From contig NZ_CP113797.1 in the NCBI RefSeq assembly GCF_026802175.1, forward strand, positions 4,937,026-5,001,025: DNA of 64,000 nt, read 5' to 3'. The position numbers and the translations under genes are program-made. The stretch comes from Thermocoleostomius sinensis A174 (lineage in GTDB: Bacteria; Cyanobacteriota; Cyanobacteriia; Elainellales; Elainellaceae). Position 1 is the stretch's first letter, and every line of letters begins with the position of its first letter. The notes under the pieces are model-generated. The model had not been told where the DNA came from and did not search any database. It saw only the letters and a program-made list of their open reading frames with translations. This document shows, piece after piece, positions 1-64,000 of the stretch.

Positions 1-84
1 TTTGACTTTGCAGAGACGACGAAAGAAGGATATCGTTTAAGTACAATTAAGTACGATGTCGAATGTATGATGTTGAAATCGCTC

Positions 85-786
85 TCAACGTCCAATTCCC
101 ATTGCCATTTGCAGCAGTCCTTTGAACAGGTGAATACCGTCTGTGTTGCCTAACATGGGGTCGGAGGCACGTTCTGGATGCGGCATCATCCCTAGGACAT
201 TACCGCGACGGTTACAAATGCCAGCAATGTTGTTCAGCGAACCATTGGGGTTGCTCTCAACGGTGCTCTCCCCCGTTAAGGTGCAGTAGCGAAATAACAC
301 TTGCCGATTGGCTTCCAGATCTTTCAAGGTTTGAGCATCGGCATAGTAGCAGCCTTCTCCGTGAGCGATCGGCAGCGTAATGATCTGCCCCGGTTGATAT
401 GCTTGTGTCCACGGCAAATCAGCACGCTCAACTTTTAACGGCACTCGATCGCAGACAAAATGCAAATCTCGATTGCGCATCAAGGCTCCCGGCAACAGTC
501 CGGCTTCGGTTAACACCTGGAACCCATTGCAGATGCCTAGTACAAACTTACCCTGTTCTGCATGTTTAATGGTGGCCTGCATAGCTGGCGAGAACCGGGC
601 AATGGCCCCGCAGCGCAAATAATCGCCGTAGCTGAAGCCACCGGGCACAATTACCACATCCAGATCAGACAGATCGCTGTCTTCATGCCAAACCATGCGA
701 GTAGGCTGTTGCAGCAAATCGCGAGTCACCATCGCCACATCGCGATCGCAATTCGATCCGGGAAAAACAATGACGCCAAATTTCAT
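85..786 (-). CDS. purQ: Phosphoribosylformylglycinamidine synthase, glutaminase subunit PurQ
   Basis: PurQ hydrolyses glutamine and passes ammonia to PurL for conversion of FGAR to FGAM in cytoplasmic purine synthesis. The 233-residue protein is a complete class I glutamine amidotransferase: [17 protein letters not shown] near residues 44-60, nucleophile Cys86 in GICNGFQ, and the PHPERA His/Glu pair near residue 203. The ATG start opens directly into the conserved [14 protein letters not shown]. It lies 107 bp behind purK on the same strand and may be co-transcribed with it. The small partner purS, often next to purQ, is not adjacent here, and purL is about 26 kb away. Confidence 0.97.
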
Positions 787-893
787 CCTTCCTCTTTGTT
801 ACCCAACTGTACAGGACCTACGCCTTCAGAATACCGCACAGACCGAGCCGATGCGGATCAAACCACAGCAGCAATGGCTTAGCTGTACTAAGC

Positions 894-2051
894 TTAGCCA
901 TACCAAATCGACTCGATCGTCTCAGCTTGGTGTAAGGCGGCGGCTCGTCCTTGCCCTTCTGACAACAGCACCGTCACATGCCCTAGTTTACGGCCCGGTC
1001 GGGCGATCGATTTGCCATACCAATAAACATGCGCATTGGGCAATTGAGCTAGCTGCTGGCGTTTGTCAGCATAGTCGCTTTCAGCCGTTTCATAGCCCAG
1101 CAAATTGACCATCACGGCTCCGCTCCCCTGTAGAGACGGATCACCCAAGGGCAACTGACACACGGCCCGCAACTGTTGTTCAAACTGAGAAGTCACACAA
1201 GCATCGAGGCTATAATGTCCAGAGTTGTGGGTGCGGGGAGCCGTTTCGTTCACCAACACCTGTCCCGTGCGGCTGAGGAAGAATTCAATGCCCATGATGC
1301 CCACAAACTCTAGGCTGGCTAACAGTTTGTGGGCGATCGTTTGCACCTGTTCAACTACAGAAGCGTCTAAATCGCGTGTGACAATAACTCGCCGGCACAC
1401 TTGGTTTTCCTGCTGCGTTTCTACCACAGGATATACAGCCATCTCTCCAGACTGCGATCGGGCTGCCATAACGGCTAACTCGCGATCGAACGGCACAAAC
1501 TCTTCCAGCAGCCAGCGATTCGGCTCGAGACTGCTTTCCCCAATGCAACCTACATGGCATTGTGCTAGCACCTGTTGCAGATGAGGTTGGTCTTTTATGA
1601 TAAAAGTGCCCTGTCCGTCATAACCTAACCGCCGTGATTTCAGCACCACCGGAAACCCTAGTTGGGTCAGATCCGAGTGGGCTTCCAAGGCAACAAATTG
1701 AGGGGTGGGCAATCCCCGATCGCGCAAGTACGATCGCTGATGAAATTTATCTAGCAGTGGTGCAATAGAGTGGAGACGTGGATAGAAACAAACGCCTTGC
1801 TGTTCCAATTGTTGTAACGCTTCGAGGTCAATAAATTCGTTTTCAAAGGTGATGACTTCGCACAATCGGGCTAATTTGGCTGTAGCACTAGCATCGGCAA
1901 TTGGCGCAAAGATAGTATGGGTGGCGATCGACACCGCTGGATCAGTCGGACTTGGCGTTTGCACCACTAACTCCACATCCAGTTTTGAAGCGGCAGCCGC
2001 CATCATCCAAGCCAGTTGCCCCCCCCCAATAATCCCGACTGTTCTCACCAT
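894..2051 (-). CDS. purK: 5-(carboxyamino)imidazole ribonucleotide synthase PurK
   Basis: PurK is an ATP-grasp ligase that carboxylates AIR to N5-CAIR using ATP and bicarbonate. The N-terminal Rossmann-like motif GIIGGGQLAWM is followed by an ATP-grasp core (VVLKSRRLGYDGQGT, then EEFVPFDRELAV) and the metal-binding tail NETAPRTHNSGHYS. The reading frame opens 11 codons earlier at 2084, but the ATG at 2051 places the Rossmann strand at the extreme N-terminus, as in the family. That gives 385 residues, the usual length. It is upstream of purQ on the same strand. Confidence 0.95.
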   Translation of the reverse strand: MVRTVGIIGGGQLAWMMAAAASKLDVELVVQTPSPTDPAVSIATHTIFAPIADASATAKLARLCEVITFENEFIDLEALQQLEQQGVCFYPRLHSIAPLLDKFHQRSYLRDRGLPTPQFVALEAHSDLTQLGFPVVLKSRRLGYDGQGTFIIKDQPHLQQVLAQCHVGCIGESSLEPNRWLLEEFVPFDRELAVMAARSQSGEMAVYPVVETQQENQVCRRVIVTRDLDASVVEQVQTIAHKLLASLEFVGIMGIEFFLSRTGQVLVNETAPRTHNSGHYSLDACVTSQFEQQLRAVCQLPLGDPSLQGSGAVMVNLLGYETAESDYADKRQQLAQLPNAHVYWYGKSIARPGRKLGHVTVLLSEGQGRAAALHQAETIESIWYG

Positions 2052-2123
2052 GATTATTCCAGCACTTTGACTAAAACTAGACAAAACCTGTGGTTGCCAT
2101 CCACACGAATATACAGACGCGCT

Positions 2124-2615
2124 TTACCGACAGCCCAAGGACTCGCGTGTGGCAATCCCAGTTTTAGAATTGACGCCACTGGCTCGCTGACACAATTCTT
2201 TTACTTGTGCTCCATCCAGAATGGCATCGGTGAAGTCGGCCCCAGTGATATCCGTATTGTCAAACGTGGATTGCAGCAGAATTGTCTCGACCAACACGGC
2301 ATCACTCAAATCAGCCCCAGTTAGATCAGACTGATCAATCATGGCGTAGGTGAGATCGGCCCCGTGTAGATTCGCTTGCGTCATCGTTGAAGCGCTGAAT
2401 ACCGCTCCTCGCACATCTGAGTTAGAAAAATTTGTTAATTCCAGATTGGCGTTGGAGAACTCAGAGCCTTGCAATTCCTGGTTGGAAAAGTCTCGTCCTT
2501 TCAACTGAGCGTTGCTGTAAGACAAAGGCATCGTCCAATCTGCCCACGCCGGACCCCCCCAACTCAACCAACATAACAGAGTTAGCAAAAGTGCCGAGAA
2601 TCGTCGCCAAGTCAT
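2124..2615 (-). CDS. Secreted pentapeptide-repeat protein (lumen/periplasm type)
   Basis: A 163-residue protein with a Sec signal peptide (Arg-Arg, a Leu-rich core, AWA cleavage near residue 26). About 18 pentapeptide repeats of the A(D/N)LXX type follow, for example SNANLELTNFSN and GADLTYAMIDQSDLTGADL. Such repeats fold into a right-handed beta-helix. Short exported versions are typical of the cyanobacterial thylakoid lumen or periplasm, where their role is mostly unknown. The tail carries two Cys (CQRASG, LGCR) that could form a disulfide, inferred from position only. It is divergent from the large pentapeptide gene at 2751. Confidence 0.85.
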   Translation of the reverse strand: MTWRRFSALLLTLLCWLSWGGPAWADWTMPLSYSNAQLKGRDFSNQELQGSEFSNANLELTNFSNSDVRGAVFSASTMTQANLHGADLTYAMIDQSDLTGADLSDAVLVETILLQSTFDNTDITGADFTDAILDGAQVKELCQRASGVNSKTGIATRESLGCR

Positions 2616-2750
2616 AGCGGGAACCAGTAGCTTCAGACTTGATCTTATCGCGAGGAATGCGAGAGGAGCAGATTAGGAAGGACAAGGAACGAGGACAAAG
2701 GATAGTGGATAGTGGGAAACTATTGAACACCGATCGCCACAAGCAGTACA

Positions 2751-5021
2751 GTGAAAGGACTAGAGTCAATTACCAACATCACTGGTATTTCAACTAATTT
2801 GCATAGTTCGATCACCGATTTTTCCACTAGCTGCCTGACTCGACTTAAGCTGCAACTGAGCTATGGCTGTAAGCAATGTTTGCAACCAATAGCCCTGATT
2901 CTGCTGCTGTTAGTGGCAATTGGAATGCTGACTCCTGCGGCTGAGGCGGCTGTGCCAGTCGATCGCACTCCCCTAACGCTAGAACAATTGCAGCAACGGT
3001 TGAAGTCGCCTACAGCCAGTGAAGGAGTACAAACGTTAGATTTTCGCCGCTTCATTATTGATTTGCGTCCAGAGAATGCCGCCTTTCGCGATCAGTTTTA
3101 TCGACAAGTTCGATCGCAGCTTCAACGATCCTCTACCCCCCTAGGGTTGGATTTCAGTTATTCCCTCATTCAAGGGGACTTAGACCTCAGCGAATTGGGA
3201 ATTCGCGTGCCGCTGTATGGACAAACCACATTACCCATGTTCACGGAAACGGAACAGGCTCAACTGCAACGCGATCGACGGCGACTGTCCCAACTCAGCC
3301 AACTGTCACGATCGTTGCTGGCCCAAACTCCGGTAACACCGTTGCAAATTACGGTTCTGCGCGGAAACTTGGCACTATTGCAAACTCGCTTCGAGGGGCT
3401 TGCTCAGTTCACCAATACGTTTTTCCTTGGACGGGTGGAAGCCGATGGAGCCGTATTTACCCAAGATACCGATTGGTCAGAAGCTCGCTTTGGACAAGCA
3501 GCTAGCTTCACCGGAGCCGTGTTTCAGCGAGAGGCTCGTTTTCGTAGCACCATTTTTTTCAATCGAGGGCGCTTTAATCAAAGTCAATTTCGGGGTAGTA
3601 CCAATTTCCAAAGCAGTGAATTTGCTGGAGCAGCCAGTTTTCATCAAGCTGTGTTCCAGTTTGCTAACTTCAGCCGGATTCAGTGGCACGAGATTGCGGA
3701 TTTGGCCCAAACCCGCTGGCAAGACACGGTGCTGTTCGATCGCAGCAAATTCGCTAAGTCTCTCTTTTTGACTGAAACGGTGTTTGAAAAACTCGCCAGT
3801 TTTCGCCAAGCACAGTTCAACGAGTCGGTGAATTTGCGCGGTGCCAGTATCTTAGCCCAAGCCGATTTTGCAGATGCGGCCTTTGCTGCGAATGCATACC
3901 TCAACATTCCTAATTTGCAATTTGATCCGAAACAAGCCACCCTTTTAGGTGATCCGGGACAACTGGGACGGGTGCTGTCAGTACCCACCCTACAAGGCAA
4001 CGAAACCCTATTGCGCAAGCTGGTACAAAATTTTCGCCAACTACAACAAATTCCCGATGCGAATCAAATTGAGTACACCAAAGAAAAGTTACGACTACGG
4101 GCCCTGCGGCAACGCTTGGTGGGAACGGATTTGAATACGGCCACCCCTAGCCAACTGCAAGCGATCGGGTTTTCGACCGAACAAATCACCGCTATTGTGC
4201 AAGCCCGGAATCAGCAACCCTTCCGCAGCTTGAATGATCTACTGAAACTGGACACGATCGATTTAGCCACCTATGTCAAAGTGCGCGATCGAGCAGTGGC
4301 AGGAACGGCCCTTTCGCCTGTGAATTGGCTATTGGTGGGGCTGCGTTGGTTAGGATTGGACTTGCTGCTATTGCTCACGCGCTATGGCACAAGCTTCTGG
4401 CTGGTTTTTGGCGTTGGCATGGTGGCGTTGGCTTTTTTCAGTGTTGTCTTCTGGCTGGCCGATCGCCTGCGTCGTCTGCACCCAAAACCAATTGTTCCCA
4501 CCTTGGAGGAAACCATTTGGATGCTGAGTGGCTCTAGTCTGCTGAGCTTGACCGGATTGTCGGCTATCTTCCGCACCGCTGAGCAGCCCTGGTTGACGAT
4601 CGCCAGCCTCAGCCTTTTGATTGTACCCATGCCTGTGACGTTATTGGGGCTAATGTATTGGCGTGGCCGTTATCACGATCTGCTGACTACTAGCTATTTT
4701 GTTGAAGACGGCACCTTACGCCAGTTACGCTTCTTGATTGGTCGATTACCGATTATTCCCAGCTATCCCCTATTTCGAGAGCGTTATTCCTACATTCTCT
4801 GGAATCGGCGCTGGAGTTGGCTCAATTACTTTGACTTTAGCCTCAACAACCTGTTGAGATTTGGCTTTAATGATATTCGGCTGCGTGACGAACATATGCC
4901 CGGACTAATGACAACCCTGGCTTGGTATCAGTGGAGCCTCGGCATCATGTACTTTGCCCTTTTGCTATGGACGCTCTCCCGTACTATTCCAGGGTTGAAC
5001 CTACTAATTTATTTTAAGTAA
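2751..5021 (+). CDS. Membrane protein with pentapeptide repeats, helix-hairpin-helix domain and C-terminal membrane segments
   Basis: A 756-residue fusion starting at GTG. Residues about 40-67 are a hydrophobic signal or anchor ending AAEAA. Residues about 200-385 contain Phe-centred pentapeptide-like repeats (FTGAVFQREARF, FRGSTNFQSSEF, FANFS). A ComEA-like helix-hairpin-helix follows near 455-510 (TDLNTATPSQLQAIGF, then RSLNDLLKLDTI). The last 230 residues hold four to five hydrophobic segments (for example LDLLLLLTRYG and LTIASLSLLIVPMPV). The HHH fold normally binds DNA or scaffolds proteins. Beside a pentapeptide beta-helix in an apparently extracytoplasmic region its role is not obvious. 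Function unknown. It is divergent from the smaller pentapeptide gene, with 135 bp between them. Confidence 0.8.
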   Translation: MKGLESITNITGISTNLHSSITDFSTSCLTRLKLQLSYGCKQCLQPIALILLLLVAIGMLTPAAEAAVPVDRTPLTLEQLQQRLKSPTASEGVQTLDFRRFIIDLRPENAAFRDQFYRQVRSQLQRSSTPLGLDFSYSLIQGDLDLSELGIRVPLYGQTTLPMFTETEQAQLQRDRRRLSQLSQLSRSLLAQTPVTPLQITVLRGNLALLQTRFEGLAQFTNTFFLGRVEADGAVFTQDTDWSEARFGQAASFTGAVFQREARFRSTIFFNRGRFNQSQFRGSTNFQSSEFAGAASFHQAVFQFANFSRIQWHEIADLAQTRWQDTVLFDRSKFAKSLFLTETVFEKLASFRQAQFNESVNLRGASILAQADFADAAFAANAYLNIPNLQFDPKQATLLGDPGQLGRVLSVPTLQGNETLLRKLVQNFRQLQQIPDANQIEYTKEKLRLRALRQRLVGTDLNTATPSQLQAIGFSTEQITAIVQARNQQPFRSLNDLLKLDTIDLATYVKVRDRAVAGTALSPVNWLLVGLRWLGLDLLLLLTRYGTSFWLVFGVGMVALAFFSVVFWLADRLRRLHPKPIVPTLEETIWMLSGSSLLSLTGLSAIFRTAEQPWLTIASLSLLIVPMPVTLLGLMYWRGRYHDLLTTSYFVEDGTLRQLRFLIGRLPIIPSYPLFRERYSYILWNRRWSWLNYFDFSLNNLLRFGFNDIRLRDEHMPGLMTTLAWYQWSLGIMYFALLLWTLSRTIPGLNLLIYFK

Positions 5022-5081
5022 GACTTATTTTAAGTAAGGCCAATTCTCTATGAGGTTGCACAGTGTACTAACCCCTCCCAA

Positions 5082-5102
5082 CCTCCCCTTAACAAGGGGA
5101 GG
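5082..5102. terminator. Inverted repeat between convergent genes
   Basis: A perfect 7-bp stem (CCTCCCC / GGGGAGG) with a 7-nt loop TTAACAA lies between the convergent genes ending at 5021 and 5168. No long T tract follows. It could be a bidirectional terminator or one copy of the small CCTCCCC-TTAACAA-GGGGAGG palindromes scattered in cyanobacterial genomes. A related sequence is present near 58760. Confidence 0.45.
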
Positions 5103-5167
5103 AGAAGGCAGTAAGGTGGATTCTATGCAGCATCCGCTTGTCGTATGTAAGGAATACGCGGCAAGTA

Positions 5168-6106
5168 TCATTTCAAGCTACTGCGCCAAATCGCGGCAAG
5201 CTGAGGTTCAAGCTGATGTTGCCAAGGCTTGATGTTGAACTTGCGACTAATATATTCCCCAATAAACAGCCAAAATCCTAACTGGTGTAATCGGTGATTT
5301 AAGCAGCCTACCTTATCTTCTATCTTCAACCACAGTTGTTCAGGGAGTGAAGGATAGGAGATTGGCTGTCCGCTGAGTTCATATCCGCGCTGAGGTAAGA
5401 GTGCTCCTACCCTCGCTTCGACTAATTCTATTTCACGCGGCTGTAACTTTCTGCGCCACTGGTGAATCAGGTTTGGATTGGGTTTGGAGTAGGTCGTCGT
5501 TGTCGGATAATCCAACATCCGAGAGTCATAGTCTACTCCAGCAAATTGACAAACTCGCTTCAATACGGATTCTGATGAGCTAATTAAGTCTTCGTATTTG
5601 ACTTCAATGATGCGATCGCTTGAAATTTTGGACTGCATGTGGTTCCACATCTCTTCAGCTTCAATCCAGAAGCGGACTCCATGCCAGACATTTCCAGCCC
5701 AGCCCATACCAATCACCGATTTAGCCACATCTCTGGGATCACGAACAATATGAATATAACGAGCATTGGGCCAAATGCGCTGAAGCTGATCAAAATTGCG
5801 ATGCACCACCGCCACCACCTGACAAACATTTTTGCGCTGACGAACTTGTTCTAAAAAGGAGTTGGCAAGTTCTGGATAGGAAAGCAAGGGATCAATTTCA
5901 AACCCATGCTCTTGGAAGATCCAGTTTGAGCGCAATCGGTGATGAAAGGCAGCTAGATCAGGCCAGCCATCACAACCAACCAGCGAATCAACAATATACT
6001 CAAACTCCGAACAGACTGAAATATCGGGATGCTGATCGAGCATCAGACGGAACACGGTAGTGCCAGAACGTTCGGCACCCACTAAAAAAATTGGGCTGAA
6101 CTCCAT
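5168..6106 (-). CDS. Sulfotransferase-family protein
   Basis: A 312-residue PAPS-dependent sulfotransferase-like protein. The 5'-phosphosulfate loop is at residues 9-17 (GAERSGTTV). The 3'-phosphate element is HIVRDPRDVAKSV near residue 130. A conserved VKYEDL follows near 200. The family transfers sulfate to carbohydrates or small molecules. The acceptor here cannot be read from sequence. ATG at 6106 leads straight into the first beta strand. It resembles the other sulfotransferase at 17965 in architecture but is clearly divergent from it. No glycosyltransferase or polysaccharide gene is next to it. Confidence 0.85.
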   Translation of the reverse strand: MEFSPIFLVGAERSGTTVFRLMLDQHPDISVCSEFEYIVDSLVGCDGWPDLAAFHHRLRSNWIFQEHGFEIDPLLSYPELANSFLEQVRQRKNVCQVVAVVHRNFDQLQRIWPNARYIHIVRDPRDVAKSVIGMGWAGNVWHGVRFWIEAEEMWNHMQSKISSDRIIEVKYEDLISSSESVLKRVCQFAGVDYDSRMLDYPTTTTYSKPNPNLIHQWRRKLQPREIELVEARVGALLPQRGYELSGQPISYPSLPEQLWLKIEDKVGCLNHRLHQLGFWLFIGEYISRKFNIKPWQHQLEPQLAAIWRSSLK

Positions 6107-6350
6107 GGGAACCCTGGTAATTTACTAGTGAATATACAGACACAGGTAATTTTTTACCTACGTCTAGGGGCATGACTATAGATAACTGCAACACAGTCTA
6201 CTTTACTTTTTTGAAAGGGTAAAGAACTACTTGCCATTGTTAAAGAGTTCATGAATTTCATAGGTGCGTAGTGACTTTTTTAACCAATTTGCGTGATCAG
6301 ACGATCGGAAATTGCCCTGTTTCGATAGAATATGAAGGCGTAGAATTCGT

Positions 6351-6944
6351 TTACTGCTTCATCGCCTCCAATAGCGCAGAAAGGGCTTTGTCTTCTAAAG
6401 GGTTGACTTGGCGATCGAGTAGCGCAATTCCCACCGCTTTTGATAACGCCAAAGCCGCTACATCCGCATCCAAATTCTCGGTGAGTTGATCGAGAGCCTG
6501 CGGCACTTTCAAAGCAGACTTAATGCCCAGCAACATCTCCTCACTAAACCCTAATGATGCAAGCTGCGGTTGCAAAGCGTCCCACTCCACAGGTCGATTG
6601 GGATCACCTACTTGAATGACATAGGCTAACAAACGCTGCAACTTCAGTTCTTGTTTCGCCGTCAGCGCAGAGATGGCTTGGGCCGTTTCGGCATTGGTTT
6701 TCGGTTGATCCAGGTTTTTTAAAATCTGTTCCCAATCTCGATCGTCACAGGCTTCGGGCTTGCCCACTGTCAAGGAGACGCAAATCTGATTTGATTGAGT
6801 ATTAAGCTCTGTCACTTCAGCTTTGACGCCTAAAAAGCTTAACCATTGGGCAATTGTAGCAACCAAGGTCGATCGTGTGGCTTGGGTGTTGGCCAATAAT
6901 CGAAGTTGGGTGCGAACCATGGGACGCACAATTTGTGAAAGCAT
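6351..6944 (-). CDS. Conserved-looking hypothetical protein, helical
   Basis: A 197-residue soluble, mostly helical protein that I do not recognise. Residues 1-60 form an amphipathic beginning (VRTQLRLLANTQATRSTL). Acidic, Leu/Ala-rich helices follow (TAKQELKLQRLLAYVI, LTENLDADVAALALSKAVG). The C-terminal ~90 residues recall TerB-like all-helical domains in composition only, which I would not use to name it. There is no signal peptide or membrane segment. Codon use and HIP1 content match the neighbours. It is divergent from pilB with 138 bp between the likely starts. Confidence 0.65.
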   Translation of the reverse strand: MLSQIVRPMVRTQLRLLANTQATRSTLVATIAQWLSFLGVKAEVTELNTQSNQICVSLTVGKPEACDDRDWEQILKNLDQPKTNAETAQAISALTAKQELKLQRLLAYVIQVGDPNRPVEWDALQPQLASLGFSEEMLLGIKSALKVPQALDQLTENLDADVAALALSKAVGIALLDRQVNPLEDKALSALLEAMKQ

Positions 6945-7082
6945 AGCAGTGTTCCAGCCAAGACATTACCTTACACCATAGAATATCAAGCCAATTCCAA
7001 ACGGTAATCCCTTAACTTTAGGGGAAATCGTGGGCACACTCTATCTGTACGAGAATCTGTGCAAACCCCGTCTGCATCAACT

Positions 7083-9080
7083 ATGGCTAACTCCTCGTCG
7101 CCACGGCGTGCCCTGGTCGTTCAACAAAATTTTTCCCCTTTCAGCAATAAGCTCGTTAAATCCGGTTTTGTTAGCGGTGAACAGATGCAGCAAGCGCTGA
7201 TTGAAAGCCGCAAAACAGGACGCCCGCTGACTGATATTCTGGCAATGATGACTGGGCAGCAGCTTCCGCTAGATCTATTGCGCCAGTACAAGAAGCAGCA
7301 ACTGTTTGAGCTAAAGATTCTCTACGGCGTCGAATCGCTCGATCCCGAAATTAGTCAAGTTAATTCAGCACAGATGCATTTGCTGATTGAAACGCTGTTT
7401 CCGATCGACCTGTGCCGTCGCTATCGTCTCATTCCCCTGTCTCGCAGCGAAACTGAACCGCCATTTGTGTTAGTGGCAATGGTTGATCCAGATGATCTAT
7501 CCGCCCAGGACGATCTCAACCGCATTCTCCGACCGCAGGGGTTAGGGCTGCAACGACTGGTGATTACGGCTGAGGACTATCAGCGCATTATTTCTCAGTA
7601 CCTTGACGAACAGGTTGAAAAACAGAAGCAGCTTGAGTTCCAAGCCAAAGTTGATGTTAAAAGCGATATTGAAAACCTAGACTATCTCGATCTAGAAGAT
7701 ACAGTCGATGACGCCGATGCTAATCTGGATGCCGCGCTCCAAGATCCGGAAGCCGCTCCGATCGTCGCCCTAGCCAACAAAATTCTGGCCAAAGCCCTTC
7801 AAGAAGGGATTTCAGATATTCACATTGAGCCGCAAGAAGAACATTTACGCATTCGCTTTCGTAAAGACGGCGTGCTGCGGTTGGGGTTTGAACTGCTGCC
7901 TAAAAAAATCATTCCAGCTTTAACTGCACGCTTCAAAATCATGGCAAATCTGGACATTGCCGAGCGACGGATGCCCCAAGATGGGCGAATTCGGCGGCTG
8001 TTTGATAATCGTAAGGTAGACTTTCGGGTGAACACTTTACCCAGCCGTTATGGTGAGAAGGTGGTTCTACGCATTCTAGACAACTCTGCGACGCAACTGG
8101 GACTCAACAAGCTAATCACCGATCCTGAAACCTTACAGATTGTGCAAGACATGGTGGCACGTCCCTTTGGACTGATCCTAGTAACAGGGCCCACTGGGTC
8201 AGGGAAAACCACCACGCTGTATTCCGCCCTAGCCGAGCGTAACGACCCTGGCGTCAATATCAGTACCGCCGAAGATCCGATCGAATACACGCTCCCCGGC
8301 TTAACGCAGGTGCAGGTTATTCGGGAAAAAGGCATGGACTTTGCTTCAATTCTGCGAGCTTTCTTACGGCAAGACCCGGATGTGATTCTGGTGGGTGAAA
8401 CACGAGACAAAGAAACCGCCAAAACGGCGATCGAAGCGGCTTTGACGGGACACTTAGTTTTAACCACACTGCACACCAATGATGCGGCTAGTGCGATCGC
8501 CCGACTCGATGAAATGGGCATTGAAACCTTCATGGTCTCCAGTTCACTGTTGGGAGTTCTGGCTCAGCGACTCGTGCGACGGGTCTGCCCCGATTGCCGC
8601 ATTCCGTTTACTCCCACCTCGGATGAACTGGCCCGCTTTGGTTTGTCAAGTTCTAAAGAAATTGATGTCGTGTTTTACAAAGCCAATAGCCTCAGCCCCG
8701 ATGAAGTGGCTCAGGCAGGAGGAAATGTCTGTCCAACCTGCAAAGGCGTTGGATACAAAGGACGTTGCGGTGTATACGAAGTTATGCGCATCACTGAACG
8801 GCTGCAAACCCTGATTACTGAAGGTGCACCCACTGAACGCATTAAAGAAGTCGCTGTGGAAGAAGGCATGAAAACCTTGCTGGCCTATAGCCTCAATTTA
8901 GTTCGGCAAGGTTCCACCACCCTAGAAGAAGTTGAGCGCGTCACTCTGACCGATTCCGGTGTCGAGTCCGAGCTAAAGGCCAAGCGTAAAACCTCACTGA
9001 CCTGCCGCTGCTGTGGAGCCGGACTCAAACAAGAGTGGCTAGATTGTCCTTACTGCACCACACCTCGATTTCAGGACTAA
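7083..9080 (+). CDS. pilB: Type IV pilus assembly ATPase PilB
   Basis: PilB powers pilus extension as a cytoplasmic GspE/PulE-type hexamer. From the first in-frame start (GTG 7059) the order is: N-terminal GspE-II/MshEN-like domain (about 25-190), Walker A GPTGSGKTT (about 378-386), Asp and Walker B box DPDVILVGETRD (about 438-449), and a zinc tetracysteine (CPDC near 510, CPTCKGVGYKGRCG near 560). A further Cys-rich tail, CRCCGAGL...CPYC, closes the protein. I prefer ATG 7083 (666 aa), because MANSSSPRR leads into the conserved FSPFSNKLVKSGFV; GTG 7059 cannot be excluded. It is the first gene of pilB-pilT-pilC. Confidence 0.95.
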   Translation: MANSSSPRRALVVQQNFSPFSNKLVKSGFVSGEQMQQALIESRKTGRPLTDILAMMTGQQLPLDLLRQYKKQQLFELKILYGVESLDPEISQVNSAQMHLLIETLFPIDLCRRYRLIPLSRSETEPPFVLVAMVDPDDLSAQDDLNRILRPQGLGLQRLVITAEDYQRIISQYLDEQVEKQKQLEFQAKVDVKSDIENLDYLDLEDTVDDADANLDAALQDPEAAPIVALANKILAKALQEGISDIHIEPQEEHLRIRFRKDGVLRLGFELLPKKIIPALTARFKIMANLDIAERRMPQDGRIRRLFDNRKVDFRVNTLPSRYGEKVVLRILDNSATQLGLNKLITDPETLQIVQDMVARPFGLILVTGPTGSGKTTTLYSALAERNDPGVNISTAEDPIEYTLPGLTQVQVIREKGMDFASILRAFLRQDPDVILVGETRDKETAKTAIEAALTGHLVLTTLHTNDAASAIARLDEMGIETFMVSSSLLGVLAQRLVRRVCPDCRIPFTPTSDELARFGLSSSKEIDVVFYKANSLSPDEVAQAGGNVCPTCKGVGYKGRCGVYEVMRITERLQTLITEGAPTERIKEVAVEEGMKTLLAYSLNLVRQGSTTLEEVERVTLTDSGVESELKAKRKTSLTCRCCGAGLKQEWLDCPYCTTPRFQD

Positions 9081-9187
9081 CGATCTAACAAATTGCTGAG
9101 TCAGGTTTCCATTCATCTTTCATTCTTTCGCCTTTCACCCCAACCCCTAACCCCGACTTCCCTAATTTCACCTAGAGGAAATGCACT

Positions 9188-10306
9188 ATGGAATTAATGA
9201 TTGAAGATTTAATGGAACAACTGATTGAAATGGGAGGTTCCGATCTTCATCTATCAGCTGGATTGCCGCCTTACTTTCGCATTAGTGGTAAATTAACACC
9301 GATTGGTGATGAACCCATGACCGCAGAGCAATGTCAGCGGCTAATTTTCAGTATGTTGAACAACACGCAGCGCAAAACCCTAGAGCAAAATTGGGAATTG
9401 GACTGCTCCTATGGCGTCAAGGGCTTAGCCCGGTTTCGCGTCAATGTCTATAAAGATCGAGGGACATATGCTGCATGTTTACGAGCATTAAGTTCTAAAA
9501 TTCCTAATTTTGAAAAGCTAGGGCTGCCAGATATTGTCCGCGAAATGTCTGAAAAACCTAGAGGTTTGATTTTGGTAACGGGTCCAACGGGATCGGGCAA
9601 AACCACAACGTTAGCTGCCATGATTGACTTAATCAACCGCACCCGTGCCGAACACATTTTAACGGTGGAAGATCCGATCGAATTTGTTTATGAACCGATC
9701 AAAAGCTTGGTGCACCAGCGACAATTAGGCGAAGACACAAAAAGCTTTGCCAACGCCCTCAAAGCGGCACTGCGAGAAGACCCAGATATCATTCTGGTGG
9801 GTGAAATGCGCGACCTGGAAACAATCTCTCTGGCAATCTCAGCGGCCGAAACGGGGCACTTGGTATTTGGCACACTCCACACTAGTTCTGCTGCACAAAC
9901 GGTCGATCGCATGATCGATGTATTTCCATCCGAGCGTCAAACCCAAGTCAGGGTGCAGCTATCTAACTCCCTAGTGGCAGTATTCAGCCAAACGCTCGTA
10001 CCCAAAAAGAATCCTAAACCGGGTGAATATGGACGAGTCATGGCGCAAGAAATTATGGTCGTGACACCTGCTATCTCTAACCTAATTCGCGAAGGCAAAA
10101 CGGCACAAATCTACTCCTCCATCCAAACGGGCGGCAAGCATGGAATGCAAACCCTAGAGAAAGTCCTGGCCGATCTCTACAAAGCAGGCACCATCTCTTT
10201 TGAAGCCGCAATGTCTAAAACCTCAAAACCCGATGAAGTACAGCGCCTAATTGGAAGCACACCGCCGCCTGCTGCCCAACCCGCTAAAGCGGCTGTTCGA
10301 CACTAA
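9188..10306 (+). CDS. pilT: Twitching motility/pilus retraction ATPase PilT
   Basis: PilT disassembles the pilus and drives retraction, giving twitching phototaxis and DNA uptake in cyanobacteria. The 372-residue protein has an N-terminal PAS-like part, Walker A GPTGSGKTT (about 132-140), Walker B DPDIILVGEMRD, the His box HTSSAAQTVDR, and the PilT-specific AISNLIREGK motif (AIRNLIRE class). This last motif separates it from PilB and PilU. An AGAGGAA-like Shine-Dalgarno sits just ahead of the ATG. It lies 107 bp behind pilB and 111 bp ahead of pilC on the same strand. Confidence 0.96.
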   Translation: MELMIEDLMEQLIEMGGSDLHLSAGLPPYFRISGKLTPIGDEPMTAEQCQRLIFSMLNNTQRKTLEQNWELDCSYGVKGLARFRVNVYKDRGTYAACLRALSSKIPNFEKLGLPDIVREMSEKPRGLILVTGPTGSGKTTTLAAMIDLINRTRAEHILTVEDPIEFVYEPIKSLVHQRQLGEDTKSFANALKAALREDPDIILVGEMRDLETISLAISAAETGHLVFGTLHTSSAAQTVDRMIDVFPSERQTQVRVQLSNSLVAVFSQTLVPKKNPKPGEYGRVMAQEIMVVTPAISNLIREGKTAQIYSSIQTGGKHGMQTLEKVLADLYKAGTISFEAAMSKTSKPDEVQRLIGSTPPPAAQPAKAAVRH

Positions 10307-10417
10307 ATTTGTTTCAGATTCCAAAGCTCAATCCCCCTATTGAATTTCAAGGGAATCGAACTGATGCCCCTCACCTCTCTTCATTGATACAAAATTCCAT
10401 CGATACAGAATCGAGCT

Positions 10418-11653
10418 ATGCCTACCTACATTGTTCGTGCCAGAGATAATAAGGGCAATCTTCGCAAAACAAAAATTTCAGCGAATTCTCCGAGTGAAGC
10501 TCGGACTGTGCTGCGAGGACAAGGATTGTATGTTCAGAAATTGACCGAAGCACGGGGGGTGATAGAAACGCTCAATTCTTTGAAGTTGGAAGATTTGCAG
10601 AACTCGATGGCCAGCGTCACGGTCAAAGATAAGGCTGTTTTCTCGCGTCAATTCGCCGTAATGGTGAATGCTGGGGTAGCGATGGTGCGCAGTTTAGGAA
10701 TTCTAGCCGATCAATGCCCTAATCCCAAATTAAAAAAAGCCCTGCAAGAGATCAGCGCTGATGTGCAACAGGGAACCAACTTATCAGATTCTATGCGCAA
10801 GCATCCTAAGTGCTTTGATGGGCTGTATGTCAGCATGGTGCAGGCGGGTGAAGTAGGCGGTGTGCTGGATGAGGTGATGAACCGGTTGGCCAAATTGCTG
10901 GAAGATGTCTCTCGCCTTCAGAACCAAATAAAATCAGCCATGACCTATCCAGTAGCCGTCGGGTTTATTGCCGTTACTGTGTTTCTGGGCATGACCCTAT
11001 TTCTACTGCCCATCTTTGCCAAAATTTTTGAAGATCTGGACGCAAAACTGCCGCCTTTCACCGCCTTTATGATGGGCATTAGCAAATTCCTGAGAACGCC
11101 GCTCTATATGGGCATTTTAATTGTGACGATCGTTGCCCTTGTTATTGCCTACAAACAGTTTTATAAAACTAAGACAGGTCGGCAAACAATGGATCGGTTT
11201 TTCCTGAAAATGCCTCTGTTTGGTGACTTGGTGCAAAAAACCGCTACGGCTCGCTTCTGCCGTACCTTTGGTGCACTATCTCGATCGGGCGTTCCCATTT
11301 TGACAGCGCTGGAGATTGTTCGAGATACAGCAGGCAACCAAGTGATTGCTAATGCGATCGATGCGGCGCGTACTGAAGTGCAAACTGGCGGCATGATTAG
11401 TCTAGCCTTGCAACGAGAACAAGTTTTTCCAGTCATGGCAATTCAGATGATCAGTATTGGAGAAGAAACGGGCGAAATTGATACCATGCTGATGAAAGTA
11501 GCTGACTTTTATGAAGATGAAGTGGAACAAGCCGTCAAAGCCCTAACGAGCGTGATGGAACCGATCATGATTGTGGTGCTGGGAGGTATGGTAGGTTCAA
11601 TTCTCGTTGCCATGTATCTGCCCATCTTCAGCATCATGGATGCCATCAAGTAA
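10418..11653 (+). CDS. pilC: Type IV pilus inner-membrane platform protein PilC
   Basis: PilC is the inner-membrane core on which PilB and PilT act. The 411-residue protein has the standard layout: a short N-terminal domain, two T2SSF (GspF) helical domains (about 70-195 and 275-400), and three membrane segments (near 180-205 TLFLLPIFAKIF; about 228-246 MGILIVTIVALVIAY; about 375-400 PIMIVVLGGMVGSILVAM). The conserved FSRQFAVMVNAGV and FCRTFGALSRSGVPI elements mark the start of each repeat. It ends the pilBTC set. The following gene starts 18 bp later and may belong to the same transcript. Confidence 0.96.
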   Translation: MPTYIVRARDNKGNLRKTKISANSPSEARTVLRGQGLYVQKLTEARGVIETLNSLKLEDLQNSMASVTVKDKAVFSRQFAVMVNAGVAMVRSLGILADQCPNPKLKKALQEISADVQQGTNLSDSMRKHPKCFDGLYVSMVQAGEVGGVLDEVMNRLAKLLEDVSRLQNQIKSAMTYPVAVGFIAVTVFLGMTLFLLPIFAKIFEDLDAKLPPFTAFMMGISKFLRTPLYMGILIVTIVALVIAYKQFYKTKTGRQTMDRFFLKMPLFGDLVQKTATARFCRTFGALSRSGVPILTALEIVRDTAGNQVIANAIDAARTEVQTGGMISLALQREQVFPVMAIQMISIGEETGEIDTMLMKVADFYEDEVEQAVKALTSVMEPIMIVVLGGMVGSILVAMYLPIFSIMDAIK

Positions 11654-11671
11654 GGGCAGGTTCTCTAATTT

Positions 11672-12259
11672 ATGTCTCATCAAGCGCATTACGAAACTGT
11701 GCTAGCCACCTGTAGCAACCAGTCTGGGGCGATCGCTCTACTCAAACAATATCGACCGTATCTGGAAATGATTCCCAGTATGCGCCGTCCCCATGACAGC
11801 CTAATTTCGATTCCGCTGCCCCTGATTCGGGTGCGATCTGTTGCATCTATAGGGAAAACAGGTGCAGTATCCGGCGAATTAGTACGACTACCTTGCGAGG
11901 TTGTCATGCTGATGTGCGATCCAGAGTGGAAAATTAAAACCGGGGTGGAATTGTTTCTCTTCATTCATCGCCCCAACGAAGATTTCTCGCAGTTGCTCGG
12001 CCGGTGGCGACAAACTCAGATTTACCTGGACAACGGCTACGAGTGGATCATGCCCAGTCGCTATCAGCACATCCTCAGCGAAGGAGCCGAACAAATTCGC
12101 CCGCTGTTTGTGGTGTTTCCAAAGACACCCGATCGCATTTGCCGGGGCTTGAAAGGTGCTGGTTTACCATTCGTCCTGCAAACGCCTGACCTACTAGACG
12201 CTGAACCAGCTAATTTCCTCAATCCGTTTTCTACAGAGATGCTAGAAGCAGACGAATAG
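11672..12259 (+). CDS. Hypothetical protein directly downstream of pilC
   Basis: A 195-residue soluble protein I do not recognise. It begins 18 bp after the pilC stop, so it is probably translated from the pil mRNA. It contains alternating hydrophobic strands (VVMLMCDPEWKIKTGVELFLFIHR), an aromatic region (YLDNGYEWIMPSRYQHI) and an acidic C-terminus. No signal peptide, membrane helix or known catalytic motif is visible. Context suggests a link to pilus function or its regulation, but that is an inference from position only. Confidence 0.7.
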   Translation: MSHQAHYETVLATCSNQSGAIALLKQYRPYLEMIPSMRRPHDSLISIPLPLIRVRSVASIGKTGAVSGELVRLPCEVVMLMCDPEWKIKTGVELFLFIHRPNEDFSQLLGRWRQTQIYLDNGYEWIMPSRYQHILSEGAEQIRPLFVVFPKTPDRICRGLKGAGLPFVLQTPDLLDAEPANFLNPFSTEMLEADE

Positions 12260-12467
12260 CCAGTTATGGCAAAACCCAAGTAGTTAAAACGACTGAAGCA
12301 ATCCAGCTGCCGCATACAGCCCGAATGCAAGAACCTACGTTCACGTTGACCACCGTTGCTATGCCAACGTAATACCACTCTAAACAACCTTGATGTTATC
12401 CTCTTCCCACTTGTAGCTGCCTCGATCGCCCGCAGAACGACCTAAAACCACCATGGTATCTTTTCTG

Positions 12468-12541
12468 GGAGAAGGGACTGGGGGATGAGGGTGGTTTGGG
12501 AGGCAAGATTCAGAAGCAAGATCAACGGGTACCAGGCTAAT
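12468..12541 (+). repeat. Dispersed intergenic repeat, copy A
   Basis: This copy begins GGGAGAAGGGACTGGGGGAT, continues through the core GGTTTGGGAGGCAAGAT, and ends ATCAACGGGTACCAGGCTAA. Related copies sit at 22306-22383 on the other strand and at 47201-47264. It lies in the 312-bp gap between 12259 and 12572, where I see no gene. Confidence 0.7.
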
Positions 12542-12571
12542 ATATCAAGAACAGTAGCTTTCAAAATAACG

Positions 12572-12841
12572 TTATTTTTGTTCCTCAAACGGACTATGCG
12601 ATTCTAGTAACCACAGTTTTTCTAAAAGCAGAATGCGTTGACGCAGCAGCGTTGCTCGCCGTTTCTTGTGAACAATCATCGCAAATAAACTGAGAATTAA
12701 CAGCGCAATTATTGAATTAACTACGATCGGCGTAGTAGATTGAACTGGCATCATCGCGGCTGGCTGAGGGGGTTGGGTAGACGAAGTTGCCAAAACCGCT
12801 TGAGCATCACTTGGGTGGATCGGTAGAGTAGGAGGGTGCAT
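12572..12841 (-). CDS. Small single-pass membrane protein, hypothetical
   Basis: An 89-residue protein with a Pro/Thr/Gln-rich N-terminus (about 1-38), one hydrophobic segment (VNSIIALLILSLFAMIV, about 42-58), then a basic stretch (HKKRRATLLRQR) and an amphipathic helix (LLLEKLWLLESH). By the positive-inside rule the C-terminal part is cytoplasmic. No family is recognised. Its ATG lies 21 bp from the in-frame start at 12863 on the opposite strand, so the two small genes may share a divergent promoter region. Confidence 0.55.
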   Translation of the reverse strand: MHPPTLPIHPSDAQAVLATSSTQPPQPAAMMPVQSTTPIVVNSIIALLILSLFAMIVHKKRRATLLRQRILLLEKLWLLESHSPFEEQK

Positions 12842-12976
12842 GAGTGGCGTTCTAGATTGTAAATGGATTCACACTTACATCTACAACGGGCACTCATGGT
12901 TTTACGCTCATTTCAGGTGGATTATCTTCTGCAATTAAGGTGGCAGAAACTGGCAACGTCTAGAGAAATAACTCTA

Positions 12977-13321
12977 ATGTGCAAGCAACAAGGATGGCGA
13001 GAGTGGTGGATATGGGCGATCGGGCTACTTGGGCTGGGCGTAATTGGGCTAAGCCTGATCGGAAGCTTGATGGTGATATCTCCGGCTCAGGCGGCTCTTT
13101 ATTGCCGTTCAACGGGGGAACACACGATTTGCATCTTGAGTATCAAACGCAGCGCCAAAAATTATTGGGAGTATCGCGCTTCCGTGCGCGTAGATGGGGT
13201 TGAACGTCCGATCGAACTCTACAATTGCCGTGATCGGTTGCGCACGCAACGAGATGGTACAACTTTACCCTTTGAGCCAGCAGGGGCAGGAACGGTTATT
13301 TGTCACCTATTCGATCGGTAA
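12977..13321 (+). CDS. Small membrane-anchored/exported hypothetical protein
   Basis: The frame is open from ATG 12863 (152 aa), but ATG 12977 gives a typical export signal of 114 residues: basic start, WIWAIGLLGLGVIGLSLIG core, and a possible AQA cleavage site. The mature part (about 75 residues) holds four Cys (YCRST, TICIL, YNCRDR, VICHL) that could pair as two disulfides in the periplasm, which is an inference. No known family is recognised. It is convergent with the Gly/Asp-rich gene, with a strong hairpin between them. Confidence 0.55.
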   Translation: MCKQQGWREWWIWAIGLLGLGVIGLSLIGSLMVISPAQAALYCRSTGEHTICILSIKRSAKNYWEYRASVRVDGVERPIELYNCRDRLRTQRDGTTLPFEPAGAGTVICHLFDR

Positions 13322-13382
13322 ATCGATAAATTGATTTAGTGAAGAAACAACCTGTAAACAGCACTCGAACGAAAAATTTGAA

Positions 13383-13405
13383 AAGGGTAGGCACCGCCTA
13401 CCCTT
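13383..13405. terminator. Bidirectional terminator hairpin
   Basis: A perfect 10-bp stem, AAGGGTAGGC / GCCTACCCTT, with a 3-nt loop lies between the convergent genes ending at 13321 and 13437. AAAAATTTGAAA precedes it and TTCTGTATGTTT follows it, so each strand has a T-rich flank. It fits intrinsic termination in both directions. Confidence 0.75.
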
Positions 13406-13436
13406 CTGTATGTTTATCACCCACTAGGACATGGCA

Positions 13437-14648
13437 CTACCAAAGTGCACGTACTCCGCCTGTCGCATCATCAGTTGTGCCACCGCCAACGCCGTTTCTG
13501 TTGGGAGCGGGGGCCGGCACAGAGGGGCTAGGTGCGGCTGGACGAGTCGGACGTTCGATTGGGGCTTGGGTCGAGGGAGGAGGAAGGAGGGGTTCGCGAG
13601 GACGGCTAACCGGGGGAATGCTGGGTTCGGTATCGTCTTCGTCATCTCTCACATTGCTGACATCGTCCACAGTTGTATCTTGTCCAGCGTCTTGTTCGGC
13701 AAAACCGGGGCGGGAAATGCCCTCAAACGCATCACCCGTTTCGCCAATTCCGGAATCGCCTCGATTGTCCCGATCGTCGGTCGTATCCTCGGCTTCATCA
13801 CCTTCGGTATCATTTTGATCGGTATCTTGATCGGAATCCTCGCCACGATCAGCCTCCTCGCCGCGATCGCCCCCTTGCTCACTGTCTTGATCGCTACCCC
13901 GATCGTCGCCTTGGTTGTCATTTTGATTACCAGTATCTCGCTCACCATCTTGCCCACGATCGCCACCTTGATTGCCGCTATCATGACCGCTATCTTGCCC
14001 ACGATCGTCCCCTTGATCGGTATCTTGATTGCCGCTATCATGACCGCCATTCTGGCTACTGTCTTGTCCACGACCATCACCTTGGCTATCACCCCGATCA
14101 TTTCCCCGATTGGAATCATTGTTGCCTTGTTCATTCCCCCGATCGCCCCCTTGATCAGTGTCTTGATTGCCGCTATCATGATCACCTTGATCACCGCGAC
14201 CTTCGTTACCACCGCGATCGTTGCCTTGACTATCACTCTCATGTCCACCGCGATCGTTGCCGCCTTGATTGCCGCGACCTTGCCCGCCTTGGCTACTGCC
14301 ATCATGACCCTCACCACCTTGACCACCGCTATCCTGACCACCATTACCGCCTTGGTCATTGTCACCGTTATTGTCACCGTTGCCGCTTTGATCGCCACCA
14401 TCCTGACTGCCATCTTGGTCGCCCTGACCACCATTGTCACCACTCTGACCGCCATTACCACCATCACCAGATTCGCCAGTACTAATTAAAAAACTGTCTT
14501 GCTCTGTAGCATTCAGTTGACTGAAGCGAGTTGATTCGGAATCGATCGATGATAAGGCTGGCAATCCAAATAGAAAGGTCCCAACACTAGAAATCCCAAT
14601 AATAACTGCGAGTTGTGTAATTGATTTCTTTCTGCGATCTGAATTCAT
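13437..14648 (-). CDS. Exported Gly/Asp/Asn/Gln-rich low-complexity protein
   Basis: About 403 residues. The ATG at 14648 is chosen because an AAGGA lies 7 nt upstream, rather than the first in-frame codon at 14666. Residues 1-35 are basic then hydrophobic (SITQLAVIIGISSVGTFLFG), a signal or anchor. Residues about 60-300 are almost only G, D, N, Q, S, R and E in irregular units such as GGDRGNEQGNND and HDSGNQDTDQGDDRG. The last ~80 residues are Pro-rich (PREPLLPPPSTQAP). It should be disordered and highly hydrophilic, perhaps a cell-surface or matrix component or a calcium/water binder. No RTX nonapeptide pattern is evident. The tandem DNA leaves several long overlapping frames open, but only this one has a start, a signal sequence and a ribosome-binding site. 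Confidence 0.7.
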   Translation of the reverse strand: MNSDRRKKSITQLAVIIGISSVGTFLFGLPALSSIDSESTRFSQLNATEQDSFLISTGESGDGGNGGQSGDNGGQGDQDGSQDGGDQSGNGDNNGDNDQGGNGGQDSGGQGGEGHDGSSQGGQGRGNQGGNDRGGHESDSQGNDRGGNEGRGDQGDHDSGNQDTDQGGDRGNEQGNNDSNRGNDRGDSQGDGRGQDSSQNGGHDSGNQDTDQGDDRGQDSGHDSGNQGGDRGQDGERDTGNQNDNQGDDRGSDQDSEQGGDRGEEADRGEDSDQDTDQNDTEGDEAEDTTDDRDNRGDSGIGETGDAFEGISRPGFAEQDAGQDTTVDDVSNVRDDEDDTEPSIPPVSRPREPLLPPPSTQAPIERPTRPAAPSPSVPAPAPNRNGVGGGTTDDATGGVRALW

Positions 14649-14666
14649 TGTCATTTCCTTGCACAC

Positions 14667-15165
14667 TCAAACAAATAGCTAGACGACTTGACCTCACACC
14701 AGTGAGGCGTAAAATTCACTGAAGCGCTTTTCTGTGGAAAGCCTGATTATGCTAGCCAGCCAGTGAATCATGATTTAGCGCTGGACTAGCAATAAATAGA
14801 TTGAAGATGTAGGATAGATGCACACTTACAGTATTAGAAGGCACATTAGCTCAGCCATCAATGGGGCTATTGAGCAGGTTTGTAGATGCAAACATATCTG
14901 GCAATGGCTACTTCAACCAAACAGTTGAAACAGTTGTGATTATCTGCTTCCAAGCTTTTGGGTTATTTCCTAGATAAACTCTAGCCTTGCTATCGCTCAG
15001 TCTCTATCCACCTGAAGACGGATTTGAACGAGTATTATTTGTTACTCAAAATTGCCGTTTGCCTAAAGAATGTAGATTTAGAAAAATCCTTCTGTTAAGT
15101 GCTCGTATAGTCGATTTATTCGCTTCATTATTAGAGTAATCAGTATTAGTATCAAGGAGTCTCTG
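14667..15165. other. Intergenic region without recognised features
   Basis: About 500 bp between the start of the Gly/Asp-rich gene and the Rid-family gene on opposite strands. It is AT-richer than the surroundings and should contain both promoters. I see no ORF, tRNA or strong hairpin. An AAGGAG lies 8 bp ahead of the ATG at 15166. Confidence 0.5.
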
Positions 15166-15549
15166 ATGCGGCGTTTAATTAGTTCTGGGTCAACTTTTGA
15201 GCAGAATGTCGGCTATTCTAGAGCCGTTGTAGATGGCGACTGGGTATTTGTTTCAGGAACAACTGGGTTTGATTACAGCACCATGTCTATTTCAGAGGAT
15301 GTAGTGGAACAAGCAGAACAGTGCTTTAAGAACATTAATGCGGCCCTATCAGAAGCTGGATGTACCCTGAATGATGTTGTTCGAGTCCACTACATTTTGC
15401 CAAACCGAGATGACTTTGAGCCGTGTTGGCCAGTACTGCGGCGGTATTTCGGAGATATTCGACCCGCTTCTACGATGATTGTAGCTGGCTTGGCAGATGA
15501 GCGGATGCGTATTGAGATTGAAGTGACGGCGCGACGATCGACCACGTAG
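15166..15549 (+). CDS. Rid (YjgF/YER057c/UK114) family protein
   Basis: A 127-residue, complete Rid-fold protein with GDWVFVSGTTGFD near residue 24, the helix AEQCFKNINAALSEAGCTLNDVV, and the terminal strand RIEIEVTA. RidA proteins hydrolyse reactive imines from serine or threonine dehydration. They use an Arg in the PARS-type motif before the last strands. Here the equivalent reads PASTMIVAGL and the Arg is absent. It therefore belongs to a non-canonical Rid subgroup, and imine deaminase activity should not be assumed. An AAGGAG Shine-Dalgarno is present. Confidence 0.88.
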   Translation: MRRLISSGSTFEQNVGYSRAVVDGDWVFVSGTTGFDYSTMSISEDVVEQAEQCFKNINAALSEAGCTLNDVVRVHYILPNRDDFEPCWPVLRRYFGDIRPASTMIVAGLADERMRIEIEVTARRSTT

Positions 15550-15626
15550 GGGCACTGCCATCAGTACCCCTATAGATGCTAAATGAAGGCTTGAACGATC
15601 GAGGTTGTTATCTACTTCTCGACTGT

Positions 15627-17339
15627 CTACTGTTTATCAGCAAAAAACTGACTGAACAGGTGCTTTTGCGCAGTTGCATCCAATCGATCGATCGCCCGAT
15701 TCACGCTGCTTAAAACAGCCAACAACGAAGCCGTCACAATATTGGAGTGAATGCCTACCCCATAAAGTGATCCTGGAATGCAATCGCCGCTTAACTCGAT
15801 GTAGGCAACTGCGGTAGCGTCGCTGCCTTGGGTCATTGATCGTTCTTCGTAGGAGTGAACCCACAGGTTTAAATTGAGTGCCTGAAGAAAAGCATCGATT
15901 GGACCGTTACCGTTGCCGATTCGTGTGATTGCTTGATGACGGAATTGTAGATCAACAGTGATTATCTGATTACCCAGAAATTCCTCGTCTTCCGATAAGT
16001 GATGAGAAATATACTTAAACGGTTCGTATACTTGCAAATATTCGCGACTAAACAACTGCCAGAGATGCTCGGCTGTCATTTCCTTGCCACTGGCATCCAT
16101 TGTTTGTTGCACCACTTGACTGAACTCAATTTGTAAACGTCGTGGCATTACCAAGTTATAGTCGCGTTCCAGCAAGAAGGCCATGCCGCCTTTGCCAGAT
16201 TGACTGTTGACGCGAATAATTGATTCGTAGGTGCGGCCCAAATCAGCGGGATCGATCGGCAGATAGGGAACTTCCCAAAGAGCATTGGCTGCTTGGGCAG
16301 CGAATCCTTTTTTGATGGCATCTTGATGTGAACCAGAAAATGCCGTAAAGACCAGATCGCCTACATAGGGATGACGAGGATGAATCGGTAGCTGGTTACA
16401 ATACTCAACGGTTCTCGCGACTTCATTGATATTGGAGAAATTCAGCCCTGGATGAATGCCTTGGGTATATAAGTTCAGCGCCAATGTTACCAAATCGACA
16501 TTGCCCGTGCGCTCGCCGTTGCCAAATAAGCATCCTTCCACGCGATCGGCTCCGGCCATTTGCGCCAGTTCGGCGGCTGCCGTGCCACAGCCTCGATCGT
16601 TGTGAGGATGAACGCTCAACACCACATTCTTTCGCCATTTCAAATGACGGTGCATCCACTCCACCTGATCGGCAAATACATTTGGGGTTGCTACTTCCAC
16701 TGTAGCAGGCAAGTTAATAATGGCTTTGCGATCGGGGGATGGTTGCCAAATGTCTAGCACTGCATCACAGATTTCCTTGGCAAAATTAAGCTCGGTTGCG
16801 GTAAAGGTTTCAGGAGAATATTCAAAACGCCACTCGGTTTCTGGCTGTTCGGCTGCTAACTGGTTACAGAGGGCGGCGGCTGTTGTTGCCAATTGAATCG
16901 TTCCGGCTCGATCGAGTCCAAACACGGTACGGCGAAAAACAGGTGAAGTAGCATTGTACACATGCACGATCGCTCGTTTAGCACCGCGCAATGACTCGAA
17001 TGTGCGACGAATGAGATCTTCTCGAGCTTGAGTTAAAACTTGAATGGTTACATCATCGGGAATGAGATGATGATTGATGAGATGACGAACAAAATCAAAG
17101 TCGGTTTGTGAAGCGGAAGGAAACGCAACCTCAATTTCTTTAAAGCCAATCTGCACTAACAAGTGAAACAAACGCAGCTTGCGGTCAACGTTCATGGGTT
17201 CAATCAACGCCTGATTGCCATCACGCAAATCAGTGCTGAGCCAGATAGGAGGTTGGGTGATGGTTTTGCTGGGCCAAGTGCGATCGGACAACTGGACAGG
17301 GACAAAGGGGCGATATTTGGCAGCGGGATGATTCAACAC
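15627..17339 (-). CDS. leuA: 2-isopropylmalate synthase (LeuA type 2)
   Basis: LeuA condenses 2-ketoisovalerate with acetyl-CoA, the committed step of leucine synthesis. The 570-residue protein is the type 2 form, as in actinobacteria. The HMGL-like barrel carries [10 protein letters not shown] (about 35-44, metal Asp40) and [10 protein letters not shown] near 245. The linker is followed by a LeuA dimer/allosteric domain (about 430-565, [13 protein letters not shown]), expected to bind leucine for feedback inhibition. The start is GTG 17339 with AGGAG 9 nt upstream. The first codons overlap the end of a 54-codon Leu-rich leader ORF, so translation may be coupled. Confidence 0.95.
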
Positions 17340-17497
17340 GATCGTTTTCTCCTAAATTTTTGGTGAGTATAGATACGACAAGAAGATGGTGTAGTGGCAA
17401 AAGATGTCGCGAATGCAGGGCTGCCAGGTTGCCACGAATGCCAAACCTGACAACCCACCAACAGTCGCAGTGATACTAGATTCAAGACAAGCGCCAT
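17333..17497 (-). CDS. Putative leucine-rich leader peptide (uORF) of leuA
   Basis: A 54-codon ORF just upstream of leuA. It has a strong Shine-Dalgarno (GGAGG, 17503-17507) 5 nt before its ATG. Its N-terminus reads [14 protein letters not shown]: six Leu and three Val among the first 14 codons. A 13-bp hairpin is formed by codons 15-28. The ORF runs into leuA: its TGA is 17333-17335 and the leuA GTG is 17337-17339, so the two overlap by 7 nt. These are the marks of a ribosome-sensing leader peptide, a mechanism known for amino-acid operons including actinobacterial leuA. Function here is inferred. The rest of the peptide has no recognisable domain. Confidence 0.6.
17418..17456 (-). promoter_or_regulatory. 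leuA: Hairpin in the leuA leader
   Basis: On the transcript strand GGGTTGTCAGGTT pairs with AACCTGGCAGCCC: 13 bp including two G-U pairs, with a 13-nt loop. It begins directly after the Leu/Val codon run of the leader ORF, so a ribosome slowed on those codons would sit at its 5' side. There is no clean T tract after it (a TTTT comes about 14 nt later). It may therefore act as an anti-terminator, pause element or translation coupling switch rather than a classic terminator. Confidence 0.5.
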
Positions 17498-17964
17498 GAG
17501 AACCTCCAAACATAAAACAGGTATGGTAAGTGGTAGCAAACTTACTCCCAACTGGTGGGATGAATCGATCGCATGTAGAAAAACTTGGGGAGTGTCAGGG
17601 GAAATTATTTGCGCGCAAGGCGCAGTAGTCGCAGACCCAATAGGTCTAAAGCAAGCTGTAGAGATGGCGACTGTATGCAACCCATGTGACGCGAGAGAAT
17701 CTTTTAGGTAAAGTAATACAAATGCTGTACCTCATAGTAAAAGCAAATTAGCGCTGCGGTCAAGTCACTCATTCAGGTGAAGAACAAGTGTATTGAAAAC
17801 CTAAGTGATAGGCTCCTAAGGTAGAGCATCAGTGACATGCAGTATCATACTGCTGAACAGAAACATGAGAATTATCTTAATCTTGCAACTTCAACAGCCA
17901 CCGTAGCGTCGATTGCTTTAGTAAAAATATGTGATCGTTCACTATTTGCTCGTGGGTGATTGAA
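17498..17964. other. Divergent intergenic region, leuA leader promoter side
   Basis: About 460 bp between the leuA leader and the sulfotransferase gene on the other strand. It must hold the promoters of both. I see no convincing ORF, tRNA or long hairpin; the reading frames present look non-coding. Confidence 0.4.
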
Positions 17965-18873
17965 ATGCCAACTCATTCTCCTAGGCGTGCAGCTTCATTG
18001 CAACCTGTAATGGCAGAAACAATAACTGAAAAGCCTGTATTTATTGCAGGTTTGCATCGCAGTGGTACATCACTTGTTCGGGCGATCGTTGGTTCTCATC
18101 CAACGCTAGCTATGTATCCGTCCGATCTACCGTTGTGGCAAGAATTTTATGAACCCTATAAAAATCAAGATTTAAATGATGCCACAATTCGCACTCAGCT
18201 TGTAGATGCTATTTTGTCCCACAAAAAGGTGCAATCCCTAGCAACACCAATCGATCGATCGCGTCTATTGTCGGACTTAGATCAAATCAGCATAGAGGGA
18301 CAAGCACTGATCGATTGTGGCGTGATTTTTGCTCATTTTTTACAGCAGTATGCTCGGTTACAAGGACGATCGCGATGGGGGCTAAAATCTCCCTTTCAAG
18401 AGCATTATGCCGAAGCAATGTTGCAAGCCTATCCTACAGCTAAAATTTTGCACATCATTCGTGATCCGCGTGATGTGCTGGTGTCAATCAAAAGTCGCGG
18501 CTGGTATTGGGATTTAAAAAAACGCTGTAAGGAATGGCGCAATTCAACCAGGCTAGCACATCACTGGCAACAAACCTATCCACTGTCGTATCAGGTGATT
18601 CGCTATGAAGATTTAGTGGCGCAACCTGCGCCGATCGTGCGCTTAATCTGTGCGTTTCTAGATCTAGAATATCTACCAGATTTGCTGCTAATGCAGGGAC
18701 AAGCTGGTTGGAGCGGTAGTAATTCCAGATTTGCCGATGTTGGCTGGCACAGCAAAACGATTTCCCCGATCGCGGTTGGACGCTATGAGGGCTTGTTGTC
18801 GAAGGCGGAAATTGAATTTTGTCAAAGCTATTTGGACAAAGAGATGCACCAGTGGGGCTATAAAAAAGAGTGA
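17965..18873 (+). CDS. Sulfotransferase-family protein
   Basis: About 302 residues. ATG 17965 is chosen, although GTG 17956 is in frame and possible. The PAPS 5'-phosphosulfate loop is GLHRSGTSL near residue 30. The 3'-phosphate element is HIIRDPRDVLVSIKSRG near 165, followed by VIRYEDLVAQPAPIV. The C-terminal GRYEGLLSKAEIEF fits the sulfotransferase fold. The family sulfates sugars, lipids or phenols; the acceptor is unknown. It is an isolated gene with no exopolysaccharide cluster. It is the second sulfotransferase in this window, related in fold but not a close duplicate of the one at 5168-6106. Confidence 0.85.
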   Translation: MPTHSPRRAASLQPVMAETITEKPVFIAGLHRSGTSLVRAIVGSHPTLAMYPSDLPLWQEFYEPYKNQDLNDATIRTQLVDAILSHKKVQSLATPIDRSRLLSDLDQISIEGQALIDCGVIFAHFLQQYARLQGRSRWGLKSPFQEHYAEAMLQAYPTAKILHIIRDPRDVLVSIKSRGWYWDLKKRCKEWRNSTRLAHHWQQTYPLSYQVIRYEDLVAQPAPIVRLICAFLDLEYLPDLLLMQGQAGWSGSNSRFADVGWHSKTISPIAVGRYEGLLSKAEIEFCQSYLDKEMHQWGYKKE

Positions 18874-18929
18874 AGAATGAAGAAGCAGGGATGAGGATAA
18901 GAATGAAAGACACACAGTTTGAGCAGACC

Positions 18930-19335
18930 AACGTATCTGCCCAATAATCGCAAGAATGCATGGAGCCATCCCATTAACTTAGCGTCGCGTTGCTCTTGCA
19001 CTACGTAGGCATTAATTCCCGCATCAATTAGCCCAATTCCCAGTTCCAAAAGGGTTCCAGCCGCCACCATCAGCCCCCAACTTGTTGCTAGAGCATAAAC
19101 TAACAGCGCCATCATCAGCATCAAGTCCGCTTATTCGGCTGACAAACAAAAGGGTAACGGTTGCAGGCGTGAGATTGTAAGCAGTAAGGATGGAGGCAGT
19201 AAGACTCCCAACCCACTCTCGGCCCTGCCGATCGCAATGAAGGCATAGAAGGCAATGGCAATTCCAATCCAGGTGGAGGAATGCAGCAGTAAGGTCGATC
19301 GGCATTGAGACCGAGGTGGGAAATGAGGCACGTTG
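18930..19335 (-). pseudogene. Remnant of an MFS transporter (fucose-permease-like)
   Basis: Pieces of an MFS permease are spread over shifted frames. A first segment reads AFYAFIAIGRAESGLGVLLP. The next reads SILTAYNLTPATVTLLFVSRISG after a 1-nt frame change. A third reads YALATSWGLMVAAGTLLELG then GLIDAGINAYVVQEQRDAK and WLHAF after another shift and apparent deletion. These match successive helices of the N-terminal half of such permeases, and everything beyond is gone. No intact start-to-stop frame exists. The 20-bp LacI-type palindrome at 19396 lies just upstream, so this was probably the transporter controlled by the regulator at 19876. Confidence 0.75.
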
Positions 19336-19395
19336 GCAAGATGGCGCGTACTAGACCATGGAAGATGCGATTGTCATTGTAAACGAATTCAACGA

Positions 19396-19415
19396 AATCT
19401 GAATCGATTCAGATT
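19396..19415. promoter_or_regulatory. LacI-type operator, site 3 (perfect palindrome)
   Basis: AATCTGAATCGATTCAGATT is a perfect 20-bp palindrome with a central CG, as in LacI/GalR operators. It lies about 60 bp upstream of the decayed permease and overlaps the stop codon of the small gene at 19414. Two near-identical sites lie at 19772 and 19814. Confidence 0.75.
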
Positions 19416-19734
19416 AAAACAAGTGAGGCGATGAATGGTGACGTTCCTCTAGCCAGCTTAGCAACTCAGACTGAGAGTTGAAGTCTAGAACACAATCGCT
19501 ATTTGGATCGTAGACGTGCCATTGTACGTTGCCCTGCGTGTCTACCCGTTCCTGAATCTCTGGTTCTGATTGGAAAAAGGAAAAGGTTGGCAGCGAATGC
19601 TGAATCCGACTGAGGACTGCTGCTATTTTTTGCCCGATCGAGGACTGTTGGGTAGGTGATTGCTGTTGAAACTCTAAGGCTAAGTAAGAGCGCCACTGTT
19701 GGCGGGTGCGGGCTGGTTTTGTTTTTAGTGGCAT
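19414..19734 (-). CDS. Small hypothetical protein, LacI-regulated candidate
   Basis: A 106-residue protein. ATG 19734 is chosen because a GAGGAG sits 6 nt upstream. The frame is open to 19848, but that stretch holds the operators. The N-terminus is basic (TKPARTRQQWRSYLALEF). The C-terminal 40 residues (QGNVQWHVYDPNSDCVLDF, then SELLSWLEERHH) look like a small compact domain of a type common in cyanobacterial short proteins. I do not recognise a function. Two operator palindromes lie in its promoter region, shared with the divergent LacI-type gene. Confidence 0.6.
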   Translation of the reverse strand: MPLKTKPARTRQQWRSYLALEFQQQSPTQQSSIGQKIAAVLSRIQHSLPTFSFFQSEPEIQERVDTQGNVQWHVYDPNSDCVLDFNSQSELLSWLEERHHSSPHLF

Positions 19735-19771
19735 AAACATCTCCTCAAACCAAGAACTGGATTGTCTAATG

Positions 19772-19791
19772 ATTCTGAATCGATTAAGATT
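19772..19791. promoter_or_regulatory. LacI-type operator, site 2
   Basis: ATTCTGAATCGATTAAGATT matches the perfect palindrome at 19396 at 18 of 20 positions. It lies in the 142-bp region between the divergent small gene and LacI-type gene. Its centre is 42 bp (four helical turns) from site 1. Confidence 0.7.
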
Positions 19792-19813
19792 CATGTCTCC
19801 ATCATAGAAGATA

Positions 19814-19833
19814 GATCTGAATCGATCAAGATT
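19814..19833. promoter_or_regulatory. LacI-type operator, site 1
   Basis: GATCTGAATCGATCAAGATT is the third copy of the palindrome, about 43 bp ahead of the LacI-type ATG. Its placement suits autoregulation of the regulator and control of the divergent small gene. Confidence 0.7.
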
Positions 19834-19875
19834 GTCTATTCTATCCAAAGTTAGATTGCTCTATCCCCCGATTGC

Positions 19876-20988
19876 ATGAAACACCGCTCCGCCCCCAAAT
19901 CTGTCACCTTGCGAGATATTGCCGCTGCCCTTGGTATCTCGCGTACAACGGTTTCCAATGCTTTTAATCGCCCCGATCAACTTTCTCCTGAGTTGCGGGA
20001 CAGGGTGATGGCGATGGCCAAAGCCATGAATTATCCGGGTCCGAATCCAATGGGGCGAATGTTGCGCACAGGTGAAACCGGGACGATCGGGCTGGTATTT
20101 AGTGAATCGCTCTCTTATGCCTTCAGCGACCCCGTAGCGATCGCGTTTTTGCAAGGCGTTGCCAGTGTGTGTGAACGCGCTCAAGCCAGTCTGTTGATTG
20201 TACCCACCTTTATGCCGGGAGTGGTGCAAGCTAGTGTGGGAGAAGCCGCCCAAGCCACAATTCGTCAAGCTGCTGTGGATGGCTTCATTTTGTACTCGCA
20301 GCCGTTTAATAATGAATCGATCGATCAGGTGATGGAGCGCAAGTTACCGATTGTGGCAGTTGATTGCCCGTATTTGAAGGGAGTGTCATCGGTGAAGATT
20401 GATGATCGCCAAGCCGCCTACGAAGCCGCTGCTCATTTGATTCGGTTTCAGCACCAATACATTGCCATCCTCTGTACAGAATTAGGTACCGATCAGTATG
20501 AAGGACCGGTCGATCGCCAGCGGATGGAACAGGCTGACTACGCCAATGCGCTAGAACGATTACGGGGATATCATGATGCGTTACAGGAGGCTGGCTTTGA
20601 TCTTAATCAAATTCCGATCGAAGAACGCTTGAACCGTGAAGATCACGGATTTTTAGCCACCCTGCACTTGTTGCAACAACATCCACGCCCCACCGGAATC
20701 TTAGCTATGACCGATCGTTTAGCAGTGGGGGCAATTCGAGCGGCCGAAACTTTGGGACTGCACGTACCAAGTGATGTGTCGATTGTTGGCTTTGACGATA
20801 TTCCCCTCGCATCGCAAGTGAACCCGCGCCTCACCACAATACGACAACCTGCCGTAGAAAAAGGGCGACTGGCGGCAGAATTACTGTTACATTACACAGG
20901 AAAAACAATCTGCCATGTGCTTCCCACCGAATTAGTCGTGCGAGAATCTACCGGCCCGGCTCCAATAATAAATTCTGAAACAGAATGA
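19876..20988 (+). CDS. LacI-family transcriptional regulator
   Basis: A 370-residue, complete regulator. The N-terminal helix-turn-helix and hinge helix are clear (VTLRDIAAALGISRTTVSNAF at 10-30, minor-groove NYPGPNP near 53). A periplasmic-binding-like effector domain follows (GTIGLVFSES, VDGFILYSQP, GILAMTDRLAVGAIRA, VSIVGFDDIPLA). Such proteins usually sense a sugar or nucleoside. LacI members are few in cyanobacteria, which suggests acquisition by transfer. Three matching operators lie upstream and around the neighbouring genes. The only transporter in reach is a pseudogene, so the inducer is unknown. Confidence 0.92.
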   Translation: MKHRSAPKSVTLRDIAAALGISRTTVSNAFNRPDQLSPELRDRVMAMAKAMNYPGPNPMGRMLRTGETGTIGLVFSESLSYAFSDPVAIAFLQGVASVCERAQASLLIVPTFMPGVVQASVGEAAQATIRQAAVDGFILYSQPFNNESIDQVMERKLPIVAVDCPYLKGVSSVKIDDRQAAYEAAAHLIRFQHQYIAILCTELGTDQYEGPVDRQRMEQADYANALERLRGYHDALQEAGFDLNQIPIEERLNREDHGFLATLHLLQQHPRPTGILAMTDRLAVGAIRAAETLGLHVPSDVSIVGFDDIPLASQVNPRLTTIRQPAVEKGRLAAELLLHYTGKTICHVLPTELVVRESTGPAPIINSETE

Positions 20989-21202
20989 TGCTATGACGAA
21001 TTTGTTCACTTTTATTCACTGGTCTATTCACCGATCGTCTGATTCTTAGAGAAGGAATTAGTACAGATTGGCAAATGATACAGGAAGGGCCTTTTCGCGA
21101 AATATGGATGCCAGATCAAGATGCAAGATCAATAGGTGGCGGTGTAACTTTATGCCATGCTGCACCGAGAATAGCTCCACAACCAGTGGCTTAAGCAATC
21201 AT

Positions 21203-21697
21203 CTAAGCGATCATCGTTAGCCCACTGAGATAATCCTGCATTTGCCGATCGTGATCATGGGAGAGTTGCCCGATCGGAATGTCGGAGGGTGAAAAAGCTT
21301 GAGCATCCATCACTTCCAGAGAATCTTGAACCCGAATCTCGCCCTCGACTAGCGCTTCCACCACTACACAAATTGAATGAAAGCGCGGATCACGGTGAGG
21401 GTCAGAATAAACACCCACCAGCCGATTAATTTTGACTAGCTTTAACCCGGTTTCCTCGGCCAGTTCTCGCCGCACAGAGTTGGGAATATCTTCGCCCCAA
21501 TCAATAATGCCGCCCGGCAAACTCCAGCGCCCATTATCTCGTCGTTGCACTAACACAATCCGACCATCCGCCAGCACCGGAATGATGCTAGTTCCTGTAA
21601 TCGGGTGACGAATCACTAACCCGATCGCTGCCTGTAAGTACCGTCGCAGTTGGTTCATAGTGAATGTATGTAAAACTTCAATGCGCTCGTCTGTCAC
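21203..21697 (-). CDS. Nudix hydrolase
   Basis: A 164-residue Nudix-fold protein with an intact Nudix box starting GGIIDWGEDIP and ending RRELAEETGL, including the metal-binding REL-EE residues. Nudix enzymes hydrolyse nucleoside diphosphates linked to another group; the substrate is not set by the box. Its start overlaps the stop of the upstream peroxiredoxin gene by 4 nt (ATGA arrangement), so the two are translationally coupled. A later ATG at residue 14 (MNQLRRYLQ) is possible. A peroxiredoxin partner hints at a housekeeping role in oxidative stress, inferred from the coupling. Confidence 0.88.
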   Translation of the reverse strand: MTDERIEVLHTFTMNQLRRYLQAAIGLVIRHPITGTSIIPVLADGRIVLVQRRDNGRWSLPGGIIDWGEDIPNSVRRELAEETGLKLVKINRLVGVYSDPHRDPRFHSICVVVEALVEGEIRVQDSLEVMDAQAFSPSDIPIGQLSHDHDRQMQDYLSGLTMIA

Positions 21698-22164
21698 GAA
21701 GCTAAATTTTCGAGATCTGCCAACAGTTCGATCGCATGATTTTCTGGCTTCACCTTCTGATAAATTCTGGCGATCTTGCCGTCTGGATCAATCACAAACG
21801 TGTTGCGATAGATGCCCATAAACTCTTTGCCCATAAACTTTTTCAGCCCGTAGCTCTCATACTTCGTTGCTACGCGCCCCTCGACATCGGACAGCAACGG
21901 AAAGGGCAAACCAAACTTGGTAGAAAACTTTGTATGGGATTTCGCGTCATCGGTACTTACACCTAATACCACAACATTTTTTGATTGATAGTCTAGATGG
22001 GTATCCCGGAAGCCACAAGCCTCTTTTGTACAGCCAGGCGTATTGTCACGCGGGTAAAAATACAGCACGACCCACTGACCGCGAAAATCAGATAGGGTCA
22101 CGGTGTTTCCATTGGCGTCGGGCAAGCTGAAGTTGGGGGCAGAATCACCAGGTTTGAGAGCCAT
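21694..22164 (-). CDS. Peroxiredoxin Q / bacterioferritin comigratory protein (BCP)
   Basis: A thiol peroxidase of 156 residues with the PrxQ pattern: FYPRDNTPGCTKEACGFRD, peroxidatic Cys near 45 and resolving Cys five residues later, with the conserved Thr and Arg. It reduces H2O2 and organic peroxides using thioredoxin. The lack of an N-terminal extension suggests a cytoplasmic location. It is the first gene of a two-gene unit with the Nudix hydrolase (4-nt overlap). Confidence 0.94.
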   Translation of the reverse strand: MALKPGDSAPNFSLPDANGNTVTLSDFRGQWVVLYFYPRDNTPGCTKEACGFRDTHLDYQSKNVVVLGVSTDDAKSHTKFSTKFGLPFPLLSDVEGRVATKYESYGLKKFMGKEFMGIYRNTFVIDPDGKIARIYQKVKPENHAIELLADLENLAS

Positions 22165-22305
22165 TAATACGCTAGAGCTAGGTTATTGATTGCTAAAACT
22201 ATGCACCATCTCGATTGTAGGACTGAGAACACCACTTGCCCAGGTTGGTGTATCCCCGAATCGTTGTGCTCAATCTCGACCCCATCCACAATGCGCAGGT
22301 TTTGT

Positions 22306-22383
22306 TAGCCTAGCAACCGTTGATCTTGCCTGATCTTGCCTGATCTTGCCTCCCGAACCGCTCTCATTTTCCACCCCTGCTCT
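22306..22383 (-). repeat. Dispersed intergenic repeat, copy B
   Basis: Read on the minus strand this copy has GGTTCGGGAGGCAAGATC, then ATCAACGG and TAGGCTAA, matching the copy at 12468 in order and spacing. It contains three exact tandem 10-mers, TGATCTTGCC, at 22321-22350. It lies in the roughly 540-bp gap between the peroxiredoxin and radical SAM genes. The remainder of the gap has no gene that I can support. Confidence 0.7.
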
Positions 22384-22707
22384 ATACACAGGAGAAGAGG
22401 AACTAATCGAGTTTCTACCAATTCAGCAGTTTCGCGCTCTCGGATCTTATCGAGCGGTCGCCTAAAGTTGATGGGGGCTTATCATCAAGTAGCGGTCTAT
22501 CGTGATGATTGGCTGTTACGATGGCAAGCCTTGCTTTGTGTGAATTTCATGAAGCAACTGTGAGTGTCCGTGAAGATACTGTTTACTCCAGCTGATTTAG
22601 TTATACCTCGCGAACATTTGATTAAAGTAACGGTATCAGTTTTGGCGATTCTACCTCTGTGCGATCGAATTTCTAGAGGTGCCTCCATCTACCCAGGAGA
22701 AACAGGG

Positions 22708-23817
22708 ATGAATATTGGTGATCTCACCCAAGCGGCGGTTGCGCACATCACGGGTAATTTCTCTGAACGACTTTATCTTAGCGCAGGTTGGGACGTTACA
22801 AAACCACGAGTTGTTCGCGCCATCATTAACGAACACTGCAATTATCGCTGCAAATATTGTCACTTTTGGCGGCAAGATCGCTATCGTGATGAAATGTCGA
22901 TCGAACAATGGCAAGCGGCTCTGTACAGTCTGAAAGAATTTATTGGACGCTATACAATTCAATTTTCTGGTGGTGAACCGTTTATCAAGAAAGGGGTTTT
23001 GAGATTACTAGATTTTTGCCATCGCGAAGGAATTAACTGGGGCGCAATTACAAATGGCTCGACACTAAGTCGAGGAACCATTGAGCGCATTGTGGCAGCC
23101 CATCCCATGAATCTGGATATTTCGGTAGATGGAACTACGGCTGAAATTCACGACACGGTGCGCGGAATGTCTGGCTCACTTCAGCAAATTACTCGTGGCA
23201 TTGAATTATTGCGAACTGGTCGCGATCGCCATCATCTCAATTTTCCAATTCGCATCAAGCCGACGGTACATCGCCTTAATTTTCGCAATTTGCCGGCTCT
23301 TGTAGAATGGGCTGAAACAATCGGCGCAACGACGATTGATTTTAGTCCGGTTCGCACATCACCGATGGAATTTGAGGCAGACTTGTGGATTCGCGATCAC
23401 GATGAATTAAACGAATTGAGACAGATTTGCGAAACGTTGGTTGATTTAAAACGAACGGGAGCCGCGATTGAAACCAGCGAAGAAAAATTGTTGTCGTTTC
23501 CCGATCATTTTGAAGAGAAGGTCGTCAGAACAGGTGTCTCTCCCTGTCGGGTGGGGCTGCGAGAATATCAAATTTTGGCAGATGGCCATGTGAGAATGTG
23601 TTGGTTTTTTCCACCGATCGGCAATGTCAAAACTCATAGCGCCCGCGAGATTTGGTATGGTGAAACGGCTCAACGTCTGCGCTCTCAAATGACAGGTTGT
23701 ACTAAATTCGGCACGGTTGATTGCGCAAATTCTTGCCTGGCCCACCGATCGCTAAGACAAGAAATTAAACGTGGGCTGTTGCTGTTACGGCGATCGGGTG
23801 CAGAGGCGACTCGATGA
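22708..23817 (+). CDS. Radical SAM protein with C-terminal Cys cluster (SPASM-like)
   Basis: About 369 residues from ATG 22708, chosen because AGGAG lies 8 nt upstream. The frame is open from 22564. The radical SAM motif is CNYRCKYC (CX3CX2C) near residue 51. A GGEP glycine loop follows (FSGGEPF). The C-terminal 90 residues carry several Cys (CRVGLREYQ, HVRMCWF, GCTKFGTVDCANSC), spaced like an auxiliary Fe-S domain. It overlaps the next gene, a methyltransferase, by 4 nt. The pair looks like a modification module for a peptide, lipid or sugar. The substrate is unknown. Confidence 0.85.
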   Translation: MNIGDLTQAAVAHITGNFSERLYLSAGWDVTKPRVVRAIINEHCNYRCKYCHFWRQDRYRDEMSIEQWQAALYSLKEFIGRYTIQFSGGEPFIKKGVLRLLDFCHREGINWGAITNGSTLSRGTIERIVAAHPMNLDISVDGTTAEIHDTVRGMSGSLQQITRGIELLRTGRDRHHLNFPIRIKPTVHRLNFRNLPALVEWAETIGATTIDFSPVRTSPMEFEADLWIRDHDELNELRQICETLVDLKRTGAAIETSEEKLLSFPDHFEEKVVRTGVSPCRVGLREYQILADGHVRMCWFFPPIGNVKTHSAREIWYGETAQRLRSQMTGCTKFGTVDCANSCLAHRSLRQEIKRGLLLLRRSGAEATR

Positions 23818-24491
23818 AATCTGATAGTCCGATCGAGCAAATTAAGCGCCAGATGCAACGACAGTGGCGACAACAGCGGATGACAGCGTTGCTTCAGCGG
23901 ATGCCACTGCATGCTGGAGTCCGCATTATTGATGTGGGTGGTACACCCGAAATGTGGGAACTGGATCTCGATCCAACCATTACCAATTTGGATATCACCT
24001 TACTGAATTTACCCGGTATGTGGAACGACTGGTCGCCTCCCTTTCGGCATCGCTATCGCTTTGTGGAAGCAGACGCTTGCGCAGATCTGCCTTTTGCCGA
24101 TCGTGCGTTTGATCTCGCTTTCAGTAATAGTGTCATCGAGCATGTGGGAAATGAGCAGCAGCAGGCGTTTGCCAACACGATTCGCCGCCTTGCCCCTAGC
24201 TATTGGGTGCAAACGCCTTCTCGATGGTTTCCAATCGAATCTCACTGCAACTTGCCCTGTTGGTGGTTTTATCCAACCTCGCTTCAGCAAGCTTGGATTC
24301 GGCGTTGGCAGCGGCAAAAACGAGAATTTAAGTGGCAACAGATGAGCACAACTCGTGTATTGAGCCTGCGACAGTTGCAAAGTTTGTTTCCAGAAGCCCA
24401 GGTTTACACCGAATATGTGGCGGGTTTCCCGAAGTCCTACTCCTTATTCACCGTTCCCCTAGATATAGAGAAGCAAATCGAACCGAAATAG
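23814..24491 (+). CDS. SAM-dependent class I methyltransferase
   Basis: 225 residues with a Rossmann methyltransferase core: VRIIDVGGTPEMWELD (motif I near residue 36), EADACADLPFADRAFDLAFS (motifs II-III), and a SNSVIEHVGN-type helix as in Methyltransf_11 members. The C-terminal half has an aromatic-rich insert (CNLPCWWFYPTSL). Translation is coupled to the upstream radical SAM gene by a 4-nt ATGA overlap, so the two products probably act on the same pathway. The acceptor cannot be told from sequence. Confidence 0.85.
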   Translation: MKSDSPIEQIKRQMQRQWRQQRMTALLQRMPLHAGVRIIDVGGTPEMWELDLDPTITNLDITLLNLPGMWNDWSPPFRHRYRFVEADACADLPFADRAFDLAFSNSVIEHVGNEQQQAFANTIRRLAPSYWVQTPSRWFPIESHCNLPCWWFYPTSLQQAWIRRWQRQKREFKWQQMSTTRVLSLRQLQSLFPEAQVYTEYVAGFPKSYSLFTVPLDIEKQIEPK

Positions 24492-24522
24492 AGCAGTTGC
24501 TGAAGCGTTGGAGGTGACAGCG

Positions 24523-24630
24523 GTGACAACCTTTCTGTTTGTCAATTCAGAAGATTTGGGCTACAGCTTTCCAGACAGTGACGGCAAACTGATAGCAAAT
24601 ACTGCGGAGCAATATCCTGAATTGTTCTGA
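24523..24630 (+). CDS. Possible 35-residue peptide downstream of the radical SAM/methyltransferase pair
   Basis: A short ORF starting at GTG 24523 with a GGAGG Shine-Dalgarno 8 nt upstream (24510-24514), 31 bp behind the methyltransferase stop. It would encode MTTFLFVNSEDLGYSF followed by an acidic stretch ending YPELF. Position and ribosome-binding site make translation plausible. A peptide substrate for the modification pair is only one possible idea. It may equally be chance or a gene fragment, as no homology can be claimed. Confidence 0.25.
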   Translation: MTTFLFVNSEDLGYSFPDSDGKLIANTAEQYPELF

Positions 24631-24710
24631 TTAAAGAAAATCTGGAAATTTTGGTTGCGCCAGATCTGTAGGGTTTTATCGCTGGAGAGCTACTATCTCT
24701 CCTCTTTGGC

Positions 24711-26237
24711 TTAAACTGGTGCTGGTGCTGGTGCTGTTTTCTCCAATATTAGTTTCGATCGCTTCACCAATTCGGGTACAGGAACAGGATAATCGCCCGT
24801 AAAACAAGCGGAGCAGAAGCTTTCCGGATCTTCCCCGGTTGCCTTCAACATGCCTTCCCAACTTAAGTATGCCAGTGAATCAACGCCGATTTGAGCCGCA
24901 ATTTCTTCGATCGATTTAGTCGCTGCAATTAGTTGATCTTGGCTGTCGGTGTCAATGCCATAAAAGCAGGGATGGGTAACAGGTGGCGACGAGATGCGCA
25001 TATGCACCTCCGTAGCTCCTGCGTCGCGCAAAGCTTTGACAATTTTTCGACTAGTGGTTCCCCGCACAATCGAATCATCCACAATTAAAATGCGTTTACC
25101 GTTCAATACATCCTTCAGTGGATTCAGCTTCATGCGAATGCCTGATTCCCGCATAGTTTGCGTTGGTTGAATGAAGGTGCGACCGACATAACGGTTTTTG
25201 ATCAGTCCTTCTGCGTAAGAAATTCCTGACTCTTGAGAAAACCCGATCGCGGCTGGAACTCCTGAATCTGGCACGCCCATGATCAAATCTACATCTGCCG
25301 GAGACTCGATCGCCAACTGTCGGCCTAGGCGCAGGCGATAGCTATATAAACTTTCTTCACTCATAACGCTGTCTGGACGAGCAAAATAAATCATCTCGAA
25401 GATACACAGTTTGCGCGTAGCAGGTGCAGCCCAACGAAACGAGGATAGCCCTGCGTCGGTAATCCAAACCAATTCCCCTGGCTCTACATCTCGCAAATAG
25501 TCTGCGCCAATGATGTCGAGACCACAGGTCTCAGAAGACAGCACATAGCGAGGCGGCTCGTCTGCACTGGGACCGGGCAATGTGCCAATCACTAAAGGAC
25601 GAATACCGTTCGGGTCACGCGCACCGATGAGTCCTTCCGGTGTACCAATCACCAAACTGAAAGCTCCTTGGCAGCGATGAAAGGCCTCGATCGCTCCTTC
25701 TACCCAACCACTGCCCGCGTTAACGGCTTCCGCGATCGCATGGGCAATCATCTCGGAATCGGTGGTAGTTAGCAACTGGGTCTCTGTTTGCAGCAATTGC
25801 TCACGCAGTTCCGTTGTATTCACCAAATTACCATTGTGCGCCAATGCCAAAGCACCCAAGCGCGTATCGACAACGGCAGGTTGGGCATTGACGACGCGGC
25901 TGGAACCCGTAGTGGAATAGCGGGTATGTCCAACAGCGATCGTTCCTGGCATGTTCTGCAAGATTGATTCATTAAACACCTGAGAAACTAAGCCCATCTC
26001 TTTGTGTAGATGTACTTGTTCTCCCTCAAACGTGGCAATGCCAGCCGATTCCTGTCCCCGATGCTGAAGGGCATATAACCCAAAATAGGTGAGTTTTGCC
26101 ACATCTTCACCCGGAGCATACAGACCAAATACACCGCACGCTTCTTCTGGTTTATCGGAGTATGATGGCGCGATCGCCTGTTCCAAACCGTCAGCCGTGC
26201 AATTGATAGGTAGATGAGGATCAGAGTTGGGCATCAT
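24711..26237 (-). CDS. purF: Amidophosphoribosyltransferase PurF
   Basis: PurF makes 5-phosphoribosylamine from PRPP and glutamine, the first step of purine synthesis. The 508-residue protein has a 33-residue propeptide ending KPEEA, then the processed catalytic Cys34 (CGVFGLY). The Ntn-type glutaminase domain follows. The PRPP loop is ILIVDDSIVRGTTS near 380. The C-terminal Cys pair FCSACF and Cys in TRKLCIF suit the [4Fe-4S] Bacillus/cyanobacterial type. It lies behind purL on the same strand, but the 427-bp spacing suggests its own promoter. Confidence 0.97.
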   Translation of the reverse strand: MMPNSDPHLPINCTADGLEQAIAPSYSDKPEEACGVFGLYAPGEDVAKLTYFGLYALQHRGQESAGIATFEGEQVHLHKEMGLVSQVFNESILQNMPGTIAVGHTRYSTTGSSRVVNAQPAVVDTRLGALALAHNGNLVNTTELREQLLQTETQLLTTTDSEMIAHAIAEAVNAGSGWVEGAIEAFHRCQGAFSLVIGTPEGLIGARDPNGIRPLVIGTLPGPSADEPPRYVLSSETCGLDIIGADYLRDVEPGELVWITDAGLSSFRWAAPATRKLCIFEMIYFARPDSVMSEESLYSYRLRLGRQLAIESPADVDLIMGVPDSGVPAAIGFSQESGISYAEGLIKNRYVGRTFIQPTQTMRESGIRMKLNPLKDVLNGKRILIVDDSIVRGTTSRKIVKALRDAGATEVHMRISSPPVTHPCFYGIDTDSQDQLIAATKSIEEIAAQIGVDSLAYLSWEGMLKATGEDPESFCSACFTGDYPVPVPELVKRSKLILEKTAPAPAPV

Positions 26238-26663
26238 GAGAGCGGTTGTTGTGATTAGCTAAAGGGAAACAGAGTAACCAGAGAGACAGCATGAGCAAGA
26301 AACCAATCAGGCCAAATCTCGATTTTAGACAGAAACGACTAGTCAAGGTCAAATCAATGTAATTGACAGGGGCTAGAAGATTTGCTCAAGCAATGCGCTG
26401 ACTGCAAACAGCAGATTTCAATTTGATGAACCAATTCGGTGAACCTTCAAGGCTTAACATTAAGACGGACAGTCAACTGCATTAACTTTTTCTTAATATT
26501 TTCACATCCTAAGAGTAACGCAAAGCGAAGAATTCCGACTAGAAGCATTGATTTTAGCATTTGCACTCAGGGGATTGAATCGCCCAAGGTTGGTGATTCG
26601 ATCGGTAGGCTTTGCCCTACATCAAGGCATTTAACAGAATGAGCTAGAATGATGCCCGATCGT
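26238..26663. other. Gap between purL and purF
   Basis: About 425 bp. It should contain the purF promoter. I see no ORF, hairpin or RNA gene that I can support; an AT-rich stretch with TTAACTTTTTCTTAATATTT lies near 26485. Confidence 0.4.
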
Positions 26664-29096
26664 TCAAAGACGGCGTTCAATGGCATTCAACCAGCAATCG
26701 GCCATACGTTCGATCGTCACATCGATTAAGAATTGATGATCATCTGTTGAAATTTGCAACCTTCCCTTTTGATCACCCACTCGCCCCAACCGCTGCCAAG
26801 CTTCTCCTAACTGGGTCTGCAACTGCGATTCCCACACCTGCTGGTTTTCCGGCGACACAGAAACCAGAATGCGAGCCCCACCTTCCGCAAACAGCAACCA
26901 GTCCCAGCGTGGGGATTGGAGGTTGGGAGCTAGCTCTTCCCGACTCCCAATCCCCGACTCCCGACTCCCTAGCACCACCTCTGCGCCTTTATTACCAGAC
27001 ATGCAGCATTCTGCCAAGGCAACCGCCAAGCCGCCTTCTGCACAATCATGAGCCGATCGCACCCAACCCTGCCGAATGCCATCTCGACAAACAGACTGCA
27101 CCTGTCGCTCTAGCTCAAAATCCACGATCGGGGGCATTCCCGCGACAGTGTGGTGTAGGGTAGCCAGGTATTCTGAGCCGCCAAGTGTGAGGTGGGGGGT
27201 GGAGGGTGAAGGTTTGGAAGTGGCGGGGATGCCCAAGAGGTAAATCAGATCGCCAATGGATTGCCAGCCTTGCCCACAGACTTTGGTGATATCTTCGACA
27301 AGCCCCACCATGCCGACAACAGGAGTAGGATAAATCGCCTGCGGATTGCCCTCAGCGTCCAGCGTTTCGTTGTAAAGAGAAACGTTGCCGCCTGTGACAG
27401 GGGTGTTGAAGACTTGACAGGCTTCCGCTAGTCCCCGACAGGCTTCCGCTAGTTGCCAATATCCGATCGGCTTTTCGGGGCTACCAAAGTTGAGGTTGTC
27501 GGTGACAGCCAGTGGTTCGGCTCCCACACAGCTTAGATTCCGCGCCGCTTCAGCCACCGCCATTTTGGCTCCTTCGTAGGGATGCAGATAAACGTAGCGG
27601 GCGTTGCAATCCACGGTGGCAGCCACACCTTTTTTAAGGGCTAACGGAGATTCTTTGTCCTGGATGCGCTCGCCTTGATTCATTTCTTGCGGACGCAGGC
27701 GGACGATCGCGGCGTCGGCTCCACCAGGTAGGTTGACGGTGTTATTCATCACCTGGTGATCATATTGGCGATAGACCCAGCGTTTAGAGGCGATCGTCGG
27801 GGTGTCGAGCAGGTGCAATAAAATTTCATTCCAGGTATGGGGCTGTCTCTCAAGGGTGATGCCGTCGATTGTACAGGGCGGCAGATCTGCTTCAGTCCAC
27901 TCCCAGGCGTGACGGGCATATTCAGGCGGTTCGGGCAAGAGATCGCGCTGGTAGATCGGTGTGTTGTCTGCCAGGGCGGTAGCAGGAATTTCAGCCGCGA
28001 CATCTCCTTGAAACAAAATGCGGACGATCGGGTCGGCAATGACGGTTCCGGCGACGACGGCATGTAGTCCCCAACGCTGGAAGATGTCGATTAATTCCTG
28101 CTCTCGCCCTTTGTGGGCCACAAACAGCATTCGCTCTTGCGATTCTGACAGTAGGTATTCGTAGGGAACCATGCCGGTTTCGCGCACAGGAATCTTATCG
28201 AGGTCTAGCTCAATGCCAACCCCCCCTTTGGCGGCCATCTCGGAGGTGGAACAGGTAATGCCAGCCGCTCCCATATCTTGAGCTGCGATCACAGCCCCGG
28301 CTTTAAAGGCTTCTAAACAGGCTTCAATCAGCGATTTTTCCAGGAACGGATCGCCTACTTGCACGGCCGGACGATCGTCGATCGATGCGTCGCTGAGTTC
28401 CGCGCTGGCAAAACTGGCTCCCCCCATGCCGTCGCGTCCGGTAGTAGACCCGACATACAGCACCGGATTGCCAACGCCCGCCGCTCCGGATTTGACAATT
28501 TCCGGGGTCTCCATTAGCCCCAGGGCCATGGCGTTTACCAGGGGATTACCGGAATAAGCCGGATCAAAGTATACCTCGCCGCCCACCGTTGGCACTCCCA
28601 CGCAATTGCCATAATGACTAATACCAGCCACAACACCGCTGAATATTCTGCGCGTGCGGGCATCGTCGAGCGTGCCAAACCGCAGCGAATTGAGAATAGC
28701 GATCGGGCGGGCCCCCATGGTGAAAATATCGCGCAGAATGCCGCCCACCCCGGTTGCGGCTCCCTGAAACGGTTCCACTGCCGAAGGATGATTGTGCGAC
28801 TCAATCTTAAACGCTAGCCGCAATCCATCGCCCATATTGACTACGCCCGCGTTCTCACCGGGACCGACAAGGATGCGATCGCCTGTTGTTGGAAATTGTT
28901 TTAATAGCGGTCGCGAATTTTTATAGCAACAATGTTCCGACCACATGACGCCAAACATCCCCAACTCGGCTCGATTGGGATGCCGCCCCAACCGCCGCAC
29001 AATTTCCTCGTATTCGTCCGGCTTTAGCCCTTCAGCGGCAATTTCTTGCGGTGAAAAGGGCGGGGAAGAGGTGGCAGATACAGGAGCCTCTGACAT
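26664..29096 (-). CDS. purL: Phosphoribosylformylglycinamidine synthase subunit PurL
   Basis: PurL carries the ATP-dependent amidation of FGAR, using ammonia from PurQ. The protein is about 810 residues. The family N-terminus ([16 protein letters not shown]) is preceded by a short tail, and ATG 29096 is my preferred start; ATG 29123 or TTG 29144 remain possible. Signature elements include [37 protein letters not shown] and [10 protein letters not shown]. Near 26940 a low-complexity insert encodes [15 protein letters not shown]. It comes from a GGGAGTC heptad repeat that is not part of the family. The enzyme should still be complete. Confidence 0.96.
26941..26970 (-). repeat. GGGAGTC heptad repeat inside purL
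   Basis: Three GACTCCC units (26942-26948, 26956-26962, 26963-26969) lie in frame within purL. They encode Gly-Ser-Arg-Glu-Ser-Gly. The same heptad is inserted in ureF at 62684. It is a short tandemly repeated element of the sort common in filamentous cyanobacteria. Confidence 0.75.
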
Positions 29097-29269
29097 GGGG
29101 GGCACAAACGCGACAAGCTCCATTCTAAGGGAGGACGGAAGCAAGGAAGATGCCAGACAAGCCAGCTAGTTTTCTTGGTGCTAACCGTTTCTTGGTTCAA
29201 TTTATCCCTCCCATAAAGGTTTCGTATGTTCGTTGGCAGTTTTGGAAATTCCTAATAATGTAAAAAATA

Positions 29270-29292
29270 GGTAACATTAAGGGTGAGTTACC
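29270..29292. promoter_or_regulatory. Inverted repeat upstream of ndhC
   Basis: GGTAAC and GTTACC form a perfect 6-bp dyad 11 nt apart, centred about 37 bp before the ndhC start. It may be an operator or small hairpin in the 5' leader. The protein that binds it, if any, is unknown; it does not match the GTAN8TAC NtcA form. Confidence 0.35.
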
Positions 29293-29317
29293 CATCGCGA
29301 AGGCAGTAGATTTAACC

Positions 29318-29680
29318 GTGTTTGTCCTCACTGGCTACGAATACCTGTTAGGTTTTGTGATTGTCTGCGCCCTCGTCTGTGCCGCAGCGATCGTCCTGTC
29401 TACGTTGCTGGCTCCTCGTCGGAAAGGCGCTGAGCGACGCACGACCTATGAATCTGGGATGGAACCGATCGGCGGGGCGTGGATTCAGTTCAACATCCGC
29501 TATTACATGTTTGCGCTGATCTTTGTCATCTTTGACGTGGAAACCGTCTTTTTATATCCCTGGGCAGTGGCCTTCAACCAGTTGGGTCTGCTGGCCTTTG
29601 TAGAAGCCCTAATTTTCATTGCAATCCTGGTTGTTGCGCTAGTTTATGCTTGGCGTAAAGGAGCCTTAGAATGGTCATGA
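29318..29680 (+). CDS. ndhC: NAD(P)H-quinone oxidoreductase subunit 3 (NdhC)
   Basis: NdhC is a membrane subunit of thylakoid NDH-1, used in respiration, cyclic electron flow and CO2 uptake. It has 120 residues and three hydrophobic helices (for example [18 protein letters not shown] and [19 protein letters not shown], the family signature with its conserved acidic residues). It starts at GTG 29318. The stop overlaps ndhK by 10 nt, so the operon ndhC-ndhK-ndhJ is translationally coupled. Confidence 0.97.
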
Positions 29681-30399
29681 CCCCAAAGACTTCAGACAAT
29701 GCAGCCGAGATGCTGCTTAACCCCATTGGGCGTCCCCAAGTCACACAGGATTTATCCGAAAACGTGATCCTGACAACGGTGGACGATCTTTACAACTGGG
29801 CACGGCTGTCTAGCCTGTGGCCGCTGCTGTATGGTACGGCTTGTTGCTTTATTGAATTTGCGGCGTTGATTGGGTCGCGATTTGATTTTGATCGCTTTGG
29901 CTTGTTGCCCCGATCGACCCCTCGCCAAGCGGATTTAATTATCACTGCTGGAACCATCACCATGAAAATGGCTCCAGCGCTGGTACGGCTGTATGAGCAA
30001 ATGCCCGACCCCAAATATGTAATCGCAATGGGCGCGTGCACTATCACAGGCGGCATGTTCAGTATGGATTCCCCGACGGCTGTTCGCGGCGTTGATAAGC
30101 TGATTCCGGTAGATGTGTATATTCCCGGTTGCCCGCCTCGCCCTGAAGCCATCATTGACGCCATCATCAAGCTGCGTAAGAAAATTTCGAGTGAATCGTT
30201 GGCAGAGCGTGGTCAAGTGGCTCCCACTCATCGCTACTACACCGTTCAGCACAACTTGCAACCCACCGACGAAATTCTCACTGGCCGATATCTGCAAGCG
30301 GAAACTCGTCAAGCGCCGCCCAGAGAGTTGATGGAAGCAATGGGAATGCCGGTTCCCCCAGTGTTAGAGCAGCAGAAGGAGGAAATCGATCGTGGCTGA
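29671..30399 (+). CDS. ndhK: NAD(P)H-quinone oxidoreductase subunit K (NdhK)
   Basis: NdhK holds the terminal [4Fe-4S] cluster N2 beside the quinone site. The 242-residue protein has the Cys-Cys pair in [18 protein letters not shown] (about 58-59). Further Cys occur in [10 protein letters not shown] and [11 protein letters not shown], completing the four ligands. The C-terminal tail (~60 residues after IKLRKKI) is typical of cyanobacteria. ATG 29671 overlaps the end of ndhC, and the stop overlaps ndhJ by 8 nt. Confidence 0.97.
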
Positions 30400-30928
30400 A
30401 GAAGAAACGCAAGCTCCGGCTGCTGAAGCCGAATCCTCCACTCAACTGGTGGAAGCAGGTAAAACCTCGAAGTGGTTGACCGAAAACGGGTTTGAGCATG
30501 AGGTATTGGAGCCAGATCATCTTGGTGTGGAAGTATTGAAGGTCGATCGCGATTTGCTCTTGCCCTTCTGCACGGCTCTGTATGCTTACGGTTTCAACAC
30601 GCTGTCTTGCCAAGCGGGGTATGATACTGGTCCCGGCGGCGATCTGGTCAGTATGTATCACCTGATCAAAGTGGGCGATAATGTCACTAATCCTGAAGAG
30701 GTGCGGATCAAGGTGTTTTTACCCAGAAACGATCCGCGTGTGCCGTCGGTGTATTGGATTTGGAAAGGAGCCGACTGGCAGGAACGGGAAAGCTATGACA
30801 TGTACGGCATCATCTATGAAGGGCATCCCAACTTAAAGCGAATCTTGATGCCGGAAGATTGGGTTGGCTATCCCTTGCGCAAGGATTATATCTCTCCTGA
30901 TTTTTACGAACTTCAAGACGCTTACTAA
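30392..30928 (+). CDS. ndhJ: NAD(P)H-quinone oxidoreductase subunit J (NdhJ)
   Basis: NdhJ is a hydrophilic subunit of the NDH-1 connecting arm, homologous to NuoC. It has 178 residues with the family motif [20 protein letters not shown] and [13 protein letters not shown] near the C-terminus. The start is GTG 30392, 10 nt behind a GGAGG sequence at the end of ndhK. An acidic, Ala-rich N-terminus (about 20 residues) precedes the fold. A hairpin plus T tract follows the gene. Confidence 0.96.
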
Positions 30929-30954
30929 CGCTAGATTCTAGTTACCTTTGATTT

Positions 30955-30986
30955 GGGAGTGCAGACGGCTGTGCTCCTTGTTTTTT
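30955..30986 (+). terminator. Rho-independent terminator of ndhCKJ
   Basis: GGAGTGCAG (30956-30964) pairs with CTGTGCTCC (30969-30977): nine pairs, two of them G-U, with a 4-nt loop, followed by TTGTTTTTT. It sits 27 bp after the ndhJ stop, between convergent genes, and fits an intrinsic terminator. Confidence 0.8.
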
Positions 30987-30997
30987 ATGGGTTAAGT

Positions 30998-32656
30998 CTA
31001 AAGCTCCAGCAAGCTTAGCTGCACAAAATCGCTGGTGGGCTGCCGTTTCGATCGACGCCGCTTTCGAGGCGTGACAGTGCGGGGCTTGATGTTTACATGG
31101 GCAACAAACCAGGTTCGTAAAGCTTGGGCTTGTTTTAGATCGAGCGCATCGAGATCAAGCGGTGAGGGAAATAGGTTTGGTTGAGATGCCATTGCCCACG
31201 CAACGTCACTTGCAAATCGATCGCTGCCAAAGGGAATCAGGCAAGTGGGCAGTTGGGCTAGGTATGGAATCAGGTTTTCTTGGTGTAAAAACGCTTGGCG
31301 TTGGCGATCGAGTTGTTTGATGCGCCGTTGACGCGCCGCTCGGTAATTGAGAATGGGTGATGGATAGTCTTTGAGTTTGGGTGGTAATCCCAACTGCTCT
31401 GGCGGTAAGTGTGCCACCTCCGGAACCCAGCGTTTGATGAATCTGCCATCGGGGTCGCAGCGATCGACGGCTACCTGTTCCGGATTGTAAATGCGCGTCC
31501 AGGTTTTATCGACACAGTGCGTCACACCCGCCTGCATAGCCCACTGATAGTGATCGATCGGGCAATCGCCGTCGAGCAAGTGCCGCATAAAGTGCAGTGC
31601 TCCATAGCGCCAATCCATACCTAGCAAATTACTGAGAAAACTGGAGTACAGCGCTCGAATCCGAAAATTAAGCTGTTGCCAGCCGCCTGTGGCCTGCAAG
31701 CACCGCGCCGCTGCATCCACAATTGGAAATCCGGTTTGCCCGTCTTGCCACGCCTGATAGAGATCCTCGTCAAACTCCCAGCCGTCTTCGTCAAAGACCG
31801 AGTAGAGCGATCGCAATTCCAGTTGCGGCAAGTAGCGAAACCGCTGAGCAAACCCACTGCCCCAGCGCAAACGAGCAATCAATTGTTGACGGCTGCGCTC
31901 AGCCTTGTGGGACAATCCTTGCCATTGTTGCACCGTTTGCACGCACTCGCGAGGCGAAATCACCCCAAACTTGAGGTAAGGGCTTAATCCGGTGGTGGCT
32001 TCTGCGCCCGGATAGGACAGTTGCCAGTAGTAGCGATCGATCTTGTCGTCGAGAAATTGATCGAGCAACTGCCGGGCGGCGACCGCACTGCCATCAGGAA
32101 TCGGCACCTGGTTGGCAATCAGGACTAAGTCAGCCACAGCCGGTAATGGTTCGCTAACAATCTCTGCGGGAACATCAACCCGACTGGGGGCAGGAATCCG
32201 ATCGGCTAGCATTTCAGCAAACCAAAAGTTGCGATAGTCTGGGTAGCGCAGCAAATCTGGCGTGCTGGCGGCTGGTTCAAACCAGCGAATCCGCAAATTT
32301 TCAGCGGCTAAGACTTGATTCAGTTTGGCATCGCGCACCCGCCCGTAAATCCGCTCGTAATCAATATGGGCATAAATGCCGTCAGCTTGGGTTTCGCGAA
32401 TTAAGTGGGGTAAAACCTCGCTCGGATCGCCATAGCGTAAAATTAACCGTCCGCCGCGATCGCGCAAATCCTGATCCAGCCCCGCCAAACAGTTCAGCAT
32501 AAAGGCAACCCGTGCTGGAGCCGTTTCAGGATGGTGCAGTAATGCCCGATCGAATATAAACACCGGAATCACGCTGCCGCGCAACGCCGCCCGATACAAC
32601 GGGGCATGATCAGCGATGCGTAAATCTCGTCGAAACCAGACGATCGTGCGGGTCAT
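30998..32656 (-). CDS. Cryptochrome/photolyase family FAD protein
   Basis: A 552-residue class I photolyase/cryptochrome-like protein. The N-terminal photolyase domain (VWFRRDLRIADHAPLYRA) is followed by the helical FAD domain (GLSPYLKFGVISPREC, GFPIVDAAARCLQATGG, LDGDCPIDHYQWAMQAGV, FIKRWVPEVAHLP). Photolyases use blue light to split pyrimidine dimers. The flavin-side loop differs from E. coli PhrB, where AANNGGWQW includes the N5-facing Asn; here the aligned residues are IDHYQW. A basic tail (RKRRRSKR) closes the protein. It could be a repair enzyme or a sensory cryptochrome; the first is more common. Confidence 0.85.
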   Translation of the reverse strand: MTRTIVWFRRDLRIADHAPLYRAALRGSVIPVFIFDRALLHHPETAPARVAFMLNCLAGLDQDLRDRGGRLILRYGDPSEVLPHLIRETQADGIYAHIDYERIYGRVRDAKLNQVLAAENLRIRWFEPAASTPDLLRYPDYRNFWFAEMLADRIPAPSRVDVPAEIVSEPLPAVADLVLIANQVPIPDGSAVAARQLLDQFLDDKIDRYYWQLSYPGAEATTGLSPYLKFGVISPRECVQTVQQWQGLSHKAERSRQQLIARLRWGSGFAQRFRYLPQLELRSLYSVFDEDGWEFDEDLYQAWQDGQTGFPIVDAAARCLQATGGWQQLNFRIRALYSSFLSNLLGMDWRYGALHFMRHLLDGDCPIDHYQWAMQAGVTHCVDKTWTRIYNPEQVAVDRCDPDGRFIKRWVPEVAHLPPEQLGLPPKLKDYPSPILNYRAARQRRIKQLDRQRQAFLHQENLIPYLAQLPTCLIPFGSDRFASDVAWAMASQPNLFPSPLDLDALDLKQAQALRTWFVAHVNIKPRTVTPRKRRRSKRQPTSDFVQLSLLEL

Positions 32657-32882
32657 ATAGTCTCAGTAAGCTATACCCCTTGATCTTAGAGGATTTGAAT
32701 GATTGCGGTAGGCCGGAGACGATCGAGTTTCATTCTGTCAACAGGTGAAAACTTGCCGTAAATCTTAACGTCACCAGGAATTTATCTCGTCACCTCCAAA
32801 ATTTATAATGAGAGGCTAGCTGATGCGTTTTGCAGCGGTACCGTTACGCCAGGTTGAGGCAAGCCGTTGTTGAGGACTCTCC

Positions 32883-33800
32883 ATGACTCTTAAGCCTGTC
32901 CCGTATACGCCCACCCCCGCTCGGGTGAGTCGCAAGAAACTGTGGATGGCAGCGATTAAACCACCGATGTACAGTGTTGCCGTGATGCCGATCGCACTGG
33001 GGACGGCTGTTGCCTATGCCGAGACAGGCAGAATCGATTGGGGAATTTTCACCACTTTCGTAATGGCAGCCATTCTGATTTTGGCGTGGGAAAACCTCAG
33101 CAACGATGTGTTTGACTCAGAAACGGGCATCGATCGCAACAAGCCCCACTCGCTTGTCAACCTCACAGGGAATAAATCGCTGATTTTTTGGATCGGCAAT
33201 AGTTGCTTAGTTACAGGCATTGCTGGAATTTTGGCGATTGCTTGGTGGCAGCAAGATGTCACGATTTTGGCAATCATTTTGCTCTGCTGCGGGTTGGGCT
33301 ATGCCTATCAAGGGCCGCCATTTCGCCTAGGCTATCAGGGGCTAGGCGAAATCCTTTGCTTCTTCAGCTTTGGGCCGCTAGCCGTGTTTGCTGCCTACTA
33401 TAGCCAGACACAAACAGGTTCAATAGCCAGTTTCATGGCGTCGATTATTCTCGGCATTACCACCAGTTTGATTCTATTTTGTTCTCACTTTCATCAAGTT
33501 GAGGATGATCTGGCGGCTGGCAAGCGATCACCCATTGTGCGGTTGGGGACACGACGCGGAGCACAATTATTGCCTTGGCTGTGTGGTAGCGTGTTTGCCT
33601 TGACGGGGGCATTTGTGGCGCTGGGCTTGTTTCCCGTCTGGACGCTATTGATCTTCGGTAGCCTGCCACCCGCGATCAAACTTTGTCGGCATGTGCGCGC
33701 CAACCACAATCAGCCTGCTCGAGTCAGCAATTGCAAATTTATTGCGGTCTCGTTTCACTTTTGGAGCGGGGTTTTACTCTGTCTAGGGTTCGTGCTCTAG
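32883..33800 (+). CDS. menA: 2-carboxy-1,4-naphthoquinone (DHNA) phytyltransferase MenA
   Basis: MenA attaches the phytyl chain to the naphthoquinone ring in phylloquinone synthesis for photosystem I. The 305-residue protein has about eight hydrophobic segments and the UbiA-type Mg-prenyl motifs WENLSNDVFDSETGIDRNKP (about 80-98) and FHQVEDDLAAGKRSP (about 205). The phytol-type form is inferred from the cyanobacterial context. The start is ATG 32883. No other men gene is adjacent. Confidence 0.93.
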   Translation: MTLKPVPYTPTPARVSRKKLWMAAIKPPMYSVAVMPIALGTAVAYAETGRIDWGIFTTFVMAAILILAWENLSNDVFDSETGIDRNKPHSLVNLTGNKSLIFWIGNSCLVTGIAGILAIAWWQQDVTILAIILLCCGLGYAYQGPPFRLGYQGLGEILCFFSFGPLAVFAAYYSQTQTGSIASFMASIILGITTSLILFCSHFHQVEDDLAAGKRSPIVRLGTRRGAQLLPWLCGSVFALTGAFVALGLFPVWTLLIFGSLPPAIKLCRHVRANHNQPARVSNCKFIAVSFHFWSGVLLCLGFVL

Positions 33801-33847
33801 CTCCCCATGACGCTTTCAAGACTTTCAACGATCGCCATCGTTTCTCC

Positions 33848-34072
33848 TCAGAAATCCGATTGCAGCGGTCTATAGGTTAAGCGTCGGGTTCTAATAATCG
33901 TCGTCATTTCTTCAACTACGGCTTCAAGACCAAGCGATCGCAGGTATTCTTGGAGACCCCGATCACCATTAATGGCTCCTGCAAGAATGAGTCCTTCTAG
34001 TTCATCAGCCAAATCCTGTAGCTCGCGAGGGCTAAGCTTTCCTGGATTTCGATCGTTGTTTCTGGAAGTCAT
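33848..34072 (-). CDS. Small hypothetical protein
   Basis: A 74-residue acidic, helical protein that I do not recognise. The frame runs back to 34123, but ATG 34072 has an AGGAG 6 nt upstream and gives MTSRNNDRNPGKLSPRELQD. The body has predicted helices LQDLADELEGLIL and GLQEYLRSLGLEAVVEEM, with no membrane segment. Two-helix acidic proteins of this size are common in cyanobacteria. It is convergent with menA. Confidence 0.55.
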   Translation of the reverse strand: MTSRNNDRNPGKLSPRELQDLADELEGLILAGAINGDRGLQEYLRSLGLEAVVEEMTTIIRTRRLTYRPLQSDF

Positions 34073-34123
34073 AGCAACTCCTAAATTTTGAAGACTAGCA
34101 AAAGAAGCAGTCAACCCGTCCAT

Positions 34124-34505
34124 CTGCCTTGTTGACTTTACCTTTATTGATTTTTTATTGAATAACGTTGGTGAATAACGTTGGATACTTCTCCGTTGCC
34201 TTCAGTTTCGATCGCGCTGAGGCTTCATCCCGGTAAACTCGATCGAGTCGGCTTAGTAAGCTCTGCTTTTGGAACTGGGTTAACTTTAATACCACCTAAC
34301 CTTAATTATAAAAAGTTCAGTCAGATGCTTACAAGCGAAGCCCCAAAAATCATCGATTCATTTGATAAAAGGTATTCTTGTCCATCAACCACCGGGTTAG
34401 TGCTGTGATCGCCAAGTGAATCGCTCAATTTACAACAACTTCAACGGAGTCAGTTGTGCCGTCTTGCTAAGATTGTCATGATCCTGTTCTTAGCGAAAAC
34501 TAACC
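34124..34505. other. Divergent gap upstream of lipA
   Basis: About 380 bp between a small gene on the minus strand and lipA. It must carry both promoters. I see no hairpin, RNA or ORF that I can support. Confidence 0.4.
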
Positions 34506-35417
34506 GTGACAGTTAAACCAGAATGGCTCCGGGTGAAGGCTCCGCAGTGGGAGCGTGTGGGCAGCGTCAAGGAAATTTTGCGCGATCTTGCGCTCAATAC
34601 CGTTTGCGAAGAAGCATCTTGTCCCAATATTGGTGAGTGTTTTAATGCGGGCACTGCCACATTTCTAATCATGGGCCCTGCCTGCACTCGGGCTTGCCCC
34701 TATTGCGATATTGACTTTGATAAGAAACCCAAGGCACTTGACCCCACTGAACCCGATCGCCTTGCCGAAGCGGTGCGTCGAATGCGGCTAAATCATGTGG
34801 TGATTACGTCCGTCAATCGAGATGACTTGCCTGATGGAGGAGCATCTCAGTTTGTTCGGTGCATGGCTGCCATTCGAGCGCTGTCGCCTAGTACAACGAT
34901 CGAAGTGCTGATTCCAGACCTGTGCGGCAACTGGGACGCCCTCGCTCTGATCTTGCAAGCCCGACCGGAAGTCCTCAACCACAATACTGAAACCGTGCCC
35001 CGCCTCTATCGTCGGGTACGTCCCCAAGGGGACTATACTCGATCGCTCGAACTGTTACAGCGTTGCCGTCAGCTTGACCCCGCGGTTTACACCAAATCGG
35101 GCATAATGGTGGGGCTAGGCGAAACCGACGACGAAGTGCGCCAGGTCATGCAGGATTTGCGATCGATCGATTGCGATATTCTGACAATTGGGCAATACCT
35201 ACAGCCTAGTCAGAAGCACCTAGGCGTTCAAGCATTCATTACCCCTGAGCAATTTGATGCCTGGCGTGAATTTGGCGAAGCGATTGGCTTTTTGCAGGTA
35301 GTATCGTCGCCGCTGACCCGCAGTTCCTATCATGCTGAACAAGTACGCGAGTTGATGCAACATCATCCGCGATCGGGGGAAGTAGGGGGACAAGGTAGGG
35401 GAGAGACGGGAGCCTGA
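34506..35417 (+). CDS. lipA: Lipoyl synthase LipA
   Basis: LipA inserts two sulfurs into octanoylated proteins. The 303-residue radical SAM enzyme has an auxiliary cluster from Cys34, Cys39 and Cys45 ([12 protein letters not shown]) and the SAM cluster from CTRACPYC (Cys60, Cys64, Cys67). The terminal RSSYHAEQ contains the Ser ligand of the auxiliary cluster. The start is GTG 34506, giving the usual N-terminus. The last ~18 residues ([15 protein letters not shown]) come from G-rich low-complexity DNA and look like a non-conserved tail. Confidence 0.95.
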
Positions 35418-35422
35418 AACCT

Positions 35423-36382
35423 TCAGACTTGTATTGCCATAGCTGCGGCTACATTTGCTGCCTTCAGCATGTGGTAGGTAATTAAAAGCTGGGTGATTGC
35501 CAGAGGATAACTTTGCAGCGTTTCGCCCGTTGTGCCTACCACCTTGCCAATGTCTTGATTGCCCTCCAGACTACAGAATTGTCCCAAGTGTGGCACTTCG
35601 CTGCATAAAACGCGCTCGATTTGACGGACTTGCTCGTCGGTGGCGTGCCCGTCTACTTCAAGCACATCGACTGGCTTACCCATATCGCGATCGAGTTCCA
35701 GCCGCACGGCCGATCCCTGATGATTGCCGTTGGAATCGAGAATCTTGGTGAAATCGGGATGAGGGATTGTTGGCCGCAGCACCAGCCGCACATTCAGCAG
35801 TAGATCATCGTATTCTGTGCCGCCATTCGAGGGATAGAACGTCACAACCGCATCTGCCCACTGCCGCTGGGGGCGAATGAACGCCTCCGAATCCGACTCT
35901 CGCTTGCGCAACTGTTCAATGACTTGCTCTTCGGTATAGCCGCGCTTGCGAGTGTCGCGCTTAATTTTCCAGGTTGACCGCAATGCTTCTGGAGGCGCTA
36001 AAAACACTTTGACATCATAAGTATCTCTCATGCCACGGGTGGAATAGCCCAACAGCCCCTCTACAATCACAAACTTGTTGGGTTTGATGTATTCCGGCGG
36101 ATCAAACGCCCCCGTACTGTGGTTATAGATAGGTTTTAGGATCGGCTGTCCGCTGCGCAGCAGGCTCAAGTGCTGTTGAATAATATCGAGATAGTTGCAG
36201 TCAGGATGCAGTGCAGAGATACCAATCTCTGCCCGCTGTTTGCGATCGTACCGATGATAATCGTCTGTGCAAATCACTGTGACATTGTCCTCGCCCAAGA
36301 TTTGAGCAATTCCTCGGGTCAAAGTCGTTTTGCCAGCAGCACTATCGCCAACAATGCCGAGAATGATCGGGCGATGGGACAT
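35423..36382 (-). CDS. Phosphoribulokinase-like kinase (PRK paralogue)
   Basis: A 319-residue P-loop kinase of the PRK/uridine kinase family: GIVGDSAAGKTT (about 9-20), VICTDDYHRYDRKQR (about 36-50) and IKRDTRKRGYTEEQV, all typical of phosphoribulokinase. The canonical cyanobacterial PRK has GDSGCGKST, whose Cys is one half of the CP12/thioredoxin disulfide. Here that position is Ala16, although the second Cys (Cys38) remains. It is therefore probably the second, divergent PRK seen in many cyanobacteria. Light control by this disulfide is unlikely. Substrate is unproven. Confidence 0.85.
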   Translation of the reverse strand: MSHRPIILGIVGDSAAGKTTLTRGIAQILGEDNVTVICTDDYHRYDRKQRAEIGISALHPDCNYLDIIQQHLSLLRSGQPILKPIYNHSTGAFDPPEYIKPNKFVIVEGLLGYSTRGMRDTYDVKVFLAPPEALRSTWKIKRDTRKRGYTEEQVIEQLRKRESDSEAFIRPQRQWADAVVTFYPSNGGTEYDDLLLNVRLVLRPTIPHPDFTKILDSNGNHQGSAVRLELDRDMGKPVDVLEVDGHATDEQVRQIERVLCSEVPHLGQFCSLEGNQDIGKVVGTTGETLQSYPLAITQLLITYHMLKAANVAAAMAIQV

Positions 36383-36678
36383 GCGACCTCCTAACCAAAT
36401 CTGGAAAATTTGGGATTAAAAATGAGAGCATAAGTTTCATTATTTTAAGGGCATTCGGGATCGTTACAGCAGCAGTATAAAAGTCAAGATTTTTATCAAG
36501 GTTAATCATCGGTTATGCCTCCAAACCGTAGACTTTATTCAGTTCCAGCCGGAGTTTCAGCCCAAACTCACCTTGACAACACCCTTCTTGTGCTTAAAAA
36601 GACTTCACATTGCCTCACAAAAGGTGCCTAGGAGAGGAAGCTCTAGGGAGAATAGTGAAGCAGGGGCAAATGAAATCG

Positions 36679-37170
36679 CTAGTCAAGCAACAAACGCGGA
36701 GGGGTTAACCAAAATAATTGGCTATGCCCCACTGGAGCGTCATCGGGCAGCAACAAGCCAATCACGCCGGCCTTTTTAACAACTAAGTTCTGTCGCGCTT
36801 CACCCCAAACCAGTTGCTCTGTCCAGGTTCCTAAGTCAGGTTCATGTCCTACGATCGCCAGGGAATTCCTGCCTGGTTGCCGCCACGATTGCAACCAACC
36901 TAACCAATGTTCCAAAGCGCCGTCTGGTTTAAGATTGTCCGATGGCTCTAGCTGTTTGCTTAGCCCCACAGACAGCAGAATCTCGGCGGTTTGCCGGGCC
37001 CGCACCAGTGGACTGGTTTGAATTAAATCAACCTTGATCCCTAGCTCATGCAGTCGTTTGGCTACTCGTTTTGTGCGCCGAATGCCGTCATCAGTGAGAG
37101 GGCGATCGTCATCATTGGCATACTCGCCGCGTTCACCTGCCAATCCATGTCGAATCATATAGAGTTCCAT
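36679..37170 (-). CDS. sixA: Phosphohistidine phosphatase SixA
   Basis: SixA is a histidine-phosphatase-superfamily enzyme that removes phosphate from phosphohistidine proteins. The 163 residues from ATG 37170 start at the conserved MELYMIRHGLAGERG with the catalytic Arg-His (RHG). The ORF open from 37287 adds a hydrophobic run that does not fit the family. Other motifs are SPLVRARQTAEIL (second Arg) and VGHEPDLGTW (second His). The start has a modest AAGGT Shine-Dalgarno. Target protein unknown. Confidence 0.88.
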   Translation of the reverse strand: MELYMIRHGLAGERGEYANDDDRPLTDDGIRRTKRVAKRLHELGIKVDLIQTSPLVRARQTAEILLSVGLSKQLEPSDNLKPDGALEHWLGWLQSWRQPGRNSLAIVGHEPDLGTWTEQLVWGEARQNLVVKKAGVIGLLLPDDAPVGHSQLFWLTPPRLLLD

Positions 37171-37390
37171 TTTTACCTTTATGAGAGGGTGTTTTATCGT
37201 TACGCTAATGATTAGAGTCAGTCGGTTGATCAGCAGATAGATTGAGCCAAATAGTATGACCACAACCCCAAAGAAGCTGCTTAGCAATCGATGACATTCT
37301 ATTCAAGCTTGATTTTGTTTTTGATTGCAATTTTTTTACGTTGTTTTTTAATTTGATGCAACCTAACCTCGTTAATTTATTGTTAACTGA

Positions 37391-38182
37391 ATGTTTCAAC
37401 ATTGTTCTACCTGTAAAACACGCAAAGATATGCAACCAGTTCGATCGATTGTTGTTTTGGTTTGGCTCATGGGTAGCTTCATGCTAGGAGCTTGTAGCTC
37501 TGAAATCACTCGTCTAAGTGTTCCGGTTGCTGATGCTGCCATTTATCAAGAACATCGCTTTCATGATCCTGACGGTATTGGTAAATTTTACATGGGGCGG
37601 GAAATTGCGCGGGTAATGGGACACGAAGGAGCCGCTTGGTTAGAACGACCGAGCCGAGAACTGGAGGAGCGCCCGAGTGCGGCGATCGTGGCGATCGCGG
37701 TGCAGCCTACAGATGTAATAGCAGATATTGGGGCCGGAACTGGCTATTTCAGCTTTCGCCTTAGCTCCAAAGTACCAAAGGGTAGGGTTTTAGCCGTAGA
37801 TATTCAACCCGAAATGCTAGACATTATCGAGTTCCTTAAGCAGGAAAATCAGGTGAATAATGTTGAGACTATTTTGGGGACTGAGACTGATCCAAAGTTG
37901 CCGCCGAATAGTGTAGATTTGGCAATCCTAGTCGATGCTTACCATGAATTTGCCTATCCCTATGAAATGATGACTGGTATCGTGCAGGGATTAAAACCAG
38001 GCGGTCGCGTTGTGCTGTTAGAATATCGCGGCGAAAATCCTTTCGTTCTAATTAAACGACTGCACAAAATGACCCAGCGCCAGGTAAAGCGAGAAATGCA
38101 AGCGGTAGGGCTAGAGTGGCAAGAGACAAAAGAGATTTTACCAGAACAACATTTAATGATTTTTAGGAAACCAGTAGTGTGA
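37391..38182 (+). CDS. SAM-dependent methyltransferase with lipoprotein-type signal
   Basis: The frame gives 263 residues from ATG 37391, or 250 from ATG 37430 (MQPVRSIVV). The latter is a classical lipoprotein signal, with lipobox MLGAC and the lipidated Cys at about residue 35. The catalytic part has DVIADIGAGTGYFSF (motif I) and GRVLAVDIQPEML, as in class I methyltransferases. SAM is cytoplasmic, so a lipid-anchored exported methyltransferase is odd. Similar fusions exist in bacteria, but the substrate is unclear. It may also be a cytoplasmic protein with a misread N-terminus. Confidence 0.7.
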   Translation: MFQHCSTCKTRKDMQPVRSIVVLVWLMGSFMLGACSSEITRLSVPVADAAIYQEHRFHDPDGIGKFYMGREIARVMGHEGAAWLERPSRELEERPSAAIVAIAVQPTDVIADIGAGTGYFSFRLSSKVPKGRVLAVDIQPEMLDIIEFLKQENQVNNVETILGTETDPKLPPNSVDLAILVDAYHEFAYPYEMMTGIVQGLKPGGRVVLLEYRGENPFVLIKRLHKMTQRQVKREMQAVGLEWQETKEILPEQHLMIFRKPVV

Positions 38183-38212
38183 CGATAGTTTCTATGAGCG
38201 GGGAAATGGAAG

Positions 38213-40150
38213 ATGGTACGACTGAAGCTGTGGCAGTGGATAGTGTTAGCGCTGCCGATCGTTCTTATCGTTGGGTTTTTGATGGTGGCTGCTGGATGGA
38301 AAATCCGGGAATGGGGCATTAACTGGATTTGGGCCCTGTTTATCCTTATCTTTGTGCTGTGGCGCTGGCTCTTAGTGCGCTGGACTCAGCCTGTTCTGAG
38401 GCAGGTAGAGGCGGTAGTTGAAGAAGTGCGGGAAGAACTGGAAACCACCAGCGAAACCGCGATTGAGATGCCAACTGATGGTAGCGCCAGTCGCAAAGCA
38501 GAAGCCGTGCTGGAAGATATCTTAAAAGCCACCCAAACTGATCCACCCATTTGGGAGGATTGGGGAACCTTCTGGAAACGCTGTCAGGAGTTGATTGCGT
38601 CGATCGCTCAAATCTACTATCCGGAAGTAAAATACCCATTGCTCAATATCTATATTCCGCAAGCTTATAGCCTATTGCGCGGAACGGTGAATGACATGGA
38701 TCAGTGGATGGAAAAGTTATCGCCTGCACTCAATCAATTAACCATTGGACAAGCTGTACAAGCCTATGAAGTGTACCAACAGTTGGAACCGTCGGCGCGT
38801 AAATTGTGGCAAGTGTGGAACTGGGCCCAATGGGTGTTAAATCCAGCTGCCGCTTTAGCTCGGCAAGCCAGCCAGCGATCGAGCGATCGAGCGACCCAAC
38901 AGCTACTCATCAACGTCAACCAATTGCTGCGTGAGGCAGCGTTACGCAACCTCTGTCGGCAAGCTGTGACACTCTACAGTGGATTGACCCTACCGACTAC
39001 TCCGTCTCCGACTCAACCGACGCTGCCGTCCGCTAAAACTCAAACCCTGCGAGATATTTTAGCTCAAGCACAGCCCGTTGAAGCCGTAGCGCAACAGCCC
39101 GTTGCCATTCTGCTGGCAGGACGCACCGGAGCCGGAAAAAGTAGCCTGATTAATACTCTATTTCAAGCGGATCAAGCCGAAGTAGACGTGTTACCCAGCA
39201 CCGATCGCCTGCGTCACTATCAGTGGACAAATCCGCTGGGTGAAATCTTAACTTTGTGGGATACACCAGGCTATGAACAAATCGATCGATCGGAGTTTCG
39301 TGACCAGGTATTAGACGCGGCTAACGCGGCAGATCTGTTGCTGCTGGTGACGCCTGCCCTTGATCCAGCGTTGCAAATGGACGTGGATTTTCTGCACGAT
39401 GTGAAGCAGGACATAGATGATCTCCCGACTATCGCCATCGTCACTCAGGTCGATCGCCTGCGCCCGATTCGTGAATGGGAACCGCCCTATGATTGGCAAT
39501 GGGGCGATCGTCCCAAGGAGAAACATATTCGCGAAGCGGTGGAATATCGAGGCACGTTGCTGGGAGAGTTTTGCGATCGCATCCTGCCGATCGTTACGAG
39601 TGATGCCACAACCCAACGCGCTGCTTGGAATGCTGATGCCCTATCAGTAGCGATCGTAGATGCCATCGATCCGGCCAAACAACTGCGACTGGCTCGATTT
39701 TTGCGCAACTTGGATGCTCGCAGTGTTGCCGCCGCGAATATTATCGATCGCTACACGTTTCAAATGACCACTACACAAGGTCTCGCGGCGTTTCTAAAAA
39801 GTCCCGTGCTGCAATTTATTTCCACCCTCACCACTGGTTCTCCCAGTCTAGCCTACATTTTGGCTGAGCAGATTCCTGTCGAGCAGCTACCCGTGGTAAT
39901 TGGCAAATTACAAATGGCTTATGATTTGTTTTCTCTATTCAATGAATCACCGGGAGTTGGAACTGAAATATCTTTACAACCTTCCCGTGAATTTGATTTA
40001 CACTTGCTTTGGCCCCTATTACTAGATAATCCATCCACACCCGATCGCAATGCGTGGGCCTTTGGTCATGCTCTTGTCGAATACTGGTCACAGAACCTAT
40101 CGGCAGAACAATTACGACAACGCTTTAAGCATTATTTGCAACTAAATTAA
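38213..40150 (+). CDS. Membrane-anchored GTPase, hypothetical role
   Basis: 645 residues. Two N-terminal hydrophobic segments (about 8-27 VLALPIVLIVGFLMVAAG, about 37-55 IWALFILIFVLWRWLLV) anchor the protein. A long helical region follows. The G domain starts near 300: G1 GRTGAGKSS, G3 LWDTPGYEQ, G4 TQVD. The rest is helical, with the pattern of a cyanobacterial YcjF/DUF697-like family. GTPases of this type often work at membranes, but no target can be named. It starts 30 bp after the methyltransferase on the same strand, probably a shared transcript. Confidence 0.8.
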   Translation: MVRLKLWQWIVLALPIVLIVGFLMVAAGWKIREWGINWIWALFILIFVLWRWLLVRWTQPVLRQVEAVVEEVREELETTSETAIEMPTDGSASRKAEAVLEDILKATQTDPPIWEDWGTFWKRCQELIASIAQIYYPEVKYPLLNIYIPQAYSLLRGTVNDMDQWMEKLSPALNQLTIGQAVQAYEVYQQLEPSARKLWQVWNWAQWVLNPAAALARQASQRSSDRATQQLLINVNQLLREAALRNLCRQAVTLYSGLTLPTTPSPTQPTLPSAKTQTLRDILAQAQPVEAVAQQPVAILLAGRTGAGKSSLINTLFQADQAEVDVLPSTDRLRHYQWTNPLGEILTLWDTPGYEQIDRSEFRDQVLDAANAADLLLLVTPALDPALQMDVDFLHDVKQDIDDLPTIAIVTQVDRLRPIREWEPPYDWQWGDRPKEKHIREAVEYRGTLLGEFCDRILPIVTSDATTQRAAWNADALSVAIVDAIDPAKQLRLARFLRNLDARSVAAANIIDRYTFQMTTTQGLAAFLKSPVLQFISTLTTGSPSLAYILAEQIPVEQLPVVIGKLQMAYDLFSLFNESPGVGTEISLQPSREFDLHLLWPLLLDNPSTPDRNAWAFGHALVEYWSQNLSAEQLRQRFKHYLQLN

Positions 40151-40161
40151 TATAGAGACTA

Positions 40162-41001
40162 TTACGTTTGATATTGCTTGAACATTTTAGCTAAACGCAA
40201 ATCATACACACCTACTCCTGCTGGGCCATTGTAAACCCGAGCGAATGTTTTCCAATCCTGATGTTGTAATGCCTTGACTAAATCTTGGTGAATAATAAAA
40301 TTCATCATAGCGTCAAGCTGTTTACCTTCGCTGTCATGCATCGCTTGCACAAAGGCTTCAATGTCCTTGTACCCTGCCAACTCATGGTTAACCCCCAAAA
40401 TTTGCCCCAATCCCCAAGATGCTGCCTTTAAAGCTGCCGGACGATCGAACTGAATCGCTGCATTCAATCGCTCCCACTCATGTACCCCACCCAAATATCC
40501 TCCTGGTTCAGGGTTACTTAAATCAGGACGGGTTTGGCTAACGGGCAAGGGCGTTAGCGACCAGAACCAGTGGCGTTCAAACAAAATCTTGGGGCGGCCA
40601 TCAGGCAAAAATCCCGATCCCTCCGTTTCCACTGCTACGATCGCTCGAATTGCTGCTACCTCTACAGCCAGTCGATCAGCAGCGCGGTGATAATCGGCAT
40701 CGGTGAGCACTTTCACGTTCGATGGTTTCTGACCAGAATCCTTGGGGGAGGTAGCATGGAGCAAATGCTTGGCAAAGGCCTTGCCAAAGCGCTGATGCCG
40801 CATACTATCCAGCTTAAAGGCGTCACAAAATTTTGCCAGTGCCGCTTTCGTCAACGGCCCATACAACCCGTCAATATCTGTAGGCGGATAGAACCGCAGT
40901 GACGCTAACCGAGCTTGAATTTCTTCCAACAACTCTGTGTCAGTTTGAAGTGTACGAAAATCGATCGTGGTATCGTGATGAATTAAATCTGCAAGCTTCA
41001 T
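40162..41001 (-). CDS. N-acetylmuramidase family protein with N-terminal peptidoglycan-binding-like domain
   Basis: A 279-residue protein. The first ~75 residues resemble a PG-binding domain (LASLRFYPPTDIDGLYGPLT). Residues about 100-275 fit the muramidase family known from phage endolysins (DUF3380 type): IVAVETEGSGFLPDGRPKIL, with the catalytic Glu in VETEG, then ERHWFW, SWGLGQILG and YNGPAG. It cleaves the glycan strand of peptidoglycan. No signal peptide or membrane segment is visible. Export may use another route, or the enzyme may act only upon lysis. No phage genes flank it. Confidence 0.8.
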   Translation of the reverse strand: MKLADLIHHDTTIDFRTLQTDTELLEEIQARLASLRFYPPTDIDGLYGPLTKAALAKFCDAFKLDSMRHQRFGKAFAKHLLHATSPKDSGQKPSNVKVLTDADYHRAADRLAVEVAAIRAIVAVETEGSGFLPDGRPKILFERHWFWSLTPLPVSQTRPDLSNPEPGGYLGGVHEWERLNAAIQFDRPAALKAASWGLGQILGVNHELAGYKDIEAFVQAMHDSEGKQLDAMMNFIIHQDLVKALQHQDWKTFARVYNGPAGVGVYDLRLAKMFKQYQT

Positions 41002-41187
41002 ACGCGGCCGTGTCTGCTATTGCCTGTTCGCTCCTTATTATGCGTTGGAAACGAAGCAATGGCGCATTCAAAGTGCGCATTTCAAATCTCAAGTTCTTCA
41101 AGATGGCTCACGATCGATCGCAGTTAATCGCAGTTCATTGTCCTATCCGACCGTTGGATTCAGCGGTCCCAATCAGAGACACAATGA

Positions 41188-44100
41188 CTATCTAGGCGCA
41201 TTCAATCGACATTCTCGACTTAACACCATACGTCCATCTTCCAGTCGGTAGACGCCTTGTGGTTCTACGATCGCATCCCCTGGTTGCCACGATTGATCGC
41301 TGGGTTCGTCAGGAATCGATCGAACAGGGGCAGTTGAGTGTGGCAATAACGGTCGATCGCCCGGACGAACTGGTAGCCCACCTGTTCCAATGATACTAAA
41401 GGTGTTGCCGCCAGTTTCGCTGCGCACTACACAACTATTTGCTAGTAGGGTATCAGTATCGATTGCAGTATCAGGTAATTCGGCAAGGCTATTTTGAATG
41501 ATGCTGGTATCGGGTGTGGTGATGGTTCCCGATTCAATATCACCAGCAGCGTTGATATCGACGCGATCGTTGCCGTCGAACGGCTCCTCAGAATTCAGCG
41601 CGTTATTTTGACTAAAGAAAGCATCTAGTGTGATGTTGCCGCCCCGTGCATCTTGCGATCGGGCCAGGATATCGCTGTCGTCAAAGGCGATGATACCCGA
41701 ACCCCGCAGCGTAATGTTGCCACCATTGCCGCGACTGTTGGTGGTAATATCACTGTCACCACGCAGGATAATCAGACCTGTATCACCTGCCGCGTTTACC
41801 TGAATATCTCCACCCGATGATTGATCAGCGATCGTTAAGATATCACTGTTGGTTAACTGCAATTGATCTGAAACATTCAATCGAATATTGCCAGCCATTC
41901 CCGTTCCTTGACTTTGGGCAGAAATTCGAGCTCCATTTTGTAGGGTTAGATTTGTGCCGTTGACGGTAATTCTGCCGCCAGTACCTGTGGAACCTCTGCG
42001 AGTGCTGGCAAATAACCCACTTCTCCCATTGTCTTCCAATAGCCTTCCCTCATATTGTTGAACAACTTCGGTGGAACGCCCAGCTAACCGAATCCTATCT
42101 GCATCTAATCTAATATTTCCTGCTCGCCCTTGACTTGCTGTGGTTGTGATAATTTGGCCCCCATTGAGTATTTCGATCTGGTCCGCTTCAATAGTGATAT
42201 TGCCACCTGGCCATAGACTATTTGTTTCCCCGTTGATAATTGCGGCGTTTGCCACTCGTACCAGAGGAGCTGTGATTTCAACGATTCCACCTCGTCCTCT
42301 CGCGTTTCCTTGCGTAATCGTAAAAATAGCGCTGGAAAATCTATCTTGGCTAAAGCCGTCTACAATCACGCGATCGGTTGCTCGAATGATGACCCTGCCA
42401 GCATCTCCACTTCCGTTGGTATTGACATTGAGTCGGCCACCATTGAGTACTTCTAGAATCGGTGCATGAATTCTGATTCTGCCACCTTGTCCAATGCCGC
42501 TCTGCTCATCGTTAACCCTATCAACCCGGCTAAAGGCTCCACTGGGAAACCGTCCTACCCGTCCCATAAAACGCACCTGTTCTCTTGCCCAAATGTTAAT
42601 CCTGCCCGCATCTCCCTGTCCACGTGTATTGGTTTGAAGTTGAGCGCCATCCAAAACTTCTAAAACTGAGGTGTGAATGCGCAGGTCGCCACCCTGCCCA
42701 ATACCATCTGCTTCAACGCGACTTAATGCACCCCCAAACTCGCCGTTGGGAATTACGCCCTGAAACCGCACCCGATCGCTGGCTCGAATGATAATATCCC
42801 CGGCATTCCCTTGCCCATCGGTATTAGCAGTTAGACGCGCCCCATCCAGTACCTCCAGAATCGATGTTCTAATGCGAATCGTACCACCTTGCCCCACGCC
42901 GCGCCGATCGACCCGACTCAACGCGCCGCTAAATGCGCGATTAGGACTAAATCCTTGAAATCGCACCCTTTCCCTGGCTTGAATGGTGATATTCCCAGCA
43001 TCGCCTTGTCCTTGCGTGCTGGCATTGAGACGCGCCCCTCCAAGCACTTCCAGAACAGGAGTTTCAACATAAATTGTGCCGCCTTGCCCAACCCCGTTTC
43101 CTTCAACAAGGCTCCGGGCGCCACTGAGAAACGGTCCGCTGCGCCCCTCAAAAAGTACGCGATCGGTTGCAATAATGATCAAGTCTCCTGCATTGCCATG
43201 TCCATCAGTACTAGTCTGCAATTGTGCCCCGTTGAATACCTCCAGAACTGACGTAGTAATCTCCACATTGCCGCCCTGTCTAACGAAGTTGTTCGGTTGT
43301 TCTTCCGCTCTATCAGGTTTTCCTTCTGGGGTTTCAATGGTGCTAAATGCGCCGCCTCTGGTTTCCCTGAAGTTAGCACTTGTGCCCTCAAACCGTACTC
43401 GATCGCTGGCGGTGATGTACACGTTGCCGGCATTGCCGCGTCCGATCGTGTTTGCGCTTAAACGAGCACCATTGAGTACCTCTAAAATAGGCGTTTCAAC
43501 GCGAATGTTGCCGCCCTGTCCTCTGCCTCCAATAGCAACCCGACTAAAAACCCCACCTCGAAGAATTGCTTGTCTCTCTCTGCCTACAACCGTACCTTGC
43601 AGAGTGACTCGCTCGCTGGCAGTGATGAAGACATTGCCCGCATTGCCTTGTCCTTGCGTACTAGCATTGAGATCTGCCCCCTCCAGCACCTCCAGAATAG
43701 GTGCAGTCACGCTGATGTTGCCACCATTGCCATTGCCATTGCGGTTGACGCGGCTAGATACCCCTCCCGATTCTTGGCGGGAGACGGTTCCTTGCAAACG
43801 CACCCGATCGCTGGCAGTGATGAAGATATTGCCCGCATTACCCTGCCCGTCAGTACTGGTTCGCAACTGTGAGCCATCCAGCACCTCTAGAACAGGCGTT
43901 GTGATGTAGAGATTGCCGCCCTGCTCCGTGTTACCAACGGCATTCATTCCCAATTCGTTTGCTACTCGACTCAAGTTTTGTACTTGAATCGTGCTGGTAG
44001 CATCGAGGGTAATGTCTCCGGCTTGGCTGGTGGGTGTGCCCCGATTGCGCAGAACGCCTGCCAATAGTTCGCTTTCGCCAGTGACGCGAATGTTGCCCGC

Positions 44101-44940
44101 CCGCATGGTGATCGCCCCTCCGTCCGTCGATCGAACGTTGACAATCGCTTGATTCTGTAACGTGACATTGCCCCGTGCTAGCCCATCTGGAAGCGTGAGG
44201 CTGCCGTCTGGATTCAGCCCGACTCGGCCCACGCCCGCCACCGCACCAATCTCCACTCGTCCACCCGGCGCATGGAGTCCTGCCCCTTGTCCTGTTCCAC
44301 CAAGGCTGACATTGCCACCCACCAACAGCAGAGATTCGCCATCAGGAACTCGCAGTCCCAACAGAGAATTCTCGGATTGATCGGAGGTGGTAGAATGACT
44401 GGCAATATCACCCGTCGAAAGCTGATTGAAGAACAATGCAGAGGGATTCACTGTAAGCAATGGCGAAGGAGTTTCGGGATTGCTGGCACTGAAGAACCCG
44501 CGATCGCCAAACTCGATCGCATCGGCCGTCGTGGCGGCAAACGAGCCGCCCACATCTAGGCGAGAATTTGGGCCGAATAAAATACCATTTGGATTGATCA
44601 AAAACAAATTTGCCGTACCGCGAACGCCTAACGTTCCCAGAATATTGGACGGATTACTACCCGTGACGCGACTGAGAATATTGTCGATACCATTTGGATT
44701 AAGGAAATAGACGCTCCCCCCTTCTGTAATGTTGAATTCTTGGAAACTGTGAAACAGATTAGCTGCACGTCGTGCGCCGCCATCGATATCAAAATTTGCA
44801 CCACCCCGATCGATGACTTGCGATCGTTCATTTCCTAGAGTGTCATCTGGGACAGGCTGCGCCGTCGCCTCCAGCCCAATTCCACCTATCAGCAAACTGC
44901 TAACCAAAACCCAATCCCACCTAAACCCTGATATACCCAT
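41188..44940 (-). CDS. Filamentous haemagglutinin N-terminal (two-partner secretion) exoprotein
   Basis: A 1250-residue surface protein with a signal peptide, then a TPS domain (about 30-170) carrying the NPNGI pair: SVYFLNPNGIDNILSRV and INPNGILFGPNS. The middle holds eight ~65-residue repeats, each starting LEVL-GA-L and containing GNAGNI and DRVRFQG, which should form a beta-helix. A C-terminal ~150 residues without repeat (Cys near 1195) ends RECRLNAPR. Such proteins are secreted by a TpsB porin and act in adhesion or contact. No TpsB gene is next to it here. Confidence 0.85.
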   Translation of the reverse strand: MGISGFRWDWVLVSSLLIGGIGLEATAQPVPDDTLGNERSQVIDRGGANFDIDGGARRAANLFHSFQEFNITEGGSVYFLNPNGIDNILSRVTGSNPSNILGTLGVRGTANLFLINPNGILFGPNSRLDVGGSFAATTADAIEFGDRGFFSASNPETPSPLLTVNPSALFFNQLSTGDIASHSTTSDQSENSLLGLRVPDGESLLLVGGNVSLGGTGQGAGLHAPGGRVEIGAVAGVGRVGLNPDGSLTLPDGLARGNVTLQNQAIVNVRSTDGGAITMRAGNIRVTGESELLAGVLRNRGTPTSQAGDITLDATSTIQVQNLSRVANELGMNAVGNTEQGGNLYITTPVLEVLDGSQLRTSTDGQGNAGNIFITASDRVRLQGTVSRQESGGVSSRVNRNGNGNGGNISVTAPILEVLEGADLNASTQGQGNAGNVFITASERVTLQGTVVGRERQAILRGGVFSRVAIGGRGQGGNIRVETPILEVLNGARLSANTIGRGNAGNVYITASDRVRFEGTSANFRETRGGAFSTIETPEGKPDRAEEQPNNFVRQGGNVEITTSVLEVFNGAQLQTSTDGHGNAGDLIIIATDRVLFEGRSGPFLSGARSLVEGNGVGQGGTIYVETPVLEVLGGARLNASTQGQGDAGNITIQARERVRFQGFSPNRAFSGALSRVDRRGVGQGGTIRIRTSILEVLDGARLTANTDGQGNAGDIIIRASDRVRFQGVIPNGEFGGALSRVEADGIGQGGDLRIHTSVLEVLDGAQLQTNTRGQGDAGRINIWAREQVRFMGRVGRFPSGAFSRVDRVNDEQSGIGQGGRIRIHAPILEVLNGGRLNVNTNGSGDAGRVIIRATDRVIVDGFSQDRFSSAIFTITQGNARGRGGIVEITAPLVRVANAAIINGETNSLWPGGNITIEADQIEILNGGQIITTTASQGRAGNIRLDADRIRLAGRSTEVVQQYEGRLLEDNGRSGLFASTRRGSTGTGGRITVNGTNLTLQNGARISAQSQGTGMAGNIRLNVSDQLQLTNSDILTIADQSSGGDIQVNAAGDTGLIILRGDSDITTNSRGNGGNITLRGSGIIAFDDSDILARSQDARGGNITLDAFFSQNNALNSEEPFDGNDRVDINAAGDIESGTITTPDTSIIQNSLAELPDTAIDTDTLLANSCVVRSETGGNTFSIIGTGGLPVRPGDRPLLPHSTAPVRSIPDEPSDQSWQPGDAIVEPQGVYRLEDGRMVLSRECRLNAPR
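42300..43910 (-). repeat. Eight internal ~190-bp repeats of the exoprotein gene
   Basis: The protein has eight copies of a ~65-residue unit with LEVL-GA-L, then ST-GQGNAG and ERVRFQG, and GALSRV--G-GQGG. The DNA copies are also related (GCATTGCC and CGATCG words recur every ~190 bp). A ninth, degenerate unit (LVRVANAAI) follows. Copy number could vary between strains. Confidence 0.7.
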
Positions 44941-45208
44941 CGTTTCATCACCTAGATCGTCGATGATGGCTTTACCTTATCGCGATGACGGATGCAGTGA
45001 TAGATGGAAAGGATACGAATTAGCAATTGTTCATTTTCTCGATTCAAACAATTCAGGTGTCAAATCTCAGGAACTCGATCGCGAGATGATACAGATACAC
45101 CTCGTTACCCAGTTTCCAACATTTGACACCTGAAGGTCGATGCAAGTTGGCTCTACAAATCGATCAGAAGATCACACAACGAATCCCCAGCAAAATCATC
45201 CGACACCT

Positions 45209-45934
45209 CTACTCAGCGGTGGCTGCCAAGCCGGTATCTGTGCTGCCACGAACGCGACGACGAGTGAGACTGTTAAACAGCATTTGCCCGATCGCCTTGA
45301 CCAAGTTGCCTTCTAGCTCTTGGAACATTTTCATGTTCAACCCAAACGCATCATTGGCTTCCTCAACAATCCGATCGGCGGTGGCGTCATCGATCGGCAT
45401 TTCGTCTAAATTTTGCCGATATTTTGCCTTAAATTGCTTTTCATCAGGAATGCTATCGAACTCATAGAAGGCAGTTCCCTCACCCTCCGATAAATTCATC
45501 GCCCGTTGAGCAATGTTCTTGAGGATTTGCCCGCCCGAAAGATCGCCAATATAGCGCGTATAGGAGTGTGCCACTAACAGTTCTGGAGCCGTTTCAGACA
45601 CCTCATGGATGCGCGCCACATATTCTTGACAAGCCGGGGAAGCAGAAATCTGCTCGCGCCAATTGCCGCCATAGTAATAATGCAAGTCTTGCTCTAAAGT
45701 TGCCTTGCGGTTGAGTTCTGGAAAGTAGATTTTTGAAATGACAGGATGCTGACGATGCCGCTCAATTTCCTCTTCCATCGCTGAGTAGACGAAATAGAAG
45801 TTGGCTGCCAGCTTTCGGTAAGAGGATTTTTCAACCACTCCTTTAAGGAAACATTTGATGAAACCCATATTCTCTGCGGCTGTATGAGCTTTTTTTGTGC
45901 CCTCTCGCAGCTTTGTTGCTAAATTGCTACTCAT
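45209..45934 (-). CDS. ho1: Heme oxygenase (biliverdin-producing, HO-1 type)
   Basis: It cleaves haem to biliverdin IXalpha with ferredoxin, the first step to phycocyanobilin for phycobilisomes and phytochromes. 241 residues; the proximal haem ligand His17 lies in KKAHTAAENMGF. The distal helix includes YTRYIGDLSGGQILKNIAQ with the conserved GDLSGG. The C-terminal end (TDTGLAATAE) is a short variable tail. Start ATG 45934. Confidence 0.95.
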   Translation of the reverse strand: MSSNLATKLREGTKKAHTAAENMGFIKCFLKGVVEKSSYRKLAANFYFVYSAMEEEIERHRQHPVISKIYFPELNRKATLEQDLHYYYGGNWREQISASPACQEYVARIHEVSETAPELLVAHSYTRYIGDLSGGQILKNIAQRAMNLSEGEGTAFYEFDSIPDEKQFKAKYRQNLDEMPIDDATADRIVEEANDAFGLNMKMFQELEGNLVKAIGQMLFNSLTRRRVRGSTDTGLAATAE

Positions 45935-46246
45935 GCTAAAGTTCCTACTTAACGTCCCAATGCGTGTTTCTTTATCTCGAGCCAGTCTTTGGTTATCGTG
46001 AAATGTAACAATCCTGAGGAAAATCCCTCGCTTTGTTCAATTCGATCGACCATTCAAGGCTGATAAACGCTGATAAACGGCGTCACAATGCACCTAATAA
46101 AAATGCACCTAAATTGTTACAGTAGACTGATTTGATGAGCGTTTGTGTTAAAAATTCTTACAGAGCTTGGCGTTTATAACGTTGATATAGCGGGCTTTCT
46201 GGTTTGAACCTAGCTAGATTAATGGAACTAGAGGACGTAAAGGATT

Positions 46247-47119
46247 GTGAAGCAACGAGCGTTGTTCTTAATTAATCCCCATTCTCGTCGAGGGCAATCC
46301 ACTCGGCACGCCGCCAAGCAAGCATTGGAACAGTTGGGGCTGGAACTTGTTGAAACAGACTTTGATACCCCAGAACAGTTTCCTGAAATCATCTGTCAGC
46401 ATCGTCATCAGGTGGATTTGGTGATTGTGGGAGGGGGAGACGGGTCAGTCAACGGCGCGATCGAAGGCTTGTTGGAAACGCAACTTCCAATGGGTGTGAT
46501 TCCCTTGGGCACCGCCAACAACCTAGCGCGGTGTTTAAAGCTGCCGATGACCATTTCAGAAGCCTGTCAGGTGATTGCAGCAGGTCAGTATAAAGCGATC
46601 GATCTGGGCTGGGTAAATGGCGAATATTTTCTGAATGTGGCAGGAATTGGCTTGAGTACCCAAATTAACCAAGCAGTAGCCGCCGAGTTTAAGCGGCGCT
46701 GGGGGGTGTTGGCCTATGCGGTAACGGCCTTTAAGCTGATGACCAAACAGCGTCGGTTTTCAGCAGAAATTCGCTGCAACGAGGAATCAATTTCGGTGCG
46801 AACCTATCAAATTACCGTTTGCAATGGTCGTCACTATGGCAGTGGATTAACGGTTGCAGCCGATGCAACCATTGACGATCGGCGTTTGGACTTGTGTAGC
46901 CTAGAAATTCAAAATTGGTGGCAAGCTCTGTTTCTGGTTCCAGCTTTAAGTCAGGGAAATTATGCGACCGGCCAAGGCATTCGGATTCTTCAAGGAGAAA
47001 CGATCGAAATTATCACCCCTGTGCCCCATCCAATTGATACAGATGGCGAAATTACGACTCAAACCCCCGCTACCTTTCGCGTCATTCCTCAAGCTATTTC
47101 GGTATTTGTACAATCGTGA
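46247..47119 (+). CDS. Diacylglycerol/lipid kinase family protein (YegS-like)
   Basis: A 290-residue cytoplasmic kinase of the diacylglycerol kinase catalytic family. The motif GGGDGSVNGAI lies at residues 62-72, followed by PLGTANNLAR (the ATP-binding glycine-rich region) and GIGLSTQINQAV. The C-terminus has LTVAADATIDDRRLDL, the conserved metal-binding Asp. The likely role is phosphorylating a lipid or phospholipid precursor. Start is GTG 46247. It stands alone, with a dispersed repeat 80 bp behind it. Confidence 0.85.
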   Translation: MKQRALFLINPHSRRGQSTRHAAKQALEQLGLELVETDFDTPEQFPEIICQHRHQVDLVIVGGGDGSVNGAIEGLLETQLPMGVIPLGTANNLARCLKLPMTISEACQVIAAGQYKAIDLGWVNGEYFLNVAGIGLSTQINQAVAAEFKRRWGVLAYAVTAFKLMTKQRRFSAEIRCNEESISVRTYQITVCNGRHYGSGLTVAADATIDDRRLDLCSLEIQNWWQALFLVPALSQGNYATGQGIRILQGETIEIITPVPHPIDTDGEITTQTPATFRVIPQAISVFVQS

Positions 47120-47200
47120 GGGATGAGATATTCTTATCTCCTTGCTCCTCAGATTGTCCGGTGAGTAACCTATCCTGTCTAGTTTCCCTACTCCCCGCTC

Positions 47201-47264
47201 GGGAGCAGGGTTTGGGGGACGAGGGCGGTTCAGGAGGCAAGATCATCAATTGCCAGGCTGATAA
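47201..47264 (+). repeat. Dispersed intergenic repeat, copy C
   Basis: It starts GGGAGCAGGGTTTGGGGGAC and continues GGCGGTTCAGGAGGCAAGAT, then GCCAGGCTGATAA. It matches copies A (12468) and B (22306). A short hairpin CTCCC...GGGAG precedes it. It lies in a gap of about 250 bp between the lipid kinase and the AMIN-domain gene. Confidence 0.7.
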
Positions 47265-47368
47265 CTAGGCTCTAATACAGGTTTTCTGAAATCACTCGCA
47301 AAACTGTCGCAAAACTGATGGGACGTGATATAACGATCGCTCAGTCCTCTCACGCTAGGGAAGAAGTG

Positions 47369-49381
47369 ATGCAAAACTCATCCTTAATCCGCAGATTTTG
47401 GCTCAACGCCGGATTGAGTCTTTCGGTTGCCAGTATGCCTTGGACTGCGACGATCGGGCTATTGGGCAACACGACGATTGCCATCCTCACTTCTCCCGCT
47501 TCTGCACAGGCAGCCATGCTCAGCCGTTGGGAGTTTGATCCGTCTACCCAAGCTCTGTCCGTTACGGTTCCCGGAGGCACAACGCCCCGCTATTTTTTAG
47601 CGGCTGAACCTGCCCGAATAGTGCTGGATCTTCCCAACACCGACCTAGGCACAGTACCGCTAGAGCAAACCTATGGAGGGCCAGTTCGCACGATTCGGGT
47701 AGCTCAGTTTGCACCGGGTGTGACGCGCATTGTGCTGGAATTGGCTCCTGGAACTGTGCTGGCTCCAGGACATGTAGATTTGCAGCAAGTAGATACTGGA
47801 ACAGGGCAGGGCGATCGCTGGGTACTGCGTCCGCTATTAGCAGGCGAGATGCCAGTGGCTCAATCTACCTCTACCGCTCCTGCAAGTCAGCCGATTGCGC
47901 CAGAAATAGCCACTGCTCCAAATCCAGATGAGGTAGAAACAAACGTAGATCCCTCCATAGCCACACCTGATCCGGATTCTATCTCCCACAACTTGCCGCC
48001 GTTAGAACCGGGCGCGCTGGAAATTCCGATCGATCCGCCTGCGGTGGTTACGGTTCCAGCCCCCGATGCAAGCGCACAACCTGAGTCGAATGAGCCAGAA
48101 ACCGAAGCGGCAGTCACTCCGATCGATCCACCGATCAATTCACAAATCAATTCACAATCAGTTGAGCCAGCCGCAATCGCTGATGCTCCAATCCCATCGC
48201 CTGAAGTGCCAGTCTTCCCTGACACCGATGAGGACTCTGACACTGATGACTTTGAAACGAATGATCACTCTGAAGCGAACCATGAAATAGACGGACAAGT
48301 CACAGAACCGAATGGCTCTAGCAATCGATCTGATGGCGATCGTTCTAATCTAGTCCGCTTGCCTGGACCCGATCCGGCGGCGGTTTCTGCAACCAATGCG
48401 CCCACTGCCGACTTTCCCTATCCTGCTGCTCCTGCTACCGAAGTGTCCACCCCAGCTTCACCTAATTTAGCCGCCCTACCCGATGCCGTGCCAACCAATC
48501 AGCAACCCGCCACTACTCCCACAGTCAGCGTTCCGCCGCTTGATGCTTCACCTGTCACGGAGTCGGACAGCACAGAGTTGCCTGACACAGAGTCACCTAA
48601 CACAGAGTCACCTAGCGATGATGTGCCCAATGAGCCGGCTCCAAGCCAGGCGATCGATGCTGCTCCGGCAACGGCTGACATCCCCGAAACGCAACCAACT
48701 CTAGCCACTCCCTCCACTTTTCCATCTCCTGCTACCGTGAATTCTGCTGTTCCACCTATTGCTCCATCAGCGGGTAGCACTATTGACTTTGGGCAGCCAC
48801 TGCCAAAATCCGCCTACCCTTCGCCGGATAATACTGTGCCGCAAATCACCCAACCCCCGACTCCCCACTCGATCGGCCATGCCAGCAGCAATTCAGTCTT
48901 GTTGCCATCGGGAACAGTATTAACGGTGCGCTATCCCGGTGCAGAGCCTTTAGACCTAGCAGACGGGACGGTGCGGCAAGAAGTACTGGTATTGACCGAG
49001 GCAGTTCATGATCAGAACGGCAATGTCGTGTTTCCAGAAGGAAGTTATGTCATCGGGCGCTTTGAAAGAATAGAGAACCAGAGCCAATTTATTGCTCAGG
49101 CTATTTCCCTGCAAGGACACCCAGTTCTAGTCAATGCTGAATCGGATGGACTGTCTAGCGGTGATGCGGCTACAAATCATCTGTTGCGCAATTCAGCCAT
49201 TGGGATAGCAACGGGTGTGGTACTGGGAATTACCGGCGTTGGGTTAATTCCAGCAATCGCCGCTGGAGCAGCAACAACGGCAGGCATTACTTTTCTACCG
49301 GGTTCTCAACCGTCTAGAGTGATTCAACCGGATCAAGTCTTAGAAATACGATTAACTCAAGACTTAATTTCTAGCAACTAG
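47369..49381 (+). CDS. AMIN-domain exported protein with Pro/Thr/Asp-rich linker and TrbI/VirB10-like C-terminus
   Basis: About 670 residues from ATG 47369 (a frame is open from 47318). The signal peptide core is WLNAGLSLSVASMPW and cleavage is near ASAQA. An AMIN domain (about 60-150; LSRWEFDPSTQALSVTVPGG, RIVLDLPNTDLG, VRTIRVAQFAPGVTRIVLEL) normally binds peptidoglycan or septal sites. Then comes a ~330-residue disordered linker rich in P, T, D and E. The last ~170 residues (VLLPSGTVLTVRYPG) have a VirB10/TrbI-like beta signature and a glycine-rich hydrophobic segment (IGIATGVVLGITGVG). Function unknown; it spans the envelope by inference. Confidence 0.75.
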   Translation: MQNSSLIRRFWLNAGLSLSVASMPWTATIGLLGNTTIAILTSPASAQAAMLSRWEFDPSTQALSVTVPGGTTPRYFLAAEPARIVLDLPNTDLGTVPLEQTYGGPVRTIRVAQFAPGVTRIVLELAPGTVLAPGHVDLQQVDTGTGQGDRWVLRPLLAGEMPVAQSTSTAPASQPIAPEIATAPNPDEVETNVDPSIATPDPDSISHNLPPLEPGALEIPIDPPAVVTVPAPDASAQPESNEPETEAAVTPIDPPINSQINSQSVEPAAIADAPIPSPEVPVFPDTDEDSDTDDFETNDHSEANHEIDGQVTEPNGSSNRSDGDRSNLVRLPGPDPAAVSATNAPTADFPYPAAPATEVSTPASPNLAALPDAVPTNQQPATTPTVSVPPLDASPVTESDSTELPDTESPNTESPSDDVPNEPAPSQAIDAAPATADIPETQPTLATPSTFPSPATVNSAVPPIAPSAGSTIDFGQPLPKSAYPSPDNTVPQITQPPTPHSIGHASSNSVLLPSGTVLTVRYPGAEPLDLADGTVRQEVLVLTEAVHDQNGNVVFPEGSYVIGRFERIENQSQFIAQAISLQGHPVLVNAESDGLSSGDAATNHLLRNSAIGIATGVVLGITGVGLIPAIAAGAATTAGITFLPGSQPSRVIQPDQVLEIRLTQDLISSN

Positions 49382-49566
49382 CCGAGGCCTGGACGAGAAA
49401 CTTCCCAGGGAACTTCCTAACGGCGGTCAAGGTCGTTTGAGGTAGGGTCTTGACTGCGCTAATAATGTGCTCAATCGAGTTCTGACCTACCTGGATAGAC
49501 TCGCCAGATGGGTTTGGCTGGATAGACTTGGCTGGATACATTGGACTAGCCAGCGAAGTTGTACCG

Positions 49567-50028
49567 CTAACTTTTGCCAAATTTACCTAACGCAACCGCC
49601 TGATCTTCCAAAATGGCTTTCACCGCTTCTGATGTGGCTAACGCCTTGACCCCAGCGGCAGTAATTTCAACAGGAATAGCGCCCAAGGCGTCTGGTCGTG
49701 TGGCTAATAGACATCCACCAAACCGTTGCAAAATGCGGCTGATGCTGTCTAACGATCGACCCGACGACTGTCGTATAGCTTGAATTCGGGCGCGACGTTC
49801 ACGATGGGATTGGCGACCGTGAGGCATAGAACTGGAATGGGACGCCGGATTGGAACGAGTGACACTCTTGAGTGAAGCGGAATCTGTAGATTGAGACGTA
49901 TCGAGTTGCGACGTATCTGATTGAAGCAGTACCATGACCCGCACCCGTTGCTGTGGCTCTAGGCGGTTCAATCGAGTGGCAAACTCAGGGCTGATTTTGG
50001 GTTGATTCAATCCATTTAGCTTATGCAT
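49567..50028 (-). CDS. Small protein with subtilase prodomain (I9)-like half
   Basis: 153 residues, no signal peptide. The C-terminal half (ALGAIPVEITAAGVKALATS, then EAVKAILEDQAV) resembles the subtilase propeptide pattern also seen in the peptidase 70 bp upstream (PIASVEVTRKTLEVLADQPN, then VVAVLPNQKI). The middle is Ser/Arg-rich and probably disordered. Inhibitor_I9-like proteins can act in trans as chaperone or inhibitor. That role is inferred from similarity and position. It is the second gene of a two-gene unit with the peptidase. Confidence 0.6.
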   Translation of the reverse strand: MHKLNGLNQPKISPEFATRLNRLEPQQRVRVMVLLQSDTSQLDTSQSTDSASLKSVTRSNPASHSSSMPHGRQSHRERRARIQAIRQSSGRSLDSISRILQRFGGCLLATRPDALGAIPVEITAAGVKALATSEAVKAILEDQAVALGKFGKS

Positions 50029-50100
50029 GATCTCATCTCAATCTCATCCCAAGTGAATCGTCTCAGTACCAAAGTCAACGGGTTTAAAACCCGATCGCCA

Positions 50101-51465
50101 TTAGCTTAAGGCATCAAGCGCCGCCGTCGGTTGAATGACCCCGTGTCCCCAGCGATTGCAAGGACGAAGATCAACGCCATCTGGGTGACTGGCTGTTTCC
50201 TTCAGTACCTTTATGATATCGGTTGCGGAGGCAGTTGGATAGGCCGACATTAACAAAGCAGCTACTCCTGCCACATGGGGTGTCGCCATCGACGTGCCAT
50301 CCATGAAGTTATAGTCAAAGGTTCCATTGGAAAGCTGTACTGGGGGAATGCAAGAGCAGATCTGAACGCCAGGAGCCACCACATCGGGCTTTGTCACCAG
50401 TGCACTGCCTTCTTTGCCAGGAAATACGAGGCTTGCTCCGCTGCTGAAGAAAGTTACATCCACATCCCCAGATTCTAGCTTTTCGACGGCTCCTACTGAA
50501 AAGGCATTGTAGGCGTTGCCAGGCGAACTGCTGTTACCGTGATTTTCGTTGCCGATCGCCACAACGGGCAAGACGCTGTACTGGTGCAGCAAAATGTCTA
50601 GTACCTCGGCAAACAATGGTTCATAGTAATTAAATCCTAGTGACATGTTAATGATGTCTGCCCCTTGTTCTACCGCCCAAGAAATACCCTCCATCAACGA
50701 TCGCAGCGTTGCATCGCCCATTAACACCCCTGCCACCAACAGATTGGCTTGAGGAGCAACCCCAATGGAAATGCCGTTAGCCGTTTGTCCGCCTGCGATC
50801 GTGCCACAGACATGCGTGCCATGCTGTCCACAATCAAATGGCAAATCGGTCGTAATTCGTCGTCCCAATGGGTCAATCACTACAAATTCTTTGACGCGAT
50901 CATTGAGGGCGGGATGTGCCGCATACACCCCTGTATCTAGCACCGCTACATTAATGTCATGCCCTTGGGTGGTTTCCCACAATCGAGGGATCTCTAGATA
51001 ATTCAGGCCCCAGGTCAGCCCGTTTTGCTGCTCTTGATCCATGAGCGTTGAGTATTCCACCCGATGGGGACGGATGAGATGAATTTTTTGGTTGGGCAAC
51101 ACCGCCACCACATTCGGCTGGTCTGCCAAAACTTCTAAGGTTTTGCGCGTTACTTCCACCGAGGCGATCGGCAGCGTTCCCGTTCCAATGGGGTCTGCTT
51201 TCAGGGGTTGGTCAACATAGCCCAAGTCACGGCTAGCTTCTCGATAGCCCCGAACAACGATTTGGGCAACATTTTTTTGTAAAATAGCAATCTCACGGAC
51301 TTCATCCAAGCGCTGTTCCAACTCTTGCAATCGATCGCGAGACACCATGCCTTCAATTAAAGGCGCTTGATAGATCACAATGGCGTCGCGTTTGCTGTCG
51401 TCGCCACTATCAGCAAGAAACGGTTCAAATGCGGGAGAAATTTTTGCTTCGTTACGCAATGTCAC
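50101..51465 (-). CDS. Subtilase-type serine peptidase (S8 family)
   Basis: A 454-residue S8 peptidase with the full catalytic triad: Asp177 in VAVLDTGVYA, His215 in CGQHGTHVCG, and Ser392 in MDGTSMATPHVAG. The oxyanion Asn306 is in AIGNENHG. Residues about 25-130 are an N-terminal prodomain with an I9-like end (VAVLPNQKI). No signal peptide or cell-wall anchor is visible, so the site of action is uncertain: cytoplasmic, or released by lysis or another export route. It precedes a small prodomain-like gene on the same strand. Confidence 0.92.
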   Translation of the reverse strand: MTLRNEAKISPAFEPFLADSGDDSKRDAIVIYQAPLIEGMVSRDRLQELEQRLDEVREIAILQKNVAQIVVRGYREASRDLGYVDQPLKADPIGTGTLPIASVEVTRKTLEVLADQPNVVAVLPNQKIHLIRPHRVEYSTLMDQEQQNGLTWGLNYLEIPRLWETTQGHDINVAVLDTGVYAAHPALNDRVKEFVVIDPLGRRITTDLPFDCGQHGTHVCGTIAGGQTANGISIGVAPQANLLVAGVLMGDATLRSLMEGISWAVEQGADIINMSLGFNYYEPLFAEVLDILLHQYSVLPVVAIGNENHGNSSSPGNAYNAFSVGAVEKLESGDVDVTFFSSGASLVFPGKEGSALVTKPDVVAPGVQICSCIPPVQLSNGTFDYNFMDGTSMATPHVAGVAALLMSAYPTASATDIIKVLKETASHPDGVDLRPCNRWGHGVIQPTAALDALS

Positions 51466-51633
51466 TTACCTCATATTCCGAGATCATTTTGGCATTCCAA
51501 CAAAGGGATTGGCAGCCTCTAGCTCAATACTGACGCTCGATCGAACCCGACAGCGGTATTCTTAGGGTACGTCTCCTCTCCTAGGGGAGTTCTCGGCTAT
51601 TGACTTGTTTGTGTTGACTTGCTTGTAAATCCA

Positions 51634-52269
51634 ATGGCAACTGGTTCCTGGCTGTCTTCTGTGCAATCGCAACGTGCAATCGCTGTCATTCGTGCCCCTA
51701 ACGTGGAATTGGGCTTGCAGATGGCCAGGGCTGTAGTGCAGGGCGGCATGAAGCTGATTGAAATTGCCTGGAATAGTCACCAGCCCGCCGCACTGGTTCA
51801 CCAACTGCGCCAAGAACAGCCCTCTTGTTTAATTGGGGCTGGTACAATCCTCAATTTAGACCAGTGTTGGGAAGCGATCGCCGCTGGCTCCCAGTTTTTC
51901 TTCACACCCTACGTCAATTTGGAAATGATTCAAACCGCCGTTGAGCAGCAAGTTCCCGTGATTCCAGGCGCATTGTCACCCACTGAAATTGTCACTGCCT
52001 GGCAAGCCGGAGCCGTAGCAGTGAAAGTGTTTCCCATTCAAGCCGTTGGCGGAGTCGCCTACATTCGCCATCTGCAAGGGCCCTTGGGACACATTCCCCT
52101 GATTCCCACAGGAGGAGTGACGATCGAAAATGCTCCAGAGTTTCTCGCTGCCGGAGCGCTTGCCGTGGGTTTGTCTAGTCAATTGTTTCCTGCCGAAGCA
52201 CTGAAGCGCAGTGATTGGGAGGAAGTGACGCAACGGGCCCGCCAGTTGCTGCGATCGGTTGGAAGGTAG
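51634..52269 (+). CDS. eda: KDPG/KHG aldolase family protein (Eda-like)
   Basis: 211 residues from ATG 51634 (the frame is open to TTG 51619). The TIM-barrel aldolase has the Schiff-base Lys131 in VAVKVFPIQ, a Glu in KLIEIAWNSHQ (catalytic Glu, about 43), and GAGTIL / PGALSPTEI. KDPG aldolase splits 2-keto-3-deoxy-6-phosphogluconate in the Entner-Doudoroff pathway. The usual EVTLRT is replaced by EIAWNS, so the substrate might differ in this subgroup. The phosphate-binding end PTGGVTIENAPEFL is conserved. No edd-like gene is in view. Confidence 0.85.
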   Translation: MATGSWLSSVQSQRAIAVIRAPNVELGLQMARAVVQGGMKLIEIAWNSHQPAALVHQLRQEQPSCLIGAGTILNLDQCWEAIAAGSQFFFTPYVNLEMIQTAVEQQVPVIPGALSPTEIVTAWQAGAVAVKVFPIQAVGGVAYIRHLQGPLGHIPLIPTGGVTIENAPEFLAAGALAVGLSSQLFPAEALKRSDWEEVTQRARQLLRSVGR

Positions 52270-52338
52270 AAGATCGGGGAAGAACTGAAAGCTGATTCAA
52301 TGGCTTCCGATCTCATCATCCATCCTTCATCTTTTCTC

Positions 52339-53121
52339 CTACCGACCCGGTGTGCCAAAGTTCTGTGTCCAGTAATAGCGGTAGGTAGTGGTTCCTGGAT
52401 CAATGTCCATAAAATAAAAGCCTATGCCAATTTCCCGCAATCCTGGGTAAAGAATATTGGCGCGATGTCCAGGGCTGTTCATCCAAGCTTTGACAACAGC
52501 ATGTGGGGTGGCATATCCAGCAGCAATGTTTTCGGCGGCTAAAGCATAGTTATAGCCAGCACTAGTGACGCGATCGAACACCGACGAGCCGTTTGAACCC
52601 GTATGAGAAAAAAAGTCATTGCGGGCCATGTCGGTACTATGGAATTGCGCCGCCACAGCTAGCTTGTCATTTAATCTTAAGGGTTGCAAGCCTGCCTGCC
52701 GACGCTGCAAGTTGGTCAGATCGAGTACAGCTTGAATGAATGAGTTACTGGTTTGAGTAGCAGGAGCAGCGGGGGGGTTAACGACGAGGCTGAGGCGATA
52801 GCGAGTACTGCCGCGATGCTGTGACACGCGCACATAGTAAAGTCCTTGCTTGACCGATGTCCGAATCGTTTCAGCCGCTCGACCTTCTTGAGCCGATCGA
52901 TCGATCACCTTGCCCTTGCGATTGAGCAACTCAAGGTTCGCGTCGGCTTTCAAACGATGCAGAGAAAGACTGAGATCGCTGGCTCGGCCAAGACGCAATT
53001 TATAGTATCGAGTCGTGTTTTCTGCATTGACCCGCCCAGTATAGATTTGGCTTCCTTCAGGAGAAGGAATGAGCGTTTTGGCAGTTTTCAATTGTTGGGT
53101 TAACGGTTTATCTGACGGCAT
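52339..53121 (-). CDS. PPC domain plus CAP/SCP-domain protein
   Basis: 260 residues. Residues about 25-115 form a PPC (prepeptidase C-terminal-like) beta domain (YTGRVNAENTTRYYKLRLG, GLYYVRVSQHRGSTRYRL). Residues about 130-258 form a CAP/SCP domain, with the usual HSTDMARNDFFSHTGSNG and ENIAAGYATPHAVVKAWMNSPGHRANILY. The conserved His/Glu cavity is present (FSHTG, ENIA, PGHR). No signal peptide is visible at this start, though these proteins are usually extracellular. CAP proteins bind lipids or act as adhesins; a specific role is not known. Confidence 0.85.
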   Translation of the reverse strand: MPSDKPLTQQLKTAKTLIPSPEGSQIYTGRVNAENTTRYYKLRLGRASDLSLSLHRLKADANLELLNRKGKVIDRSAQEGRAAETIRTSVKQGLYYVRVSQHRGSTRYRLSLVVNPPAAPATQTSNSFIQAVLDLTNLQRRQAGLQPLRLNDKLAVAAQFHSTDMARNDFFSHTGSNGSSVFDRVTSAGYNYALAAENIAAGYATPHAVVKAWMNSPGHRANILYPGLREIGIGFYFMDIDPGTTTYRYYWTQNFGTPGR

Positions 53122-53498
53122 CGGCTCTCCGCTGTCTAGTATGGCTATCTATTAGGCACGGCTGCTTGTAGGACGCATCGTTAGAATGGTCTAGATTTGC
53201 GTCAGAATGATCCGTAGACTTGTCTAATTTTTTACACATTTTCAATACATTACGTAGATGCCCCCTAGAAGCAGGGAGATGAAAACTATGAATAAAATAC
53301 GGAATCATACCCACGATGACTGTGGCTAGTATCACAAACCTGGTGTTAATAACCTGATTGCCGGATTGAAAGCAATCTCTAAACGGTGCTGGAATCAGAA
53401 AGTTTTGTGCCTAGTGTTAAATGCTTGACCGCTGCTTGAAGCTAAGCAAGATAGGATTTGGATGGTCTGTTTAGCCTTGGGTGCAACCCTATTGAGCA
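53122..53498. other. Divergent gap
   Basis: About 380 bp between the PPC-CAP gene and the small gene at 53499. It should contain two promoters. I see no RNA or ORF that I can support. Confidence 0.35.
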
Positions 53499-53759
53499 AT
53501 GGAAATTGAACGTTCAGATACTCGACCGTTAACGTTAGAAGAACAACAAAAATTTCAGCAGCTTAAAGCGATCGTTGAAAAAGCGATCTCAGACGGAATC
53601 ATTACTCATGACGAACTGCAATCGATCGACGAAAAGATATTTTCAGTTGCAAGAGATGAAGAATTAACGTTCCAAGAATTAGATTTAGTTGAGCAACTAG
53701 TTTGGTCGAAAGTGCGGGAAGGAACGTTAGTCATTGATTATTCATTTAATACAAAATAA
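53499..53759 (+). CDS. Small hypothetical protein
   Basis: An 86-residue, acidic, helical protein with no membrane segment. The sequence RPLTLEEQQKFQQLKAIVEK and SIDEKIFSVARDEELTFQEL has EF-hand-like acidic spacing, but I cannot make a confident call. No family is recognised. Start ATG 53499; no clear Shine-Dalgarno. It is 333 bp ahead of the AspT-type transporter, on the same strand. Confidence 0.5.
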   Translation: MEIERSDTRPLTLEEQQKFQQLKAIVEKAISDGIITHDELQSIDEKIFSVARDEELTFQELDLVEQLVWSKVREGTLVIDYSFNTK

Positions 53760-53900
53760 ATCTTTAGCATTTATGTCTTTGATTCAATTTTTTGATTAGA
53801 GGCAGGTTTTGCTCATTTTCGATAATTCACCATGCAGTCTATCTATGTAGAAAGCTTTGTAGGTAGAAAGCTGTGTCAAAACAGGTGAAATTACTATATT

Positions 53901-53956
53901 TAGTCTCCGGTGAACCGCAAGCAATGAGCCATGTGGACCTAACCCTGAAGAGACTA
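53901..53956 (+). ncRNA. Candidate structured RNA element in the leader of the AspT-type transporter
   Basis: TAGTCTC (53901-53907) pairs perfectly with GAGACTA (53950-53956), closing a 56-nt element. Inside is a 4-bp hairpin CGGTGAACCG and a single-stranded, purine-rich part. It lies about 137 bp before the ATG at 54093. I match it to no known riboswitch class by eye. Confidence 0.3.
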
Positions 53957-54092
53957 CAATGCCTAGAAACTTCCTGCTATGTGTAATATTTAATATGCCT
54001 GTATCGTAGTTTTACTGACACTCGTTTAGTTGCATGTCCTACACGGATCATTGCCAATTATTGCCCATTGTTACTGTAAGGAAGTTTCAATC

Positions 54093-55688
54093 ATGGAATG
54101 GTTCTTATCTTTGTTGGGAAATCAACCAATTCTGAGCCTATTTCTAGTGATCTGTTTGGGCTATGCCGTAGGTGAGTTGCCGATCGCAGGGCTACGGTTG
54201 GGAGTTGGGGCCGTTTTGTTTGTTGGGTTATTCATTGGTGCAATCGTTCCAGACGCAGTCCCCCCTGCCCTATTAAGTACCGTCGGCTTGATCTTGTTTT
54301 TTTATGGCATTGGTATTCAATACGGCAAAGCCTTTGTGCAGGGATGGCTGAGTTCCACCGGACGCCGGCAAAATTTAATTGCGTTGCTGAGCACGATCGC
54401 CACTGGTATTGTCACCGTTGCTATTCTCTCAGCGTTAAGAATTCCAGCGGATGTGGGGGCAGGCCTATTTGCTGGCGCACTGGTCAATACAGCGGCGTTA
54501 CAGTCAGTGGTGGATAAATTGGGCAGTGAAACCCCGATCGTTGGCTATGGTGTTGCCTATCCGTTTGGTGTTTTTGGTCCGATTCTATGCATGTACCTGG
54601 CTACGAGATTGCTACACCCCAACCTTTCGGTGTCTCGCCGTCGGGGAGTGCAAGGAACCGAACTAGTGGTTCATAATCCCAAATTGGAAGGGGCGCTGCT
54701 ATCAGAAGTGTTGGCTCAGTTTCCTGAGGATGTGCAGGTGATTACGGTGCGCAAAGCCGGACACAACTATTTGCCACGTGGTAGTTTGCGTTTAGAAATC
54801 GGAGATGAATTGCTGATTGAAGCGGCGGAGGATTCGCTGCGGCAGGTGAAACGACTGATTGGGGATGAGATGGGCAGAATTCCGATCGTTGATATAGATG
54901 ATTTAGATGATCTGACTATTTACGTGTCTAGACCAGCCGTAGTGGGTCGCAAAATTGCAGAGTTGAACCTAATCGAGCATCCAGGATGTGCGATTGTCTC
55001 GGTACTACGGGGTGATACTGAGCTTTACCCCAAACCAGCATTGGTACTAGAGGCGGGCGATCAACTGCGGGTTGTGGCTGAACCGGGTTGCTATGAAACG
55101 GTGCAAGAATTTTTTGGCAACTCGGCCCGAAGCACGGCCGAAGTTAGCTATTTGGCTCTGGGGCTGGGCATGGTGTTGGGAGTGTTGTTTGGCTTGATTC
55201 CGTTTCCACTACCCGGATTAGGGTCCTTTGCGTTTGGGGCTGCCGGGGGGGCTATGATTGTTTCTTTATTTCTGGGCTGGAAAGGGCGAATTGGACAGAT
55301 GTCATGGGTAATGCCACCCTCGGCGAATTTGACGTTGCGCAATTTTGGTCTCACGCTATTTCTGGCAGTAGCGGGGTTGCGATCGGCGGAACAGTTTGTG
55401 GCAACGGTGCAAGAGACGGGCGTTGTGTTGCTGGGCGCGGGAATGGTCATTACCCTAACAATCGTGCTGGTAGCAATGGCAATTGGACTGGGGCTGTGGC
55501 GGACTCCCTTTGATGACTTATTGGGAGTGGTCGCGGGTGTGACGGGTAATCCAGCCATCCTAGCTTATGCGTCTCGATCGGTGTCCAACAACCAACCTGA
55601 ACTCGGCTATGCCGTTGTTTTTCCCACCAGCACAATTGTCAAGATCATTGTGGCCCAGATGGTAGCGGCTTGGTTTATCAACAATTGA
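54093..55688 (+). CDS. Aspartate:alanine-exchanger-type transporter with two TrkA-C (RCK_C) domains
   Basis: About 531 residues from ATG 54093, chosen because AAGGAAG precedes it, rather than 54030. Hydrophobic N- and C-terminal domains, about 5 and 6 segments respectively (for example LFLVICLGYAVGELPIAG, LFFYGIGIQYGKAF and YLALGLGMVLGVLFG), flank a cytoplasmic middle. The middle has two TrkA-C-like halves (about 195-270 ELVVHNPKLEGALLSEVL, about 290-350 VVGRKIAELNL and LVLEAGDQLRVV). This layout matches the AspT/YidE/YbjL transporter family. The transported substrate is unknown, and the TrkA-C parts may bind a regulatory ligand. Confidence 0.85.
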   Translation: MEWFLSLLGNQPILSLFLVICLGYAVGELPIAGLRLGVGAVLFVGLFIGAIVPDAVPPALLSTVGLILFFYGIGIQYGKAFVQGWLSSTGRRQNLIALLSTIATGIVTVAILSALRIPADVGAGLFAGALVNTAALQSVVDKLGSETPIVGYGVAYPFGVFGPILCMYLATRLLHPNLSVSRRRGVQGTELVVHNPKLEGALLSEVLAQFPEDVQVITVRKAGHNYLPRGSLRLEIGDELLIEAAEDSLRQVKRLIGDEMGRIPIVDIDDLDDLTIYVSRPAVVGRKIAELNLIEHPGCAIVSVLRGDTELYPKPALVLEAGDQLRVVAEPGCYETVQEFFGNSARSTAEVSYLALGLGMVLGVLFGLIPFPLPGLGSFAFGAAGGAMIVSLFLGWKGRIGQMSWVMPPSANLTLRNFGLTLFLAVAGLRSAEQFVATVQETGVVLLGAGMVITLTIVLVAMAIGLGLWRTPFDDLLGVVAGVTGNPAILAYASRSVSNNQPELGYAVVFPTSTIVKIIVAQMVAAWFINN

Positions 55689-55691
55689 TGC

Positions 55692-56765
55692 TCAGTGACT
55701 GATGGGGTGGTAAATGCGCAGTGGCTGATGATCGATACTCAGTTCAATCACCAAATCGGTGCGAGGATCACGGAGTAATGGCGGAATAAACAACTCCGGG
55801 TGTAACGATCGCCAAAAATACTCGACAAATTCATCAATCTCTGCGTCTGTCATGCCGGTTCGCCCTGCTGCTATCATCTGGTGTTCTGCTTGGCGTCGCC
55901 ACTGTTGGCTGAAGCGGTAATCCGTAGGACACAGCACCACGAGGCGATCGAGTTGTTGCCAGAGGGGAAGATAGTCCCTTAGTCGATCGTTGATGTCACG
56001 GGCAAAGGCGCGATCGGTTTCGGTGACGATCGGGGGTGGGGCAGAATCAAAAGCAGCGGGATCGATCGGACGCACTCCCACAAACCAGCCTTCAAACAAG
56101 ACGATATCGGCTTTAGTTACAATCTCCGGATCGGTGCGATCGCCTGCTCCACTCCACAGGGATTTGTCAAACCGGGGAATGGCGACAGGTTGGTGTGGAG
56201 AGACCGATCGAAGCTGTTGTAGTACCGATAGCCCCAGTTCCACATCATGGGTTCCGGGTGGTCCGCGCCAGCGCAAACGCGGGTCAGCCTGCTGCAATTG
56301 TTGTCGTTCAGCGTAGGTCTTGTAGAGATCGTCAATCGACAGCCGCCCCACACACAAGCCCATCACAGCTAGAATCTCGGTCAAAATCCGAGACAGCGTG
56401 GTTTTGCCAGTCCCCTGTCCCCCCAAAATCCCAACAATTAGACACGGTTCTTGCAATTGCCGCCAGTGGGAAAGCCGCATCGCGATCGGCAACCCCACAT
56501 TCCACAGCCACTCGATTGAACAACCCGTCCACCCTAGCGTTGTCCGACAAAATCGATCGATTGCTGCATAGCTTGAGCGCAGCCAGTGCAACTGTTGCTC
56601 AAGATGGCTGACCACATTAGCAGAAGTAATACCAAACGCAGCGGCTCGATCGGCATCATGAAGCAACTGGGCTGCCAAGAACGCGCGATCGGCGATGGAC
56701 TGACCCGCGATCCAATCCAGCAACACTTGGTGCAGAGGGAATTGGGAGGATGATCCGCTAACCAT
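55692..56765 (-). CDS. D-glycerate 3-kinase (plant/cyanobacterial GLYK type)
   Basis: 357 residues with a P-loop kinase core: VGILGGQGTGKTTLSRIL (about 111-128), the lid/switch region RLSIDDLYKTYAERQQL, and VLFEGWFVGVRP near 225. It phosphorylates D-glycerate to 3-phosphoglycerate, the last step of the photorespiratory C2 cycle. The N-terminal ~100 residues are a variable helical region. Start ATG 56765. It shares its 3' end with the convergent AspT-type gene (4 bp between stops). Confidence 0.9.
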   Translation of the reverse strand: MVSGSSSQFPLHQVLLDWIAGQSIADRAFLAAQLLHDADRAAAFGITSANVVSHLEQQLHWLRSSYAAIDRFCRTTLGWTGCSIEWLWNVGLPIAMRLSHWRQLQEPCLIVGILGGQGTGKTTLSRILTEILAVMGLCVGRLSIDDLYKTYAERQQLQQADPRLRWRGPPGTHDVELGLSVLQQLRSVSPHQPVAIPRFDKSLWSGAGDRTDPEIVTKADIVLFEGWFVGVRPIDPAAFDSAPPPIVTETDRAFARDINDRLRDYLPLWQQLDRLVVLCPTDYRFSQQWRRQAEHQMIAAGRTGMTDAEIDEFVEYFWRSLHPELFIPPLLRDPRTDLVIELSIDHQPLRIYHPISH

Positions 56766-56806
56766 AGCGCTTCACCAAGCAAACGAACGGAGAGTGCAGC
56801 CCAGCC

Positions 56807-57190
56807 TCAGCTACCCAGTTTGAACGCCTCGACCAGAAAGCCATAGATCGCCCCTAACTTGACACCATTAAAAAATTCTAAAATTAATGGACGAGCCGCG
56901 ATCGCGTCATTTTCTCGCTGGGCAATCAGGCGTTGACGGCGGGCAGCCCGTGACGCATCTCCCCGGTAATAAGCCCAACTTACCACCTCGGTAAGCGCTA
57001 CCAAAAAGATTGATACCACCACGTCTAATTCAGCCCGCTGTCCAGCCACAGTGGACAAAACCGTGGCTAAAAAGTTGCCCGATAGTACACTAATCAACAT
57101 CAAGGACAGGCGTCGCCAAGGGTTGCGTAACCAGCGGCTAAACTGTCCTAATAAACCATCAACCAGGGTGCTGAGGCGGGTGTTTTGCAT
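56807..57190 (-). CDS. Ycf20-like DUF565 membrane protein
   Basis: 127 residues with two hydrophobic segments (about 27-52 LSLMLISVLSGNFLATVL, about 55-78 DVVVSIFLVALTEVVSWAYY) and a basic C-terminus (RAARRQRLIAQREND). It matches the DUF565/Ycf20 family, conserved in cyanobacteria and plastids. The molecular role is not established; plant homologues relate to thylakoid energy dissipation. Divergent from the ABC ATPase gene at 57342. Confidence 0.85.
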   Translation of the reverse strand: MQNTRLSTLVDGLLGQFSRWLRNPWRRLSLMLISVLSGNFLATVLSTVAGQRAELDVVVSIFLVALTEVVSWAYYRGDASRAARRQRLIAQRENDAIAARPLILEFFNGVKLGAIYGFLVEAFKLGS

Positions 57191-57341
57191 AATTTGGCTG
57201 ACCGAATGGCGAGAATGAACTAGATGTTAGGCAAATCTCATGCGCAAAACTTACACAGAATTATGTCCCGGTTTCAAGAGTTACAGGTAAACTCTTCTTG
57301 CATAGGAGACAATACGCTGATGGGGCAATTATAGAAACATC

Positions 57342-58718
57342 GTGGCACAGGTCGTTCTTGAAAACGTCTATAAAAGCTTTCCTCGTCGTCCGGGAAGTCG
57401 AAGTGTTCGGCCCGCAACAACCGATTTGACCGAATTGGAGGCAACGGCGGCGGGCGTCAATGTGCTGCGGCGCATTAATCTCACTATCCAAGATGGAGAG
57501 TTCATGGTTTTGGTGGGACCGTCTGGCTGCGGCAAAAGTACGCTACTGCGGCTGATTGCAGGACTGGAAACGCTGACGGGCGGTAATATTTGGGTGGGCG
57601 ATCGCCTCATTAATGATTTACCACCCAAGCAACGCGACATTGCTATGGTGTTTCAAAGCTATGCCCTCTATCCCCACATGACGGTGTATGACAACTTGGC
57701 CTTTGGACTGCGGCGATCAGCAGAACTGGCGGAAGATGGAGAGGGGGAGAGATGGACAGAGAGAAACCGCACTCAATCCAAGCTGCAAACTCGTTCAACT
57801 GAGCGAAGCCGTAGTTCAAATTCTAAAATTACTGCATTACCTCACGCCTCCTTGCTGACCCGCACATTGTTATGGTTCGATCGCCCCAACGCGCCTAAAT
57901 GGCTGCACAACCGACTAGCCCAGGAACGATCAATTGCTCGGCGGGTGCAAACGGTTGCCGAAATGTTGCAAATTGAAAGCCTGCTCGATCGCCTACCCAA
58001 ACAACTATCCGGCGGACAAAAGCAGCGAGTGGCGCTGGGACGCGCTATGGCCCGCGATCCGCAGGTGTTTTTGATGGATGAGCCGCTATCCAACTTAGAT
58101 GCCAAACTGCGCACCGAAACTCGCACTCAAATTGTTAATTTACAGCGTAAACTCGGTATTACCACGATTTACGTCACCCATGATCAGATTGAGGCGATGA
58201 CCATGGGCGATCGGATTGCGGTGATGAATGCCGGGCAAATTCAACAAGTAGCGCGACCACTGGAGCTATACAACCATCCCGCCAATCGCTTTGTAGCAGA
58301 GTTCATTGGGTCGCCGCCGATGAATTTTATTCCGGTGCAGGTCAAGGCCCCGCTGCTGATTCAACATGCCCAGTTTCGCTTAACCTTACCCGAAAGCTGG
58401 GAAGCTGCCCTGCGTCCTTATGACGGGCGATCGGTAACGTTGGGAATTCGCCCAGAGCATCTATCTGTCAGTTTGCCCGCTCCTAAAAATATTCCCGTGC
58501 GCGTTGAGCGAGTGGAGGCATTGGGCAGCGAAACCTATCTCAGTGTGCAGATAGCAGAGACTCTATCCGGCAGTCCTCCGCTACAAGTGCGAATTGAATC
58601 CGAGCGCCCCACCAGTATTGGCGAATCGCTGTGGCTGTCGATCGCCCCCGACAAAATTCACTTGTTTGAGCCAGATACCGGAGAAGCCATTTCACAAAAT
58701 TCTATGCGCCTGCTCTAG
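57342..58718 (+). CDS. ABC transporter ATP-binding protein (sugar/UgpC-MsmK type) with a large insertion
   Basis: A 458-residue ABC ATPase. Walker A GPSGCGKST (about 59-67), Q-loop MVFQSYALYPHMTVYDN, signature LSGGQKQR (about 221), Walker B FLMDEPLSNLDAK, then a MalK-type regulatory (TOBE) domain. The family is ~370 residues. Here about 65 extra residues lie between FGLRR and the signature (about 125-200; includes TERNRTQSKLQTRSTERSRS), a low-complexity stretch. It probably exchanges with a sugar or polyol permease, not in this window. Start is GTG 57342. Confidence 0.9.
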   Translation: MAQVVLENVYKSFPRRPGSRSVRPATTDLTELEATAAGVNVLRRINLTIQDGEFMVLVGPSGCGKSTLLRLIAGLETLTGGNIWVGDRLINDLPPKQRDIAMVFQSYALYPHMTVYDNLAFGLRRSAELAEDGEGERWTERNRTQSKLQTRSTERSRSSNSKITALPHASLLTRTLLWFDRPNAPKWLHNRLAQERSIARRVQTVAEMLQIESLLDRLPKQLSGGQKQRVALGRAMARDPQVFLMDEPLSNLDAKLRTETRTQIVNLQRKLGITTIYVTHDQIEAMTMGDRIAVMNAGQIQQVARPLELYNHPANRFVAEFIGSPPMNFIPVQVKAPLLIQHAQFRLTLPESWEAALRPYDGRSVTLGIRPEHLSVSLPAPKNIPVRVERVEALGSETYLSVQIAETLSGSPPLQVRIESERPTSIGESLWLSIAPDKIHLFEPDTGEAISQNSMRLL

Positions 58719-58922
58719 CTGACGACGAAGGCTGAAGGATATTTAAGATGAAATCTAACCCCCAACCTCCCGAGATTAGAAGGGGTCTCATCTGACGCAT
58801 TCGTCATTGAAATTGGTATGAGCGAAATTGGTATGAGCTTCGTTTGCTGAACAACCTACCGTTTTTGCAGGAATGCGATAGACTGGCAATTCAAGAATCG
58901 ATGGAGATGAGCCTAGGCAACG
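58719..58922. other. Gap between ABC ATPase and speA
   Basis: About 200 bp. It carries a short CCTCCC-type element (AACCCCCAACCTCCC ... AGGGGT near 58760) like the one at 5082. No gene is visible. Confidence 0.4.
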
Positions 58923-61025
58923 ATGGGGAAACAATCAGCATCTGCCAAAGTTAACACGCAGACTGAGCAGGCGTTGGTACAGATGACTGAGCCAACAAAC
59001 CAGTCAGAAAAACAGTCGCAATCTTTGACCCGTTCTGTGTCTCAAGCCGAATTGCAGAATGGACCTCAAGCCACCTGGACGATCGAAGACAGCGAAGAAC
59101 TGTATCGCATCAACGGTTGGGGAGAACCCTATTTCTCAATCAACGCAGCGGGGCATGTTACTGTATCGCCGATGGGCGATCGCGGCGGATCGCTAGATCT
59201 GTATGAGTTGACCAATGCTCTCAAGCAGCGCAACTTGGGGCTGCCGTTGCTGATCCGCTTCTCGGATATCTTAGAGGATCGGATCGAACGCCTCAATGCC
59301 TGTTTTTCACGAGCGATCGCCCGCTACAGCTATGCTGGAGACTATCGCGGTGTGTTTCCAGTAAAATGCAATCAACAGCGCCACTTAATCGAAGATTTGG
59401 TGCGCTTTGGCAAGCCCCATCAGTTTGGACTGGAAGCTGGATCGAAACCGGAACTGATGATTGCGTTGGCCCTGCTAGATACTCCCGGGTCGTTGCTGAT
59501 TTGCAATGGCTACAAAGATCAGGAATATATTGAAACGGCCATGCTAGCTCGGCGGTTGGGTCATACGCCCATCATCGTCTTGGAGCAGATTGAAGAAGTT
59601 GAGTTGGTGATTGAAGCCAGCCGGAAGCTGAACATTGAGCCAATTTTAGGAGTGCGGGCTAAATTAAGCGCCAAAGGCATTGGTCGCTGGGGAACGTCGG
59701 CGGGCGATCGGGCTAAGTTTGGTCTGACTATTCCCGAAATCATTCGCGCGGTGGAGCAATTGCGATCGACAGACATGCTGAACTCGCTGCAACTGCTGCA
59801 CTTCCACATTGGCTCACAGATTTCCTCGATCAGCGTTATCAAGGATGCTATTCGCGAAGCAGGGCAAATTTACGGCGAATTGGTGAAGTTGGGCGCAAAT
59901 ATGAACTATCTCGACGTGGGCGGCGGTCTGGGCGTGGACTATGACGGCTCTAAAACCAATTTCTACGCTTCCAAAAACTACAGTATGCAGAACTACGCCA
60001 ACGACGTAGTGGCTGCGATGAAAGATGCCTGTCAGCAGCGCGGCATTGCTGTCCCGACGTTGGTCAGTGAAAGTGGCCGAGCGATCGCCTCCCATCAATC
60101 GGTGCTGGTCTTTGATGTGCTGGGTACCAGTGATGTGATTTCGGAAATCCCAGAACTTCCGGCTGATGACGATCCGCTGGTGTTGCGGAACCTATACGAA
60201 ACCTATCAATCCATTAGCGTTGATAACTATCAAGAGGCCTATCACGACGCCACACAGTTCAAAGAAGAAGCCGTCAGTATGTTTGGGTTTGGTTACATTA
60301 GCCTAACCGATCGGGCCCGGGTTGAACGGCTGTATTGGGCTTGTTGCCGCAAAATTCTAGAGATTGCTCGGCAGCAGGACTATGTACCCGACGATTTGGA
60401 AGATCTCGAAAAAATTATGGCGTCGATCTACTACGTCAATTTTTCGGTGTTTCAATCGGCTCCGGATGCTTGGGCGATTGATCAACTGTTTCCCATCATG
60501 CCGATTCATCGTTTGAATGAAGAACCCACCTGTCGGGGGACGTTGGCAGATCTCACCTGCGACAGCGATGGCAAAATCGATCAGTTTATCGATCTACGAG
60601 ATGTCAAGTACGTGTTAGAACTACACCCCCTGAAAAAGAACCTGCCTGCCGAGGACGGGCAATTTGCTACTGGGGCAGACAGTGCCTCTCACTCTCAATC
60701 TACCCATGAGCCTTACTACTTGGGAATGTTCCTCAGCGGAGCCTATCAGGAAATTATGGGCAACTTGCACAATTTGTTTGGCGACACCAACACGGTGCAT
60801 ATCAAACTGACTCCTAAAGGCTATCAGATAGAGCATGTTGTCAAGGGCGATACGATGCGGGAAGTGTTGGGCTATGTGCAATATGACGCTGAAGATTTGA
60901 TCGAAAACATTCGGCGGCGATCGGAACAGGCCTTGCAAGAACACCAGATTACCTTGGAGGAATCGCAATTGCTGTTGCAAAACTATGAGCGCAGCCTCAG
61001 CCGCTATACGTATTTATCGTCATAG
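58923..61025 (+). CDS. speA: Biosynthetic arginine decarboxylase SpeA
   Basis: SpeA decarboxylates arginine to agmatine, the first step of polyamine synthesis. The 700-residue protein has an alanine-racemase-like PLP barrel, with Lys148 in VFPVKCNQQRHLI, and the fold-III decarboxylase domain. Conserved SGRAIASHQSVLVFDV and YRINGWGEPYFSINAAG agree. The length and two-domain layout are those of the bacterial long-form enzyme. The N-terminal ~45 residues are variable. Start ATG 58923 follows a GAGATGAG-type sequence. Confidence 0.96.
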   Translation: MGKQSASAKVNTQTEQALVQMTEPTNQSEKQSQSLTRSVSQAELQNGPQATWTIEDSEELYRINGWGEPYFSINAAGHVTVSPMGDRGGSLDLYELTNALKQRNLGLPLLIRFSDILEDRIERLNACFSRAIARYSYAGDYRGVFPVKCNQQRHLIEDLVRFGKPHQFGLEAGSKPELMIALALLDTPGSLLICNGYKDQEYIETAMLARRLGHTPIIVLEQIEEVELVIEASRKLNIEPILGVRAKLSAKGIGRWGTSAGDRAKFGLTIPEIIRAVEQLRSTDMLNSLQLLHFHIGSQISSISVIKDAIREAGQIYGELVKLGANMNYLDVGGGLGVDYDGSKTNFYASKNYSMQNYANDVVAAMKDACQQRGIAVPTLVSESGRAIASHQSVLVFDVLGTSDVISEIPELPADDDPLVLRNLYETYQSISVDNYQEAYHDATQFKEEAVSMFGFGYISLTDRARVERLYWACCRKILEIARQQDYVPDDLEDLEKIMASIYYVNFSVFQSAPDAWAIDQLFPIMPIHRLNEEPTCRGTLADLTCDSDGKIDQFIDLRDVKYVLELHPLKKNLPAEDGQFATGADSASHSQSTHEPYYLGMFLSGAYQEIMGNLHNLFGDTNTVHIKLTPKGYQIEHVVKGDTMREVLGYVQYDAEDLIENIRRRSEQALQEHQITLEESQLLLQNYERSLSRYTYLSS

Positions 61026-61071
61026 TCTTTATCGTCAGCGTCATCGTTTCCCGTGATCGTCGAGTGTTCTC

Positions 61072-61752
61072 CTAACTTCGCTCCAGTTCACTTTCCTGAT
61101 GTTTCTGTCCAATTTTCGGTTCGGTTCCAGCGACAAGACGCTGAATGTTGGCTTTGTGTCGCCAAATCACATACAGCCCACCCGCCAGCACAATTAGTTG
61201 ATAGGACAGTGGTTGGCGAAAGGCCCACATCAAGCCAATCGCCCCAATTGCGGCTGCAATTGAACTGAGGGAAACAATCCGGAAAATTGCCAACACCAGT
61301 CCAAAAATCACAGCAACGCCTAACCCCACCTGCCATGCCATGGCAAACAAAACGCCCAATCCAGTTGCCGCCGATTTGCCGCCCGTGAAGTTGATCCAGA
61401 TCGATCGACTATGCCCGACCATGGCCATCAAAGCCGCTAAGGTGACAACCCAATTGGTCCAAGCGAAACGATCGATCGCGTCTGGGACAACCGCTATAAT
61501 TGCAGGCAAGCTATAGATCCAACGGGCTAATAAAACCGCCGTCACGCCTTTAAAGACATCAATGAGCAACACAGTGAGGGCTGGACCTTTGCCCAGCGTT
61601 CGTAGCACATTGGTGGCACCCGTTGACTTAGAGCCATGCTCACGAATATCAATACCTTGAAGCAGTTTTCCTGCCCAATACCCTGTAGGAATAGCCCCCA
61701 ACAAATAGGCGACTAACACCACTCCTAACCCAGACGCTAACCACAGCACCAT
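61072..61752 (-). CDS. plsY: Acyl-phosphate:glycerol-3-phosphate acyltransferase PlsY
   Basis: PlsY acylates glycerol 3-phosphate from acyl-phosphate, the first step of membrane phospholipid synthesis. The 226-residue protein has five or more hydrophobic segments and the conserved loop motifs GAIPTGYWAGKLL, GSKSTGATNVLRTLGKG and GHSRSIWINFTGGKSAATG. All belong to the catalytic pocket. Start ATG 61752. It is divergent from ureE; the 73-bp region between contains three tandem 13-bp repeats. Confidence 0.94.
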   Translation of the reverse strand: MVLWLASGLGVVLVAYLLGAIPTGYWAGKLLQGIDIREHGSKSTGATNVLRTLGKGPALTVLLIDVFKGVTAVLLARWIYSLPAIIAVVPDAIDRFAWTNWVVTLAALMAMVGHSRSIWINFTGGKSAATGLGVLFAMAWQVGLGVAVIFGLVLAIFRIVSLSSIAAAIGAIGLMWAFRQPLSYQLIVLAGGLYVIWRHKANIQRLVAGTEPKIGQKHQESELERS

Positions 61753-61781
61753 TGCCTTTATCCCTTCCTGAATTGCACTAC

Positions 61782-61820
61782 CAGTTTACAATTGCAGTTT
61801 ACAATTGCAGTCTACAATTG
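61782..61820. repeat. Three tandem 13-bp repeats before ureE
   Basis: CAGTTTACAATTG at 61782-61794 and 61795-61807, and CAGTCTACAATTG at 61808-61820, abut each other. They contain CAATTG palindromes and end 5 bp before the ureE ATG at 61826. They lie in the divergent region of plsY and ureE, where they could be operator repeats or simply a duplication. They replace the usual Shine-Dalgarno. Confidence 0.7.
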
Positions 61821-61825
61821 AATTC

Positions 61826-62332
61826 ATGCTGACACTCACGCATCGATCGCCCGTTGATCCCAAGGGTGCTGTTTCACTGACCCTCTCGCTGACGGCCGAA
61901 GAACGGACGCGATCGCGCCACTATTTTCAAACCGATGATGGGCAGGGGGTCTACTTACGGCTACCCCGTGGCACGGTGCTGCGGCATGGAGATGTTTTGC
62001 AATCAGAAGATCGGCAAACCTTAGTGCAAATTGTGGCTAAACCCGAACCTGTGATGACTGTGACCGCTGCAACAACGATCGATCTGCTACGAGCCGCCTA
62101 TCATTTGGGCAATCGCCATGTGCCCCTAGAAGTTACCGAAACTTATTTGCGCCTATCGCCCGATCCGGTGCTGAAGTCCATGCTGGAACAGATGAGGCTG
62201 CATGTGACGGAAGCTCAGTTACCCTTTGAACCAGAAGCCGGAGCTTATGGACACACCGCTTCTCACGGACATGCTCATGCCCCCTCTGCTACTCACGTTC
62301 ATGATCACGTTGACCATGATCACATTGACTGA
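61826..62332 (+). CDS. ureE: Urease accessory protein UreE
   Basis: UreE is the nickel-binding chaperone that delivers Ni2+ to urease. 168 residues from ATG 61826 (the frame is open to TTG 61805 inside the repeat array). The N-terminal beta domain ([20 protein letters not shown]) is followed by the typical fold around [14 protein letters not shown] with His. A His-rich tail ([20 protein letters not shown]) binds nickel. It is 6 bp ahead of ureF. Confidence 0.93.
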
Positions 62333-62338
62333 GGCGCT

Positions 62339-63058
62339 ATGAATTCAATCGATGCTGCGGCCTTCTTACGCTTGTTGCAACTGGTGAGTCCGGCGTTGCC
62401 TGTAGGTGCTTATAGCTATTCGGAAGGACTGGAGACCTTGGTGCAAAGCAACCGCCTCCCTGATGCTGTCACCCTAGAACACTGGCTGACGCAAGAACTA
62501 CACTACGGCGCTATTCGCCTAGAAACAGCCGTGCTCACTCGAATTTACGAGTGTGCTAGCACTGGCGATCTAACGCGATTAAGCTATTGGAACCAATGGC
62601 TTTCTGCCTTTCGCGAAACCGAAGAACTACGCCAACAAAGCTGGCAGATGGGGCGATCGTTGTTGCGATTGTTGCAGGGATTGGGGAGTCGGGAGTCGGG
62701 AGTGGGAAATGAGGAGCAGAGGAACGGGCTGGGTGAGTGGGTTGAGACGTGTGGGGAAACATGTCATTTTGTCACGGCATTTGGCTTGGCGACGGTTTAT
62801 TGGCAGATTGATTTACCTGCGGCAACATTGGGCTATTTGCACAGTTGGGCCAGTAACTTGGTGAATGCGGGGGTGCGCTTGATTCCGCTGGGGCAAACGC
62901 AAGGACAGCAGGTATTGCTCAATCTCTACCCATCGTTAGCACAGACTGCAACCAGTGCTTTAAACTTGAAGGATGATGAGTGGTGGAGTTGCAACTGGGG
63001 CTGGACGATCTCTAGCATGAATCATGAAACGCTCTACTCGCGCTTGTTTCGCAGCTAA
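62339..63058 (+). CDS. ureF: Urease accessory protein UreF
   Basis: UreF helps UreD/UreH and UreG to activate apo-urease. 239 residues with the family motifs SPALPVGAYSYSEGLE near 17-32 and a helix around CHFVTAFGLATVYWQI. At about residues 116-135 a low-complexity insert (GSRESGVGNEEQRNGLGE) derives from a GGGAGTC repeat that is not part of the family. The last third (AGVRLIPLGQTQGQQVL) is intact. It starts 6 bp after ureE; no ureG follows. Confidence 0.92.
   Translation: MNSIDAAAFLRLLQLVSPALPVGAYSYSEGLETLVQSNRLPDAVTLEHWLTQELHYGAIRLETAVLTRIYECASTGDLTRLSYWNQWLSAFRETEELRQQSWQMGRSLLRLLQGLGSRESGVGNEEQRNGLGEWVETCGETCHFVTAFGLATVYWQIDLPAATLGYLHSWASNLVNAGVRLIPLGQTQGQQVLLNLYPSLAQTATSALNLKDDEWWSCNWGWTISSMNHETLYSRLFRS
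62684..62704 (+). repeat. GGGAGTC heptad repeat inside ureF
   Basis: GGGAGTC, GGGAGTC and GGGAGTG lie in tandem (62684-62690, 62691-62697, 62698-62704), in frame in ureF. They encode the GSRESG unit that also appears in purL (26941). The insert is in frame and preserves the gene. Confidence 0.75.
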
Positions 63059-63067
63059 TCCCTTCTC

Positions 63068-64000
63068 TCATGCTTTCTCCTTTCCCTTCAGCCACCGATC
63101 GATTGGCTCAGTGGACTTCACCACCTGCATTCCAGCATCGGCAAAGCGTTGGTAAGCGGCATCAGCTTGGTCGGTAAAATCCACGACTCCGGGCACAACT
63201 ACAGGCGAGGAGCAATCCTCTAGCAAGTAGACTTTTTGAACCAGGCTCGGATCAGTAGCTTGAATTTCGCTGAGCAAATTTTCGACAGTCCAGGCAACAC
63301 AGTGGCTTTTTGCTTGCCCTGCAATCACAATCGCGTCAAACTGAAGCAGCTTTTGCAAAAATGCCGTGTTTTTGTGAGCGATTGTTTGTTTCTGGGCGTC
63401 TTCCAATACTTCTGGACTCAGAACGGAGTAATTTTCGGTTAACGGATTGCTGCCCTTCAGTTCAAAGTGGGTTTGGCGATCGCGAGCAATGGCATGGAAA
63501 AAACAAGCTTCTTCTACAGCTGAGACGATCGCATGACCAACGCCGCCCAGCATAGAATGGTAGGGCCAGATGGTGAGCGGATACTTGCCGTCTTGATGTA
63601 AGGTGCGGACATAATGCAAGGCATAGGACTGGAGCCGATCAATCTCGTAGCCAAGCCCTTCTGCAATGGCAGCGTTGACGTTCCACCGGCCTTGCTCAAC
63701 GTCATCCAGGGAAATCATGGTCATGGCGGGGGGGTGATCCCCGTTGGCATCAACCCAAAAAATGGGATGGAAAATTTGAGTGGCGGTGTGGGTGTCCATC
63801 GTCAAGGCAATTTCGGTGATGCGATCGAGATGGCGATAGATAAACTCACACAAGCGGATATTGTCTTCCACTGCTCCCATGCCCGATCGCCCGCCTACAA
63901 AAAGCTCAAAATCGGGAATGCAGAATGTATTCTGAACATCGATCGCCAACAGACACAGACGAAAGGTATCACTAGCAGCGGGAAGTAGGTGATGCTGCTT
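63068..64000 (-). CDS. Isochorismatase/nicotinamidase-family hydrolase (5' end beyond the window)
   Basis: The frame is open to the window edge, so the protein starts outside it. The track of family residues begins LLAIDVQNTFCIPDFELFVGG, the canonical isochorismatase start with the catalytic Asp. The apparent TTG start at 63949 is therefore not real. IVIAGQAKSHCVAWTVENLL holds the catalytic Cys. The family includes nicotinamidases and isochorismatases; the long insert (RIYRH...DTHTATQIFHP) suits the nicotinamidase-like branch. Substrate not certain. Confidence 0.85.
   Translation of the reverse strand, partial: KQHHLLPAASDTFRLCLLAIDVQNTFCIPDFELFVGGRSGMGAVEDNIRLCEFIYRHLDRITEIALTMDTHTATQIFHPIFWVDANGDHPPAMTMISLDDVEQGRWNVNAAIAEGLGYEIDRLQSYALHYVRTLHQDGKYPLTIWPYHSMLGGVGHAIVSAVEEACFFHAIARDRQTHFELKGSNPLTENYSVLSPEVLEDAQKQTIAHKNTAFLQKLLQFDAIVIAGQAKSHCVAWTVENLLSEIQATDPSLVQKVYLLEDCSSPVVVPGVVDFTDQADAAYQRFADAGMQVVKSTEPIDRWLKGKEKA

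What the first reader, a model, noticed from the sequence alone, without database searches (positions are those of the whole stretch)
49567..51465. Subtilase paired with a separate I9-like prodomain protein, neither exported
The peptidase has its own I9-like prodomain, and the small gene behind it has a second such segment (VKALATSEAVKAILEDQAV versus EVLADQPNVVAVLPNQ). Neither has a signal peptide. Free I9 proteins are known as trans inhibitors of subtilases. A cytoplasmic protease with a dedicated inhibitor could be a controlled or self-killing switch. That last step is speculation.
Basis: partly seen in the sequence, partly recalled or inferred. Interest (0 to 1): 0.5.

Follow-up and report, generated by a model that had tools for sequence, protein, structure and literature searches.

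The report
Cytoplasmic protease with separate prodomain partner
A cyanobacterium carries a subtilisin-type protease that appears to stay inside the cell, next to a small protein that is a free-standing copy of the protease's own inhibitory domain; the pair recurs in distant bacteria, sometimes behind an immune-sensor-like gene, which suggests a protease kept off until a trigger.

Summary
Genes at 50101-51465 (subtilase, 454 aa) and 49567-50028 (153 aa), both minus strand, encode an S8 peptidase with an intact triad and a small protein homologous along its length to the subtilase's own prodomain (hhalign 97.8%, E 1.1e-12). The modelled small protein has the propeptide fold: 23 of the first 25 VIA rows are S8 propeptides or the free inhibitor POIA1. 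Neither has a hydrophobic leader (crude scan). In the window's family the pair co-occurs exactly (6 of 36 genomes both, 30 neither); it is also adjacent in one Methylomirabilota and two planctomycete MAGs. Selection keeps both genes. In the planctomycetes a NACHT NTPase gene directly precedes the pair; two genomes carry deleted remains of such an operon. Most likely the small protein is a dedicated trans-inhibitor keeping an intracellular protease latent, in some lineages as effector of an NLR-like system. Inhibition and defence are inferred; the complex model was too poor to judge. Against: two cyanobacteria have the subtilase alone, three genomes the small gene without it.

The parts
50101..51465 (-). 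S8 subtilase gene, 454 aa, GTG start, TAA stop, no hydrophobic leader seen
51061..51465 (-). subtilase's own I9-like prodomain (about residues 1-135), with the NQKIHLIRP tail
51427..51444 (-). KISPAF start motif of the subtilase, shared with the small protein
50104..51015 (-). subtilase catalytic domain (about residues 151-454)
   Evidence: Pfam PF00082 168-442; PDB relatives by sequence
50935..50937 (-). catalytic Asp177
   Evidence: invariant in the 9 rows (8 genomes); role recalled from subtilisin
50821..50823 (-). catalytic His215
   Evidence: invariant in the 9 rows (8 genomes); role recalled
50548..50550 (-). oxyanion-hole Asn306
   Evidence: invariant in the 9 rows (8 genomes); role recalled
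50290..50292 (-). catalytic Ser392
   Evidence: invariant in the 9 rows (8 genomes); role recalled
50029..50100 (-). 72-nt gap, in frame, with two in-frame TGA codons; a 6-pair stem-loop at 50079-50093 that is not shown to matter
49567..50028 (-). free-standing prodomain protein, 153 aa, probable trans-inhibitor
49981..49998 (-). KISPEF start motif of the small protein
49600..49950 (-). propeptide-fold core of the small protein (residues 27-143), with a poorly predicted loop at about residues 41-70

Best explanation
The two genes form a latent-protease module. The first makes an active-site-intact subtilase that stays in the cytoplasm and carries its own N-terminal prodomain. The second makes a free-standing prodomain of the same ancestry, which folds as a propeptide and most likely docks on the catalytic domain with its C-terminal tail in the active-site cleft, holding the protease off after, or instead of, its own prodomain. 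A trigger that frees the protease would then let it cut cell or invader proteins. In planctomycetes the module sits behind a NACHT NTPase, so there the trigger is probably an NLR-like sensor; in the window's cyanobacterium the sensor is unknown or absent. Shown: the pair, the homology, the intact triad, the selection, the recurrence; the fold is shown by homology and by a predicted model. Inferred: cytoplasmic location (from the missing leader), binding, inhibition, trigger, target.
For: Full-length homology of the small protein to the partner's own prodomain (control). Propeptide fold in the model, with matches to ProN-Tk-SP (Z 10.7), Tk-subtilisin propeptide (about Z 8) and the free inhibitor POIA1 (Z 7.5). 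Tree of 21 rows: all 10 small proteins on one side of a branch and all 11 prodomains on the other, support 100/100, which fits one old duplication. In 4 of the 10 small proteins the chain ends 7 residues after the conserved Asp of the EDQ motif, close to where a 77-residue subtilisin prosegment ends after its Asp71 (Asp71 from a passage of PMC6993865; length from the 1spb title). Exact co-occurrence in the family, 6 both and 30 neither of 36 genomes, in 4 genera. Adjacent on the same strand in L016 and in planctomycetes L018 and L020. dN/dS 0.16-0.22 for the small gene and 0.02-0.11 for the subtilase in three genome pairs. NACHT-subtilase-small order in two planctomycetes, with 2 bases between the first two genes and 3 or 12 between the last two; deleted remains of that operon in L019, and of NACHT plus small gene in G167. 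Free propeptide-like proteins inhibit subtilases in eukaryotes, and SUB1-ProM is encoded next to subtilase genes (PMC6993865, abstract and passages read).
Against: No inhibition data. The read-through chain model left much of the catalytic domain below pLDDT 50 (301-378 and 381-396 among others), so docking could not be judged. Foldseek gave no match at E <= 0.001 (best 0.087), and apart from the first row the VIA Z values (about 8 and less) sit near the level that the tool's note calls common. The small protein misses Pfam I9. The tail argument fails for 6 of the 10: the window's protein ends 11 residues after that Asp and five others 15 to 22 after it. Two cyanobacteria of one genus have the subtilase without the small gene. 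Three genomes have the small gene, or part of it, without an intact subtilase of this family (G421 and G425; G167, absent from the matches, where only 4 candidates a genome were scored), and in a fourth, G423, only a remnant is left, so the small protein may have other partners. The EDQ of the small proteins differs from the PNQ that all 11 prodomains keep at the matching place, so binding may differ.
Confidence: 0.62

Rival explanations
1. The small protein is mainly a folding helper (trans-acting prodomain chaperone) for the subtilase, and inhibition is a by-product.
For: Propeptides of mesophilic bacterial subtilases act as chaperones as well as inhibitors (start of the abstract of PMC10580911, search listing). 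The small protein is a homologue of such a domain.
Against: The subtilase already has a complete prodomain in cis, and two genomes keep the subtilase without the small gene.
Confidence: 0.15
2. The small protein is a decoy or substrate: the protease, once triggered, cleaves it, and a fragment or the loss of the protein is the signal.
For: The N-terminal extension and the loop between the first strand and the first helix vary greatly in length (proteins of 111 to 241 aa, some starts uncertain), and in the window's protein the loop is poorly predicted. The small gene evolves faster than the subtilase in all three pairs tested.
Against: Conservation peaks in the last strand and the EDQ motif, as expected for an inhibitor rather than a cleavage loop.
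Confidence: 0.1
3. A housekeeping intracellular protease (peptide turnover, stationary phase) with its inhibitor, unconnected with defence; the NACHT operon in planctomycetes is a later, local recruitment. This rival shares the inhibitor step with the best explanation and denies only the conflict role, so the two probabilities overlap.
For: In the window and the other cyanobacterial pair loci no NACHT gene of this type is adjacent (tblastn with the L046 NACHT, hit none of L039-L044); the NACHT profile hit 1 of 292 cyanobacterial genomes and not the window's own. Intracellular subtilisins held by an inhibitory propeptide are known (PMC6220982, abstract read).
Against: Scarce distribution (6 of 36 in the family; 4 of 386 in the phylum sample), gene neighbours that differ between the four genera on reading the ORF lists, an L016 copy closer to cyanobacterial G001 (71%) than the window's copy is (61%), and deleted remains look like a mobile, dispensable element.
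Confidence: 0.3
4. The small gene is a decaying duplicate without function.
For: Broken copies exist (L021 frameshift; G167 remnant).
Against: dN/dS 0.16-0.22 in three pairs (synonymous sites are near saturation in the third) and 19 invariant positions in 10 sequences from several phyla.
Confidence: 0.03

Closest known systems
MEROPS I9 stand-alone inhibitors: POIA1 (Pleurotus), yeast proteinase B inhibitor, Arabidopsis SPI-1
   Same: Small free proteins with the subtilisin-propeptide fold; POIA1 is among the fold matches (1v5i, Z 7.5). The three are named together in PMC6993865 (passages).
   Different: Those three are eukaryotic and, per that paper, lack significant sequence similarity; here homology to the partner's own prodomain is significant, the gene is adjacent, and the hosts are bacteria.
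Plasmodium SUB1-ProM
   Same: Stand-alone propeptide-like protein encoded next to subtilase genes and a potent selective inhibitor of SUB1 (PMC6993865, abstract and passages).
   Different: Eukaryotic, with a secretory signal, and not in an operon with a STAND NTPase (the last point recalled, not read).
Bacillus intracellular subtilisin Isp1 with inhibitor IPI; Planococcus ISP
   Same: Intracellular subtilase held by an inhibitor or an inhibitory propeptide (PMC3901451, start of abstract in the listing; PMC6220982, abstract).
   Different: IPI has an Ig-like fold and the ISP propeptide carries a LIPY/F motif; here an I9-like prodomain in cis plus a second one in trans.
IetAS anti-phage system and PADLOC model PDLC03014 'subtilase'
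   Same: S8 peptidases of defence systems; PDLC03014 is the best PADLOC match (E 5.4e-28) and IetS models follow (best E 1.7e-14), all over parts that lie mostly in the catalytic domain.
   Different: IetS models are about 750 to 855 positions long and only a part matches; no IetA-like ATPase is beside the window pair. Which system PDLC03014 belongs to was not shown by the call.
Bacterial NACHT (bNACHT) anti-phage proteins
   Same: The planctomycete operon has a NACHT NTPase (PF05729, E 1.2e-15); bNACHT25 and bNACHT32 defend through a nuclease effector (PMC12169576, passages).
   Different: In those two proteins the effector is fused; here the subtilase is a separate gene and a free prodomain is a third component. 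The window itself has no NACHT gene of this type.
Fungal NLRs with Peptidase S8, and HET-Q2 subtilase with gasdermin HET-Q1
   Same: S8 peptidases as parts of cell-death or NLR-like systems (PMC4986451, passage; PMC10989679, passages).
   Different: Eukaryotic; no free prodomain partner is mentioned in the passages I saw, and no gasdermin gene was noted beside the loci here (not searched for).

Membership tests
S8 subtilase | Peptidase_S8 domain above curated cut-off | tested here: met
   164.3 bits against cut-off 21.8
S8 subtilase | Asp/His/Ser triad and oxyanion Asn | tested here: met
   D177, H215, S392, N306 invariant in 9 rows from 8 genomes
[quoted passage not shown]
   AF2 model, mean pLDDT 78.6 with 73 of 153 residues at 90 or more; 23 of the first 25 VIA rows are S8 propeptides or POIA1, many being entries of one protein, Tk-subtilisin. 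A predicted, not a solved, structure
I9 propeptide-like inhibitors | Significant match to Pfam PF05922 | tested here: not met
   Window protein: none; 1 of 10 relatives, E 0.062. The subtilase prodomains also stay weak: 8 of 11, best E 0.0069. It is therefore described as a free prodomain homologue with an I9-like fold, not filed as an I9 member
I9 propeptide-like inhibitors | Inhibits an S8 peptidase | not testable with these tools
   needs an assay
Intracellular subtilisin (ISP) | Propeptide with LIPY/F motif | tested here: not met
   No LIPY or LIPF on reading the sequence; prodomain of about 135 aa. Motif taken from the abstract of PMC6220982
IetAS | Full-length IetS plus adjacent IetA ATPase | tested here: not met
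   Best IetS match covers residues 169-410 of 454 and positions 257-515 of 749; the direct neighbours are a KDPG aldolase and an AMIN protein
bNACHT / NLR-like system | NACHT gene in the locus | tested here: not met
   Not beside the window pair and no A3 match at E <= 1e-15 in the window's genome (6 of 21 candidates scored); met in the planctomycete loci
bNACHT / NLR-like system | Anti-phage activity | not testable with these tools
   needs a phage challenge
Type II toxin-antitoxin | Toxic protein neutralised by the protein of an adjacent gene | not testable with these tools
   needs co-expression; only adjacency is seen

The most novel reading that the evidence does not exclude
A bacterial immune protease module unlike the described ones: a NACHT (NLR-like) sensor releases a leaderless subtilase from a free-standing prodomain inhibitor that arose by one old duplication of the protease's own prodomain; the protease-inhibitor pair has moved between phyla and, in cyanobacteria, now works without its original sensor.
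Probability: 0.35. Interest if true: 0.75.

Novelty: new variant of a known kind. Interest (0 to 1): 0.55.

Why it matters
The stand-alone propeptide-like inhibitors named in the paper I read (PMC6993865, passages) are all eukaryotic. A bacterial one that is demonstrably the sister of its partner's own prodomain, encoded next to it and found in several phyla, gives a clean system for asking how a prodomain in trans competes with the prodomain in cis. If the NACHT link is functional, it adds a subtilase held by a dedicated inhibitor to the proteolytic effectors of bacterial NLR-like immunity, parallel to the S8 domains listed in fungal NLRs (PMC4986451, passage).

Tried and rejected
Decay without function was rejected by dN/dS. 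A phage or plasmid origin of the small gene found no support: tblastn with the window protein found nothing at E <= 0.01 in the plasmid and phage collections, and the IMG/VR scan confirmed none of 23 pattern matches. The 18 IMG/VR subtilases are distant (28-33% identity) and were not pursued; plasmid subtilases (15 records at E <= 1e-30) are at most 36.8% identical; plasmid NACHT proteins (79 records at E <= 1e-10) share only part of the protein at under 60% identity and were not followed. One NCBIfam match of the small protein (type III YscP, E 0.0057, far under its cut-off) and weak PDB and PHROGs sequence matches were taken as chance. G025 (E 0.0095, four stops inside) was dropped as spurious. 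G691 (E 4.4e-5, 45 positions inside a 409-aa frame) was not followed. The G191 and G296 matches are the prodomains of solo subtilases, not free proteins; the stretches behind those subtilases were read in three frames and no small partner was seen. Complex modelling through a read-through chain was inconclusive. A first alignment for it (A5) put the starts of small proteins on the subtilase prodomain and was replaced by A6, in which the small proteins of five loci (L009, L010, L011, L016, L017) were given only from their first helix on. No tRNA or Rfam match in the window. Promoter-like sites are at chance level (3 against 2.2) and terminator-like sites above it (6 against 2.6, sd 1.6); no claim is built on them. 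The mirror-tree correlation (r 0.90) is expected for linked genes and is not used as proof of interaction. A CARD-NLR paper (PMC13236601) was searched for subtilisin and subtilase and has neither.

Full report
Observation. They are in one frame, 72 nt apart, with stops between. The subtilase is a clear S8 peptidase (Pfam 164.3 bits) with D177, H215, N306 and S392 invariant in 9 aligned rows from 8 genomes (roles recalled from subtilisin). Neither protein has a hydrophobic leader by a Kyte-Doolittle scan, which is a crude test.

Homology and fold. Pfam does not recognise the window's small protein (1 of 10 family members weakly matches I9, E 0.062) and sees I9 in the subtilase prodomains only weakly (8 of 11, best E 0.0069). 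Profiles do better: 10 small proteins against 11 subtilase prodomains give hhalign probability 97.8% and E 1.1e-12 over 116 columns, including the shared KISPxF start; the same small-protein profile against a NACHT profile gives 0.2%. The small-protein profile also finds subtilase prodomains in genome searches (G030 E 2.9e-6, G296 1.5e-6, G191 1.4e-5). In a 21-row tree the small proteins and the prodomains fall on two sides of one branch with support 100/100, so one duplication before the spread is the simplest history; the root is not fixed and several end branches are long. The small protein was modelled at mean pLDDT 78.6 with the order strand, long helix, short strand, strand, helix, strand. 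Foldseek found no match at E <= 0.001, but its first four rows are S8 propeptide entries; in the VIA second look 23 of the first 25 rows are S8 propeptides or POIA1, many being entries of one protein, Tk-subtilisin, and the other two are a DAHP synthase and a mitoribosomal protein.

Recurrence. In the window's family 6 of 36 genomes have the small gene (a seventh match, G025, was dropped for four stops and E 0.0095) and the same 6 of 36 have the subtilase. They belong to 4 genera, and the gene neighbours differ between the genera on reading the ORF lists. Elsewhere the pair is adjacent in a Methylomirabilota MAG (L016; a transposase frame runs into its subtilase start) and in two planctomycete MAGs (L018, L020). 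Searches of other groups found little: 5 of 386 cyanobacterial genomes with the small profile, of which 2 are intact small genes, 1 a remnant and 2 prodomains only; 2 of 294 in the planctomycete phylum, one of them a doubtful partial match; 1 of 95, 1 of 199, 1 of 4 and 1 of 50, each being the genome that served as centre. In the large searches only some first-look candidates a genome were scored (10, 13, 41, 19, 4, 6), so these are lower bounds; all were scored. The subtilase profile hit 4 of 386 cyanobacterial genomes at E <= 1e-90: 2 with the small gene and 2 without. The small gene also occurs without this subtilase in G421 (near a contig end) and in G425 (frameshifted, behind genes that best match PADLOC PDC-M01A/PtuA and PDC-M01B), and as a remnant in G167. 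In all, 1791 of 2000 allowed genomes were searched.

Selection. In three genome pairs dN/dS is 0.022, 0.053 and 0.112 for the subtilase and 0.215, 0.157 and 0.203 for the small gene (the third pair is near saturation at synonymous sites): both are kept, the small gene evolving faster. The L016 subtilase is 71% identical to that of cyanobacterium G001, while the window's is 61% identical to G001, which points to horizontal transfer.

The third component. In L018 and L020 (whole contig: L046) a NACHT NTPase of 937 and 936 aa (in L046 PF05729 E 1.2e-15, and an N-terminal NNH1 match under its cut-off) ends 2 bases before the subtilase, and the subtilase ends 12 and 3 bases before the small gene. 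L019 retains 38 residues of the same NACHT (97% identical), the last 58 residues of the subtilase (93%) and an open small gene in that order. G167, a cyanobacterium, has residues 3-256 of the NACHT (40% identical) running into the end of a small gene. The NACHT N-terminal profile, which includes G167's own piece, hit 1 of 292 cyanobacterial genomes at E <= 1e-15, and that one is G167. A type IIG restriction enzyme lies beside the L018 operon and an MTES_1575 nuclease-fold gene beside that of L046. The window has none of this: the neighbours tested are a diacylglycerol kinase, an AMIN protein, a KDPG aldolase, a CAP protein, an 86-aa protein without Pfam match and a permease.

Mechanism. The best-supported reading is a dedicated prodomain-type inhibitor in trans that keeps an intracellular subtilase latent. 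Homology, pairing and selection are shown, the fold by homology and prediction; binding, inhibition and trigger are inferred. The attempt to see the complex, by folding the read-through chain with a 17-row alignment, gave mean pLDDT 60.8 and left most of residues 301-396 of the catalytic domain under 50, so the interface cannot be judged; it does show both prodomains with the same order of main elements. Where a NACHT gene precedes the pair, the protease is plausibly the effector of an NLR-like system. That last step rests on two related operons and two remnants, and on no experiment.

Known background. Stand-alone propeptide-like inhibitors are described for Pleurotus POIA1, the yeast proteinase B inhibitor, Arabidopsis SPI-1, TgMIC5 and SUB1-ProM (PMC6993865, abstract and passages read). 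The conflict-system survey PMC7159879 mentions subtilisin once, in NucA-trypsin systems (passages read). Fungal NLRs list Peptidase S8 (PMC4986451, passage read), and the fungal subtilase HET-Q2 activates a gasdermin (PMC10989679, passages read). Searches for subtilase with NACHT and anti-phage (0 papers), NACHT with peptidase S8, at least two of STAND NTPase, subtilisin and conflict system, free or stand-alone propeptides (of which 16 listed), bacterial NACHT with protease and effector (of which 12 listed), NACHT with subtilisin and phage and IetAS or subtilase with antiphage (of which 12 listed) showed no listed title or abstract start describing this combination. The library holds only openly licensed papers, and most of these papers were seen as listings only.

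Noticed in passing
L046 2312-5122 and L018 775-3588: NACHT NTPase, first gene of the planctomycete operon; the L046 protein has no PADLOC match at E <= 0.001.
   Followed up: partly
L021 2541-5331: Genes matching PADLOC PDC-M01A/PtuA and PDC-M01B, followed by a frameshifted copy of the small gene; no subtilase of this family in the genome at E <= 1e-30.
   Followed up: partly
L049 6775-7664: Remnant in which the start of the NACHT gene runs into the end of the small gene, as after an internal deletion.
   Followed up: yes
L047 7884-9215 and L048 7412-8743: Subtilases of the same family without a small partner, near PIN and DUF5615 genes.
   Followed up: partly
L016 2826-3755: DDE_5 transposase frame that overlaps the start of the subtilase, whose first 23 to 26 residues are not matched.
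   Followed up: no
window 13437-14666: 409-aa protein rich in Gly, Asp, Asn and Gln with simple repeats and no Pfam match at E <= 0.001.
   Followed up: no
window 50079-50093: Short stem-loop between the two genes on their strand; not shown to be conserved or functional.
   Followed up: no
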